The notes under the pieces were generated by a model that saw only the letters and a list, made by a program, of their open reading frames with translations, made no database searches and was not told the DNA's origin. A DNA stretch of 46,620 bases from an uncultured Rhodospirillales bacterium (lineage in GTDB: Bacteria; Pseudomonadota; Alphaproteobacteria; Azospirillales; Azospirillaceae): the NCBI GenBank assembly GCA_903856295.1, contig CAIOBP010000215.1, positions 1 through 46,620 of the forward strand. Reading direction: 5' to 3'. The stretch's first letter is position 1. Every line of letters starts with the position of its first letter. Positions 1 to 46,620 of this stretch are shown one piece after another. The translations under genes were made by a program, and so were the position numbers.

Positions 1-100
1 ATTAGATTTGACTATTGGAAAGGCGATGGTAACCTTCCCAAGCGCTCCACCCGCTCCGCGGCTGATCGGCGCAAAGGCACCCGGCGGGACTCTCTCTTAA
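1..100. other. Window-edge segment upstream of truncated kinase
   Basis: No gene is assigned here. The frame that encodes the kinase downstream is closed by a TAA at 98-100. The short peptide it would encode before that stop looks nothing like a histidine-kinase H-box region. This is either unrelated flanking DNA joined to the kinase by a rearrangement, or a low-quality contig end. Confidence 0.4.
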
Positions 101-1714
101 CTCCGCCCCATCGCTGTCCAGACAGCGGGGTCCACCTCAGAGGCGGAGCGGCGGCATGTCGACCAGATCCGGCTCTCGGCGCGGCTGCTGCTCGGGATTC
201 TCAATGACATTCTCGACTTTTCGAAGATCGAAGCCGGGCAACTCGAACTGGAGCGGGCGCCGTTCTCGCTCGACGAGGTGCTGGGCAACGTCTCGGCCAT
301 CGTCTCGGCCGATGCCCGCAACAAGGGGATCGAGGCGCGCTTCGAGAGCGCGCCCGGCGTGCCTTCGGCGCTGCTCGGCGATTCCCTGCGGTTGCAGCAG
401 GTGCTGATCAACCTTGCCGGCAACGCGGTGAAGTTCACCGAGGTTGGTGAGGTGGTCGTCAGCGTGCGCCCGGCGCACCCCACCGACGATGTGCGCCCGG
501 CGCACCTCACCGACGATGTGCGCCCGGCGCACCTCACCGACGATGTGCGCCCGGCGCACCCTACCGGCGATCTGCGCCCGGTGCAGTTGGCTGACGACCA
601 TGTGATGTTGGCGTTTGCCATCCGCGACACCGGCATCGGCATCTCGCGGGAGCAGAACGACCGCTTGTTCCAGGCGTTTTCCCAGGGAGACAGCTCGACC
701 ACCCGCCGCTATGGCGGCAGCGGGCTCGGCCTCGCGATCAGCAGCCGTCTGGTGTCGATGATGGGCGGGGCGATCACCGTGAGCAGCGAGCCCGGTCAAG
801 GCAGCGTGTTCCGTTTCACCGCCCGCTTCGGGGTGGCTGAAGACGGCGCGGTGCGGTCCGGCGTCACCGCCCGGCCGGCGCCGCTGGCCGGACAACTCGC
901 CGGGGTGCGCCTGCTGCTGGTCGAGGACAACGAGATCAACCAGCAGGTGGCGCGGAGCCTGCTGGAGCGGGCAGGCGCGGCGGTCGAGATCGCCGGGGAC
1001 GGCGAAGCGGCGGTGGCCATGCTCCGGGGGCGCGGCGCCGATTTCGACGCCGTGCTGATGGACCTGCAAATGCCGGGGATGGACGGTTACGAGGCGACCC
1101 GGATCATTCGCGAGGAGTTGACGCTGACGGCGCTGCCGGTGATCGCGATGACCGCGAACGCCATGACCAGCGACCGCGAGCGCTCGCGGCAGGCCGGGAT
1201 GGTCGCCCATCTCGCCAAACCGATCGAGATCGAGGACGTGTTCGCGGCACTGGCCGCTCATGTGCCGAAGATGCGCGGGGCCTCGGCGCCAGCCAATCCG
1301 GCCGACATGCCACCGGAGGGGGCGCAAGCCTGGCCGGATATTCCCGGCATCGACCGGACGGAAGCGGTCCGGCGCTTGAACGGTGACATCGCGCTGTTCG
1401 ACTCCCTGCTCGGCCGTCTGGCCGACCAGTTTGGCGATGCCTCCGAGCGCATCCGGGGTGATCTTGCCGCCGGAAACCAGGGCGATGCCCTGCGCCACGC
1501 CCATACCCTCCGCGGCGTCGCCGCCAATCTCGCCGCCCACGACGTGGCCGCCCTGGCCGCCTCCCTGGAAGAGGCGATCGGAGGCGACCGGGGCTCCGAG
1601 ACCGAGACGCTGCTGCTGGCCCTGGAGATCACCCTCGGCGATGTGTTGGCCGGCGCCGCCGGCCGGCGCGCCAATGAACGAACCGCACCGGAATCAAACG
1701 ACCGCTCCAACTAA
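101..1714 (+). CDS. Hybrid sensor histidine kinase (ATPase-REC-HPt), 5'-truncated
   Basis: This is the C-terminal part of a hybrid kinase that relays phosphate from ATP to its own receiver and HPt domains. Recognisable sequence starts near 130 with the second helix of the dimerisation domain (LLGILNDILDFSKIEAG). Next come an HATPase domain (N-box NLAGNAVKFTE, G1 RDTGIGIS, G2 GGSGLGLAIS), a receiver with phospho-Asp in VLMDLQMPGMDG and the conserved Lys in LAKP, and an HPt domain with its His in HAHTLRG. The H-box helix with the primary phosphorylated His is missing, because the frame is closed by TAA at 98-100. The only reasonable in-frame start is GTG at 278, after the H-box. As it stands the protein cannot autophosphorylate in cis, so it is a truncated gene, a pseudogene or an assembly artefact. 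Its stop overlaps the convergent ptsI stop by 4 bp. Confidence 0.8.
   Translation, partial: LRPIAVQTAGSTSEAERRHVDQIRLSARLLLGILNDILDFSKIEAGQLELERAPFSLDEVLGNVSAIVSADARNKGIEARFESAPGVPSALLGDSLRLQQVLINLAGNAVKFTEVGEVVVSVRPAHPTDDVRPAHLTDDVRPAHLTDDVRPAHPTGDLRPVQLADDHVMLAFAIRDTGIGISREQNDRLFQAFSQGDSSTTRRYGGSGLGLAISSRLVSMMGGAITVSSEPGQGSVFRFTARFGVAEDGAVRSGVTARPAPLAGQLAGVRLLLVEDNEINQQVARSLLERAGAAVEIAGDGEAAVAMLRGRGADFDAVLMDLQMPGMDGYEATRIIREELTLTALPVIAMTANAMTSDRERSRQAGMVAHLAKPIEIEDVFAALAAHVPKMRGASAPANPADMPPEGAQAWPDIPGIDRTEAVRRLNGDIALFDSLLGRLADQFGDASERIRGDLAAGNQGDALRHAHTLRGVAANLAAHDVAALAASLEEAIGGDRGSETETLLLALEITLGDVLAGAAGRRANERTAPESNDRSN
464..598 (+). repeat. 27-bp in-frame tandem repeat in kinase ATPase domain
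   Basis: Five head-to-tail 27-bp units at 464, 491, 518, 545 and 572. Units 2 and 3 are identical, 1 and 4 differ by one or two bases, and 5 is degenerate. Each encodes a nine-residue unit of the type VRPAHLTDD. The array lies between the N-box and the G1 box, in the place of a short beta-hairpin loop of the HATPase fold. Its length is a multiple of three, so copy-number change would alter protein length without breaking the frame. Confidence 0.95.
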
Positions 1715-3480
1715 TCGGCGGCGTTGAATTCGTCGAGCAATTCGGCGATGCGGGCGCTATCCGACTGGTCCATGATCGTTTGCGCCCGGCGGCTGGCGCT
1801 GCGCAGATCCAGGCTCCGGATGCGGCGCTTGACCACCGGAAGCTTGCTCGGATTCATCGAGAACTCGTGAATGCCGAGCCCGACCAGCAGGGCGGTGAAG
1901 CGCGGATCGCCGGCGATCTCGCCGCAGACGCTGACCGGAATCCGGGCGCGCAGGGCGGCCTGGGCGGTGAACTGGATCAGGCGCAGAACCGCCGGATGCA
2001 GCGGGTCGTAAAGATGGGCGACCTGATCGTCGCCCCGGTCGATGGCCAGGGTGTACTGGGTCAGATCGTTGGTACCGATGGCCAGGAAATCGGAGCAGGC
2101 GGCCAGCGCGTCGGCGGTCAGGGCGGCGCCCGGAACCTCGATCATCACGCCCAGCAGCGGCAGGGTTTCGGCCATTTTGACGCCGCGCCGCTTCAAGCGT
2201 TTCGCCACGGTGGCGACCATGTTGCGCACCCACCGGACTTCGGAAACGGTGGTGATCAGCGGCAGCAGAATGCGCAGCGGGCCATGGGCGCTGGCCCGGA
2301 GCATGGCGGCGAGCTGGGTTTCCAGCAGCTTCGGTTCGCGCTGGCTGAGCCGGACGGCGCGCAGCCCCAGCGCTGGATTGTCGGATTGGTTGAAGCGGTT
2401 GTCGAGGGCTTCGGCCAGCTTGTCCGAGCCGAGATCCAGGGTGCGGGCGGTGACGGTGCGGCCCTCCATGCCTTCGACCACCGTGCGCAGCGCCTCGTAC
2501 TGCTCGTCCTCGTCGGGCAGGGTGTCCCGGTTCATGAACATGAACTCGGTGCGGAACAGGCCGATGCCGCCGGCCCCGGCCTCGAGGGCCGCGGCGATCT
2601 CGCGCGGCAGTTCGATGTTGGCATAGAGCGCGACCGGCGTGCCGTCGCTGGTCACCGAGGGCAGGCGGCGCAGGCCCTTGAGCTTTTCCCGCTCCTGTTC
2701 GAGGGTGTCGCGGTGGGCGCGGTATTCGGCCAGGGTCTCTTCGGTCGGGCCGACGATGACCTTGCCCCGGCCGCCATCGACGATGACCAGATCGCCGTTG
2801 CGCGGCGTTCTCAGCAGGCCGTGAACGCCGAGCACCGCGGGAATGCCCAGCGAGCGCGCCATGATCGCGGTGTGGCCCTCGGCGCCGCCCTGGACGGAGG
2901 CGAAACCGGCGACGACGCTGGGGTCGAGCAGCGCGGTTTCGGCCGGAGACAGCTCCTCGGCGATGATGATCACGCCCTGGGGCAGCATCGAAAACGCCTG
3001 ATATTCGCGCTCGGTCAGGTTGCGGATCAGGCGGGCGCCGACCTCGCGGACATCGGCGATGCGCGCCGCCAGATAGGCGTCGGCCATACCCTGGAAGCTG
3101 TGGGCGATTTCGGTGATTTCGGCCTGGGTCGCGGCCTCGGCGTTGATCAGCTCTTCCCGGATGCGGCGCTCGACACCGCGCGTGAGGCGCGAGCCACTGA
3201 CCATGGCCATGTGGGCGTCGAGCAGGAAGCCGACCTCTTCCGCCGCCGCCTCGGGCAGCAGCAGGGCTTTGGCTTTGAGTTTCTTGATCTGGCGCCGGGC
3301 CTTGGCGGCGGCATCGGCGAAACGCTGGCATTCGGCGTCGACGGCGTCGGCGGCGACCTGATATTCCGGAACCTGAGTGGCCCCGGTCTCGATGACGTAG
3401 GCCGGTCCGATCGCGATGCCCGAAGAGACACCAAGGCCCGAGAACCGTAATTCTTTGGGATCAGAAAGATCAGTCTTCAT
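1711..3480 (-). CDS. ptsI: Phosphoenolpyruvate-protein phosphotransferase (PTS enzyme I)
   Basis: Enzyme I takes phosphate from phosphoenolpyruvate and passes it to HPr. The 589-residue length fits classical EI, and there is no N-terminal GAF domain, so it is not PtsP. Visible signatures are the phospho-His region (GAEGHTAIMARSLGIPAV), the PEP-binding TIM-barrel motif AIGTNDLTQYTLAIDRGD and the C-terminal CGEIAGDP. The ATG at 3480 is chosen because it overlaps the end of ptsH by 11 bp, suggesting translational coupling; a longer frame to 3540 would run inside ptsH. It is the last gene of the hprK-rapZ-EIIA-ptsH-ptsI operon. No sugar permease (EIIBC) is present, so the chain probably regulates (carbon/nitrogen, HPr kinase signalling) rather than transports. 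Confidence 0.93.
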   Translation of the reverse strand: MKTDLSDPKELRFSGLGVSSGIAIGPAYVIETGATQVPEYQVAADAVDAECQRFADAAAKARRQIKKLKAKALLLPEAAAEEVGFLLDAHMAMVSGSRLTRGVERRIREELINAEAATQAEITEIAHSFQGMADAYLAARIADVREVGARLIRNLTEREYQAFSMLPQGVIIIAEELSPAETALLDPSVVAGFASVQGGAEGHTAIMARSLGIPAVLGVHGLLRTPRNGDLVIVDGGRGKVIVGPTEETLAEYRAHRDTLEQEREKLKGLRRLPSVTSDGTPVALYANIELPREIAAALEAGAGGIGLFRTEFMFMNRDTLPDEDEQYEALRTVVEGMEGRTVTARTLDLGSDKLAEALDNRFNQSDNPALGLRAVRLSQREPKLLETQLAAMLRASAHGPLRILLPLITTVSEVRWVRNMVATVAKRLKRRGVKMAETLPLLGVMIEVPGAALTADALAACSDFLAIGTNDLTQYTLAIDRGDDQVAHLYDPLHPAVLRLIQFTAQAALRARIPVSVCGEIAGDPRFTALLVGLGIHEFSMNPSKLPVVKRRIRSLDLRSASRRAQTIMDQSDSARIAELLDEFNAAD

Positions 3481-3802
3481 CGAATTTTCTATTAACGAGA
3501 TCGGCCAGAGCCGTGATCGCGTCTTCGGCCTCAAGGCCATAGGCGCATATTTCGATGGTACAGCCTTGGCCGGCCGCCAGCATCATCAGACCCATGATCG
3601 ACTGCGCCGCGACTTGCTGGTCCAGGCGCCGGACCTCGATGTCGCAGTCGAAGCGCGAGGCGAGCTTGGCGAACTTGGCGGCGGCGCGGGCGTGCAGGCC
3701 CCGGCGGTTGGAGATCGTCACGATCTGGCAGGTTTCACAATTTCCGCCCATGGCACCCAGCGACAGGGAAAGGTCGTCGGTCACGTGGTAAATGCTTTCC
3801 AT
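3470..3802 (-). CDS. ptsH: HPr-family phosphocarrier protein
   Basis: A small phosphocarrier that accepts phosphate from enzyme I on its His and can be phosphorylated on Ser by HPr kinase. The active-site His lies in NRRGLHARAAAKF, and the regulatory Ser region reads AQSIMGLMML. With 110 residues it is longer than usual (85-90). The extra N-terminus carries two cysteines close together (GGNCETC). An internal ATG at 3751 would give a 93-residue protein of more typical size, so the start is uncertain. The upstream ATG at 3802 sits 6 bp after the EIIA stop. It lies between the EIIA and ptsI genes, with hprK in the same operon. Confidence 0.9.
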   Translation of the reverse strand: MESIYHVTDDLSLSLGAMGGNCETCQIVTISNRRGLHARAAAKFAKLASRFDCDIEVRRLDQQVAAQSIMGLMMLAAGQGCTIEICAYGLEAEDAITALADLVNRKFDED

Positions 3803-3808
3803 CGGCGA

Positions 3809-4210
3809 TTATCCATCGGCAAGCAGGGAAGACGCAATATTAATATACTTGCGCCCGGCATCGCGGGCCGCGGCCACGGTCATGGCCAGCGGTTCAACGG
3901 CGCGTACGCTTGAGAGTTTGATCAGCATCGGCAGGTTGACGCCGGCGATCACCTCGACCTTGGCCTTGTCCATGATCGAAATGGCCAGGTTGGAGGGGGT
4001 GCCGCCGAACATGTCGGTGAGCACGACCACACCATTACCGTCGTTGACCTCGCTGACGCGGGCCAGGATGTCGCGCCGGCGCTGCTCCATGTCGTCCTCG
4101 GGGCCGATGCACACCGCGCGCACCTGCTCCTGCGGGCCGACCACATGTTCGAGCGCGGCGATGAATTCCTCGGCCAAGCGACCGTGCGTGACCAATACCA
4201 TTCCGATCAT
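3809..4210 (-). CDS. PTS EIIA, mannose/fructose type, regulatory
   Basis: A 133-residue stand-alone EIIA-Man domain. The phosphorylatable His is in VLVTHGRLAEEF near residue 9, and the family motif VVVLTDMFGGTPSNLA follows. The ATG at 4210 is preferred over one 60 bp further upstream because AAGGGAAC lies at good distance before it and the protein then begins right at the domain. In alphaproteobacteria this EIIA is coded with hprK and ptsH and takes phosphate from HPr without a membrane partner; its phosphorylation state is thought to serve as a signal. Located between rapZ and ptsH. Confidence 0.9.
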   Translation of the reverse strand: MIGMVLVTHGRLAEEFIAALEHVVGPQEQVRAVCIGPEDDMEQRRRDILARVSEVNDGNGVVVLTDMFGGTPSNLAISIMDKAKVEVIAGVNLPMLIKLSSVRAVEPLAMTVAAARDAGRKYINIASSLLADG

Positions 4211-4266
4211 CAACGTTCCCTTTGCTTCAGGGCGGCCCCGTTCCAGTCCTTCGACCCGGACATGAC

Positions 4267-5199
4267 TCAACCTGGGCGCGGTGAGGCGCGCTCCAGGTCC
4301 CGGTGTTCGATGTTGACCTCGATGTCACGTTCGCGCGCCCAGTTCGCCAGCTTTTCGGCAACGAACACGGAGCGGTGGCGGCCACCGGTACAGCCAACGG
4401 CAATGGTCAGGTAGCTTTTTCCCTCAAGGTTGTACCGCGGCAGCAATGGACCGAGCAGTCTGGTCATGCTGTCGAAAAACACCGGAAAATCGGGGTCCGC
4501 CCCGACCATTTCGGCAACGCCGGCATCGAGCCCGGACAGCGGGCGCAACGACGGTTCATAGTGGGGATTGACCAGAAAGCGGACGTCGAACACCAGATCG
4601 GCTTCGCGCGGCAGGCCCAGCCGATAGGAGAAGGAGGTCACGAAGACCTGTAACCGGTTGCCGCCGCCAAAGGCGAAGTGTCCCGATAGCACCCGGCGCA
4701 GATCGTGAATCGAGAGCTGGGTGCTGTCGAGGGTGACGTCGGCGCGATCGGCCAGCGGCGCCAGCAGCGTGCGTTCGCGCCGGATGCCGTCGGGCACCGG
4801 GCGGTCGGCGGCCAGCGGATGACGGCGCCGGGTCTCGGTGAAGCGGCGCTGGAGCACCTCGTCGTCGCATTCGAGGAACAGCAACCGGACGTCGATGTTC
4901 GAGCGCGCCTTGAGGGTTTCCAGCTGCGAGAGGAAGGCGCTGACGTTGAAATCGCGGGTGCGGCTGTCGATCACCACCGCCAGTGGTCGCCGGCCGCCAT
5001 CATCCTGCCGGATCAGCGCGTCGACCAGCGACAAGCGCAAATTGTCCACCGCCTCGTAGCCCAGATCCTCCAGCGCCTTCAGCGATACCGACAGCCCGGC
5101 CCCGGACATTCCCGTCACCAGCAGCACGCGCCGCCGCCCGTTGGCGGGAGCCAGCGCGCCGACAGAGGAGGAGGTGGTGGGGGGGGCGGTGCCGGTCAT
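4267..5199 (-). CDS. rapZ: RapZ-family RNase adapter / nucleotide-binding protein
   Basis: A RapZ (YvcJ) homologue of 310 residues. In enterobacteria RapZ binds the small RNA GlmZ and presents it to RNase E, controlling glucosamine-6-phosphate synthesis; the alphaproteobacterial role is less clear. The C-terminal RNA-binding domain is well conserved (VGCTGGRHRSVFVAEKL). The N-terminal P-loop is altered: it reads GMSGAGLSVSLKALEDLGY, with Leu at the position of the Walker A Lys, and the following VDNLP motif reads VDNLR. ATP/GTP binding may therefore be weak or absent. The ATG at 5199 overlaps the hprK stop in an ATGA arrangement, which fixes the start. Confidence 0.9.
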   Translation of the reverse strand: MTGTAPPTTSSSVGALAPANGRRRVLLVTGMSGAGLSVSLKALEDLGYEAVDNLRLSLVDALIRQDDGGRRPLAVVIDSRTRDFNVSAFLSQLETLKARSNIDVRLLFLECDDEVLQRRFTETRRRHPLAADRPVPDGIRRERTLLAPLADRADVTLDSTQLSIHDLRRVLSGHFAFGGGNRLQVFVTSFSYRLGLPREADLVFDVRFLVNPHYEPSLRPLSGLDAGVAEMVGADPDFPVFFDSMTRLLGPLLPRYNLEGKSYLTIAVGCTGGRHRSVFVAEKLANWARERDIEVNIEHRDLERASPRPG

Positions 5200-5636
5200 G
5201 CGAGGGTCGGGGCCTGTCCCAGTTGATCGCAACGGGCCGCGGCGAGCCGCAGCTTGGCCGGAGCCGATGCCTCGAAGGGGGTGAGCGTCAGCCGGGGCAG
5301 GCGGGTGCCGGCGATCTCGGCCCAGTCCGCCTCGGGCAGGCGCTCGACCGCGCCGGGATCGACCAGATCCACCACCAGAGTCAGCTCACCTGCCGGCGCG
5401 AAGGGCAGGCGCATCAGGCCGACGCCACGGACCTCGAGAAGCCCGGCCAAGGATGCCGGCGCGCTGGCCATCACTTTCCCCTGGTCCACCCGCACCTCCA
5501 CCCGGTCGTCGGCAATCAGCACGGCCCCGCCATCGATCAGGCGTAGCGCCAGATCGGATTTGCCGGCTCCTGATCTCCCGCGGAGCAGCACGCCGGTTCC
5601 CGAAACAAGGACACTGGTCCCGTGTATCGTCTTCAT
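5196..5636 (-). CDS. hprK: HPr kinase/phosphorylase, short alphaproteobacterial form
   Basis: A 146-residue catalytic domain that phosphorylates and dephosphorylates the regulatory Ser of HPr. The Walker A loop is intact (GRSGAGKSDLALRLI) and the HprK signature is recognisable as EVRGVGLMRLP. It lacks the N-terminal domain of Firmicutes HprK, which is normal for alphaproteobacteria. It is the first gene of the minus-strand operon and overlaps rapZ by ATGA. A two-component pair often found upstream of hprK in this class (ChvG/ChvI type) is not present here; instead an intergenic stretch and the divergent azlCD follow. Confidence 0.9.
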   Translation of the reverse strand: MKTIHGTSVLVSGTGVLLRGRSGAGKSDLALRLIDGGAVLIADDRVEVRVDQGKVMASAPASLAGLLEVRGVGLMRLPFAPAGELTLVVDLVDPGAVERLPEADWAEIAGTRLPRLTLTPFEASAPAKLRLAAARCDQLGQAPTLA

Positions 5637-5955
5637 AACCGCAGCACAATGTGGTGCGGCGTCATCGGCGTCAAGGCTTTGCGGCGCAGCATCCCTTTTT
5701 CGGTCAGGGGCAAGGGTTTGGCCGCCACATTTTTGGCGGAACGGGCTATCGAATCGAGATGTTATGTCAAATTAACCCGGCATTTTGGATGTTTTGTTTC
5801 TCGCCATATTGCGGTGCAGCAAACGTGGATTTCCGAGTCGGGTGCGCTGGGGCGTTGCCCCGTCTCCGGCGCATGGCGTCCCTGCCGGAAGACCGTGGCG
5901 CTGGCGCCGCCGAGTGCGTATAGCCAGGGGGCGAAACCAGACGCCGGATTGAACG
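5637..5955. promoter_or_regulatory. Divergent intergenic region hprK / azlC
   Basis: 319 bp without a convincing gene. It must hold promoters for both the hprK operon and azlCD. On the minus strand a TTGACG (5669-5674) and CATTGT (5646-5651) spaced by 17 bp are a plausible -35/-10 pair for hprK, just upstream of its ATG. The AT-richer part near 5755-5815 has no further motif I can name. Confidence 0.3.
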
Positions 5956-6714
5956 ATGGACGAAAGCGCGAACCAGACCGACGGCCAGGACACCCGGAGC
6001 GATGGCGCGGGGGCATGGCGGCAAGGCTTGCGCGAGGGGCTGGGCATGCCGGGACTGGTGATTTTCGGCAGTTTTCTGGGCTTCGGGTCGCTGGTTCATG
6101 GCAGCGGCATCGGACTTGTGGCCGGTTTGGTCTCCAGCGCCACCACCTGGGCGCTGCCGGGCCAGATCGCCATGGTCGAACTGTATGGCATCGGCGCCTC
6201 GCTGCTGGTGACCGTGATGGCGGTGTGCCTGACCAACACCCGGTTGCTGCCGATGGTCATCACCCTCATGCCACATTTGAGCCATGGCCGGCGCATCGGC
6301 TGGCGGCACTATCTGGTTGCCCATGTCATCGCGATCACCAGCTGGGCGGTCGGGCTCCGGCGTCTCGCCGCGTTGCCGGCCGGGGACCGCTTTTCCTGGT
6401 TCACCGGTTTCGCCTGGACCCTGTGGGCGCTGAGTTTTACCGGAACCGCCATCGGCTTCTGGCTTGCCGGCAGTCTGCCGGCGCCGGTGACGCTGGGGTT
6501 GGTCTTTCTCAATCCCTGTTATTTCACCCTGCTGTTCGTTGCCGATCTGGGCTCGAGGCTGCGGGTGTTGGCGCTGCTGTTCGGCGGCGTGCTCGGGCCG
6601 GCGCTGCATCTGGCGACGCCGGACTGGGGGCTGCCGATCACCGGACTGGCCGGAGGCACCGCCGCCTTTTTTGCCGACCGGCTGCTCGGACGCCGCGAGG
6701 CGCACCGTGGCTGA
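5956..6714 (+). CDS. azlC: AzlC-family branched-chain amino acid exporter, large subunit
   Basis: A 252-residue inner-membrane protein with several hydrophobic helices and the AzlC-type N-terminal segment (GLREGLGMPGLVIFGSFLGF). AzlC and AzlD together export branched-chain amino acids or analogues. The ATG follows a weak GGATTGAACG stretch. The 3' end overlaps the next gene, which starts at GTG inside it, so the two subunits are translationally coupled. No Lrp-type regulator lies next to it. Confidence 0.82.
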   Translation: MDESANQTDGQDTRSDGAGAWRQGLREGLGMPGLVIFGSFLGFGSLVHGSGIGLVAGLVSSATTWALPGQIAMVELYGIGASLLVTVMAVCLTNTRLLPMVITLMPHLSHGRRIGWRHYLVAHVIAITSWAVGLRRLAALPAGDRFSWFTGFAWTLWALSFTGTAIGFWLAGSLPAPVTLGLVFLNPCYFTLLFVADLGSRLRVLALLFGGVLGPALHLATPDWGLPITGLAGGTAAFFADRLLGRREAHRG

Positions 6715-7045
6715 CGCGTCGATCTGGCTGATTTTGCTGGCGTCGGCGCTGGCCACCTATGTCTGGCGGGCGCTCGGCGTGCTGGTCGCCGGCCGCATCG
6801 ATCCGGACGGTCCGGTGTTCGAATGGGTCGGCTGCGTCGCCTATGCTTTGCTCGCCGGCCTCACGGCCCGGATGATCCTGTTGCCGATCGGCGCGCTTCA
6901 AGCCACCGACCTCGGCTGCCGCCTGATTGCGGTGGCGCTGGCGGTGCTGGTGCTGCGCCGCTCCGGCGGCAACATCGCCCTGGCCGTCCTGACCGGCGTC
7001 GGCGCCTTGATCATCCTGACGGCGTTGGGCCTGCGCCTCGTCTAG
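6707..7045 (+). CDS. azlD: AzlD-family branched-chain amino acid exporter, small subunit
   Basis: A 112-residue protein with about four hydrophobic segments, matching the small AzlD partner of AzlC in size and position. The GTG start at 6707 overlaps the azlC end (GTGGCTGA). The helix starting ASIWLILLASALATYVWRAL and the C-terminal segment ending LILTALGLRLV are typical. The gene is followed at once by GC-rich hairpins. Confidence 0.8.
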   Translation: MADASIWLILLASALATYVWRALGVLVAGRIDPDGPVFEWVGCVAYALLAGLTARMILLPIGALQATDLGCRLIAVALAVLVLRRSGGNIALAVLTGVGALIILTALGLRLV

Positions 7046-7049
7046 GTTT

Positions 7050-7095
7050 CCAAAGGCTCCCGGCCTTTGGTGGGGTCCAGGGGCAACGCCCCTGG
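7050..7095. terminator. Double GC hairpin after azlD (repeat family)
   Basis: Two palindromes: CCAAAGGCTCCCGGCCTTTGG (21 bp, 7050-7070) and CCAGGGGCAACGCCCCTGG (7077-7095), followed by a short T-containing stretch. They lie between convergent genes. Related hairpins occur near 25133, 30327 and 41384 in this window, so this is a dispersed genomic repeat that probably doubles as a terminator. Confidence 0.6.
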
Positions 7096-7102
7096 TCTTT
7101 GC

Positions 7103-7720
7103 TTAATTCGTTCTTTTCCGTTGCTTCTGTATCCCCTCGAATATCCCATTAAAATCCCGAAACAAGGATTTGTAATCATCCGGAGACCGGTAGGTCTTCT
7201 TCTTGAACCCATCGGGTAAGTCTTCCAACTCCGCCACATCCTCCCATTTGTTGTCGAGGGGAAAGGCATAATACGGATATTGAGCCGGCACACCCCGGGC
7301 TAGAATGACGTTGATGTCGCGCCCGCGCTTGCGGGCGGCGGCGATGCGGTGCATGCCGTCATTGATGATCCAGACCATCCGGCCATCGGCTTCCACCGAC
7401 TCCTCGATGATCGGCGGGGTCAGCGGGATCGGCCCTTCCTCCGCACCCTCGCGCTCGATCCAGAACAGCACGGCGCCGGTCAGCGCGAACACATTGATGC
7501 CATGGGGGCGGAGCAGGGTTTCCAGCGCGAAGATATTATTGAGATCGCCGGTCAGCACGTAGCGCTGGGTCGGGGTGAGTTGCTCCGTCGGCACCGAGGG
7601 CCGCAACTCCAGGCTGGCGCTCTCATAGATTCGGGGCTGGCCGAAGCCCTTCAGCCTGGTCTGCTTGAAGCGGGCCAGAGTGTCCTCGGTCGAGAGCGTT
7701 TCGCAGCGCAGCAATCGCAT
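7103..7720 (-). CDS. ParB/Srx-like domain protein of the Dcd/TS-like cluster
   Basis: A 205-residue protein of unknown function. The central part resembles the ParB/sulfiredoxin fold, with a motif of the D-G-x-H-R-x-x-A-A kind (INDGMHRIAAARKRG). It has no HTH or ParB centromere-binding region, so chromosome partitioning is unlikely. The ATG at 7720 is chosen over 7753 because AGGTGA sits just before it and it follows the HAD stop by 4 bp. Position as the last gene of the dcd/TS-like/HAD operon suggests work on nucleotides or modified DNA, which is inference. The C-terminal third (aromatic- and Lys-rich) matches nothing I recognise. Confidence 0.5.
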   Translation of the reverse strand: MRLLRCETLSTEDTLARFKQTRLKGFGQPRIYESASLELRPSVPTEQLTPTQRYVLTGDLNNIFALETLLRPHGINVFALTGAVLFWIEREGAEEGPIPLTPPIIEESVEADGRMVWIINDGMHRIAAARKRGRDINVILARGVPAQYPYYAFPLDNKWEDVAELEDLPDGFKKKTYRSPDDYKSLFRDFNGIFEGIQKQRKRTN

Positions 7721-7724
7721 GGCG

Positions 7725-8411
7725 TCACCTGTGGGTCGCGGTGAAATGGGCAAGGGTCAGATCGGCGATCGATGGCAGCATCAGGTCCGGGCGGGGCAGG
7801 GTGCCCCGTTCGACCCCTTCCAGCTCGGCCCGTTCCTTGTCGGGCCGATGGAGCAGCCAGACCGTGCGCAGGCCGAGGGCGATCGCCGGGGCGATGTCGT
7901 TCTCGTAGGTATCGCCGACCATGGTGGCGTCTTCGGGCCGGCAGCCGGCGGCGGCGAGGGCGTGGCGATAGAGCGCCGGGTCGGGTTTGGCGATGCCGGC
8001 GCGGTAGGAGAAGATGGCCACCTCGCTTGCGGCCAACTCCCCGAACAGCCGGGCGAAGCTGCACGCGTAGGGGTGCCAGATGTTCGAGACGAAGCCGTAA
8101 CGCACGCCTCCGGCACGCAGTGCGCCGAGCACCTCGCGGGCGCCGGGAATCGGCGCGGGGCCGGTCTCCTGGGTTGCCCAGACCGCCGCCGCCGCGGCGG
8201 TCGCTTCGGTTCCGGCAACGCCGTATTCGGCGGTGAGCAGGGCGGCCAGCCGGGACGGGCTGTCGATCTCCGAGGTCAGCAGTTGGCGGTCGAGGCGCTT
8301 GCGGTTGGTCTCATCGAGTCCGAGCCGGGCGGCCAGGAAGCGGGCCGGTGTCTGGGTCGGACCCTCGATCAGGGTGGCGCCGATATCGAAGAGCACGATG
8401 GGGCCGGGCAT
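7725..8411 (-). CDS. HAD-superfamily hydrolase-like protein
   Basis: A 228-residue HAD protein. Motif I reads LFDIGATLIEG: the nucleophile Asp is present, but the usual second Asp (acid/base) is Gly. Motif II is the VSN region, motif III lies in GIAKPDPALY and motif IV in VGDTYENDI. A missing second Asp argues against an ordinary phosphomonoesterase. The gene sits 3 bp after the TS-like gene and 4 bp before the ParB-like one, in one operon with dcd. A role on nucleotides is plausible from context only. Confidence 0.75.
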   Translation of the reverse strand: MPGPIVLFDIGATLIEGPTQTPARFLAARLGLDETNRKRLDRQLLTSEIDSPSRLAALLTAEYGVAGTEATAAAAAVWATQETGPAPIPGAREVLGALRAGGVRYGFVSNIWHPYACSFARLFGELAASEVAIFSYRAGIAKPDPALYRHALAAAGCRPEDATMVGDTYENDIAPAIALGLRTVWLLHRPDKERAELEGVERGTLPRPDLMLPSIADLTLAHFTATHR

Positions 8412-8414
8412 GGC

Positions 8415-9935
8415 TCAGGCAACCCTGCCGGATTTTTGTTTCGCCTTGAGCAGCGCTTCGTGGAGGGCGAGTTGCCGGCCGACATAGAGCGCGTGGGAGA
8501 GCACGGAAATCGCCTCGTCGCGGGCGATCCGAGACTCGATCTCGTGGGCGGTGCGCCCGCGGTAGCGGGTCAGGGTATCGCCGCCGGATTTGAGATCGGC
8601 GACGATTTCGCCGCTGTCCTCGTCGATGGTGAAGGTGAAGTAGCCGAGCGGGTCCTCGGGCAACTCGCGTTTGCCGGTGTCGCGATCGAGCACGAGGCTG
8701 TCCGGCTTGGCGGCGGCGATCTGCTGGGCCAGATCGAAGCGCTCGGTGGCGTCGGGGTCGATGGAGATCGAGTGGCTGATCACCGTGAGCGCTCCGATCG
8801 GAAAACCGCCGGCCCGTTCGGCGACGAAGCGCTGCACCGCCATCAGCCCGTAGATATTCTGAAGCCAAGCGCTCATGGTGTTGTGGGCGCGGAAACAGGC
8901 GGTCAAGGTCAGCTGGTCCTCGAACATCCGGAAGAACAGGCTGACCAGACAGGGCGTGCTCTGGGACTCCGGCGCCACCATGTCGAAGGACGGGTCCCAC
9001 AGCGAGATGTAGGCGCCCCGGCTGGTCGGATCGGCGGCAAGCTTTTCCGCCGCCTTCTCAAGGCAATCGAGGGGCGGGCCGTCCCCCTCGCGCCAATAGC
9101 CGCGCAGGCGGTTGCCGTAGCTGTAGGCCAGGGTTTCGGGCAACTCTCCGTTCAGCAGCGACTGCTGGTAAGCGGTGAAGCCGACGAGCGAAAAGCCGTA
9201 GGGGCGCAGATGCTCGTCGGCCTCGGGCGCCGGATCGGTCACCACCACCTTGAGGTTTTGCAGCTCGATCCGCCGCTTGGTCGAAGAGGCGATGCCGGGA
9301 ATGCCGAAGCGCATGATGCGGAAGACCACCTCCTCCCAGGCATCCAGGGGGCGCTTGCGCACCACCACATGGGCGCGGGGCTCCGAGGGGAAGTAGGTCG
9401 GCTTGAAGCTGGGCAGCGGTGCTTCGATGCGCTCCCGCTCCGGTTCGGTTTGGGGCGGCAGGGCCGCGAAAAACCCCTGCACTCCCGCCTTGGTCTCCTC
9501 CAGGGAGGGTTTGCCGAGGCAGCACAGGGAATAGCGGCCGACCAGCGGCGCGGGGTCGAACTGGGTGTCGAGATAGCGGTCGGTGTCGACGATCCGGAAG
9601 CGCTGCTGGCCCATGCGCTCGGCGCTCTCGACGCCCTTGGTCAGCAAATTGCGCAGTTGCGCGGCCGAGCCGCTCATGTCCTGGCCGAAGACCAGCAGGT
9701 GGCGGATCTGCGGGTTCCACAGCAGGTTGCGGATCATTTGCGGCAGGCCGTCGCCATAGAGATTGGCCACCACCGCGATCCGTGAGGTCGCCGGACCGAG
9801 ATCGATGTCGAGGCGGTTCAGAATATCCAGGGCGGTGTCGGTGGGCGTCCACAGGGTGGCCACGCCGACGTCGCCGAGCGGATTGAGGATTTTCAGGCGC
9901 TCGGGGAAATAGAGGGCTTCAAACGCGAGGGCCAT
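8415..9935 (-). CDS. Thymidylate-synthase-like protein with extra N-terminal domain
   Basis: A 506-residue protein. The C-terminal half resembles thymidylate synthase: a YSYGNRLRGYW segment (about 271-281), a Pro-Cys in STPCLVSLFFRM (Cys near 329) at the place of the catalytic Cys, and CFRAHNTMSAWLQNIYGL in the position of the R-S-x-D...N nucleotide-binding motif. The overall look is that of archaeal-type ThyA more than E. coli ThyA. The first ~180 residues form a separate domain (GDVGVATLWTP, VVANLYGDGLPQMIRNLL, VFGQDMSGSAAQL) reminiscent of the MtrA-like/DUF4346 region found in some archaeal TS proteins. The ATG at 9935 follows GAGGATG and the dcd stop. Likely a methylation or hydroxymethylation of a deoxypyrimidine nucleotide. 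Confidence 0.6.
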   Translation of the reverse strand: MALAFEALYFPERLKILNPLGDVGVATLWTPTDTALDILNRLDIDLGPATSRIAVVANLYGDGLPQMIRNLLWNPQIRHLLVFGQDMSGSAAQLRNLLTKGVESAERMGQQRFRIVDTDRYLDTQFDPAPLVGRYSLCCLGKPSLEETKAGVQGFFAALPPQTEPERERIEAPLPSFKPTYFPSEPRAHVVVRKRPLDAWEEVVFRIMRFGIPGIASSTKRRIELQNLKVVVTDPAPEADEHLRPYGFSLVGFTAYQQSLLNGELPETLAYSYGNRLRGYWREGDGPPLDCLEKAAEKLAADPTSRGAYISLWDPSFDMVAPESQSTPCLVSLFFRMFEDQLTLTACFRAHNTMSAWLQNIYGLMAVQRFVAERAGGFPIGALTVISHSISIDPDATERFDLAQQIAAAKPDSLVLDRDTGKRELPEDPLGYFTFTIDEDSGEIVADLKSGGDTLTRYRGRTAHEIESRIARDEAISVLSHALYVGRQLALHEALLKAKQKSGRVA

Positions 9936-9942
9936 CGCATCC

Positions 9943-10536
9943 TCAGGACTTCGGCGAGTGGTCGCGGTCGATCCGGCTGGGCAGCGGCGTGAGCTGATCC
10001 CGGTATTTGTTGCCCTCACGGGCGGCATAGGGCTTGGAGGAGGGCGACATCAGCGTCTCGAAGCTGAGGGCGCAGACCCGCATGCCCGGACGCAAGGCCA
10101 GGGGCAGGCGGCCGCAATTGAAGAATTCCAGGGTGATCCGGCCATTCCAGCCGGGATCGATGGTATGGGCGGTGGCGTGGACCATCAGCCCAAGCCGGGC
10201 CAGACTGCTGCGGCCGTCGAGCCGGCCGGCGATATCGGCGGGCAGCACCACCCGCTGCACGGTGATCCCGAGCACGAATTCGCCGGGATGAAGGTAGAAG
10301 GGGGCGCCATCGGGCACCTCGACCGACTCCATCAACTCTTCGGGGGCGGCGGCCGGCTGGCCCTCGGGCGGCGCCAGATCGACGAAGGCGGCCTTGCCGG
10401 GCGCGAACACCGAAAAGAGATTGCCGAGCTGCAAATCCACCGACATGGCGCCGATCTGATTTTCCGTCGGCAGCGGATCGATCTGCATGCGGCCCTCGGA
10501 GAGGAACCGCCGGATGTCAACATCCGCGAGCTTCAT
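9943..10536 (-). CDS. dcd: dCTP deaminase
   Basis: Converts dCTP to dUTP and ammonia, the source of dUMP for thymidylate synthesis. The 197-residue length and motifs match the E. coli type: LDGRSSLARLGLMVHATAH, the ITLEFFNCGRLPLALRPGM segment with the catalytic Glu, and the C-terminal KYRDQ...SRIDRD. It is the first gene of the minus-strand operon dcd/TS-like/HAD/ParB-like and is divergent from the UDG-like gene across a 120-bp spacer. Confidence 0.92.
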   Translation of the reverse strand: MKLADVDIRRFLSEGRMQIDPLPTENQIGAMSVDLQLGNLFSVFAPGKAAFVDLAPPEGQPAAAPEELMESVEVPDGAPFYLHPGEFVLGITVQRVVLPADIAGRLDGRSSLARLGLMVHATAHTIDPGWNGRITLEFFNCGRLPLALRPGMRVCALSFETLMSPSSKPYAAREGNKYRDQLTPLPSRIDRDHSPKS

Positions 10537-10656
10537 GACGTCGGTCCTCTCGCTGAATCCCCCCGGCGGCCGGAGCCGTTCCGGCCGATGTATAGCTTGC
10601 CAATCAGCGGAAGACCAGTGAATGTACTAAGGCGTTATGGAGTAACCGGAGAAGCC

Positions 10657-11535
10657 ATGCCCAATTCCACCCAGCGCCCACCCCCGAACGCCCGGCACCT
10701 CGCGGTGATTCTCGACGGAGAGGCGCCGCCGGCCGGTGCCGGCGCCTCGGCGGACGCAATCTTTCGCGCCCGGGTCGCCGCCCATGGCGAGCGGGTGCGG
10801 CGGCTGAAGGCCGAGGGGGCGTCGCGCTTCGTCGAGAATCGCGATCTGGCGGCCTTTACCGCCCAAGGTGGGGCGTTGCCCGATCTGGTGCTGGTCGGCG
10901 ACAATCCGGGGCGGCGCGAGTGGGAAAACTCGGTGTATTTGTGCGTGGCCGGGCGGGCGGGTGCCATGGCCCACCGCTTCTTCGATGTGATTTACGGCGA
11001 GGGATCGTTCCGCTCCAAGGTGATGGTGCTGAACAAAAGCTCGTTTCACACCCCGCGCACCGCCGATTTGGCGCAGTTTCTGCGCGATACCCCGGAAAAC
11101 CGGGGGCTCGCCGAGGCCATCCGCACCGATCAGCGCGAGAATGCCCGTCTGCTTGCCGATATCGTCGCCCTGCTCGGCGTTCCGGTGGTGACCATCGGCA
11201 TGGAGAGCGGCGGCACGGTGTTTCAGACCTTCCGGCAAACGCTGGAATCCCGGTATCGGGAGCTGGCCAAACCGGGCGCGGTGTTCAGGGGCCGAACCCT
11301 GGCGGACCCGTTTCGGAAGGTGCCGCATTTCTCGCTGTCGAAAATCTTCTGCCGCAACGCCGATGCCGCCTGGAATGCCGGGCTCGACAGCTTCCTCGGC
11401 CGCCATGAAGGGGCCATTCCGGGCTTGAGGACGTCGAACGGCAACATCTCGTCCAAGATTCTGCTCAGTGTCGGGGGGGAGCGGGTGCTCTCGGATTACC
11501 TGGCAACGGTGATCATCGGAACCGGGAAGTCTTGA
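10657..11535 (+). CDS. Uracil-DNA-glycosylase-superfamily-like protein
   Basis: A 292-residue protein. Residues about 77-101 read LVLVGDNPGRREW followed by YLCVAGRAG, which resembles motif A of the UDG superfamily (G-x-x-P-G-x-x-E...G-x-A-G). PHFSLSK near residue 228 could be the second active-site motif (normally H-P-S). No Fe-S cysteine quartet of family 4 UDG is evident. UDGs remove uracil or altered bases from DNA; whether this one does so is inference. A Shine-Dalgarno-like CCGGAGAA precedes the ATG. It is divergent from dcd, and the pairing with dUTP-producing and TS-like genes supports a nucleotide or base-modification role. Confidence 0.5.
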   Translation: MPNSTQRPPPNARHLAVILDGEAPPAGAGASADAIFRARVAAHGERVRRLKAEGASRFVENRDLAAFTAQGGALPDLVLVGDNPGRREWENSVYLCVAGRAGAMAHRFFDVIYGEGSFRSKVMVLNKSSFHTPRTADLAQFLRDTPENRGLAEAIRTDQRENARLLADIVALLGVPVVTIGMESGGTVFQTFRQTLESRYRELAKPGAVFRGRTLADPFRKVPHFSLSKIFCRNADAAWNAGLDSFLGRHEGAIPGLRTSNGNISSKILLSVGGERVLSDYLATVIIGTGKS

Positions 11536-11544
11536 GCCCGCGCG

Positions 11545-12027
11545 TCACCGGCCGAAAATATCGAATTCCACAACCAAAGATCGATCTGGCGTGCCGTCAT
11601 TCGGGTTGACCCCGATAAAAATTGTTCCGGAACCATCGATCATGGTTCCTGATTTAAACAATTTTGTGAGCATACCCTTCATGAGCATGTAGGAGCCATT
11701 GCTGCTCTGGTCGAAATACACGCAACCTCTGTCGATAATTGTAAAATAACCATGAATACGGGAGGCTATGTCGTTTTTAATTATTATATTGCAGGTATCC
11801 GATCTGCCAATAACCAGCCTTTCTTGCGAGCGCTTTGGGGACCAGACAAGGCTGTTATCGAGTGTAACAATTTTAACATTGCATTTTGCTGGTGTGTTTG
11901 AAAAAGACCGTGTAATAACGTCCTTGGCAAAGATCAGTTCAGTGGTCCCTTCGGGGATTGTCTGCTGGGGAATCGACTGTGTGTCGGTGTCGCCTGATGA
12001 GAAAACCAGCCCTTTCTTTTCCGGCAT
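11545..12027 (-). CDS. FHA-domain protein
   Basis: A 160-residue protein whose C-terminal ~100 residues form an FHA phosphothreonine-binding domain: RLVIGRSDTCNIIIKND, then SRIHG, then SSNGSYM, which supply the G-R-S, S-x-x-H-like and N-G signatures. The first ~60 residues are polar and Thr/Ser-rich. The ATG at 12027 has a strong GGGGGAGGA ahead of it; a longer frame to 12084 lacks one. The base composition is clearly more AT-rich than its neighbours, suggesting recent acquisition. No Ser/Thr kinase or phosphatase gene is next to it. Confidence 0.8.
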   Translation of the reverse strand: MPEKKGLVFSSGDTDTQSIPQQTIPEGTTELIFAKDVITRSFSNTPAKCNVKIVTLDNSLVWSPKRSQERLVIGRSDTCNIIIKNDIASRIHGYFTIIDRGCVYFDQSSNGSYMLMKGMLTKLFKSGTMIDGSGTIFIGVNPNDGTPDRSLVVEFDIFGR

Positions 12028-12077
12028 GATCACGTCCTCCCCCTGAGTGGGACTATAATTCAACTGTACTTTGTTGT

Positions 12078-12692
12078 GTGTCAACGACAGAGTTTCCCCG
12101 TAAAATCATGGATGCTTCCGAGCGGGATCTGCCATGGCATGCGATCCATGCGCGGGCGGCAGAGCTGTCACGCCGGCAGCTGGATTCGTTTGATCCTTCA
12201 GGTGCGTCGCACAACATTCAGGGGGTGCGTTTTCAGCCGAGGGAGGTGGTGATGGCATTCGTGGATCGAAAGCGCTGGTTGAGAAGTCGGGCTCTGAGCG
12301 ACTCCGACAGTCAGTTTTTGATCAACTGCCTGACAGCGCGGGGGATTGGCATGTGGGCGGCCGGTATTCTTGGCCTGGAGGGCGAGCAAGCGGCGCGTTA
12401 TGCTCAGGAACTGGTGCTGGAGACGTTGTTGCCAGGTGAGATGAACTTCGCTCTCAGGCTACAGTGCGATTTTCAGGCCAGGGGGATCTCTGTCAGTGAT
12501 CATCGGATCGAAGCAGCCCTCGAGCGGCAGAAGGAATACTCGGCGGAGCGGGTGGCGCATCGGTTCTGGAATGCCAATCTTGATCCGGAGAGCGGTTGGG
12601 AGCGCCGGAGACGGCCGAGAATGGTGCCACCTCCCGTCGTGTTGTCCCCGGCGCTTCAGGAGTGGAAGAGGCGGCATAATCAGGAGGCTTGA
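12078..12692 (+). CDS. Hypothetical protein, 204 aa
   Basis: I do not recognise this protein. It is soluble, rich in Arg, Glu and Leu, without a signal peptide or membrane helix, and ends in a basic, proline-containing tail (RRRRPRMVPPPVVL). The start could be GTG 12078 or ATG 12108; neither has a clear ribosome-binding site. It is divergent from the FHA gene and followed by a small Cys-rich gene. Codon use is less GC-biased than in housekeeping neighbours. Confidence 0.55.
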   Translation: MSTTEFPRKIMDASERDLPWHAIHARAAELSRRQLDSFDPSGASHNIQGVRFQPREVVMAFVDRKRWLRSRALSDSDSQFLINCLTARGIGMWAAGILGLEGEQAARYAQELVLETLLPGEMNFALRLQCDFQARGISVSDHRIEAALERQKEYSAERVAHRFWNANLDPESGWERRRRPRMVPPPVVLSPALQEWKRRHNQEA

Positions 12693-12783
12693 CGGCGGCC
12701 TCGGGGCGGAGGAGGGTGATGGGACTTGGAGCAGGCTGGGTATTGCGAGTTCTCCGCGGCGATGATTATGATTGGGGGGAGTT

Positions 12784-12951
12784 ATGGAGAACTGTGAAGT
12801 TTGTGGTCGCAAACCGTTAATGGAGCATCTGCAATACCGGGTATATTGGAGGGACAAATATATTTTCTTCTGCTCGTGCCATTGTCTCCATGTGTGGAAT
12901 CCGAATAAGAAGAAAAATGACGGAACCTTCACCCCCATTCACTCTTCATAA
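12784..12951 (+). CDS. Small Cys-rich (zinc-ribbon-like) protein, 55 aa
   Basis: A 55-residue frame with GGGGGGAGTT directly before the ATG. It begins MENCEVCGRKPL and has a second cluster FFCSCHCLHVW, giving two Cys pairs about 22 residues apart, as expected of a zinc-ribbon or TRASH-like fold. The stop TAA is at 12949-12951, just before a perfect hairpin that would serve as terminator. The good ribosome site, the Cys pattern and the terminator support it as a real gene despite its size. Function unknown. Confidence 0.6.
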   Translation: MENCEVCGRKPLMEHLQYRVYWRDKYIFFCSCHCLHVWNPNKKKNDGTFTPIHSS

Positions 12952-12958
12952 AAGTCTA

Positions 12959-12990
12959 AGGCGCCCGTTCGCTGATGCAGCGGGCGCCTC
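12959..12990 (+). terminator. Hairpin terminator after small Cys-rich gene
   Basis: Perfect 9-bp stem AGGCGCCCG ... CGGGCGCCT around a 13-base loop, starting 7 bp after the stop codon. It is followed by TCTGTT and not a full T-run, so termination may be partial. Confidence 0.65.
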
Positions 12991-13027
12991 TGTTCGGATT
13001 TCCGGTCACCGGAAGGCAAGGTGGGCA

Positions 13028-13474
13028 ATGTTCTGGGAACGTTGTACTGGCGTTTCAGTGGCGGGGCCGCAGCCGACCCGGCACTGGGCGGTTCTTTTCG
13101 CTTGGTCTTTTCTGGTGATGGCCGTGGCGGCGCCAGCGACCGCCTCGGAGAAGAAGGAGGGGGAGTCGTCGGGAGGAATGGTCCGCCACTCGATCTGGGT
13201 TCCCCTGATCTCTCCTGGTACTCAGACGGTCTTGAAGACGATAACCGTAATTATCGAGATTCACGCGACGACCGACGAGGCGAAAAACTTTTTCACGGAT
13301 CGGATGCCGCTGATCCAGGATGGATATCTGAGCGCGGTATACGGGAAGGCCTTCACAAATATTGGTCACGATGTTTTGGTTGGCCTGCTCGATCATGCCG
13401 TTGATGTTATTGCCGGAGATAAATTTCAAGGGCAGTACAATATCACCGTCCAGATCAACCCCAAGCCACAGTGA
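13028..13474 (+). CDS. Secreted FliL-like protein
   Basis: A 148-residue protein with a signal peptide (WAVLFAWSFLVMAVAAPATA, cleavage near residue 40). The mature part resembles the periplasmic domain of FliL/stomatin-like proteins: a strand-rich stretch around LKTITVIIEIHATTDEA followed by a helix around DRMPLIQDGYLSAVYG. The ATG at 13028 has AAGGTGG ahead of it. Unlike true FliL it seems to have a cleavable signal rather than a membrane anchor, and no flagellar motor genes are adjacent. Start of a run of four plus-strand genes to 15520 for exported or membrane proteins. Confidence 0.5.
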   Translation: MFWERCTGVSVAGPQPTRHWAVLFAWSFLVMAVAAPATASEKKEGESSGGMVRHSIWVPLISPGTQTVLKTITVIIEIHATTDEAKNFFTDRMPLIQDGYLSAVYGKAFTNIGHDVLVGLLDHAVDVIAGDKFQGQYNITVQINPKPQ

Positions 13475-13606
13475 AACCGTGCGCGCCGGAGCGGCGATGG
13501 CGGGACCTTCCGGAGGCCGGGCGCTGCCGCGCTTTCCGGCGGCGGTTTCTTGGTGTATCAAAGGCCGTGCCGACGCGATGGGTTTTGCGATGACGATGAG
13601 GGCGCG

Positions 13607-14542
13607 ATGAAGGTCCGGCTCTGGCTGCTCACCTTGCTGACGATGTTTGCTGGCCTGGATTCGGCGGTGGCTGATCCCTCGGTGCGGCTGGCCATGGGGG
13701 TTCTGCCGCAGAACAGCCCGCTGCTGCTGGTCGGAACCGTGTTCCGGGATTGCAGCGATTGTCCGGAAATGGTGGTCATGCCGTTGGGTGATTATACCAT
13801 GGGGGCCCATCCCGGAGAGGAAGACGCCGAGGGCGTCGAGACGCGGTTTCGCGGTCGTTCGGAGCCCCGGCACCGGGTGTTCATCAACAGCGCCTTCGCG
13901 GTTGGTCGCTATGAGGTGACGGTGGGACAGTTTTCCCGCTTCGTCCAGGCCACCGGGCGGAAAATGGATGGCTGCTGGATTTCCCAGAATCACGAATGGA
14001 AACTGCTGGAGGACCGCAGTTGGCGCATGCCCGGCTATGGCCAGACCGATCGCGATCCGGCGGTGTGCGTGTCGTGGGAGGATGCCAAGGCCTATGTCGA
14101 CTGGCTGTCCGGGGCGATGAAGCAGCGCTATCGCTTGCTTAGCGAGTCCGAGTGGGAATATGTCGCCCGCACCGGCACCAAGACCGTCCGCCCGTGGGGG
14201 GACGCCATCGGCCGCAATTTCACCGATTGCGCCACCTGCGGCAGCCGCTGGGATGGCCAGCGTCCGGCTCCCACCGGCTCGTTTTCAGTCAATCGCTTCG
14301 GCCTTTACGATCTGCTCGGCAATGCCGCCGAATGGGTCGAGGATTGCTGGCACAACGACTATCGCGACGCTCCGACCGACGGTAGCGCCTGGGTCAGCGG
14401 CGCCTGCGAATTCCGGGTGATCCGGGGCGGTTCGTGGGTCGATGTGCCGCGCAACGTCCGCTCCGCCCAGCGTGACCGCGACACCCAGTCCATGCGCAGC
14501 GTTTTCCTCGGCTTCCGCATCGCCCGCGACATCAATCCCTGA
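13607..14542 (+). CDS. SUMF/FGE-fold secreted protein
   Basis: A 311-residue protein with a signal peptide (VRLWLLTLLTMFAGLDSAVA) and a formylglycine-generating-enzyme-like domain: MVVMPLGDYTMGA, VGRYEVTVGQFSRFV, RLLSESEWEYVARTG, NRFGLYDLLGNAAEWVEDCW and RVIRGGSW, ending VFLGFRIAR. These are the standard landmarks of the fold (Pfam FGE-sulfatase). The two catalytic Cys of true FGE, expected between RGGSW and GFR, are absent (that stretch is NVRSAQRDRDTQ), so it is a structural or binding paralogue rather than a sulfatase activator. ATG at 13607 after GAGGGC. Upstream FliL-like and downstream membrane genes run in the same direction. Confidence 0.82.
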   Translation: MKVRLWLLTLLTMFAGLDSAVADPSVRLAMGVLPQNSPLLLVGTVFRDCSDCPEMVVMPLGDYTMGAHPGEEDAEGVETRFRGRSEPRHRVFINSAFAVGRYEVTVGQFSRFVQATGRKMDGCWISQNHEWKLLEDRSWRMPGYGQTDRDPAVCVSWEDAKAYVDWLSGAMKQRYRLLSESEWEYVARTGTKTVRPWGDAIGRNFTDCATCGSRWDGQRPAPTGSFSVNRFGLYDLLGNAAEWVEDCWHNDYRDAPTDGSAWVSGACEFRVIRGGSWVDVPRNVRSAQRDRDTQSMRSVFLGFRIARDINP

Positions 14543-14578
14543 GGGCCGATCGCCACCTGACGGCGGAGACAGACGGCG

Positions 14579-14797
14579 ATGGAACTGGGCTGGCCCGAGA
14601 CCCTGGGCATCTTCGTGGTTGCTTTCGGCCTGTTCGTGTTCGCCAATCTGGCGGCGCGCCGGCCGGTGGATTTCCTCAGGCCGCGCCTGTGGTCGCCGGT
14701 GATGGTGATGGCGCTGTCGTTGCTGGTGGCCATTATGATGCTGGCCCACATGGTGACCCTCGCCACCGGAAGGCCGTTCCAGGGGGGCGGATTTTGA
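14579..14797 (+). CDS. Small two-helix membrane protein, 72 aa
   Basis: A 72-residue protein with two hydrophobic helices (LGIFVVAFGLFVFANLAA and VMVMALSLLVAIMMLAHMVT) joined by a basic loop containing RRPVDFLRPR. It follows the SUMF-like gene by 36 bp and may belong to the same transcript. I do not recognise a family. The composition matches the genome and the ATG is followed by good coding bias, so the gene is likely real. Confidence 0.6.
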   Translation: MELGWPETLGIFVVAFGLFVFANLAARRPVDFLRPRLWSPVMVMALSLLVAIMMLAHMVTLATGRPFQGGGF

Positions 14798-14878
14798 GGG
14801 AGCGCCAAGGCTCCGTCGGCCCCTGAGAGTCGCGTCGGTTGGAGCGGGGAGCTGGAAACTTGACAAAACTGCACCGAG

Positions 14879-15520
14879 GTGCCACTTTGGTTAAGGTTTC
14901 GTTTAGTTTCCGGAGGCGAGAAGGCCCTGTCAGCGTTCCCTGCGCATTCCCCGGTCCCGGTTGACGCCCGCGACCATTTCACCCGCCTTTTCGCGGCGCT
15001 GGCCATGGGCGCCTTGGTGCTGACCAGCGGTGTGGCGCGGGCGGGGGGGCATGGGGCTCCGGCCGCCGGTCACGGCGGCGGCGCACAGGAGGAGACGGCT
15101 CCAGAGACCTTCGTGGTGCTCGACTTGTTTTCCGAGGTGCTGGAAGCGAGTGTCGCCGGCATCGGGGTCAAGGTCGCCGAGTTGAAGCCCAAGGTCGAGC
15201 ACGTCAACGAACTCTACAATCACGGCCAGAAACACAAGGCCTTCGCCTTGGCGCTCGGCATCTCGACCGAGGTCGTGGTGCTCGGGTTCTGTATCGAAAC
15301 GCTCGGGGTCGGCGAGATGTTCATGACGGCCCTGTCGTTCGGCAGCAATTGGGCGCTTCAGTTGGCACAGTCGGCGGTGGGGGTCATGGCGTCAACCAAG
15401 GTCGCGCTGCTGGCCGGTGAAAAGGTTGAAGAGGCCACTGAAGAGAAGTACGAGCACGCCATCCACGCCGAATCCCGCGTCCGGACCAACAAACGCGACA
15501 TGGCCGAAGCGGCGCACTGA
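14879..15520 (+). CDS. Hypothetical exported protein with hydrophobic helices
   Basis: Up to 213 residues from GTG 14879. A hydrophobic signal-like segment (RLFAALAMGALVLTSGVARA) ends near residue 55, after which comes a Gly/His/Ala-rich linker (GGHGAPAAGHGGG). An amphipathic region follows, then two longer hydrophobic stretches (residues about 123-175) and a charged C-terminal tail (KVEEATEEKYEHAIHAES). The start is uncertain: an ATG at 15005 lies within the signal-like segment, and a GGAGG near 14910 has no good start codon after it. No family recognised. Last of the plus-strand run starting at 13028. Confidence 0.5.
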   Translation: MPLWLRFRLVSGGEKALSAFPAHSPVPVDARDHFTRLFAALAMGALVLTSGVARAGGHGAPAAGHGGGAQEETAPETFVVLDLFSEVLEASVAGIGVKVAELKPKVEHVNELYNHGQKHKAFALALGISTEVVVLGFCIETLGVGEMFMTALSFGSNWALQLAQSAVGVMASTKVALLAGEKVEEATEEKYEHAIHAESRVRTNKRDMAEAAH

Positions 15521-15607
15521 GGCGCGTTCGGCGTCGCGAGGCTGTTGCCAATTCATCCTCATGAGCCTTGATTGTCGACACATCAAGGCGCCTCTCGAAT
15601 GGTAGGC

Positions 15608-15623
15608 GCCCGCGTTTGCGGGC
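15608..15623 (-). terminator. Hairpin downstream of flagellin
   Basis: GCCCGCGTTTGCGGGC forms a 6-bp stem with a 4-base loop, about 85 bp beyond the flagellin stop codon on the minus strand. There is no clear T-run. Together with a second GC palindrome near 15640-15658 it may end the flagellin transcript. Confidence 0.4.
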
Positions 15624-15707
15624 TTGCCTTCGGGCTGCGGGGCCGCGGTCGCGGCCCGGTATCGCCGATACGTCACGTCTTATGCGCGCCGGTATCACCG
15701 GGTGGTG

Positions 15708-16607
15708 CTACCGCAGGAGGCTGAGGATCGCCTGCTGCTGCTGACCGGCGATGCTCAAAGACTGCACGCCGATCTGCTGGCGGGTCTGCAACGACACCAG
15801 ATTTGCGCCTTCCTCGTTGAGGTCGGCCAGGGTCAGCTTGCCCGAACCTTCGGTGAGAGTGTTGATATAGTTGGACGTGAAGTCCATGCGGGACTGCAGG
15901 AAGGTGACGTTGCCCGCCAGCAGGGCCGACTGGGAGCGGATGCGCGAGGTCGCGCGGTCGATGACCGTAGCCACGTGATCGAGCACCGAGGCCGGGCTGA
16001 GCGAGGTCTGCGAGGTCAGAGCCGAGAAGCCGGCGCCGCCGCCGCCCGCCATGTTGACCAGATCGGTGACCGTCGAACCGGCGCTGGCGCCATGGCTCAT
16101 GGTGGTGAGCAGGTAGGAGGCGCGGAGGTTCGCGGCATTGACCTTCAGCGAGGCCGAGGTGACTTGGTTGAAGTACACCGTCATCGAGGCGGAACTGTTA
16201 TCGACCAGATTCAGGCCCTGATAGGACGAGTCGCTGACCGCGGTGTTGATCTGCTTGGCCAGATCGTTGAACTGGGAACTCAGGGCGGCGCGGGTGGTCG
16301 AATCAGCGGTGCGGACGCTGTTGACGATACCCTTCATCTGCTTGAGGACGCTGCCGACCAGGTCGGTGCCGTTGATGGCGGCCTTAAGGCTCGAAATTCC
16401 CTGATCGATTTCGTCTTTCCGCACCGAGAAGTCGGTGGCGCGGTCGGTCAGACCCTTGGCTTTGAAATAAGAAACGGCGTCGTCGATCGCGCTCGAAACC
16501 TTCAAACCCGTGGTGAGGCGACCCTGGGTCCGGCTCATCAGGGACGCGGTGCCCGTCAGAGAGAGCAGGGAGTTGCGGGCGGACGCCGTAAGGGTGATAT
16601 CGGACAT
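15708..16607 (-). CDS. fliC: Flagellin
   Basis: A 299-residue flagellar filament protein. The N-terminal D0/D1 region (TASARNSLLSLTGTASLM, then GRLTTGLKVSSAIDDAVSYF) and the C-terminal helix (QSRMDFTSNYINTLTEG through the end at QAILSLLR) are typical; the central variable part is short. No signal peptide, as expected for type III export. The ATG has GGAGAAG before it. A consensus sigma-54 promoter lies about 70 bp upstream. No other flagellar structural genes are in the window, so this is an isolated flagellin locus. Confidence 0.93.
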   Translation of the reverse strand: MSDITLTASARNSLLSLTGTASLMSRTQGRLTTGLKVSSAIDDAVSYFKAKGLTDRATDFSVRKDEIDQGISSLKAAINGTDLVGSVLKQMKGIVNSVRTADSTTRAALSSQFNDLAKQINTAVSDSSYQGLNLVDNSSASMTVYFNQVTSASLKVNAANLRASYLLTTMSHGASAGSTVTDLVNMAGGGGAGFSALTSQTSLSPASVLDHVATVIDRATSRIRSQSALLAGNVTFLQSRMDFTSNYINTLTEGSGKLTLADLNEEGANLVSLQTRQQIGVQSLSIAGQQQQAILSLLR

Positions 16608-16677
16608 TCTCTTCTCCGTTAAAAAGCGTGGTCGGGGGTGTCAATCATCGCATTCTGGTCTGATCCACTCGGTGCTG

Positions 16678-16693
16678 AGCAAAGCCTGTGCCA
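16678..16693 (-). promoter_or_regulatory. Sigma-54 promoter of flagellin
   Basis: Read on the minus strand, TGGCACAGGCTTTGCT matches the -24/-12 consensus TGGCAC-N5-TTGCT exactly. It lies 71 bp upstream of the flagellin ATG. An RpoN-dependent activator of the FlbD/FleQ type would be needed; its site is not identified. Confidence 0.85.
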
Positions 16694-17009
16694 GTTGTTA
16701 TTCTCATTTATTTCAATTGGTTATCATGTGATGCCGTCATCCGGAGTGACCATGTGCGTCTTTGATCCGGCAAATTTTGCCGTGATCCCAGGTAGAAGTG
16801 GCCCAGAGTGGCATAGGTGAATGACCTGATGCCGATGGTCCGGGCGCCGGGACCAGATCCCGGCGGCAGGGGAGAAAAAAGAGGGGAGCAAAAAAGTATC
16901 GGCCGGTTCAGACTCGGGGGATTCCGTTACGTGTTCATACGAATTGTAAGTGGCAGTGGCAGAGCGATATAATTTATTAATGGCTAGTAAATGATGCTGG
17001 CTTGATTCG
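16694..17009. other. Intergenic region flagellin / fixJ-like gene
   Basis: About 316 bp between the flagellin promoter and the regulator gene. It should contain enhancer sites for the sigma-54 promoter and the promoter of the downstream regulator. The stretch 16835-16870 has a GGCGCCGGGACCAGATCCCGG palindrome-like section, followed by A- and G-rich runs. I can name no regulator site. Confidence 0.3.
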
Positions 17010-17660
17010 GTGGTGACTCGAAGAGGATGCCATACCATTCGTAACGACACAACAAAACCTGTGGTCGCAGTTGTCGATGATGATTGCGCTCTTCTTGACG
17101 GGTTGTCGATATTTCTCGATACGGCAGGAATGACTGTTGTTGGCTTCTTGTCTGCCGAGGATTTCCTCCGGTCGCCGCGGATAACCGATGTTGGTTGCGC
17201 CTTGATCGATCTTCATCTGACCGGCATGGACGGGATGGAGCTTTTCCGCAGGGTGCAGGAACTCCGCGACACGCTCCCGGTCATTATTCTGACGGGTTAT
17301 GGCAGCGTGCCCCTGGCGGTCGAAGCGCTGAAGACCGGCGCTCTCGACTTCATCGAGAAGCCGTTCGATCCGGATCGTCTGCTGGCCGCGATCCGGCAAG
17401 CCACCCATTGGGAGGCCGAGGAGCGGGAGGTCAGAGCCAAACAAGCGACGTACCAGGAGCAACTCGCGAGGCTGACGCCGCGCGAGCGCGAGGTCATGGA
17501 TTTGATGGTCGCCGGCATGACCAGCAAGGCGATCGGCGGCTCGCTGGGCATCAGCTCTCGGACCGTCGAGATTTATCGGGCCCACGTCATGAACAAAATG
17601 AAGGCGGACTCGCTGGTCGAACTGATCCGGCGAAGCCTGACGGTTCAGGCCGGGCTTTGA
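17010..17660 (+). CDS. FixJ-family response regulator (REC-LuxR HTH)
   Basis: A 216-residue transcriptional regulator. The receiver has acidic residues VVDDD, phospho-Asp in CALIDLHLTGMDG, the Thr in ILTGYGS and the Lys in IEKPFDP. The C-terminal LuxR-type HTH is LTPREREVMDLMVAGM followed by IGISSRTVEIYRAHV-like sequence. FixJ proteins act with PAS-type kinases, but none is adjacent. The GTG start at 17010 lacks a convincing ribosome site; a GAAGAGGA at 17022 suggests that the real start may lie slightly downstream at a non-standard codon. Confidence 0.88.
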   Translation: MVTRRGCHTIRNDTTKPVVAVVDDDCALLDGLSIFLDTAGMTVVGFLSAEDFLRSPRITDVGCALIDLHLTGMDGMELFRRVQELRDTLPVIILTGYGSVPLAVEALKTGALDFIEKPFDPDRLLAAIRQATHWEAEEREVRAKQATYQEQLARLTPREREVMDLMVAGMTSKAIGGSLGISSRTVEIYRAHVMNKMKADSLVELIRRSLTVQAGL

Positions 17661-17928
17661 GGCGTCGGGAGACGCTTCGATTTTAGCCTTTCCCCCCGGT
17701 GGTTTCGCTGATTCATTTAAATTCAGTGGAAGGCATCGCGTCTAATTCATGAAACATGTCCGGCGCGCCCTTCGTGGCGTCGGGGCTGGCGTGCGTCCGC
17801 TTGCTCCGGACTCGGGGATCATTCGAACGGGAAGAACAAAATGACCCCGGGGCCGCTAAGGTTCCGATTGCGGCCGGCGGGTTGGCGCGCTACTTTATCC
17901 AGGGCCACCCGAAAGGCGAAGACACACC

Positions 17929-18564
17929 ATGCAGAAACTGGTGCTGGCATCTCAAAAGGGCGGGGTCGGCAAGACGACGCTTGCCCTTCATCTCGCAGTC
18001 GCCGCTCACGAGGCGGGGGCTGGTCCCGTCGTCATGGTCGACGTTGATCCCCAGGGGTCTCTTGCGGCGGCCTGGAATTTGCGCAAGGCCGAGCATCCGG
18101 CCATGGCCAGCACGACCATCGCCGAATTGGGCGCGACGCTGGCCGATCTCGAGGCCGATGGTTTCAAGCTGGTGGTCATCGACACGCCGCCCGCGATCAC
18201 CGCCACCATCTCCTCGGTGCTGGATCTGGCCGACATGGTGGTGGTGCCGACTCGGCCGTCGCCGATCGATCTGCACTCGATCGGCGCCACACTCGATCTG
18301 CTTGAGCAGGCCGGCAACAAGCCCTTCTTTTTCGTGATCAATTCGGCCAAGCCCAAGGCGCGTCTGGTTCAGCAGACCCTGACCGCGCTTGCTCAGCATG
18401 GCCGAGTCGCGACCACGATTTTCGACCGGGTGGACTTTCCCACCGCCATGATTGATGGCCGCACCGCCGGTGAAATCGATCCCAAGGGCAAGGCGGCCGC
18501 CGAAATCGAAGAGCTTTGGGCGGTGATCAGCAAGAAACTGGGCAAGGGGGAGGCCAAGCGATGA
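17929..18564 (+). CDS. ParA-family ATPase (orphan, cargo-positioning type)
   Basis: A 211-residue Walker-type ATPase with the deviant Walker A KGGVGKTT (SQKGGVGKTTLALHLAVAA), Walker A' MVDVDPQGS and Walker B VVIDTPPA. Such ATPases form nucleoid- or membrane-bound gradients that position plasmids, chromosomes or protein machines. It lacks the N-terminal HTH of plasmid ParA. The downstream gene overlaps by ATGA and encodes a coiled-coil protein, not a ParB, so the cargo is probably not DNA. The 268-bp upstream stretch (17661-17928) shows no clear promoter motif. Confidence 0.88.
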   Translation: MQKLVLASQKGGVGKTTLALHLAVAAHEAGAGPVVMVDVDPQGSLAAAWNLRKAEHPAMASTTIAELGATLADLEADGFKLVVIDTPPAITATISSVLDLADMVVVPTRPSPIDLHSIGATLDLLEQAGNKPFFFVINSAKPKARLVQQTLTALAQHGRVATTIFDRVDFPTAMIDGRTAGEIDPKGKAAAEIEELWAVISKKLGKGEAKR

Positions 18565-19541
18565 GCAAGCGGCCCTCTCTCGGTCCCGAGACGGTGGTGC
18601 GCAAGTCGCGTCTTGCCGCCAAGGGCCAAGCGGTCCCGGCGCTGGTGCACGGTCGTCATGGTCACGAGGACCAACCGGCGATTCCGCCGGTTCCGGTGGT
18701 CGCCCCGGTTCAGGAGGCCGTTTCTGTTCCGGCCCCGGTTCCAGTCCCGGTCTCGGTCGTCGAGGCTGTCGCAGAGGCTCCGGCTCCGGCGGTGGAGGTG
18801 GTTGCGGTGCCCGCGCCGGTCCCGGCGCCTGTTGCCGCGTCCGCTCCGGTTCCCGAGGTGGTGGCCCATCCGGCGGTCGAGGCGCTGGCGGCGGCGCTGG
18901 CCGATAAGGAGCGCTTGGCCACGGCTTTGGCCGAGAAGGATCGGCTGATCGCCGACAAGGATAATCTGATCGCCGACAAGGACCGGCTGAGTGCCGAGAG
19001 GGATCGGCAGAACGAGCAACTGCGCGCCGATTTGCTGCGGCTGGAACATGAGCGGTTGCAGGAGCGCGCGACCGCCAACCGCGAGCAGGAACAGTTGTCG
19101 GGTCAACTGGTCGCCGCCGATGCCACCGTCGACGAATTGCGCAACCGGGTCGGGGATCTGCGCGCTCAGCTGGATGCGTCGCGCGCCGAGGTGTCGCGCC
19201 TGATCGAGCATCACGCCGCCGAGCGCCAGCGCCTGTTCGAGCATCACAAGGCCGAGAGCGAGCGTTTGCTGGCCAGCGCCACCGCCGTCCGTCAGGCGAC
19301 GTCGCCGGTCACCACCGTGCTTGACAGCAGCCTTCAGAGCGCCAAGCGCTGGTTGTTCGGCGACGAGCCCCAGGCCAAGCCCGCCACGCAGGTCAACCAG
19401 AAGGCGGCGCTGGCCCAGCAAAGGCCGACCGCCCAGCCGCAAAAACCATCCGCCGCGCCGGCTCAGGCCAAGCCGACGGTGGTCAAGCCGGTTGGTCCGC
19501 CCACCGCGCCCAAAATTCTCAACCGCCGGCCGGTCGGCTGA
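18561..19541 (+). CDS. Coiled-coil partner of ParA, Pro/Val/Ala-rich
   Basis: A 326-residue protein with three parts: a basic N-terminus (1-30), a disordered Pro/Val/Ala-rich region (about 38-104), a long coiled coil (about 106-240, with the heptad-like units [21 protein letters not shown]) and a basic, Gln/Pro-rich tail ending ILNRRPVG. The start overlaps the parA stop (ATGA), so the two are co-translated. The layout (disordered, coiled coil, basic segments) is like adaptor proteins that link ParA ATPases to non-DNA cargo, such as McdB of carboxysome positioning, although I see no sequence-level identity. Cargo unknown. Confidence 0.6.
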
Positions 19542-19644
19542 TCCGGCCGTTTCGCGGAATGAAGATCGACGTCCGATACGGAAGCTGTTGCGTCCGCCCG
19601 TGTCGTTGGGTATAACGCGCAACCGTTTTCTGGGGATTTTCGAC

Positions 19645-19869
19645 ATGAAGGCTGACATCCATCCCGATTATCACGAGATTAATGTCGTGATGACCGATGG
19701 CTCCACGTTCAAGACGCGCAGCACCTTGGGCAAGCCCGGCGACACGTTGCGCCTGGACATCGATCCCAAGTCTCACCCGGCCTGGACCGGCGTGCAGAAG
19801 CTGCTCGACCCCGGCGGCCAGATCGCCAAGTTCAACAAGCGGTTCGCCAGTTTCGGCCTGAAGCGCTGA
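19645..19869 (+). CDS. rpmE: 50S ribosomal protein L31
   Basis: A 74-residue L31, starting [20 protein letters not shown]. The Cys residues of the zinc-binding form (at the position of VVMTDGS) are absent, so this is the zinc-independent version. Single gene with its own terminator at 19895. Confidence 0.95.
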
Positions 19870-19894
19870 TCGGCTTTCGCGGCGATTGGAACGG

Positions 19895-19924
19895 CGCGGC
19901 TGCGAGCTTCGCGGCCGCGTTTTT
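19895..19924 (+). terminator. Rho-independent terminator after rpmE
   Basis: A CGCGGC ... GCCGCG stem with an inner GCGAGCTTCGC hairpin, followed by five Ts, 25 bp after the L31 stop. Confidence 0.85.
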
Positions 19925-19997
19925 CTGCGCGCGCGCGTTGCGTTGCGATCGGTTATGCTGTTGACCCGGCCCCACTTTCCGGTGGACTATCGACATC

Positions 19998-20936
19998 ATG
20001 CCGAGTTTCGACAGGCCTGAAGGCCACACCGATATCCGCTATGGCGGCTGGCTCGAACGCTGCCTTCCCGCCGGCTTACATCCCTATTTCCGGTTGGCCC
20101 GCCTCGACCGGCCGATCGGGACGTGGCTGCTGCTGTTTCCCTGCTGGTGGAGTCTGGCCCTGGCTTCGCCCGGCTGGCCCGACGGCCGCTGGCTGTGGCT
20201 GGCCTGTTTGTTTGGGGTCGGGGCGGTGGTGATGCGCGGGGCGGGCTGTACCGTCAATGACATCCTCGACCGGGATCTCGATGCCCAGGTGGAGCGCACC
20301 CGGGGGCGTCCGATTCCGAGCGGGCAGGTCACGGCCCGGCAGGCGCTGGCCTTCATGGTCGCGCAGATGCTGCTCGGGCTCGCGGTGCTGCTGCGCTTGA
20401 CGCCGTTCGCCATCGGGCTCGGCGTCGCCTCGCTGGTGCTGGTGTTCACCTATCCGCTGATGAAGCGCGTCACGTGGTGGCCCCAGGCGTTCCTGGGGCT
20501 GGCCTTCAACTGGGGCGCGGTGATGGGCTGGGCGGCGGTGCGCGACGATCTGGCGGCGCCGGCGCTGGTGCTCTATGGCGCCGGCATTGCTTGGACACTC
20601 GGTTATGACACCATCTACGCTCATCAGGATAAGGAAGATGACGCCCGCATCGGCGTGAAGTCGACGGCGTTGCGGCTGGGGGATCACAGCCGGCCCTGGA
20701 TCGCCGGTTTTTATGCCGCGACCGTGGCGGGGATCGGCACCGCCGGCTGGCTGGCCGGGCTCAATCCGTTGTTTTTCCTGGGGCTGATCGTCGGAGCTGG
20801 GCAACTGGCCTGGCAATTGCGCGGCTGGGTCCTGAACGATCCGGCCGACTGTCTGCTCCGTTTCAAATCCAATCGCTGGTTCGGCTGGTTGATTCTGGCC
20901 GCGATCGTCGCCGGCAATCTGCCGGTTTGGCAATGA
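19998..20936 (+). CDS. ubiA: 4-hydroxybenzoate polyprenyltransferase
   Basis: A 312-residue membrane prenyltransferase of ubiquinone synthesis, joining a polyprenyl chain to 4-hydroxybenzoate. Both Asp-rich diphosphate-binding motifs are intact: NDILDRDLDAQVERTRGRP and YAHQDKEDDARIGVKST. Around eight hydrophobic helices. The start MPSFDRPEG is accepted, but the protein could also begin slightly later. Stand-alone gene between rpmE and fdxA. Confidence 0.92.
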   Translation: MPSFDRPEGHTDIRYGGWLERCLPAGLHPYFRLARLDRPIGTWLLLFPCWWSLALASPGWPDGRWLWLACLFGVGAVVMRGAGCTVNDILDRDLDAQVERTRGRPIPSGQVTARQALAFMVAQMLLGLAVLLRLTPFAIGLGVASLVLVFTYPLMKRVTWWPQAFLGLAFNWGAVMGWAAVRDDLAAPALVLYGAGIAWTLGYDTIYAHQDKEDDARIGVKSTALRLGDHSRPWIAGFYAATVAGIGTAGWLAGLNPLFFLGLIVGAGQLAWQLRGWVLNDPADCLLRFKSNRWFGWLILAAIVAGNLPVWQ

Positions 20937-21104
20937 GCCCGGATTTCCGGAGTCGCGGCTCGAAACGTCCGGGTTGCCGGAAACCGCGCCAACATGCTAC
21001 GGAACGGGGATGACGGCCTCGGCGTGTCTTTCATCATCGGGACGCGCGGGCGCGACAACGAAAGCGGAGCGCAGCTTCGCCAGGCAAAGCATCGGAGGAC
21101 AGAA

Positions 21105-21437
21105 ATGGCCTATGTGGTTGGTGAGCAGTGCATCAAGTGCAAGTACACGGATTGTGTCGAAGTCTGTCCGGTCGACTGCTTCTATGAAGGCGAGAATATG
21201 CTCGTCATTAATCCGGACGAGTGCATTGATTGTGGCGTCTGCGAGCCTGAATGCCCGGCAGAAGCGATTTCTCCTGATACCAAGGCCGGGTCTGAGCAGA
21301 TGGCCGAGTTGAATCGGAAACTCTCATCCGAGTGGCCGAATATAACCAGAAAGAAGCCCGCGCCGGATGATGCCGACAGCTATAAGGGCGTTGCCGGAAA
21401 GCTTGAGAAGTTCTTCAGCGACAAGCCGGGCTCCTGA
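21105..21437 (+). CDS. fdxA: Seven-iron ferredoxin (3Fe-4S/4Fe-4S)
   Basis: A 110-residue ferredoxin beginning [17 protein letters not shown], with C-x2-C-x4-C...CP for one cluster and [12 protein letters not shown] for the second, then the usual ~45-residue C-terminal extension of FdxA. Perfect GGAGGA before the ATG at 21105. In alphaproteobacteria fdxA is typically next to carD, as here. Confidence 0.94.
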
Positions 21438-21789
21438 TCCCTTCGCGGGTGAAGTTTAGCCGCTTTGTTTGGCAATGGCTGTGTCATGCGAATTGCGCAC
21501 GCCAGCCATCGCCTGACAACTCCCCCGCCGCACTGCGGCGGGGGATCAAAGGTATGTAACTTTATCGACACATCCGGTATACAGAACCCAGAAGCGGTGG
21601 CCCAGGTGAGCATCACGGCCTTGCGAGTGTGGCCGGATGCGAACGGGTGGCGGTGTTGCGTGAAACGCAGCCCGGCGTGAGCCGGAAAGCCGTTGGGCCG
21701 GATATTTCCCCGCCGGTGTCCCTGTGATGACCGGTCGTGGGGGCTTGGTTAACCGCGGTGCTAATCGCACACAGTGAGAGCCAATAAGA
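21438..21789. other. Intergenic region fdxA / carD with GC hairpin
   Basis: 352 bp without a gene. A strong palindrome CCCCGCCGCACTGCGGCGGGG at 21522-21542 lies 80 bp after fdxA and may terminate it, although no T-run follows. The remainder (21545-21789) presumably carries the carD promoter and leader; I see no riboswitch or clear operator. Confidence 0.5.
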
Positions 21790-22290
21790 ATGACGCACAA
21801 GCTTGAGTTCCTGGCCGGAGATTTCGTTGTCTATCCGGCCCATGGCGTCGGTCGTGTCGAAGGCGTCGAGACCCATCACATCGCAGGCCAGGAGGTGACC
21901 CTCTACGCCATCACCTTCGAAAAGGAGCGGATGACGCTCAAGGTGCCGGTGGCCAAGGCCAAGAATTCGGGGCTGCGCCGACTCAGCTCCAAGGACCGGA
22001 TCAAGGTCGCCCTCGAGACTCTTCAGGGCCGCTCCCGGGTTCGCCGCACCATGTGGAGCCGCCGGGCTCAGGAATACGAAGCGAAGATCAACTCCGGCGA
22101 CCCGGTGTCGATCGCCGAGGTCGTCCGTGATCTCTACCGGGGTGGCGATCAGTGCGATCAGTCCTATAGCGAGCGCCAGATTTATCAGGCGGCGCTTGAG
22201 CGGCTGGCGCGTGAACTGGCGGCGGTCGAGAAGATCGATGAACTCAAGGCGACCGAACGGCTGGAAGAGGTTCTGACCAAGGCCGCGTGA
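21790..22290 (+). CDS. carD: CarD-family RNA-polymerase-binding regulator
   Basis: A 166-residue CarD/CdnL protein. The N-terminal RNA-polymerase-interacting Tudor-like domain starts at FLAGDFVVYPAHGVGRVEG, and the helical C-terminal domain (about 70-160) binds promoter DNA near the -10 element. Family members stabilise open complexes at rRNA and other promoters. The strong terminator at 22304 ends the transcript. Confidence 0.93.
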   Translation: MTHKLEFLAGDFVVYPAHGVGRVEGVETHHIAGQEVTLYAITFEKERMTLKVPVAKAKNSGLRRLSSKDRIKVALETLQGRSRVRRTMWSRRAQEYEAKINSGDPVSIAEVVRDLYRGGDQCDQSYSERQIYQAALERLARELAAVEKIDELKATERLEEVLTKAA

Positions 22291-22303
22291 TTTTTTTGGG
22301 TGC

Positions 22304-22336
22304 CGGTGCCGGGGCGCTGTCTCCGGCACCGTTTTT
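22304..22336 (+). terminator. Rho-independent terminator after carD
   Basis: A perfect 9-bp stem CGGTGCCGG / CCGGCACCG with a 10-base loop and TTTTT directly after it, 13 bp beyond the carD stop. Confidence 0.92.
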
Positions 22337-22433
22337 GGTCTTTCACCATGGCTGCGCGACGCATAGACTTGGGCCGGAATTCGGGAGTGCTCCGAATTGA
22401 CATGCTGGTTTCGCAGTTCATGGTTGGCGGCAT

Positions 22434-23261
22434 ATGGTAGATAATCAGCGTTATGCCGATCTTGGGCGTCCGCGCCGGATCTGGGCGGTGGCGGCCATTC
22501 ATGCGGAGGTCGACCGTCTGGTCAGGCTTCACGACGAGATCGGCGCCCGTTTCCGGCCCGGGGACCGCTTGGTCTATCTCGGGAATCTGATCGGCCGCGG
22601 CTCCCACGCCCTCGAAACCATCGAAGAATTGTTGATGTTCCGCCGGGCCTTGCTGGCGGTCACCGGCATGTTCGAAACCGATATCGTCTATCTGCGCGGC
22701 GGCCAGGAGGAGATGTGGCAGAAGCTGCTGCAATTGCAGCTGGCGCCCACTCCCCGCGACATCATGGCCTGGATGCTCAGCCAGGGGGTGGGGGCGACCC
22801 TGCAATCCTATGGCAGCACCGTCGATCAGGCGAGCGTGGTGTCCCGCGATACCGCGCGCAACATCGCCCGCTTTACCGGCGGTTTGCGCGAGGTGATGCG
22901 CAAGGCCCCGGGGCACGAGGCGCTGTTCAGCGCGCTGCGCCGGGCGGCCTTCACCGGTTTGCCCGAGACTCCGCCCGACTCGGGGGAGGGCGGGGTGCTG
23001 TTCGTCAATGCCGGCTTCGATGTCGAGCGTGCCTTCGAGGCCCAGGGGGATGCGTTCTGGTGGGGTGGCCCCCAGTTTTCCCGGATCGACCGCCGCTATG
23101 GCGGTTTCGCCCGGGTGGTGCGCGGCCATGACCCCGCCCGGGGTGGTTTCGTCATGAACAAGTACACCATCACCATCGATGCCGGGTGCGGCTTTGGCGG
23201 GCCGTTGGTGTGCGCCTGCATTTCGCCTGCGGGCGAGCTGTTGGAATCCCTGGAGGCGTGA
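22434..23261 (+). CDS. Degenerate calcineurin-like phosphoesterase
   Basis: A 275-residue protein with the outline of a PPP-type Ser/Thr phosphatase, but most metal-binding residues are replaced. GDIHG corresponds to AAIHAEVD (Asp lost, His kept), GDxVDRG to YLGNLIGRGSHA (both Asp lost), and GNHE to RGGQEEM (Asn and His lost); the later GH is kept in VRGHDPARGG. It is therefore probably not a phosphatase and may bind a ligand or protein. The next gene begins 1 bp after its stop, so it is likely cotranscribed with the solute-binding protein gene. Confidence 0.7.
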   Translation: MVDNQRYADLGRPRRIWAVAAIHAEVDRLVRLHDEIGARFRPGDRLVYLGNLIGRGSHALETIEELLMFRRALLAVTGMFETDIVYLRGGQEEMWQKLLQLQLAPTPRDIMAWMLSQGVGATLQSYGSTVDQASVVSRDTARNIARFTGGLREVMRKAPGHEALFSALRRAAFTGLPETPPDSGEGGVLFVNAGFDVERAFEAQGDAFWWGGPQFSRIDRRYGGFARVVRGHDPARGGFVMNKYTITIDAGCGFGGPLVCACISPAGELLESLEA

Positions 23262-23262
23262 G

Positions 23263-25122
23263 GTGATACCGGCGAGCGAGAAGAACGACTCATTCCCTAT
23301 CGCTCGCCGGTCCGACGCGACGCGGCGGCGCGCCTCGTGGCGCGAAGCCTCGCGGCGTTTGAGCGAGCGCCTTGATGTGTCAAGGCTCGGCGGTATGAGT
23401 GCTGGCCTGCTGCTGATCGTGGCGCTTTTGCTGAGCGGCCCCGCCCGGGCCGGTCACGAGGGTCTGACCATCGGGATTTCCCAGTATCCGTCGACTCTGC
23501 ACCCCTCCATCGATTCCATGTCCGCCAAGTCCTACGTGCTTGGCATGACCCGCCGGCCCTTCACCGCCTATGACGCCAACTGGCAGCGCATCTGTCTGCT
23601 GTGCACGGACTTGCCGAGTCGGGACAAGGGCACCGCCGTTGACGAGCCCGGCGGCGGCATGGCGGTGACCTACACCATCAGGCCGGGGGCGGTCTGGGGC
23701 GATGGCGTGCCGATCACCACCAGGGACGTGCTGTTTACCCTGCAGGTGGGGCGGAACCCCTTGAGCGGCTTCGACAGTCAGGATTTTTTCACCCGCGATA
23801 TCAAGGAGATAACCGCCAAGGACGATCGGACCTTCATCGTCCATCGCGCCCGGCGGACCTGCGACTACCAGGGGCTTGAAGGCTTCGATCTGCTGCCCGA
23901 GCATCTGGAAAAGCCGGTGTTCGAGGCTGATGCCGCGTCCTATCCGAATCGGACGCTGTACCGCACCGCGCCCGCCAATCCCGGCCTGTATTTCGGTCCC
24001 TACCGGATCACCGCGGTTGACACCGGCAGTCGGATCGATCTTGAGGTCAATCCGAAATGGTGGGGGGTGCCGCCGCCGTTCAAGACGATTACGGTGCGGG
24101 CGGTGGAAAACAGCGCGGCGCTTGAGGCCGGGTTGCTGGCGGGCGACATCGATCTGGTGCCGGGCGAGATCGGCTTGCCGCTCGATCAGGTGCTGTCCCT
24201 CGGCAAGCGCCAACCCGGACGCTTCGATATTCTGACCAAAGCCGGGCTGTTCTTCGAGCATATCGACATCAATCTCGACAACCGGGTGTTCGCCGATGTC
24301 CGGGTGCGGCGGGCGCTGCTCCAGGCCATCGACCGCCAAGCGATCAGCCGGCAATTGTTCAGCGGCCGTCAACCGGTCGCCGACAACATCGTCAGTCCGC
24401 TCGATCACATGTTCGATGCCGAGGCGCCGAAATACCGCTTCGATCTGGCCGCCGCCAACCGCCAGCTCGACGAATTGGGCTGGACCCGGGGCGCGGGTGG
24501 CATCCGCACCAATGCCGCCGGGGAGAAGCTGGCGTTCAGTTTGGCCAGCACCGCCGGCAACCGCTCTCGCGAGTTGGTCGAGCAGGTGCTTCAGGCCCAG
24601 TGGCGGCAGGTCGGCGCCGAGGTGCGGATCGAGAATCAGCCGGCCCGCGTGCTGTTCGGCCAGAGCCTGCGCGAGCGCGGCTTCACCGGTCTGGCGCTGT
24701 TCGCCTGGGCCAGCGCTCCCGCCAACATTCCGCGCAGCGTCCTGCACTCCTCGATGATTCCGGCCGCCGGCAACGGTTTTTCGGGCGAGAACTATCCGGG
24801 GCTGCGCGATGCGGAGGTCGACCGTACTCTCGACGATCTCGAGGTGGTGTGCGAGCCCAAGGCCAATCGCGCGCTCTGGTCGCGCCTGCAACGGTTGTAT
24901 GCCGAGCAGCTGCCGTCCTTGCCGCTCTATTACCGGGCCGAGGTGACGGTGAAGCCGAAATGGCTGCGCGGCATCGTGCCCACCGGCCATTCGGAACCGA
25001 CGACGCTGTGGATCGAAAATTGGAAGGTCGGAGCGCCGCCGCCCCGCCCACCCCGCCGGACTCAGGGCACCGCCAGCGACGGTGAAGCCGCAGACGATTC
25101 CGAACAACTCCCGCAGGAATAA
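23263..25122 (+). CDS. Periplasmic peptide/nickel-type ABC solute-binding protein (family 5)
   Basis: A family-5 extracellular solute-binding protein of up to 619 residues. The core runs from the strand LTIGISQYPSTLHPSID, through a conserved domain (VRRALLQAIDRQAISRQLF), to RLYAEQLPSLPLYYRAEV. GTG at 23263 has GGAGG before it and follows the upstream stop. The alternative ATG at 23395 gives a textbook signal peptide (SAGLLLIVALLLSGPARA); the GTG start would add a 44-residue Arg-rich N-terminus. No permease or ATPase genes follow, so it is an orphan, perhaps sharing a transporter or acting as a sensor. C-terminus is Pro-rich. Confidence 0.85.
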   Translation: MIPASEKNDSFPIARRSDATRRRASWREASRRLSERLDVSRLGGMSAGLLLIVALLLSGPARAGHEGLTIGISQYPSTLHPSIDSMSAKSYVLGMTRRPFTAYDANWQRICLLCTDLPSRDKGTAVDEPGGGMAVTYTIRPGAVWGDGVPITTRDVLFTLQVGRNPLSGFDSQDFFTRDIKEITAKDDRTFIVHRARRTCDYQGLEGFDLLPEHLEKPVFEADAASYPNRTLYRTAPANPGLYFGPYRITAVDTGSRIDLEVNPKWWGVPPPFKTITVRAVENSAALEAGLLAGDIDLVPGEIGLPLDQVLSLGKRQPGRFDILTKAGLFFEHIDINLDNRVFADVRVRRALLQAIDRQAISRQLFSGRQPVADNIVSPLDHMFDAEAPKYRFDLAAANRQLDELGWTRGAGGIRTNAAGEKLAFSLASTAGNRSRELVEQVLQAQWRQVGAEVRIENQPARVLFGQSLRERGFTGLALFAWASAPANIPRSVLHSSMIPAAGNGFSGENYPGLRDAEVDRTLDDLEVVCEPKANRALWSRLQRLYAEQLPSLPLYYRAEVTVKPKWLRGIVPTGHSEPTTLWIENWKVGAPPPRPPRRTQGTASDGEAADDSEQLPQE

Positions 25123-25132
25123 GTCCCGGTTT

Positions 25133-25174
25133 CCAAAGGCCTCCGGCCTTTGGTGGGTCCAGGTAAAGCCCTGG
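25133..25174. repeat. GC hairpin repeat after solute-binding protein gene
   Basis: CCAAAGGCCTCCGGCCTTTGG (21 bp, 25133-25153) and the partial hairpin CCAGGTAAAGCCCTGG (25159-25174) lie between the convergent solute-binding and Mms6-like genes. Same family as 7050-7095, so likely a two-way terminator. Confidence 0.6.
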
Positions 25175-25185
25175 TCTTCGGCGCT

Positions 25186-25674
25186 CTACCGCCAGACGCT
25201 GAAGCCCAACACCGAGAACAGGCGTTTTTTCTGCTTGGGCAGCCGACGCCGGGGCCGGGGCCGGGGCGGCGGCGGAGGTGGTGGCGTCAACCCGAACAGC
25301 AGCTTGAAAACATCCAGTCCCCTGACCGGAATCGAACGGGCGCGGCGCTGTTTCGCCTTTTGCCCGAGGAAGTTGGAATATCCGTAATACGCCGCCGCCC
25401 CAGCCCCGAAGGCGATCACCGGCCCCCAGCCGCCCAAGCCCAGCCCCAGCCCCAGCCCGGTCAGGCTGAAGCCCTTGCCGCCCCAAAGCGGGCCGCCGGC
25501 GATGGTGAGAATTTTCGCGCCGGACAGACCGCCGTCGCAATGACTGAGGGCGGCTTTGCCCAGCAACCCGGAAGCGGAGGCCTTTCCGGTCGTGGCCAAG
25601 CCGGTATTGGCACCAACGGTGCCGCCGGAGGGACCAACAAGGTTCTGAAAACCACCACCAACCGGAACAGCCAT
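25186..25674 (-). CDS. Mms6/MamD-like GL-repeat membrane protein
   Basis: A 162-residue protein whose core (residues 60-99) reads GGPLWGGKGFSLTGLGLGLG and then GWGPVIAFGAGAAAYYGYSN. This is very like the mature part of the magnetosome protein Mms6 (GKGLGLGLGLGLGAWGP, one membrane helix, then Tyr-rich end) and of MamD and Mms5. Those proteins sit in the magnetosome membrane and control magnetite growth. Here the N-terminus is Gly/Ala/Thr-rich with a CDGG near residue 46. The C-terminal tail (104-162) is very basic and contains seven Pro in a row followed by PRPRRRLPKQKK, the opposite of the acidic iron-binding tail of Mms6. ATG 25674 has AAGGGAC upstream; GTG 25695 is possible. Stands alone between solute-binding protein and smc. 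Confidence 0.7.
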   Translation of the reverse strand: MAVPVGGGFQNLVGPSGGTVGANTGLATTGKASASGLLGKAALSHCDGGLSGAKILTIAGGPLWGGKGFSLTGLGLGLGLGGWGPVIAFGAGAAAYYGYSNFLGQKAKQRRARSIPVRGLDVFKLLFGLTPPPPPPPRPRPRRRLPKQKKRLFSVLGFSVWR

Positions 25675-25754
25675 CGGGTTCGGTCCCTTGAGCACAAATC
25701 GGCAGGCATTCTAACGCCGTTTCGCCTGCGATGCCAGAGACTCGCGCTCAACCA

Positions 25755-26012
25755 CAGGGTAATCGGGTGAAGGATGGCGGTGCCGATGTCGGGGGCTGCC
25801 GCCCCCGAACCCCTGCCCGGGGAACCCAATGGGCTCCCCGGACCCCACGGTTTTTTCTGTCCCCCCATCCCCAGAGGGGCCGCTGGTGCGGTTGGGATGG
25901 GGGGACAGAAAAAAGTCAAGGGGTCAAGGGGCCTTTCGGCCCCTTGCCAGGGGGCGCGGGGGAGCAGCGCTCCCCTGCTATCGGCACCGCCATCCTTCAC
26001 CCGCTTACCCTG
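25755..26012. mobile_element. 258-bp MITE-like element with 33-bp inverted ends
   Basis: The ends are 33-bp inverted repeats with one mismatch (25755-25787 and 25980-26012, beginning CAGGGTAA and containing CGGGTGAAGGATGGCGGTGC). Inside is a perfect 21-bp inverted repeat (25851-25871 / 25894-25914) and four smaller hairpins at 25790-25807, 25817-25841, 25925-25946 and 25959-25975. No coding frame is convincing. It ends 2 bp before the smc stop codon. Flanks show no obvious target-site duplication. Likely a non-autonomous element or a large structured RNA/DNA hairpin; it fills the 319-bp gap between the Mms6-like gene and smc. Confidence 0.65.
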
Positions 26013-26014
26013 GC

Positions 26015-29000
26015 TCAACCAACGGCGCGCAGGGCCTCGGCGCCGCGCAAATCCACCGAGACCAGTTGCGAGATGCCCTGTTCGGCCATGGTGACGCCGA
26101 ACAGCCGGTCGGTGCGGGCCATGGTCAGGCGGTGGTGGGTGATGATCAGGAAGCGGGTGCGGCCCGAGCGCGCCATCTCGTGGACCATGTCGCAGAAGCG
26201 GCCGACATTGGCCTCGTCGAGCGGCGCGTCGACTTCGTCGAGCACGCAGATCGGCGCCGGGTTGCACAGGAACACCGCGAACAGCAAGGACAGCGCGGTC
26301 AGGGCCTGCTCACCGCCCGACAGCAGGGTGAGCATTTGCAGGCGCTTGCCGGGCGGGCTGGCGAAGATTTCCAGGCCGGCGTTGAGCGGATCCTCGGCGT
26401 CGGTGAGCTCGAGATGGGCGCGGCCACCACCGAACATCTTGACGAACAGCTCTTGGAAGTTGGTGTTCACGGTCTCAAAGGATGCGACCAGCCGCTCCCG
26501 CGCTTCCTTGTTGAGGCTGGTGATGCCGTGGCGCAGCCGGCCGATGGCGGCGATCAGGTCGGCGCGTTCGGTGGTCAGGCTGGTGATCTGGGTTTCCAGC
26601 TCCTCGGCTTCCATCTCGGCGCGCAGATTGACCGGCCCCATGTTTTCCCGCTCGCGGGTCAGGCGCTCGAGCCGGCTTTCCACCGATGCCGCCTCGGGCA
26701 GATCGTCGCCCGGCTCCAGCCCGGCCAGGGCCAGGGTCTGGCCGGGTTCACACTCCAGGCGCTCCAGAATCCGTTCGGCGAGATCGGCGGCGTGGGCTTG
26801 GGTGGTGGCGACGGCGGCCTCGGCGCGGGCGCGGGCCTCGCGGGCGTCGGCCAGTCCCGACTCGGCGCGCTTCAGGTGCTTTTCGGTTTCGGCGAGTTGG
26901 GTTTCGGCGGCGGCCAGGGTGTCGGCGGCGCGTTTGCGGGCGCGCTCGGCATCGGCGATCCGGGTCAGCAGCCCCTGGCGTTCGGCCTCGATTTCGGCCG
27001 GGCGGTGGGCGAGGCGCTCCAGTTCGGCGGCGGCGGCGGCGGCGCGCTCGGTGAGTTCGGCGAGCCGGCTGCCCGCGCCCTGCTGACGCGAGCGCCAGGA
27101 ACGTTCCTCGGTCTCGATGGCGGCGAGGCGCTGACGGCGGGCCTGGGCCTCGCGGGTCAGGCGGTCGAGTTGGCTCTGGCGCTCGGCCTGGACGGCGCGG
27201 CGTTCGGCGAGGCGGGCGCGCAGCTCGGCGACCCTTTCGCGGGCCGGGGCGGTTTCGGGCAGGGCGGCCAGGGCGGCGCGGGCATCGGCGAGGCGGGACT
27301 GGAACTCGACGCGCTCGGCCTCCAGCCGCTCCACCTGCTCGACCACGGCGGCGAGGCGGGAGGCGGCGGCGGCATCCTCGCGCACCAGCTTGGCGTGATG
27401 GTCGCGGGCGGTGTTGACGGCGGTGAAGAACTCCCGCACGGCATCGCGGCGGCGCTTTTCCTCGAGGGTGGCCTGCTCGGCGGCGCGGCGGCAATCATCG
27501 ACCACGGCCCGGGCCTCGTCGACCCGGTCCTCGGCGGCGGCCAGTTCGACGCGCAACTCCTCAAGGCGGTTGCGCTGGCGGAGGCGGATGGCGGCGGCCG
27601 AGGGGGCGCCGGCTGCGATGGTCAGACCGTCCCAGCGCCACGCCGCGCCCTCGCGGGTGACCAGGGCCTGTCCGGGCAACAAGTGCGGCGCGAGGCGGGC
27701 GCCGATTTCGCCATTGGCCACGATGCCGATGCGGGTCAGCCGGCGGGTCAGAACGGCGGGGCCGGAAACCTTGTCGGCCAGCGGTTCGGCGCCCTCGGGC
27801 AGCGGCGGCACCTCGGCATAGGGGGGCAGGGTGCGCCAGTGGATGGCGGCGGCGTCGTTGAGCGGCGCGGTGAGGTCGTCGCCGAGGGCGACGGCGAAGG
27901 CGGCCTCATAGCCGCGCGCCACGGTCACGGCGTCGATCAGCGGCGGGAACAGATCCACCGAGCCGGAGCGGCCATGGAGGAGTTCGGTCAAAGCCGAGGT
28001 CTCGGCCTTGAGCTTGGCGCGCACGCCCTCCACGCCCTGAAGGGCCTCGCGCGCCCGGCCCTGGCGGCTGTCGGCCGCCTGTTTGGCCTGCTCGGCGGCG
28101 TCCACCGCCTCGCGCGCCGCGTCCAGCCGGTCTTCGGCGGCGGCGGTGAGCAGGGCCGCTTCTTCGAGATCGGGGCGGGCGGCCTGCTCGCGCTCCAGGG
28201 CCTCGCGCTGCTGGCGCTGGGCGCCGGCCCGCTGTTCGGCGCTGATCAGGCGCTGCTCGTGATCGCGCACCTGACCGGTGAGCGCGCCGCGCTTGGCCTC
28301 GTCGCGGGCAACCTGCTCGGTCAGCTGGGTCAGCGAGCGGTCGAGGTCGTCAACCTCCTCGCGGGTCTCGGCCAGACGCTCGGCGGCGTCCTCGGCGAGC
28401 ATGGCCTCGTCTTCCTGGGCCGCGACCAGGGTTTCGCGCTCCTCGGCGAGGCGTAGCACCGCGCCGTCGGCATCGGCGGCCAGCGAGCCTTCGCGGCCAA
28501 GATCGCCCTGGACCTGCTCGATGCGACGGCGGTTGGCGGTTTGCGACTCGACGACCCGGCGTTCCTCGGCGTCCAACTGCTCGCGGGCCAGGGTCAACCG
28601 TTGCAGCCCCGCCGCCGCCGAGGCTTCGGCCAGACGCAATTGCGGCAGATCGGCGGCATCGCTGGTGCGCCGGGTGGTCAGGCTGACCACGGCGCCCATC
28701 AGCTCGCGCACCTGCGACTCGGCGGTGGCGAACTGGGCGCGGGCGGTGTCGGTGGCGGCGGTGGCGGCCTGCCAGCGCAGATGCCAGAGCACGGCTTCGG
28801 CGCGGCGGATCAGGTCCGAGAGGTTGCGATAACGGTTGGCCTGACGCGCCTGTTTCTTCAGCCCCTGCAACTGGCCGTCCATGGCGCCGATGACGTCATC
28901 GAGCCGGGTCAGGTTGGTTTCGGCGGCCTTCAGGCGGAGTTCGGCCTCGTGGCGGCGGGAATGCAAGCCGGTGATGCCGGCCGCCTCTTCCAGCAGTTGA

Positions 29001-29482
29001 CGGCGGTCCTGGGGCTTGGCGCGGATCAGGGCGCCGATCTGGCCCTGGCTGACCAGGGCCGGCGAATTGGCGCCGCTGGCATTGTCGGCGAACAGCAGCT
29101 GAACGTCGCGCGCCCGCACCGACTTGCCGTTGATCCGGTAGTCGGAGCCGGAGCCGCGTTCGATCCGGCGGGAGATTTCGAGATCGGTCGAGTCGTTGAA
29201 CCCGGCGGGGGCGGTGCGCGAGGAATTGTCGAGATAGAGCGACACTTCGGCAAGGTTGCGCGCCGGCCGGCGCGAGGTGCCGCCGAAAATCACGTCGTCC
29301 ATCTCGTCGCCGCGCATCTTGCGCGCCGAGGTTTCGCCCATCGCCCAGCGCAGCGCTTCAACGAGATTGGACTTGCCGCAGCCATTGGGGCCGACGACAC
29401 CGGTCACGCCGGGCTCGATGATCAGCTCGGTCGCATCCACGAAGGATTTGAAGCCGGCGAGTCGCAGCTTGATGAAATCCAA
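26015..29482 (-). CDS. smc: Chromosome segregation ATPase SMC
   Basis: A full-length SMC of 1155 residues that organises the chromosome with ScpA/ScpB. N-terminal Walker A is GPNGCGKSNLVEAL, the hinge lies near residues 510-640, long coiled coils flank it, and the C-terminal signature and Walker B are LLSGGEQALTALSLLFAVF and CVLDEVDAPLDEANVGRF. The start is TTG at 29482 (MDFIKLRLAGFKSF) with CCGGAG about 12 bp before it. DsbA-like gene lies 24 bp upstream, on the same strand. Confidence 0.96.
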   Translation of the reverse strand: MDFIKLRLAGFKSFVDATELIIEPGVTGVVGPNGCGKSNLVEALRWAMGETSARKMRGDEMDDVIFGGTSRRPARNLAEVSLYLDNSSRTAPAGFNDSTDLEISRRIERGSGSDYRINGKSVRARDVQLLFADNASGANSPALVSQGQIGALIRAKPQDRRQLLEEAAGITGLHSRRHEAELRLKAAETNLTRLDDVIGAMDGQLQGLKKQARQANRYRNLSDLIRRAEAVLWHLRWQAATAATDTARAQFATAESQVRELMGAVVSLTTRRTSDAADLPQLRLAEASAAAGLQRLTLAREQLDAEERRVVESQTANRRRIEQVQGDLGREGSLAADADGAVLRLAEERETLVAAQEDEAMLAEDAAERLAETREEVDDLDRSLTQLTEQVARDEAKRGALTGQVRDHEQRLISAEQRAGAQRQQREALEREQAARPDLEEAALLTAAAEDRLDAAREAVDAAEQAKQAADSRQGRAREALQGVEGVRAKLKAETSALTELLHGRSGSVDLFPPLIDAVTVARGYEAAFAVALGDDLTAPLNDAAAIHWRTLPPYAEVPPLPEGAEPLADKVSGPAVLTRRLTRIGIVANGEIGARLAPHLLPGQALVTREGAAWRWDGLTIAAGAPSAAAIRLRQRNRLEELRVELAAAEDRVDEARAVVDDCRRAAEQATLEEKRRRDAVREFFTAVNTARDHHAKLVREDAAAASRLAAVVEQVERLEAERVEFQSRLADARAALAALPETAPARERVAELRARLAERRAVQAERQSQLDRLTREAQARRQRLAAIETEERSWRSRQQGAGSRLAELTERAAAAAAELERLAHRPAEIEAERQGLLTRIADAERARKRAADTLAAAETQLAETEKHLKRAESGLADAREARARAEAAVATTQAHAADLAERILERLECEPGQTLALAGLEPGDDLPEAASVESRLERLTRERENMGPVNLRAEMEAEELETQITSLTTERADLIAAIGRLRHGITSLNKEARERLVASFETVNTNFQELFVKMFGGGRAHLELTDAEDPLNAGLEIFASPPGKRLQMLTLLSGGEQALTALSLLFAVFLCNPAPICVLDEVDAPLDEANVGRFCDMVHEMARSGRTRFLIITHHRLTMARTDRLFGVTMAEQGISQLVSVDLRGAEALRAVG

Positions 29483-29506
29483 GACGGCAAGCTCCGGGGA
29501 GGGGGC

Positions 29507-30127
29507 TCAGGGTTTCAGCAGGCGGTCGATGGTTTCGACGAATTTATCCAGGGCCTGGGCGCCCTCGACCTTCGCCACACCGTCATTGAAGAGGAAGGTC
29601 GGAGTCGAGGTGATGCCGTACTTCTTCTGGGCCTCGAACATGCGCTGGATCAGGGCGTCTTCCAGCGGTTTGGTGGCCATGCAAGCATCGAAATCGGCCT
29701 GGGGGATGCCGCCGAGCGCGCCGATCTGAGCCAAGGCCTTCTTCGGGTCGGGCGCCCGGCCCCAGGTGGTCTGCCCCTTGAACAGCACGTCGAGGAAGCC
29801 GTAATAGCGCGCCGCCGGGGCGCAGCGGGCGAGCATCGCGGCGTGAAGGGCGTTGGGATCGAGCGGGAAATCGCGGAACACCACCTTGAGTTTGCCGGTG
29901 TCGATGTAGCGGCTCTTCAACTCGGGCAGGGTTTTGGTGTGGAAATCGGCGCAATGGGGGCAGGTCAGCGACGAAAAGTCGAACATCGTCACCGGAGCGT
30001 TGGCATCGCCCAGCACCCGGTCGGCCAGCGCGGCCTCGGTCGAGGGAATTTCGGCCTGCGCCCAGCCGGCGCCGAGGCTCAGCCAAAGCCCGGTCAGAAC
30101 AGCAATCACTCTCAATCCCTGGCGCAT
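29507..30127 (-). CDS. DsbA-family thiol oxidoreductase
   Basis: A 206-residue exported thioredoxin-fold protein. Signal peptide LRVIAVLTGLWLSLGAGWAQA; active site CPHC in SSLTCPHCADFH; cis-Pro in TSTPTFLF. Similar to the DsbA/Com1-like proteins of alphaproteobacteria that oxidise or isomerise disulphides in the periplasm. ATG at 30127 preceded by GGGGAGG; a longer frame to 30196 lacks a signal at its N-terminus. Followed closely by smc, a common alphaproteobacterial neighbour. Confidence 0.9.
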   Translation of the reverse strand: MRQGLRVIAVLTGLWLSLGAGWAQAEIPSTEAALADRVLGDANAPVTMFDFSSLTCPHCADFHTKTLPELKSRYIDTGKLKVVFRDFPLDPNALHAAMLARCAPAARYYGFLDVLFKGQTTWGRAPDPKKALAQIGALGGIPQADFDACMATKPLEDALIQRMFEAQKKYGITSTPTFLFNDGVAKVEGAQALDKFVETIDRLLKP

Positions 30128-30223
30128 CCAAGCCTCCCCGTTACAACATCTGGGGACTATAAGGCGGTCGGCACACCGAGGCAAGCGGCATCGCAAAACA
30201 AGGGGCGTCGGTCCTTGACCCCG

Positions 30224-30265
30224 TTAGAGCATGATGCGATCACACGGAATCGCATCATGCTCTAA
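30224..30265. repeat. 17-bp-stem palindrome (dispersed type)
   Basis: TTAGAGCATGATGCGAT and its exact inverse (30249-30265) around an 8-base loop. This kind of AGAGCATGATGCGATC palindrome is widespread in intergenic DNA of Rhodospirillales and relatives. It lies downstream of the ParA-TM gene. Confidence 0.85.
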
Positions 30266-30278
30266 CCGTTTTGTTTTT

Positions 30279-30350
30279 AGAGCGATTCACGCTACGGGGT
30301 GATGCCACCCCTTTGCGACCCGCTCTAAAGGCCGGAGGCCTTTGGAAACC
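30279..30350. repeat. Intergenic repeat (49 bp) plus GC hairpin
   Basis: 30279-30327 begins AGAGCGATTCACGC and ends GCGACCCGCTCTA. A closely related 49-bp copy occurs at 46082-46130. It is followed directly by AAAGGCCGGAGGCCTTTGG (30328-30346), a member of the hairpin family of 7050. Probably serves as terminator for the operon ending at 30353. Confidence 0.7.
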
Positions 30351-30352
30351 GG

Positions 30353-31690
30353 CTACTTTTTGTCGGGGGTCAGGCCCTGGGTGACGGAGATCGAGAGCAG
30401 GCAGGGCATTTGGTTGGGCAGTACCGGGCCGTGTTCGAAGTCGGTGCGGTCGAGGCAATCGGCCAGGGCCGGGCTCATGTTGCCGGCCAGGGTCGCGGCG
30501 AGCAGCAGCAGTTTCTGGGCGCGCGGGTCGGCGCGGGCGAGAATCACCGTGCCGGCGTCCCACGAACTGCGGGAGCCGGTGATCGCGGTCACCGCCTTGA
30601 CCCGCCAGTCCATCGGCGCGAAACGGGCGGCGGCGAAGAACAGCAGCGGTCCGAGCATCAGCGCCGCCAGCACCAGCCCCATGGTCACCCAAACCTGACG
30701 GCGCAGGCCGAAGGTCCGTTCGGCGGCGTGGGCGAGCGAGCCGGCGCGCAGGGCCGCTTGATGCTCGGTCGCGGCCTCGACGTCGTAGAGCGGCGAGGTC
30801 GGGCTGGTGACCCAGCCGTTCAGGCGGCTGGCGATGGCCATTTGCGCCGCCACCGGGTCCCAGCCGTCGGTACCGCGCCGGACCCGGCCGGCCAGGCGGG
30901 CGGCGGTGTCCTCCAGGCGTTGCACCAGTTCCACCGCCAGCCCGACGAAGGCTCCGGCAGCGGCCGAGCGCGGCCGGTGCAGCAGCAGCGGCTTGCCCAG
31001 CACCGAGGCGGCGGCCAACTCCTGGCTGTAGGGAATGTCGGTGGTCAGCACCTGATCGGCGAAGGAGCGGCGCACGGTCGCGGCGAGGGCCTTGGCGCCC
31101 TGGGTGTCGCCCTCCTGACGTTGCATGGTCAGCAGAATGTCGAGCACCGGCCGGGGCTTTTGCGCCGCCGCCGCCAGATTGGCCATGAACTGGTCGAGAT
31201 GGCGCAGGCCCTGAAGGGCATAGGCGTCGTAGGGCAGGGGCACCAGCACCCGGTCGGCGGCCAGCAGGGCGTTGATGGTCAGGGTGCCGAGCGAGGGCGG
31301 GCAGTCGATCACCACATAGTCGAAGGGTTGGCTGAGTGCCTGGAGCGCCTCCGACAGCCGGTTCTGGCCCTCATGCTGGTTCGCGAGATCGGCTTCGAGT
31401 TGGGTCAGGTTGAGGCTGGCCGGCGCCACCCACAGCTCGGGAATCCGGGTCTGCCAGACCACGCCCTGATGATTGCCGCCCTCGGTGAGCAACTGGTGGG
31501 CGCCGCCCTCGCCGCTGGCGATCAGGGCGAAGCCGACATTGGCGCTGGCGTTGCCCTGGGGATCGCAATCGACCAGCAACACCGGCCGGCCGGCGGCGGC
31601 GAGCGCGGTCGCGAGGTTGACGGCGGTGGCGGTCTTGCCGACTCCGCCCTTCTGGCTGGCGACCGCGATGACGTGGGAGTGTTGGGCCAT
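30353..31690 (-). CDS. ParA ATPase fused to transmembrane C-terminal domain
   Basis: A 445-residue protein. Residues 1-260 are a full ParA/Soj ATPase (SQKGGVGKTATAVNLATA, LLVDCDPQGNAS, YVVIDCPPSLGTLTI). A linker follows, then a hydrophobic helix (about 333-356, VWVTMGLVLAALMLGPLLFF) and a roughly 85-residue tail with two Cys (LADCLDRTD and MPCLL). Known ParA proteins are soluble, so a membrane-anchored version is unusual. Last gene of the four-gene operon 30353-34538; the upstream gene ends 3 bp before its ATG. Likely role: ATP-dependent placement of a membrane-bound structure, which is inference. Confidence 0.85.
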   Translation of the reverse strand: MAQHSHVIAVASQKGGVGKTATAVNLATALAAAGRPVLLVDCDPQGNASANVGFALIASGEGGAHQLLTEGGNHQGVVWQTRIPELWVAPASLNLTQLEADLANQHEGQNRLSEALQALSQPFDYVVIDCPPSLGTLTINALLAADRVLVPLPYDAYALQGLRHLDQFMANLAAAAQKPRPVLDILLTMQRQEGDTQGAKALAATVRRSFADQVLTTDIPYSQELAAASVLGKPLLLHRPRSAAAGAFVGLAVELVQRLEDTAARLAGRVRRGTDGWDPVAAQMAIASRLNGWVTSPTSPLYDVEAATEHQAALRAGSLAHAAERTFGLRRQVWVTMGLVLAALMLGPLLFFAAARFAPMDWRVKAVTAITGSRSSWDAGTVILARADPRAQKLLLLAATLAGNMSPALADCLDRTDFEHGPVLPNQMPCLLSISVTQGLTPDKK

Positions 31691-31693
31691 GTC

Positions 31694-32542
31694 TCAGTTT
31701 CCCGGCGGCCGGAGATTGATCAGGGCTTCGAGTCCGACCCGCTTGCCGCCGCCGCCGCTGGAGGACTGGTCGGGTTCGCCCTCTTCGGCCGGCTTGTCGC
31801 CGGCTCCGGGCCGTGACGAGCCGTACAACGCCGCCCACAGCGCGGCGGCCTGGGCATCGCTCGGCGGCGCGGCGGGGACGCTGAGCGAGGGCCCGGCCGA
31901 CGGGGACGCGGCGCCGCCGGAGCGGCGCTGCCGTGGGCGTTTGGGCGTCTTGAGCTGGGCCTGCCGGCCGGATTCGAAGGAGGGCAGGGCCGGGGCCATG
32001 GCCGACGCCGCCGAGGCCGACCAAGCCTGGTCGCCACTCAGGGATTTCAGCTCGCCAAGGTTGAGCCGGCGGCGGAAGATCAGCCGGCAGCGGCGGGAAA
32101 ACGCCACATAGGGCATCCCGAGCACCACCAGCAGCCCGGCCAGGGCGAAGGGTTCGGGCATGGTCAGCTGTGGTTCGGCCAGCCAGCGCCCGGCATCGGC
32201 GGCGATCAGCAGGGTCAGCCCGAAGGCGACCACCAGATACAGGGCGGGAAAGCGGGGATGCTTGGCCAGACCAAGGCCGGCGGTGACCAGCGCCAGCACC
32301 GACACCGCGATTTTGGCGAGCGCGAGTAGGAAGGGAGTGGAGCCAAGGTCGGGATTGAAGAGATCGAGAGAGATCACCGGCCCGATCAGGCCGATAGCGC
32401 CGGCCACCACCAGCACCCCGATCACCAGCAGCAGAACCCCGGCGACCACGGCGTCGGGGTGGGAGGCCGCGGTCAGGAAATCCACGGACACCGTTCGCCG
32501 CGACTCTCCCCCGACGGCGGCGGACGGTTTGCTATCGGACAT
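31694..32542 (-). CDS. Four-helix membrane protein with cytoplasmic tail
   Basis: A 282-residue protein. Four hydrophobic helices lie at about 32-54, 68-93, 99-121 and 131-152. The remaining ~130 residues are hydrophilic, Ser/Pro/Gly-rich and basic near KTPKRPRQRRSGG, with a conserved-looking DAQAAALWAALYGSS patch and a C-terminal ALINLRPPGN. I do not recognise a family. It sits between the Mic60-like gene (14 bp away) and the ParA-TM gene (3 bp away). A scaffold or membrane adaptor for the two ATPases is plausible. Confidence 0.7.
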   Translation of the reverse strand: MSDSKPSAAVGGESRRTVSVDFLTAASHPDAVVAGVLLLVIGVLVVAGAIGLIGPVISLDLFNPDLGSTPFLLALAKIAVSVLALVTAGLGLAKHPRFPALYLVVAFGLTLLIAADAGRWLAEPQLTMPEPFALAGLLVVLGMPYVAFSRRCRLIFRRRLNLGELKSLSGDQAWSASAASAMAPALPSFESGRQAQLKTPKRPRQRRSGGAASPSAGPSLSVPAAPPSDAQAAALWAALYGSSRPGAGDKPAEEGEPDQSSSGGGGKRVGLEALINLRPPGN

Positions 32543-32556
32543 CGTCCGCGTCCCCT

Positions 32557-33765
32557 TTACTGATCCCGGCCGATCGTCGGGCTGGACAGGGCGCCCTGGC
32601 GCAGCGCCGCCATGGCGGCGTCGGCGTCGAGACGGCTGTGAGCGGCGGCGAGCCAGCGTCCGGCCAACTCGCCGGGATAGGCGTGCAGATCCTCGAACTG
32701 GCGCACCGCCACCGGCAGGTTGCCCAGCCCCATCGCGGCGCGGATGCCGCCGAGCGCGGCGCGGAAGCGCCGGGTCTCGGGCGTTTCGCTCAGCCCGAAG
32801 GCGGAACCGACCCAGCCGAAGAAGCGGCCGAACACGGTCTGATCGCGCGAGACTTCGACCAGTTGCGGCGCGAACTGGTCGCGGACATCGACGACCCCGC
32901 CGAGCCTGGGCGCGATCTCGTCGAAGCGCTCGCGCAGCGCGCCGAGGGTGGGGACGCCGGCCGCGGCGGTGTCGTCGAGCCGTCTGATGACCGCCGCCAG
33001 CTCCGCGTCGGCCGAGACGGCGGCGGCGATGCGATCGAGTTCGGTCTTGTAAGGATCGCCACGCTCGATCGCCGCCTGGAGTTGGTCGAGCGATGACGAG
33101 AAGCGGACCGCGCGCATGGCGGTGCCGAACTTCTGGTCGACGGTGACGGCAAGCTCGCTGACCCGGTTGTCGATCCCGACCAGCCGTTTCGCCATCTGCG
33201 CCTGATCGCGTTCGACCCCGTCGAGCTTGGTGATCAGCGCCCCGGGCACGGCGGCCTCGCGGCTCTCCGTCTTGCCGCCGGGCGCGAGGTAAACCACGAT
33301 CATGGTGAGGAACGCCCCCACCAGCATCAGGGTCACACCGGCCGCGATGGCCAGGGTCAGCCAGCGCATGCCCTTGCGGCTGCGCCACCATGAGCGCCGA
33401 GCGGCCACCGCTTCGGCGACGGCGGCCTCCTCGCAATACTGACCCTGATCCTGGTACTCCCCCTCACCCTCGGCCGCGTAATCACCCTCGGCATACTCGG
33501 GCAGAACCTCGGTCGCCTCCTCCGTCACCGGCGTGCCGGCGGCGTCGGAGATTTGCGCGATCATCGAGTGGGCGTTGAGGCTGCGGAACAGAACAGCGTA
33601 ATCCTCGTCCGACAGGAACATCAGACGAGAATCGCGGGTGGCGAACAGCTCCCACCGCTCGGCCAGCGACAGCGCCAGCAGAGAGTCCAGCATCGCCGCG
33701 CTTTCGTCGCGGCTGGCCATCCAACTGTCGGTGATCAGCCGGTCGAGGGTGTCGATCCAGGACAT
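32557..33765 (-). CDS. Membrane protein with mitofilin/Mic60-like C-terminal region
   Basis: A 402-residue protein. The N-terminal ~130 residues are cytoplasmic and acidic (EYAEGDYAAEGEGEYQDQ), followed by one membrane helix (about 134-160, LTLAIAAGVTLMLVGAFL). The remaining ~240 residues lie in the periplasm. Their core, SLDQLQAAIERGDPYKTELD then AAAGVPTLGALRERFDEIA, is the pattern of the alphaproteobacterial mitofilin/Mic60 family (COG4223), which shapes internal membranes and crista junctions. The start overlaps the stop of the MinD/ParA-like gene (TAATG). It is not the usual Mic60 gene, which lies by hemD/hemC; none of those genes is here. Confidence 0.7.
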   Translation of the reverse strand: MSWIDTLDRLITDSWMASRDESAAMLDSLLALSLAERWELFATRDSRLMFLSDEDYAVLFRSLNAHSMIAQISDAAGTPVTEEATEVLPEYAEGDYAAEGEGEYQDQGQYCEEAAVAEAVAARRSWWRSRKGMRWLTLAIAAGVTLMLVGAFLTMIVVYLAPGGKTESREAAVPGALITKLDGVERDQAQMAKRLVGIDNRVSELAVTVDQKFGTAMRAVRFSSSLDQLQAAIERGDPYKTELDRIAAAVSADAELAAVIRRLDDTAAAGVPTLGALRERFDEIAPRLGGVVDVRDQFAPQLVEVSRDQTVFGRFFGWVGSAFGLSETPETRRFRAALGGIRAAMGLGNLPVAVRQFEDLHAYPGELAGRWLAAAHSRLDADAAMAALRQGALSSPTIGRDQ

Positions 33766-34538
33766 TAGTTCGATACCGTGCCGTGGGTTACGGGGGCCAG
33801 TGCCAGGGTGAGCTGTTTCAGCCAGCTTGCGTAATCGCCGGTGGCCCGGCGGGCGGCGAGAATGCCGAGGCCGGTCATCTGGGCCACGGTTTTGGGATCG
33901 AGGGTGATGACTTGGGCCGGCGGCATCTTGAGCCGCTCGAAGTCGGTCCAGGCTTCGCTGACGCAGCTGGCCATCTCGACGATGTAAAGGCCGCGGTCGC
34001 GCAAGGACTCGATGCGCCGGAACTCGGGGGTGCCGGCGTAGGTGTCGAACGGCCCGGCCTTCTTGTTGAGCACCAGAATGCGGCGGCTGAACGGGAAGAT
34101 GCGCTCGACGGTCTCCAGAACCTCCAGCCCCGACGACACCGCCAGCGGCTCGGCGGTGATCGGAACGTAGACGTCCATGGACACCTCGGAATCCTCGAAC
34201 AGCGAGGCGAGGTTCGATTTCTCGGCCCAGGACAGGATCAGCCGGTCCATGTTGGCGCCGATATCGACGCCGGTGTCGCCCTCGACGATTTCCTCGGCGA
34301 GACGGTCCCAATAGCTGAAGGCCAGGGAAGGATTGGCGCGGATCTCGTCCATCGAGGCGCCGATCTTGAGCGAGAGAACCTTCTCTGGCCCCATGAACTC
34401 GCTGAGCTTTGCTTTGTCATCGGCATCGATCAGGCGCAACGGCCGTCCGGATGCCTCATAGATCGCGGCAAGAGCCATCATGAGGACAGATTTTCCGACG
34501 CCCCCCTTGCCGTTGGCGACCCAAACTGTATGTGGCAT
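33765..34538 (-). CDS. MinD/ParA-like P-loop ATPase
   Basis: A 257-residue ATPase with deviant Walker A NGKGGVGKSVLMMALAAIY and acidic LRLIDADDKAKLS in the A' position. The rest diverges from chromosomal ParA and MinD, with a loose likeness to TraL/StbB-type ATPases of plasmids. No amphipathic MinD C-terminal helix is obvious. First gene of the operon with the Mic60-like, four-helix and ParA-TM genes; the 442-bp upstream stretch must contain the promoter. Two distinct ParA-class ATPases in one operon is unusual. Confidence 0.8.
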   Translation of the reverse strand: MPHTVWVANGKGGVGKSVLMMALAAIYEASGRPLRLIDADDKAKLSEFMGPEKVLSLKIGASMDEIRANPSLAFSYWDRLAEEIVEGDTGVDIGANMDRLILSWAEKSNLASLFEDSEVSMDVYVPITAEPLAVSSGLEVLETVERIFPFSRRILVLNKKAGPFDTYAGTPEFRRIESLRDRGLYIVEMASCVSEAWTDFERLKMPPAQVITLDPKTVAQMTGLGILAARRATGDYASWLKQLTLALAPVTHGTVSN

Positions 34539-34980
34539 GGCGCTTCCTTCGCAACCCGTTGCAATTCAAGTTCGGGAGCGGCCGATCGCCGTCCCGTCAT
34601 CGGCTCCCGCAGTCAAGAGTCCCGGCGGTCAATGCGGATGGGCAGCAAGAGACATCCACATTTGAGTCCGTCATCGCCGGAACTCGACAGGCGTTGAACC
34701 CCTGTTACTTAAGACGTTCTCTGCACTATACGGTGCGGACATTCCATTCCGACCGACCGGCGAGAGCTCATCCGCCCTTGCCCCCGGACCATAACCCAGA
34801 ACCTTTGGTTCAAACAATTCCAAAAAAGTAATGTCGCGCCGGATGCCCGGGAAAGACCTTGCTAGACGATTAAAACATCGGTTTTTGGTGGCGGGTGTGT
34901 CCAAAAAACCTGCTTTCAGGGTCGTGAAAGCCGATTCTTCCACTGACTCGAGCGGGTGTGGACTGCCAGAAACCGTCGAC
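34539..34980. promoter_or_regulatory. Promoter region of ParA/Mic60-like operon
   Basis: 442 bp without a gene, between the stop of the GGDEF-EAL gene and the start of the operon (minus strand). It is less GC-rich around 34690-34890. A short palindrome GAACCTTTGGTTC (34799-34811) could be an operator. I see no sigma-54 promoter, SOS box or FNR site. Confidence 0.35.
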
Positions 34981-37161
34981 TCACGGCTTCCGGGGGGCGG
35001 GCTTTTGGCTGGCATCCGCGACACTGCGCAGCCCGGGCAGGCCCGACCAGGGCTCGTGATCGCAGCGGCGGAAGTGTTCGGCGAAAACCTCGGGGGGCAC
35101 CGGCTTGCAAAACAGGTAGCCCTGGGAATAGCGGCAATTGCGCTCCATCAGGATCAGGGCCTGTTCGGCGGTTTCCACCCCCTCGGCGACCACCGAGAAG
35201 CCGAGGCTGCAGGCGAGCCCGATGATGGTGTCGATGATCGCGGTGTCGGTGGCGTTGTTGGCGATGTCGCGGACGAAAGAGCGGTCGATCTTCAAGGTGT
35301 CGATGGGAAAGCGCTTGAGGTATGCCAGCGACGAATAACCGGTGCCGAAGTCGTCGATGGCCAGCCGGACGCCCAACCCCTTGAGTCGGCGCAGGGTTTC
35401 CACCGCCCGGCCCATGTCGACCATCATGGCGCCTTCGGTCAGTTCCAGTTCGAGACGGTCCGGGGGCATGCCGGTTTCGTCGAGAATCTGGCGGACCAAC
35501 CGGACCAAGCCGCTGTCGTGGAACTGGCGCGGCGACAGGTTGACCGCCATGACGTCGAGGTCGATGCCGTTGTGACGCCACAACTGGGCCTGCTGGCAGG
35601 CCTGACGCAGCGTCCACTCGCCGATATGGGAGATCTGGCCGGTGTCCTCGGCCACCGGGATGAAGTCGGTGGGCGGGATCTGGCCGATCGTCGGATGTGG
35701 CCAGCGGATCAGCGCCTCCGCCCCGGCGATGCGGCCGGTCTCGAAATCGAACTTGGGTTGGTAATGGAGGTGGAATTCCTGACGCAGGATGGCGTGCCGG
35801 ATGTCATGTTCGAGGTCGAGGCGCTGCACGGACTGCAAGCGCATCTCGGGCATGTAGAGGCTGAAGCGCTGGGGGGCCGAGCGCTTGGTGTGGTACATCG
35901 CGAGGTCGGCGCAGCGGATCAGGCCGTCGGCATTGTCGGCGTCGGTGGGGTAGAAGGCGATGCCGATGCTCGGCGAACAGTACAACTCGCGCTCGGGCAG
36001 TGGAAACGGATCGCTGAAAGCATAAAGCAGCTTTTCGGCCAGATAAGAGGCGGAAAAACGCTCGCCGATGTTGGGCACGATCATCACGAATTCATCGCCG
36101 CCGTAGCGGCCGATGGTGTCCGAGGCGCCGCAGGTGCTGCGCAACCGTCGCGCCACCTGCTTCAGCAATTCGTCGCCGGCGCGGTGTCCAAGCGAGTCGT
36201 TGACCTGCTTGAAGCGGTTGAGGTCGAGAAACGCCACGGCCACCCGCTCGTTGGCCGAGGCCGCCAGCCGGATCGCCTGTTCCAGCCGTTCGTGGAGCAT
36301 GCGCCGGTTGGGCAGGTTGGTCAGGCCATCGAAATTGGCCTGATAGCGGATGCGCTCCTCTTGCTGCTTGCGCTCGGTGATGTCGGAGCAGGCGAGAACG
36401 AAGAACTCGGTGTCGCCGGAGGGGGCGCGCACCGTGGTCACCGAAATCCAGGCGGAAAAGGGCACGTAGTCCGGGCGCACGCAGTTCAGTTCGCCCCGCC
36501 AGTGACCGGTGATGTCGGCGTCGGCGCAGATGCGCTCGATCAGTCCGCTCTCGTCGAATCCGGGCGTCGACAGAAGAGGCGGGCGGCCGAGTATGCTCTC
36601 CCGCTGGTGGCCGGTAATATTGAGATAGGCTTGGTTGGCTGCGCAAACCTTGAGATTGCGGTCAACCACCAGGATACCTTCGGAAACGCTTTCGAACACC
36701 GTGGCCAGTAGCCGGATTTTCTCTTCCGAGGCCATGCGCACGGTGATGTCGGTGACCATTCCTTCGTAATAGAGGATGTGGCCCTGGCGGCTGCGCACGC
36801 AGCGGGCGCTCTCCTCGATCCAGATGGTCGTGCGGTCGCGGCGGTAGACCTGGGCCTGGAAATCGGTGACCACGCCGTCGCGGGCCATGACGCGGGCGAA
36901 ATCGTCCCGCCGGGCCGGGTTGACATAGAGTTGGCCGGCAATGTCGGTGAACGAGGCGATCAACTGGCTCGGATCGTCGAAGCCATACATGCGGGCCAGC
37001 GCCGGATTGACCCGCAGATAGCGGCCGTCGACCGTGGTCTGATAGATGCCCTCCACGGCGTTTTCGAAGATGCTGCGGTAGTGCGCGTCCTCGCTCGCCC
37101 CCTCGCCGCCCTCCGGCCACGAAGCGGAACCCGGAAATCCGCAAGACGTGTCAGCCGCCAT
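34981..37161 (-). CDS. PAS-PAS-GGDEF-EAL c-di-GMP signalling protein
   Basis: A 726-residue cytoplasmic protein: two PAS sensor domains (about 25-140 and 150-275), GGDEF (about 285-450) and EAL (about 460-710). The cyclase motif GRYGGDEF is intact, but the inhibitory RxxD site five residues ahead is absent (the Arg is missing). The phosphodiesterase motifs are intact: AEALIRW, IDDFGTGYSSLAYL and LKIDRSFV. It could therefore make or break down c-di-GMP, with PAS input deciding. ATG at 37161 has AGGATAAC upstream. A PilZ receptor gene sits 128 bp upstream on the same strand. Confidence 0.95.
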   Translation of the reverse strand: MAADTSCGFPGSASWPEGGEGASEDAHYRSIFENAVEGIYQTTVDGRYLRVNPALARMYGFDDPSQLIASFTDIAGQLYVNPARRDDFARVMARDGVVTDFQAQVYRRDRTTIWIEESARCVRSRQGHILYYEGMVTDITVRMASEEKIRLLATVFESVSEGILVVDRNLKVCAANQAYLNITGHQRESILGRPPLLSTPGFDESGLIERICADADITGHWRGELNCVRPDYVPFSAWISVTTVRAPSGDTEFFVLACSDITERKQQEERIRYQANFDGLTNLPNRRMLHERLEQAIRLAASANERVAVAFLDLNRFKQVNDSLGHRAGDELLKQVARRLRSTCGASDTIGRYGGDEFVMIVPNIGERFSASYLAEKLLYAFSDPFPLPERELYCSPSIGIAFYPTDADNADGLIRCADLAMYHTKRSAPQRFSLYMPEMRLQSVQRLDLEHDIRHAILRQEFHLHYQPKFDFETGRIAGAEALIRWPHPTIGQIPPTDFIPVAEDTGQISHIGEWTLRQACQQAQLWRHNGIDLDVMAVNLSPRQFHDSGLVRLVRQILDETGMPPDRLELELTEGAMMVDMGRAVETLRRLKGLGVRLAIDDFGTGYSSLAYLKRFPIDTLKIDRSFVRDIANNATDTAIIDTIIGLACSLGFSVVAEGVETAEQALILMERNCRYSQGYLFCKPVPPEVFAEHFRRCDHEPWSGLPGLRSVADASQKPAPRKP

Positions 37162-37289
37162 GGTTCGAGTTATCCTGGATAAGAATAATCGTTAGACTTA
37201 AAAACACGAGAGGGGGGTGCTCCGACGCCTACAAGTCCAATTGAGCAAATTATCGGGTCTACGGCAACATCGATGATGATAAAAATCGG

Positions 37290-38090
37290 TCAGCCGGGCT
37301 CATGCCGGATGCCGGCCAGTTTCATCTCGTGCATCAGGGCCAGCACGACGGTCGAGATGTCGGGGAATTCCAGGGCCAGTTCGTGCCGCTTGGGAATCCG
37401 CCGCACCACTTTCGCCCAGGTCCGCCCGCCACCGGGGACGTCTTGCGAGGACAGCGTCGCCTTGACGAAGCTGCCGAGTTCCAGGGGTTCGGAAAAGCCT
37501 TCGAGCAGCACCCCTCGAGTCGACCAGTTGAGGGTTTTGTATTTGATGCCGCCGATTTCCATCGTCAGCGCCGGATCGACATAGCGGATCGCCCGTCGCC
37601 GCTCGACGCCCCCCGGCGCCTTGCTCACCGTGTCGTGCAATTCGGTCTTGCGCGCGGCTTCGGCCTTGGCGCGTTTGTCGATGCCTTCGCCGGTCGTCAG
37701 CTGGATCACCTGAAGTCGCCGGTCGACGCTGGTGCGAAAACTCTCGTCGGCTCCAAAGCGGATCGCCAAGGCGACGTTTTCCCTGACCTTGGTCAGGATA
37801 TCGTTCTTGGCATCCTCATCGCCACTGCGCAAGCGGTGGATAAGGCCGTTCAACAAATCCCCAACCAGATGTTCATAGGCATCGCACTGGATGATTTTGA
37901 TCGCCCGCAGAAACTCCTGACTCCTCTGGGTGGGAAACTCTTTCTGTTTGGTCAGCTCGGTTATTCTTTCCGCCTCATGAGCAAGGTTCTCAATGCGACC
38001 ATAATCCGCATCGTCCTTCATTTTGCGCATGACCTGCTCTGCTGATCGCAGCAGCGTGTCCTGAACCTTTTTCCGCTCATCCGGCGTCAT
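37290..38090 (-). CDS. PilZ-domain protein
   Basis: A 266-residue protein. The N-terminal ~160 residues form a helical, charged domain of unknown kind. The C-terminal ~100 residues are a PilZ domain with RRRAIRY (R-x-x-x-R) and NWSTRG (D/N-x-S-x-x-G), the c-di-GMP-binding signature. It may be an effector for the GGDEF-EAL protein coded downstream. A 124-bp gap separates it from lexA. Confidence 0.85.
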   Translation of the reverse strand: MTPDERKKVQDTLLRSAEQVMRKMKDDADYGRIENLAHEAERITELTKQKEFPTQRSQEFLRAIKIIQCDAYEHLVGDLLNGLIHRLRSGDEDAKNDILTKVRENVALAIRFGADESFRTSVDRRLQVIQLTTGEGIDKRAKAEAARKTELHDTVSKAPGGVERRRAIRYVDPALTMEIGGIKYKTLNWSTRGVLLEGFSEPLELGSFVKATLSSQDVPGGGRTWAKVVRRIPKRHELALEFPDISTVVLALMHEMKLAGIRHEPG

Positions 38091-38214
38091 CGCGGCATCC
38101 TGATCTGGGAGCCTGTCCAGTATTCTTTCCGGGCAGGCTTTGACTGAACGTCTTGTCCCAGAATAACGGCGGGAATTCCAGTGTTCCGATCGAGATGGCG
38201 TTCGATGCCGGGCT

Positions 38215-38949
38215 TCAGTATTGGCGGATCAAGCCGACCAGCCGTCCCTGGACCCTGACCCGGTCGGCGCCGAAGATACGGGTTTCGTAGGCCGGGTTGG
38301 CGGGTTCGAGGGCGATCGCCTGTCCCTTGCGGCGCAGGCGCTTGAGGGTCACTTCAAGGGCGTCGACCAGCGCGACGACGATCGAGCCGCTGTCGGCATG
38401 GTCGCAGCGGCGGATGATCACGGTGTCGCCATCGAGAATGCCGGCGTCGATCATCGAGTCGCCCGCCACTTCCAGGGCATAGTGCTCGCCGTTGGTCAAC
38501 AGCGCCGCCGGCACGTCGATGGTGGCGCTGTGATCGCGCAGGGCTTCGATCGGCATGCCGGCGGCGATCCGGCCATAGAGCGGCAGGGTCACGGCATCGA
38601 CGGTGTTCGCGACCTCGCGTCCGGGCAGGGCGCCGGAGAAGTTGCCCTTGATGACGTTCGGCTGGAATCTGTGTGGCGCGGGCGACTTGGCGTCCTGGAG
38701 AATTTCGGGATCGGTGTCCTCGACGATCGGAACGCCGTCGGGCATCCGGAGCACCTCGAGGGCCCGCGCCCGGTGGGCCAAGCGGCGGATGAAGCCGCGC
38801 TCTTCCAGACCGGTGATCAGGCGGTGAATGCCGGATTTCGACTTGAGGCCCAGGGCGTCCTTCATTTCGTCGAATGATGGCGACACTCCGCCTTGTTTCA
38901 GGCGGTCATTGATGAAGATCAGCAATTCCTGCTGCTTGCGAGTCAACAT
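38215..38949 (-). CDS. lexA: SOS regulator LexA
   Basis: A 244-residue repressor. N-terminal winged HTH ([34 protein letters not shown]), Ala-Gly cleavage site in [11 protein letters not shown], catalytic Ser in [10 protein letters not shown] and Lys in [10 protein letters not shown]. RecA filaments trigger its self-cleavage after DNA damage. An SOS box lies about 70 bp upstream of the ATG, so the gene is self-regulated. Confidence 0.96.
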
Positions 38950-39017
38950 CGGCGTCCCTCCGCATGAAGGTGCCCCGGTCGGGGCATCGATCCGAACAAA
39001 AGCAAAACGGATGCTCT

Positions 39018-39032
39018 GTTCTAGTTTGGTTC
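39018..39032 (-). promoter_or_regulatory. LexA box (SOS operator) of lexA
   Basis: Minus strand GAACCAAACTAGAAC fits the alphaproteobacterial SOS box GAAC-N7-GAAC exactly. It lies 69 bp upstream of the lexA start. Confidence 0.9.
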
Positions 39033-39193
39033 GCGTCGCTCGTCAAGCCCTCCCGCGCGGCGTTTTAAAATTTGCCGAGCCCGGACGGATGAAAAGCTGA
39101 GCCCAGGCGGATGAAAAACCACAGTTTATAGGTTACTTTTCTGGAATAAGGGGGTACACTGTGTTCCTATGAAATCTACCTGTGGAGAATCCC

Positions 39194-39403
39194 ATGTCGA
39201 TTGCCCCTTCAGCCGGTGCGAGTTCCTTTACCCCTCCGGTCGCGCAGAGTCAGGCGCTTCGGTCCAAGCCGTCGGGGGTCGATTCCGACCATGACGGCGA
39301 TACCGACGCCACGGAGTCGCGTTCCGAGAAAGCCAAGGAATCGCAAAAGCTTAGCCCGCCGGTTGACGGAAACCGGGGGCGCAATCTCGACGTGGCCGCC
39401 TGA
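39194..39403 (+). CDS. Small acidic protein, 69 aa
   Basis: A 69-residue protein, GGAGA before the ATG, with a GC hairpin plus T-run shortly after the stop. The middle segment DSDHDGDTDATES is Asp-rich and looks like a calcium-binding loop (EF-hand or dockerin type), followed by a charged, disordered C-terminus. No signal peptide. Function unknown; the good ribosome site and terminator support a real gene. Confidence 0.6.
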   Translation: MSIAPSAGASSFTPPVAQSQALRSKPSGVDSDHDGDTDATESRSEKAKESQKLSPPVDGNRGRNLDVAA

Positions 39404-39431
39404 TCCCGGCGCTCTTCGTCAGCGATAAAAG

Positions 39432-39465
39432 AAGGGGCATCGGCTTGGGCCGGTGCCCCTTTTTG
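39432..39465. terminator. Bidirectional terminator
   Basis: AAGGGGCATCGG ... CCGGTGCCCCTTTTT forms a strong stem with one G-T pair. It has T-runs on one side and A-rich sequence on the other. It serves the small acidic gene and cobK (minus), which ends at 39466. Confidence 0.88.
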
Positions 39466-40227
39466 TTAGTGCGGGGGTTCTGAAGACGTCAACCGGGTGG
39501 AAATCCAGCTCAGGGCGGCGTCGAGGCTGTCGGCGCGATCGCCGGCTTCGGGGGGCGGGCGGACGATCATCACCACCGGCAGCCCGAGCCGGCGCGCGGC
39601 GGCGATCTTGGCATAAGTGGCGTCGCCACCGCTGTTTTTGCTCACCACCACATCGACTCGGGCGTTTTCGAGCAGCGTCCGCTCATCGGCAAGGCTGAAC
39701 GGCCCGCGGGCCAGAATGATCTCGAACCCGGCAAGATCGGGCGGGTCGACCATGCGCGCGATCAGCCGGAGCCCTTTCAGCGCGGCGAAAGGCGCCAGTT
39801 CCTGCCGTCCGATCGCCAGAAAGGCCGTGGTGCCGAGCCCGGGCAGGGCGGCAGCGGCGGCGGTCACGTCGGGAACCTCGAGCCAGCGGTCGCCGGCCTC
39901 GCGGCTCCAGGCCGGGCGCAGCATTTGCAGGCGCGGCACACCGGTTTCGCGGCAGGCTTGGGCGGCGTTGCGCGAGATGGTGGCGGCGAAGGGGTGGGTG
40001 GCGTCGACCACCAGTCCGATGCCGCGCTCCCTGAGATAGGCGGCAAGGCCGGGCGCGCCGCCGAAGCCGCCGACCCGGACCTCTCCGGGCGGCAGGCGGT
40101 GCGCCACCGTGCGGCCGGCGAGCGACGTGATGACCGTGAGGCGGCGATCGCCCGCCAGCGCTTCGGCCAGAGCCAGGGATTCGGTGGTGCCGCCGAGCAG
40201 CAGCAGGCGGATTTCAGGGGCTGTCAT
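39466..40227 (-). CDS. cobK: Precorrin-6A reductase
   Basis: A 253-residue CobK/CbiJ protein that reduces precorrin-6A (or the cobalt form) with NADPH in corrin ring synthesis. Typical N-terminal LLLLGGTTESLALAEAL and the conserved VDATHPFAATISRNA segment; the DVVVSKNSGG motif is near residue 200. Starts inside the end of cbiD (14-bp overlap), so coupled translation is likely. No cobalamin riboswitch is visible upstream of the pair. Confidence 0.92.
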   Translation of the reverse strand: MTAPEIRLLLLGGTTESLALAEALAGDRRLTVITSLAGRTVAHRLPPGEVRVGGFGGAPGLAAYLRERGIGLVVDATHPFAATISRNAAQACRETGVPRLQMLRPAWSREAGDRWLEVPDVTAAAAALPGLGTTAFLAIGRQELAPFAALKGLRLIARMVDPPDLAGFEIILARGPFSLADERTLLENARVDVVVSKNSGGDATYAKIAAARRLGLPVVMIVRPPPEAGDRADSLDAALSWISTRLTSSEPPH

Positions 40228-41281
40228 GTCTTCCTGCCAATGTTCCCGAGCGGTCGAAGATGGCGATTTCCACCGGCACCCGGCCCCCGGCTGCCTCGAA
40301 GGCGACGGCGCGGGCGCGGGCGGCGATGGCGTCGGCCAGCGGCAAACCGGCCGACCGGGCAAGCTCAAGCACCGCCAGCGCGGTCCCGGCGGCGCGGGCG
40401 GCCTCCACCTGCGCCGCCGAGCCGCCGACCCCGGACAAGACACCGGCCAGCCAGCCGAAATCAACCTCGCTGGCCTTGGAATGCAGATTGAGGTGTCCGG
40501 CGGCCAGCTTGACGGTCTTGGCGAACCCCCCGGCGATGGTCAGTTTCGCCACCGGATGACGGCGCAGGTATTTGAGCAGTCCACCCATGAAGTCGCCGAC
40601 ATCGATCACCGCCGGGTCGGGCAGGCCGGGATAGAGCGCGCGCACGCCGGCTTCCGAGGCGGCGCCGGTCACGGCGGCGAGGTGGGGGAGAGCGGCGGCG
40701 CGGGCGACGTCGACGGCGCGATGGATCGAGTCCACCCAGGCGGCGCAGGAGTAGGGCACGACGATGCCGGTGGTCCCGAGCACCGACAGTCCGCCGAGGA
40801 TGCCGAGCCGGCCGTTGAGGGTTTTCAGCGCCAATTCGGCACCGCCGGGAATGGAAATCTCGAGTTCGGCGTCGCTCAGGCCAAGGTTGGCCGCGATCAT
40901 CGCGCGCGGACCGGGATTGATCGCGGGTTCGCCCACCGCCAGCGGCAGCCCCGGCCGGGTGACGGTGCCGACGCCCTCTCCCGCCCGGAACACCAGACCG
41001 CTGCCGGCCGGCAGCACCCGCACCCGCGCCAGCACCAAGCAGCCATGGGTGATGTCGGGATCATCGCCGGCATCCTTGATCACCCCGGCCTCGGCCCGGC
41101 CGTCGCCAAGCTCCTGATGGGCGAGGGCGAAGGATGGCGCCAGCCCGCCGGGCAGCGTGATGGTCACCGGATCGGGAAAGCGGCCGGTGCGCAACGCGAC
41201 CGCCGCCGCCACGGCGGCGGCGGTCGCGCAAGCGCCGGTCGTCCAACCGCGCCGGAGCTTCCCTTGGGTCTCCATCATCAT
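40214..41281 (-). CDS. cbiD: Cobalt-precorrin-5B C1-methyltransferase
   Basis: A 355-residue CbiD, methylating C1 of cobalt-precorrin-5B with SAM in the anaerobic-type corrin pathway. Family signature GWTTGACATAAAVAAAVAL is at the N-terminus. The start is one of three ATG codons in a row (41281, 41278, 41275). The neighbouring cobK confirms the pathway. Other cob/cbi genes are outside the window. Confidence 0.92.
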   Translation of the reverse strand: MMMETQGKLRRGWTTGACATAAAVAAAVALRTGRFPDPVTITLPGGLAPSFALAHQELGDGRAEAGVIKDAGDDPDITHGCLVLARVRVLPAGSGLVFRAGEGVGTVTRPGLPLAVGEPAINPGPRAMIAANLGLSDAELEISIPGGAELALKTLNGRLGILGGLSVLGTTGIVVPYSCAAWVDSIHRAVDVARAAALPHLAAVTGAASEAGVRALYPGLPDPAVIDVGDFMGGLLKYLRRHPVAKLTIAGGFAKTVKLAAGHLNLHSKASEVDFGWLAGVLSGVGGSAAQVEAARAAGTALAVLELARSAGLPLADAIAARARAVAFEAAGGRVPVEIAIFDRSGTLAGRHDSP

Positions 41282-41341
41282 GGAAACAGTGTAGGGGACG
41301 TTCGGCAAAAAAAGAACCGGGGTCTGGGGCAGCCGACCCCA

Positions 41342-41438
41342 GTGGGGTTCAGGGGCGAAGCCCCTTGGTCGCCGAAGGCAAGGCCAGGGGCGCTGCCCCT
41401 GGACCCCGCCAACGGCCGGCGGCCTTTGGAAACCCGGA
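41342..41438. repeat. GC hairpin repeat block between hcp and cbiD
   Basis: Contains CAGGGGCGAAGCCCCTTGG, CCAGGGGCGCTGCCCCTGG (41384-41402) and GGCCGGCGGCCTTTGGAAACC. Same dispersed family as at 7050 and 25133. It probably terminates hcp (minus strand). Confidence 0.6.
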
Positions 41439-41440
41439 CG

Positions 41441-43078
41441 TCAGGCCGCCTTGGCCATGGCTTCGATGTCGCCTTCGACGGTGCCGATGGGCATGACGTT
41501 GAACATCTCGACCAGAACCTTGAGGGCGGCGGGAGTGACGAAGGCGGGCAGGCTCGGGCCGATGCGGATGTTCTTGACCCCGAGATGGAGCAGGGCGAGC
41601 AGCACCGACACCGCCTTCTGTTCGTACCAGGACAGCACCAGCGACAGCGGCAGATCATTGACGCCGCAGCCGAACACTTCGGCCAGCGCGCCCGCGACCT
41701 TGATCGCCGAGAAGGCGTCGTTGCACTGGCCCATGTCCAGCAGCCGGGGCAGGCCGCCGATGGTGCCGAAATCGGTGTTGAGCAGGCGGAACTTGCCGCA
41801 GCCCAGGGTCAGCACCGCCCAGTCCTTGGGCAGCGCTTCGCCGAGCTTGGTGTAGTATTCGCGGCCGGGAGTGTTGGCGTCGCAGCCGCCGATCAGCACG
41901 AAGCGCTTGATCGCGCCCTGTTTGACCGCTCCGACCACCGCTTCGGCGGCACCGAGCACGGCGCCGTGATGGAAGCCGACGGTGTGGGTCTTGACCGCGG
42001 AGTCGGAGGTGAAGCCCTCGGCTTGCAGCGCCGCTTCGATCACCGGGGTAAAGTCGTCGCCCTTGATGTGAACCAGCCCGGTGCCCTGAACGACGCCGGT
42101 GGTGAACACCCGCCCCTTGTAGCTCTGCTTGGGCGGGATCAGACAGTTGGTGGTCATCAGGATGGCGCCGGGGAATTCGGCGAACTCCTTCAGCTGATCC
42201 TGCCAGGCGCCGCCATAGTGGCCAACCAGATGCGGGTGCTTCTTGAGGTCCGGGTAGCCGTGGGCGGGCAGCATCTCGCCATGGGTGTAGATATTGATGC
42301 CCTTGCCGGCGGTCTGCTCGAGCAGGAGCTGAATGTCCTTGAGATCATGGCCGGAAACCAGGATCGCCTTGCCCGCCTTGGTGCCCATCAGCACCGGGGT
42401 CGGGACGGGGGTGCCGTAGGCGCCGGTATTGGCCTCGTCGAGCAGGGCCATCACCTTGAGGGCGGCCTCGCCGCAGCGCAGGTTCATGCCCAGCAGTTCG
42501 GGGACGGTCGGGGCGGGATTGCTCAGGAAGTCCAGGGACTCATGAATATAGGACACGACGGCGGGGTCGTTCTTGCCGAGCACCCGGGCGTGGCGGGCAT
42601 AGGCGGCGATGCCCTTGACACCGTAAACCATCAGCTCCTGAAGCCCGACGATGTCTTCGCCGAGGCGGGCCTGACGGGCCCTGATGTCCAGCGCCTCGCA
42701 GGCGGCGATCAGGTCCTCGCGGCTGGCTTCGGTGTTGGCCGCGGGGTCTTCGACCGTCTCGGCCTTGGCGCCGGCGGCGGTGCGATAGGCCGCGCGGGTG
42801 GCGTTGAGGATGGAGCCGCCCTGGCGGATCAGCGCCTGGATGCTGTCGGTGTCGACATTGACATTGGTCACGGTGGTGAACAGGGCGTCGATCACATAAG
42901 TGTCGGCGGCATCGGTCGCGGCTCCGAGGGCGCGCAGCCGGTGGGCGTAGCGCGAAATGCCGGCGGCGACATCAAGCAGAAGATCGTGGAGGACGGAGGC
43001 TTCCGGCGATTTGCCGCACGTGCCTACCTTCTGGCAGCCGGTCCCGAAGGCGGTCTGTTCACACTGAAAGCAAAACAT
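41441..43078 (-). CDS. hcp: Hybrid-cluster protein (hydroxylamine reductase)
   Basis: A 545-residue Hcp, with the N-terminal Fe-S ligands in MFCFQCEQTAFGTGC and GTCGKS. Later Cys of the hybrid cluster are in TTNCLIPPKQSY, IGGCDANTPG and LGCGKFR. Hcp reduces hydroxylamine in vitro and is considered an NO reductase or S-nitrosylase in vivo. No adjacent hcr gene is seen. An FNR/NnrR-type site lies 75 bp upstream, so expression with low oxygen or NO is likely. Confidence 0.95.
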   Translation of the reverse strand: MFCFQCEQTAFGTGCQKVGTCGKSPEASVLHDLLLDVAAGISRYAHRLRALGAATDAADTYVIDALFTTVTNVNVDTDSIQALIRQGGSILNATRAAYRTAAGAKAETVEDPAANTEASREDLIAACEALDIRARQARLGEDIVGLQELMVYGVKGIAAYARHARVLGKNDPAVVSYIHESLDFLSNPAPTVPELLGMNLRCGEAALKVMALLDEANTGAYGTPVPTPVLMGTKAGKAILVSGHDLKDIQLLLEQTAGKGINIYTHGEMLPAHGYPDLKKHPHLVGHYGGAWQDQLKEFAEFPGAILMTTNCLIPPKQSYKGRVFTTGVVQGTGLVHIKGDDFTPVIEAALQAEGFTSDSAVKTHTVGFHHGAVLGAAEAVVGAVKQGAIKRFVLIGGCDANTPGREYYTKLGEALPKDWAVLTLGCGKFRLLNTDFGTIGGLPRLLDMGQCNDAFSAIKVAGALAEVFGCGVNDLPLSLVLSWYEQKAVSVLLALLHLGVKNIRIGPSLPAFVTPAALKVLVEMFNVMPIGTVEGDIEAMAKAA

Positions 43079-43152
43079 CTGGTCATCCCTCGTCCGTGGC
43101 CCGCACCCGCTGTGCGGCCCGGTCGAGTTAGGGCATCGGTAACCATCCTGCC

Positions 43153-43166
43153 TTGACGCTGATCAA
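43153..43166 (-). promoter_or_regulatory. FNR/NnrR-type binding site of hcp
   Basis: TTGACGCTGATCAA fits TTGA(T/C)-N4-ATCAA, differing from the FNR consensus by one base. It lies 75 bp upstream of the hcp ATG. Confidence 0.75.
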
Positions 43167-43184
43167 TGTCACGAAAAAATGCAG

Positions 43185-43232
43185 TATATTTAGGGCCGGA
43201 AATATTTGGAGCCGGGAATATTTAGGGTTGGA
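43185..43232. repeat. Three degenerate 16-bp repeats at nadK 3' end
   Basis: Three units of the AATATTTAGGGCCGGA type at about 43185, 43201 and 43217. The third includes the nadK stop codon (43222-43224). AT-rich against the background. Confidence 0.6.
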
Positions 43233-44085
43233 ACTGTTCTTTGAGGATGCGCTCCTCCAGGGTCAGTTCGGGGTCGAACAGGATGGTCAGGGCGATGCCG
43301 CGATCCTCCATGATTTCGACCCGCTCGACCTCACGCACCTCGACATGATCGGCGACGGCGCTGACCGGTCGCTTCGCGCCCTCCAGGACATCGAAGCCGA
43401 TGCGGGCGGTGTGGGGCAGCAGCGCGCCGCGCCAGCGCCGGGGGCGGAAGGCGCTGATCGGCGTCAGGGCCAGAATGCCGGCGTTGAGCGGCACGATCGG
43501 GCCGTGGGCGGAGAAGTTGTAAGCGGTGCTGCCGGCGGGCGTGGACACCAGCGCGCCGTCGCACACCAGTTCGGGCAGGCGCTCGATGTCGTTGACCCGC
43601 ACCCGCAGCTTGGCCGCCTGACGGGTTTCGCGCAGCAGCGAGACCTCATTGATGGCCAGCGCCTCGACGCGCTCGCCATTGCCGCGGGTGGCCACCATGC
43701 GCAGCGGGTGCAGCGTCACCGCCATCGATTTGGCGATCCGGCCCGGAAGATCGTCCTCGCCATAATCGTTGAGCAGAAAGCCGACGCTGCCGAGATTCAT
43801 GCCGAACACCGGCAGCGGGTGCGGATTGGCCTGATCGAGGGTTCGGTGCAGCGTTTCCAGGAGAAAGCCGTCGCCGCCGAGCGCGATCACGGCGTCGGCC
43901 TGATCGGCCTCCCAGTTACCGTAGCGCCGCCTGAGCCGGGACAGGGCGGCGGTGGCGCCCGGCGTTCTGGCGGCGACAATGTCGAAGCGCCGCGGCGGCC
44001 CGTGCGGCCACGTCTCACGTTTTGGTGCGCTGGCCGCCGGTCCCGGGGGGTCGGGCGGATGGTTCGATAAATTTTTGCTTCGCAT
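43222..44085 (-). CDS. nadK: NAD kinase
   Basis: A 287-residue NAD kinase making NADP from NAD and ATP. Family motifs: [15 protein letters not shown] (GGDG), [16 protein letters not shown] and [14 protein letters not shown]. The N-terminal ~33 residues (Pro-rich) are not part of the family core, so the start may be further downstream; ATG 44085 lacks a good ribosome site. Divergent from the sigma-54-controlled lytic transglycosylase gene. Confidence 0.93.
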
Positions 44086-44167
44086 CAGAAACCAATCTTA
44101 GCCCAAGCCCGCGCCGACGGCCAGAGATCTCGTGACCGGAGTGCGGTTGCCGCCGCTCGCGGGAAGT

Positions 44168-44183
44168 TGGCACCATCCTTGCT
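44168..44183 (+). promoter_or_regulatory. Sigma-54 promoter of lytic transglycosylase
   Basis: TGGCACCATCCTTGCT fits TGGCAC-N5-TTGCT exactly, 40 bp upstream of the ATG at 44223. Same class as the flagellin promoter. Confidence 0.82.
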
Positions 44184-44222
44184 TCGACAGGGGCGAGGCA
44201 CTTTCCAGCCGGGAGGACCAGT

Positions 44223-45164
44223 ATGAGCATTTCCCCAGCCATCGATGGAGCGGGCAGCCGGAAGGTCGCAGGCGCAGCCATGCAGCACGGGCCCGCCGGG
44301 GTCGAACAGGCGATCTGGCAGGCGAGCCAGGAAACCGGGGTCGATTTTGCCTACCTGATGGAAAAAGCTGCCGTCGAAAGCAGTTTCCGGCCGGACCTCA
44401 AGGCCAGTACCAGCAGCGCCACCGGTCTTTATCAGTTCATCGACAGCACATGGCTGTCGGCGCTCAAGGCCCACGGCGCCGACCACGGGCTCGGTCAATT
44501 CGCCGATGCGATTCAGCGCAAGCCCGGCGGCGGCCTGACCGTGGCCGATCCGGCGGTGCGCAAGCAAATTCTCGACATGCGCAAGGACCCCAAGATTTCG
44601 GCGGTGCTGGCGGCCGAACTGACCAAGGACAACAAAACCTCGCTGGAGGCCAGGCTTGGCGCTCCGGTCGGGCCGACCGAACTCTATCTGGCGCATTTTC
44701 TCGGTGCCAGCGGCGCCGGCAAGTTCCTGGAGGCGATGCGGGCCAATCCGCTGGCGGCGGCCCGGGACGTGGTTCCCGACGCCGCCGCCAGCAACACCCC
44801 GGTGTTCTACGACCGGAAAACCGGACAGGCCAAGACCCTGGCCCAGGTCTACGACCGCTTCGCCAAGAAGTTCGGCGAGGCCAGCGGCGAGATCGTCGCC
44901 AGCGACCGCGCCGGCAGCGGCGACCAATCCGCGAACGCCCTGACCCAGATGATCCGCAGCGTGGCCACGGGCAAAAATCCGATGGAGGCGCTGAAGAGCA
45001 TGCCGCTGTCCGGCTACACCATGCTGGCGCTGGCGGCGCTCCAGACCCCCGACGAAAGCAAGGACGACCAGAAAACCCAGTATGGCAGCCGCAGGATCGG
45101 CGAGGTATCCCCCCTGGGCATCCACGCCCAGGCCAGCGACTTCCGCAGTCACTGGCTGGCTTGA
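44223..45164 (+). CDS. SLT-type lytic transglycosylase
   Basis: A 313-residue peptidoglycan lytic transglycosylase. The catalytic region reads EKAAVESSFRPDLKAS followed by SATGLYQFIDSTWL, with Glu in AVESSF. No classical signal peptide at the N-terminus, which fits export by the flagellar route or a chaperone, like other flagellar cell-wall lytic enzymes. The strong GGGAGGACC precedes ATG. The sigma-54 promoter links it to flagellin. The C-terminal half has no named domain but carries a conserved-looking YDRFAKKFGE. Confidence 0.85.
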   Translation: MSISPAIDGAGSRKVAGAAMQHGPAGVEQAIWQASQETGVDFAYLMEKAAVESSFRPDLKASTSSATGLYQFIDSTWLSALKAHGADHGLGQFADAIQRKPGGGLTVADPAVRKQILDMRKDPKISAVLAAELTKDNKTSLEARLGAPVGPTELYLAHFLGASGAGKFLEAMRANPLAAARDVVPDAAASNTPVFYDRKTGQAKTLAQVYDRFAKKFGEASGEIVASDRAGSGDQSANALTQMIRSVATGKNPMEALKSMPLSGYTMLALAALQTPDESKDDQKTQYGSRRIGEVSPLGIHAQASDFRSHWLA

Positions 45165-45230
45165 GCGTCGCCTGAAGGTGTTCCGGCGGCCTTGACGGGG
45201 CCGGGCGAAAGCAAGATACCCACGGGATCG

Positions 45231-45275
45231 CCCGCCACTATTCGCCCCGCCACTATTCGCCCCGCCACTATTCGG
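45231..45275 (+). repeat. Three 15-bp tandem repeats before IMPase start
   Basis: CCCGCCACTATTCGC at 45231 and 45246 and CCCGCCACTATTCGG at 45261, ending exactly at the ATG of 45276. In the same frame they would encode repeated PATIR, so an upstream start (TTG 45192) would place them in the protein. Confidence 0.85.
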
Positions 45276-46052
45276 ATGACCGCCGTGCAGCATGTCGTCA
45301 CTCACCTCGCCGAGGTCGCCGAAGCCGCCGGAGCGGCGATTCTGGCTTTGCGGGGGCAGGCGCTGGGGGCGCATCTGAAGGAGCCGGGGCAGTTGGTGAC
45401 CCTGGCCGATCAGCGCTCTCACGAGATCATCCAGCCGGAGTTGGCCCGGCGTTTTCCCGGCGTGACGCAGATTCTGGAAGAGCAGGAGAATCCCGAATCC
45501 CTGCCGGCGCGCTATCTCACCGCCGACGAACTGGATGGCACCGCCATCTATGCCAGCGGTTTTCCCGATTGGGGGGTGACGCTGGCGCTGATCGAGGATG
45601 GCCGGCCGGTGGCCGGGGTGATGCGTCAGCCAGCTCTGGACGTCACGGTCACGGCGTGGCGCGGCGGCGGCACGTGGCTGAATGGCGAGCGGGTGTTTCT
45701 TGCCCCCGTGTCCACCCTGGCCACCTCGATCGCGATGCTCGAGACCAACCGCTTTCTCACGCCGGAGCATATCGGCTGGGTCGGGCGGATCGCCTATCAG
45801 GCTCTGGCCGGGGTGACCCAGGCCACGGCGGTGGGCAACACCATCTCGCTGCTGCGCGGGCGGGCCAGCGTCTATCTCAATTGCCGGGGCGCCAAGGTTT
45901 GGGACTTCGCCGCCGCGACCCTGGCCGTGACCGAAGCCGGCGGCGTGGCCCTGGCCGAGCATGGCGGCGCCATCGATTGGCGCCGCCTGCCGGTGGGAGC
46001 GCTGCTGGCGGCAAACCGGGCGGTTGCCGATGAGGTTCTGTCGCTACGGTAG
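45276..46052 (+). CDS. Inositol-monophosphatase-family protein
   Basis: A 258-residue Mg-dependent sugar-phosphatase-fold protein. Motifs: ILEEQEN (metal-binding Glu), DELDGTAIYASGFPDWGV in place of D-P-x-D-G-T (Pro to Glu and a longer loop), and KVWDFAAATLAVTEAGG (WD-x2-A). Substrate unknown: CysQ, SuhB and FBPase-like enzymes share this fold. Start ambiguous: ATG 45276 sits directly after the 15-bp repeats with no ribosome site, and TTG 45192 (28 residues longer) is the other option. Confidence 0.82.
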   Translation: MTAVQHVVTHLAEVAEAAGAAILALRGQALGAHLKEPGQLVTLADQRSHEIIQPELARRFPGVTQILEEQENPESLPARYLTADELDGTAIYASGFPDWGVTLALIEDGRPVAGVMRQPALDVTVTAWRGGGTWLNGERVFLAPVSTLATSIAMLETNRFLTPEHIGWVGRIAYQALAGVTQATAVGNTISLLRGRASVYLNCRGAKVWDFAAATLAVTEAGGVALAEHGGAIDWRRLPVGALLAANRAVADEVLSLR

Positions 46053-46081
46053 CGGGCAATGCTCTATAACTCTATGATTCC

Positions 46082-46130
46082 AGAGCAGATTCACGCTGCA
46101 AGGTGTTCCACCTCTTCGCGACCTGCTCTA
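46082..46130. repeat. Intergenic repeat, second copy
   Basis: AGAGCAGATTCACGC ... GCGACCTGCTCTA matches 30279-30327 at most positions. The repeat supplies the stop codon (TAG, 46128-46130) of the HPt gene, so it has inserted at, or extends into, the end of that gene. Confidence 0.75.
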
Positions 46131-46620
46131 CCGCATGTCGGCGAACCGGGCTTCCATGGTTTGAATCAGCGCGCGGGTGGCGAGGGCGAGGGCGGGGTAC
46201 TGCTCCAGCGCCGACTCAAGTTTGCCCTCGCGGCCGGTGATCTCCATCCGCACCGCCAACCGCATGACGCCGAGGGCGCCGAAGCTGCCGCTGGTGCTGG
46301 ACAGGTCGTGGGATTCGGCGGTGATCGCCGCGAGGTTGCGCTCGGCCACCGCCTTGTCGAGCCGCTCGACGCGGCTGGCGATGTCGTTGAGGAAGCAGGT
46401 GACGATCGAGCGCAATTCGCTCTGGCGCACCGAGGTCAGTAACTCGGTGAGTTGTTCCTCGTCGATCTCCAGGGGATCGTCGCCGCCGGGGGCGGCTGGA
46501 GCCGATGCGCCGCCGGGGGCGGCCGGAATCGATGCGCCGCCGGGGGCGGCCGGAATCGATGCGCCGCCGGGGGCGGCCGGAATCGATGCGCCGCCGGGGG
46601 CGGCCGGAATCGATGCGCCG
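46128..46620 (-). CDS. HPt phosphotransfer protein with GASIPAAPG repeats, partial
   Basis: The visible 163 codons end with an HPt domain: four-helix pattern with phospho-His in ESHDLSSTSGSFGALGV. In front is an acidic linker (DDPLEIDEEQLTELL) and, N-terminal to that, at least five units of nine residues, GASIPAAPG, running off the window edge. The repeats are Ala/Pro/Gly-rich and probably disordered. Function: phosphorelay between a hybrid kinase and a response regulator. The receiver partner is not visible. The real start lies beyond 46620. Confidence 0.85.
   Translation of the reverse strand, partial: GASIPAAPGGASIPAAPGGASIPAAPGGASIPAAPGGASAPAAPGGDDPLEIDEEQLTELLTSVRQSELRSIVTCFLNDIASRVERLDKAVAERNLAAITAESHDLSSTSGSFGALGVMRLAVRMEITGREGKLESALEQYPALALATRALIQTMEARFADMR
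46477..46620 (-). repeat. 27-bp tandem repeat, runs off window
   Basis: Four identical 27-bp units (46504, 46531, 46558, 46585) plus a degenerate one at 46477 and a 9-bp start of a sixth at 46612. In frame in the HPt gene. A contig end inside an identical-copy array suggests that the true copy number is not resolved. Confidence 0.95.

Follow-up and report, generated by a model that had tools for sequence, protein, structure and literature searches.

What might a bacterium do with two ParA-class ATPases encoded together with a membrane protein that carries a Mic60-type domain? The question is raised by a four-gene locus in a 46,620-nucleotide stretch of DNA from an uncultured Rhodospirillales bacterium (the window). 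Among the known parts of the machinery shaping mitochondrial inner membranes, Mic60 is the oldest; the ParA-class ATPase family positions plasmids, carboxysomes and chemoreceptors. Their pairing suggests that ATPases of this family can position membrane-shaping proteins.

A four-gene cassette in two proteobacterial classes

The cassette comprises four minus-strand genes (all coordinates below refer to this strand) in the order parA1, a Mic60-like gene, a gene for a protein with four transmembrane (TM) helices (gene 3) and parA2. All four open reading frames were confirmed and scored as coding by the gene caller, with spacings of −1 bp (a TAATG overlap), 14 bp and 3 bp, exactly as in the preliminary description of the locus. 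The GC3 of the four genes (0.84–0.90) is similar to that of the neighbouring genes, which within the window include smc and lexA. In a six-frame scan of 825 kb of fetched DNA, the signature patterns of the individual genes (n = 4) matched cassette genes only, which excludes chance for the cassette.

The cassette recurs as a conserved unit across 19 genomes, comprising the window's genus, two Azospirillaceae MAGs, Chromatiaceae and Thiotrichales-labelled MAGs. The genes thus co-occur far outside the genus, and their order recurs in Alpha- and Gammaproteobacteria. The distribution is patchy, with ParA1 in only 9/210 Chromatiales genomes, and the cassette has probably spread horizontally. It consists of two modules, ParA1 with the Mic60-like protein and the tail-bearing gene-3 protein with ParA2, which may be split or unlinked. 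In Thiocystis and relatives the pairs parA1-gene 2 and gene 3-parA2 lie on opposite strands; in Thiospirillum jenense a gene 3-parA2-SPOR module and parA1 lie on different contigs, so that co-occurrence is independent of linkage. Carriers among the type strains of purple sulfur bacteria (Allochromatium warmingii, Thiocystis minor and Thiospirillum jenense) make ideas about the cassette testable. We found no paper describing a bacterial Mic60-ParA system, in line with the earlier statement that no described system with this gene set is known; the cassette is conserved, rare and apparently undescribed.

The preliminary description had guessed at a role in intracytoplasmic membranes or magnetosomes, and PMC12136173 (citing Munoz-Gomez 2023) ties alphaproteobacterial Mic60 to intracytoplasmic membranes. 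Were the cassette dedicated to organising such membranes for photosynthesis, the presence of Photo_RC in both Azospirillaceae MAGs and in the Chromatiaceae tested would fit. However, Photo_RC is missing from each of the five genomes in the window's genus and from two Thiotrichales-labelled MAGs, all of which carry ParA1. Because these ParA1 carriers lack reaction centres and so few Chromatiales genomes have the gene, the guess fails in its photosynthetic form and a link between cassette and photosynthesis is ruled out as the general function; that a lineage-specific use survives is highly improbable. Calcium-carbonate inclusions, considered as a common trait, found no support in the literature.

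ParA1 and a Mic60-domain bitopic protein

ParA1 (33765–34538; 257 aa) is a soluble deviant-Walker ATPase, with no TM helix by hydropathy. Its deviant Walker A motif (GKGGVGKS) is invariant in 15 aligned relatives, and at 61–95% identity it is the most highly conserved of the cassette proteins. Its match to Pfam CbiA is above the cut-off and places it in the ParA/MinD class, to which ParA2 also belongs (Pfam, NCBIfam and, for ParA2, structure comparison), as had been proposed for both. Both ATPases fall below every NCBIfam equivalog cut-off (MinD, FlhG and MipZ; no McdA-specific model was among the results). Outside its own family, the closest relatives of ParA1 are TraL-like ParAs (about 33% identity at best), one of which adjoins an integrase-like gene. 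A plasmid origin was rejected, as neither ParA1 (best match 27%) nor the Mic60-like protein has a near relative in 72,556 plasmids. So was a phage or defence system, since the PHROGs and PADLOC matches reflect the shared P-loop/ParA domain only and none is specific.

The Mic60-like protein (32557–33765; 402 aa) has a single TM helix by hydropathy (residues 140–158; 33292–33348), and its positive-inside charge places the N-terminus in the cytoplasm. Residues 1–65 (33571–33765) form a conserved, helical cytoplasmic domain (pLDDT about 84) encoded directly downstream of ParA1 in 18/19 genomes, and this domain is presumed to be the ParA1 contact. On the periplasmic side, the model has a long helix behind the TM helix (residues 174–235), corresponding to a Mic60-type coiled coil, and a mitofilin-type domain spans residues about 189–393 (32587–33201).

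One alternative is that there is no system, ordinary ParA genes simply lying beside genes for coiled-coil membrane proteins, with the mitofilin match a coiled-coil artefact. Pfam mitofilin scores in the window's genus are 26.6–38.1 bits versus a cut-off of 27.4, the window protein lying just below it at 26.6, and the Mitofilin model also matches in a Thermus control genome. Against an artefact, hhalign of the Mic60-like family with true alphaproteobacterial Mic60 gave a probability of 99.1 and an E-value of 1.2e-18 over 183 columns. Shuffled-column controls scored 13 ± 2 versus 107 for the real alignment (0/100 shuffles came close), and reversed controls were likewise far below the real score. 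The homology extends past the coiled coil over the globular C-domain, and gene order and motifs are conserved in two classes, all of which leaves an artefact very improbable. Among the best structural matches is the mitofilin domain of Mic60 as solved in 7pv1 (Z 8.1, rmsd 2.1 Å, 56 residues, 23% identity), a match that came only from a second look with VIA-align, at a Z-score (about 8) that is frequent among helical domains. Foldseek with the whole AF2 model, itself of moderate confidence (pLDDT 68.7), gave no significant match, and the gene-2 profile found no relative among PDB sequences.

The mitofilin/Mic60-type C-terminus described earlier therefore holds at the level of the domain. With mitofilin similarity present and the genes co-occurring in other genomes, neither result that the preliminary description had named as fatal to its reading was obtained. 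It does not hold at the level of Mic60 itself: because three congeners (G001, G003 and G004) encode a separate mitofilin/Mic60 protein elsewhere, the cassette protein is a Mic60-domain paralogue. Its gene lies outside the hem locus (hemC/D/Y), flanked by parA1 and gene 3. The mitofilin domain, described as absent from Gammaproteobacteria (PMC9764997), is extended to that class by the cassette with weaker support, the domain of the gammaproteobacterial members being weaker and possibly nearer to HemX.

The tail protein and the membrane-anchored ParA2

The gene-3 protein (31694–32542; 282 aa) has four TM helices by hydropathy, followed by a cytoplasmic tail about 133 aa long, in agreement with the four-helix layout and 130-residue tail noted before, as the one TM helix found in each of the Mic60-like protein and ParA2 agrees with their earlier layouts. 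The tail carries near its C-terminus the motif RVGLEALIN (31715–31741), a form of the pattern RxGL[ED]xL[IV][TNS] that every gene-3 protein (17/17) carries and no other called protein has, with a chance expectation of 0.02 across all called proteins. Short basic peptides are a common means of action of ParA partners (PMC12204374; PMC9178275), and the tail motif is presumed to be a docking or activating peptide for a ParA. As a ParB/Spo0J-like peptide the tail is convincing by eye, but a PSSM built on 11 distinct ParB N-termini from the same genomes ranks it 39–398 of 432 proteins; a Spo0J-like role would thus be one of analogy only. A search of the PDB with the tail profile found nothing useful. 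The tail could serve ParA1 instead of ParA2, because one genome (G011) has gene 3 and no ParA2 was found there.

ParA2 (30353–31690; 445 aa) combines a Soj/ParA-type ATPase domain, a juxtamembrane motif (R[ILV]x[AG]W[LV]xxP[ST][SC]x[LF]YD; 30782–30826), a TM helix by hydropathy (residues 337–355; 30626–30682), close to the residue ~333 given earlier, and a small periplasmic domain. The ATPase-domain model matches the ParA-ATP structure 8ray (E 1e-21, 38% identity, TMt 0.90), and ParA2 is the only cassette protein to pass the Pfam MipZ model, over the shared P-loop. The Walker A motif of the window's ParA2 is KGGVGKT. P-loop residues are missing from ParA2 of several gammaproteobacterial lineages, where the protein may therefore not hydrolyse ATP.

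The periplasmic end (30353–30625) is DUF6118-like, with two conserved cysteines (C412 and C430). Against DUF6118 (PF19613; cut-off 27), with the match confined to the model's C-terminal third, ParA2 of locus L044 scores 30.9 bits, that of A. warmingii 24.8 and that of the window 20.5. DUF6118 occurs on plasmids downstream of the relaxase TraA (PMC10413263). Together with the TraL-like outer relatives of ParA1 and the integrase-like gene beside one of them, this resemblance speaks for a TraL/StbB/VirC1-like partition or conjugation-derived module, maintaining or moving DNA rather than organising the envelope. Yet the cassette lies on chromosomal contigs (with smc and lexA in the window; with rplY and pth at L033), and none of the loci read showed a relaxase, T4SS or centromere-binding protein beside it. 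With the plasmid search also against it, we regard such a DNA module as improbable.

In six Chromatiaceae loci a SPOR-type end replaces the DUF6118-like one, the C-terminal SPOR domain on ParA2 of several Chromatiaceae scoring above the cut-off (E 4e-6). SPOR domains bind septal peptidoglycan. They are found on or beside ParA2 in Chromatiaceae and Thiotrichales-labelled MAGs, and a third MinD-like ATPase is encoded adjacent to the cassette in three Chromatiaceae. These features would fit a Min/MipZ-like regulator of cell division or the pole that marks or remodels the septum or new pole, the Mic60-like domain being only a structural periplasmic spacer. But the window's ParA2 has no SPOR domain, the cassette is rare, unlike division factors, and no FtsZ-interaction feature was seen. 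A division or pole regulator is unlikely, if somewhat less so than a DNA module. In the literature searched we found no report of a ParA ATPase bearing a SPOR domain; the SPOR and DUF6118-like ends of ParA2, its juxtamembrane motif, the gene-3 tail motif and the 65-residue N-terminal domain are newly found here.

A candidate spatial organiser and its relation to known systems

On balance we lean, by a modest degree, towards the four genes forming one functional unit, a membrane-anchored spatial organiser of the ParA/MinD kind that acts on envelope or inner-membrane structure through two ATPase modules. In the first, ParA1 would contact the cytoplasmic N-domain, which is joined across the inner membrane to the periplasmic mitofilin-type domain. 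In the second, the Soj-like ParA2 would be tethered in the inner membrane with its small periplasmic end, together with a polytopic or bitopic protein carrying a long cytoplasmic tail, the short motif of which would dock on a ParA and activate it. By cycling, the ATPases would then gather the membrane proteins at a site (septum, pole or membrane domain) or distribute them to it. There the mitofilin domain could act on the envelope by binding or bending membranes; the SPOR domain, in loci that have one, could do so by attaching to septal peptidoglycan. Mic60 itself is characterised by a lipid-binding helix (LBS1) and membrane-bending activity, properties addressed by liposome and E. coli expression assays such as PMC12631773 cites.

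A more specific version, which we offer tentatively and think rather doubtful, is an envelope-spanning machine, driven by ParA and shared horizontally between Alpha- and Gammaproteobacteria, for the active placement of a membrane-shaping domain of the Mic60 type. If true, this would be the first case in which an ATPase directs where a mitofilin protein goes, and the first mitofilin domain outside Alphaproteobacteria and mitochondria.

The spatial organiser that we favour shares features with several known systems. TraL/StbB/VirC1-type plasmid ParAs are the outer relatives of ParA1, although no transfer genes adjoin the cassette; the likeness to DUF6118 proteins lies in ParA2's periplasmic end, and that to SPOR-domain proteins in ParA2 of several Chromatiaceae. 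MinD, FlhG and MipZ belong to the same ATPase superfamily and have a similar membrane-associated organisation, but the cassette uses a true TM helix as its anchor and not an amphipathic one. As in ParA-ParB (Soj-Spo0J) and McdA-McdB, deviant-Walker ATPases are paired with a partner whose disordered tail ends in a short basic motif. Unlike in those systems, the motif sits in the C-terminal region of a membrane protein, ParA2 too is membrane-inserted, each cassette encodes two ATPases, and neither a parS-binding protein nor a cargo protein was seen with it; where ParABS has a ParB-type partner with parS binding and a ParA-activating N-terminal GRGL motif, gene 3 encodes a membrane protein. Alphaproteobacterial Mic60 (COG4223, PF09731) has the same N-in topology, single TM helix, coiled coil and periplasmic mitofilin domain, to which the cassette protein adds a conserved N-terminal cytoplasmic domain; and unlike the hem-locus Mic60, its gene lies beside that of a ParA and is a second copy in the congeners that also have Mic60.

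Gene layout and the mitofilin domain

The cassette comprises four minus-strand ORFs spaced by −1, 14 and 3 bp, as the preliminary description had them: parA1 (33765–34538, 257 aa), the gene for the Mic60-like protein (gene 2; 32557–33765, 402 aa), the gene for a four-transmembrane (TM) protein (gene 3; 31694–32542, 282 aa) and parA2 (30353–31690, 445 aa). GC3 of the four genes is that of the adjoining genes. By hydropathy, ParA1 has no TM segment, the Mic60-like protein one (residues 140–158), the gene 3 product four plus a cytoplasmic tail of ~133 residues, and ParA2 one (residues 337–355), in agreement with the single-pass protein, the ~130-residue tail and the ParA helix near residue 333 described previously. 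Because positive residues precede its TM segment, the Mic60-like protein is assigned an N-in orientation.

Against PF09731, the Mic60-like protein of the window scores 26.6 bits and its relatives in the genus 27.3, 27.8 and 38.1 bits (cut-off 27.4). Profile comparison bore out the mitofilin similarity claimed for 32557–33765. The window's relatives include some long proteins that have HemY downstream, as seen in two loci (L007, L029); these are true alphaproteobacterial Mic60, and ten of this type formed the hhalign reference set. The gene 2 proteins of the genus match this set with a probability of 99.1 (E = 1.2e-18, 183 columns); those of the gammaproteobacterial carriers match it at E = 5e-5 and gene 2 of the window's genus at E = 1.2e-11. 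The C-domains alone score 107 (own genus) and 44 (gammaproteobacteria), with column shuffles far below (100 shuffles, 13 ± 2, maximum 20) and reversed profiles at 12 and 19.

The AF2 model of the Mic60-like protein (pLDDT 68.7) contains C-domain blocks at pLDDT 80–93 with a weak loop between them. Among its best matches is the Mic60 mitofilin crystal structure 7pv1 (Z 8.1, rmsd 2.1 Å over 56 residues, 23% identity); unrelated helical bundles tie at the same Z, so this match is supporting evidence only. In three congeners a further mitofilin protein is encoded apart from the cassette, and the cassette protein is therefore a Mic60-domain paralogue. Since HemX and mitofilin are homologues (PMC7641849), the gammaproteobacterial gene 2 domain could be more closely related to HemX; no gene 2 protein had a Pfam HemX hit at E ≤ 1.

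Short conserved elements and the ATPases

Gene 2 encodes a newly found N-domain of ~65 residues with invariant L7, I11, A17, S22, L29, L30, R37, W38, R44, L48, L51, D55 and Y56. The gene 3 tail carries the motif RxGL[ED]xL[IV][TNS] in 17/17 gene 3 proteins, 12–26 residues before the stop, across four lineages in which the rest of the protein is barely alignable; among other called proteins it occurs zero times (0.02 expected overall). Azospirillaceae versions (L035 10050–11339, L045 8828–10345) have a large extra region, probably periplasmic, before the TM segments; all that they have in common with the short gammaproteobacterial versions is the membrane anchor and the terminal motif.

ParA1 matches CbiA at 34.3 bits, which exceeds the cut-off, and stays below every NCBIfam equivalog cut-off. 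For ParA2 the match is to AAA_31 (160 bits), and the ParA2 model superposes on ParA/Soj (E = 1e-21, 38% identity). ParA2 has a newly found juxtamembrane motif and, in the window, a DUF6118-like C-terminus; elsewhere the periplasmic end is DUF6118-like or a SPOR domain, or SPOR is encoded by the gene that follows. Plasmid DUF6118 proteins sit downstream of the TraA relaxase (PMC10413263). The P-loop of ParA1 is invariant among relatives. That of ParA2 (L081 8616–9935; L042 10300–11604; L036/L044) is degenerate in some lineages: it reads LDSVGKT in Thiotrichales MAGs, with KGG lost, HSGVGRT in A. warmingii and RAGIGRT in T. jenense, the catalytic Lys being replaced by Arg in the two species. This suggests a non-hydrolysing ParA2 in these lineages.

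Other ATPases were also noticed. Three Chromatiaceae (L063 9933–10730, L043 12297–13082, L041 12062–12847) have a MinD-like ATPase next to the cassette, as a third ATPase; the L063 copy has the C-terminus KNSLGGFLRALFGSG, which may be an amphipathic membrane-targeting helix. The window's genome encodes a second, TraL-like ParA1 paralogue (contig C233, 5238–5969, L052; E = 5e-25), and the window a separate small plus-strand ParA gene outside the cassette (17929–18564) that overlaps the next ORF (18561–19541, plus strand). An ORF with tandem GASIPAAPG repeats (46128–46620) runs past the window end.

Distribution, modularity and transfer

ParA1 relatives 62–96% identical occur in Rhodospirillales and Azospirillaceae MAGs, Chromatiaceae (Thiospirillum, Thiocystis, Lamprocystis, Allochromatium, Halochromatium) and Thiotrichales-labelled MAGs. 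Surveys found ParA1 in 7/82 genomes (3/13 genera) of the window's order, 9/210 in the order of A. warmingii and 3/4 in that of the Thiotrichales-labelled MAGs; 385 genomes of the class and 398 of the phylum added no further strong match. Matches were bimodal (E < 1e-110 or much weaker). A scan of 825 kb with one signature pattern for each of the four genes matched nothing but cassette genes.

The genes first grouped from the window co-occur in other genomes: the gene 2 N-domain pattern follows that of ParA1 in 18/19, the exception being T. jenense, and parA2 follows gene 3 wherever downstream DNA could be read, the two Azospirillaceae MAGs excepted. In Thiocystis and relatives the parA1-gene 2 and gene 3-parA2 pairs lie on opposite strands, in T. 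jenense gene 3-parA2-SPOR and parA1 are on separate contigs, and one genome (G013) encodes, at an unlinked site, a ParA that has a C-terminal TM segment and a related juxtamembrane stretch. The cassette therefore consists of two modules that travel together, linkage not being obligatory. One Thiotrichales-labelled MAG (G774, contigs C41 and C238; L036, L037) has two ParA1 copies, the second with no other cassette genes nearby, which may reflect strain mixture or duplication. In G138 (L053 6605–8864) a distant ParA1 relative is flanked by a membrane protein on one side and a small protein with the C-terminus RGLSDLLDT on the other, and an integrase-like gene lies close by; this locus may be a mobile-element relative of the cassette.

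The window's ParA1 is 63–66% identical to gammaproteobacterial and 67–68% to Azospirillaceae copies; the corresponding values for that genome's chromosomal ParA are 48–51% and 76–78%. The near-equal ParA1 distances point to horizontal spread long ago. Alpha- and gammaproteobacterial sequences are still separate in the ParA1 tree, and genes flanking the cassette differ among congeners. No cassette was seen on plasmids, and phage and defence families gave no specific match to its proteins. A link to photosynthesis was rejected, Photo_RC being absent from 5/5 genomes of the genus and two Thiotrichales MAGs.

Proposed mechanism and known systems

The cassette is real, conserved and apparently undescribed, and its Mic60-type domain is sound; its function is what we infer here. 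Mic60 has been described as confined to Alphaproteobacteria and mitochondria (PMC9764997), and a literature search found no Mic60-ParA link, in keeping with the preliminary description, which knew of no system with this gene set. One architecture is constant, twice over: an ATPase, a short cytoplasmic element, the inner membrane and a periplasmic domain. On the simplest view, ParA1 would act on the gene 2 N-domain and a ParA on the gene 3 tail; adjacency suggests ParA2 for the latter role, whereas the Azospirillaceae pattern, read literally, suggests ParA1. ATP cycling would localise the inner-membrane proteins of the cassette, the periplasmic mitofilin part would contact the membrane and, in some lineages, the SPOR part would contact septal peptidoglycan.

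ParA partners often work via short basic peptides (PMC12204374), and the ParB arginine finger is an example of a short ParA-acting element (PMC9178275). A direct test of the gene 3 tail for sequence resemblance to ParB failed, so the comparison with ParB is an analogy only. We infer that the cassette is a variant of the ParA/MinD kind of positioning system.
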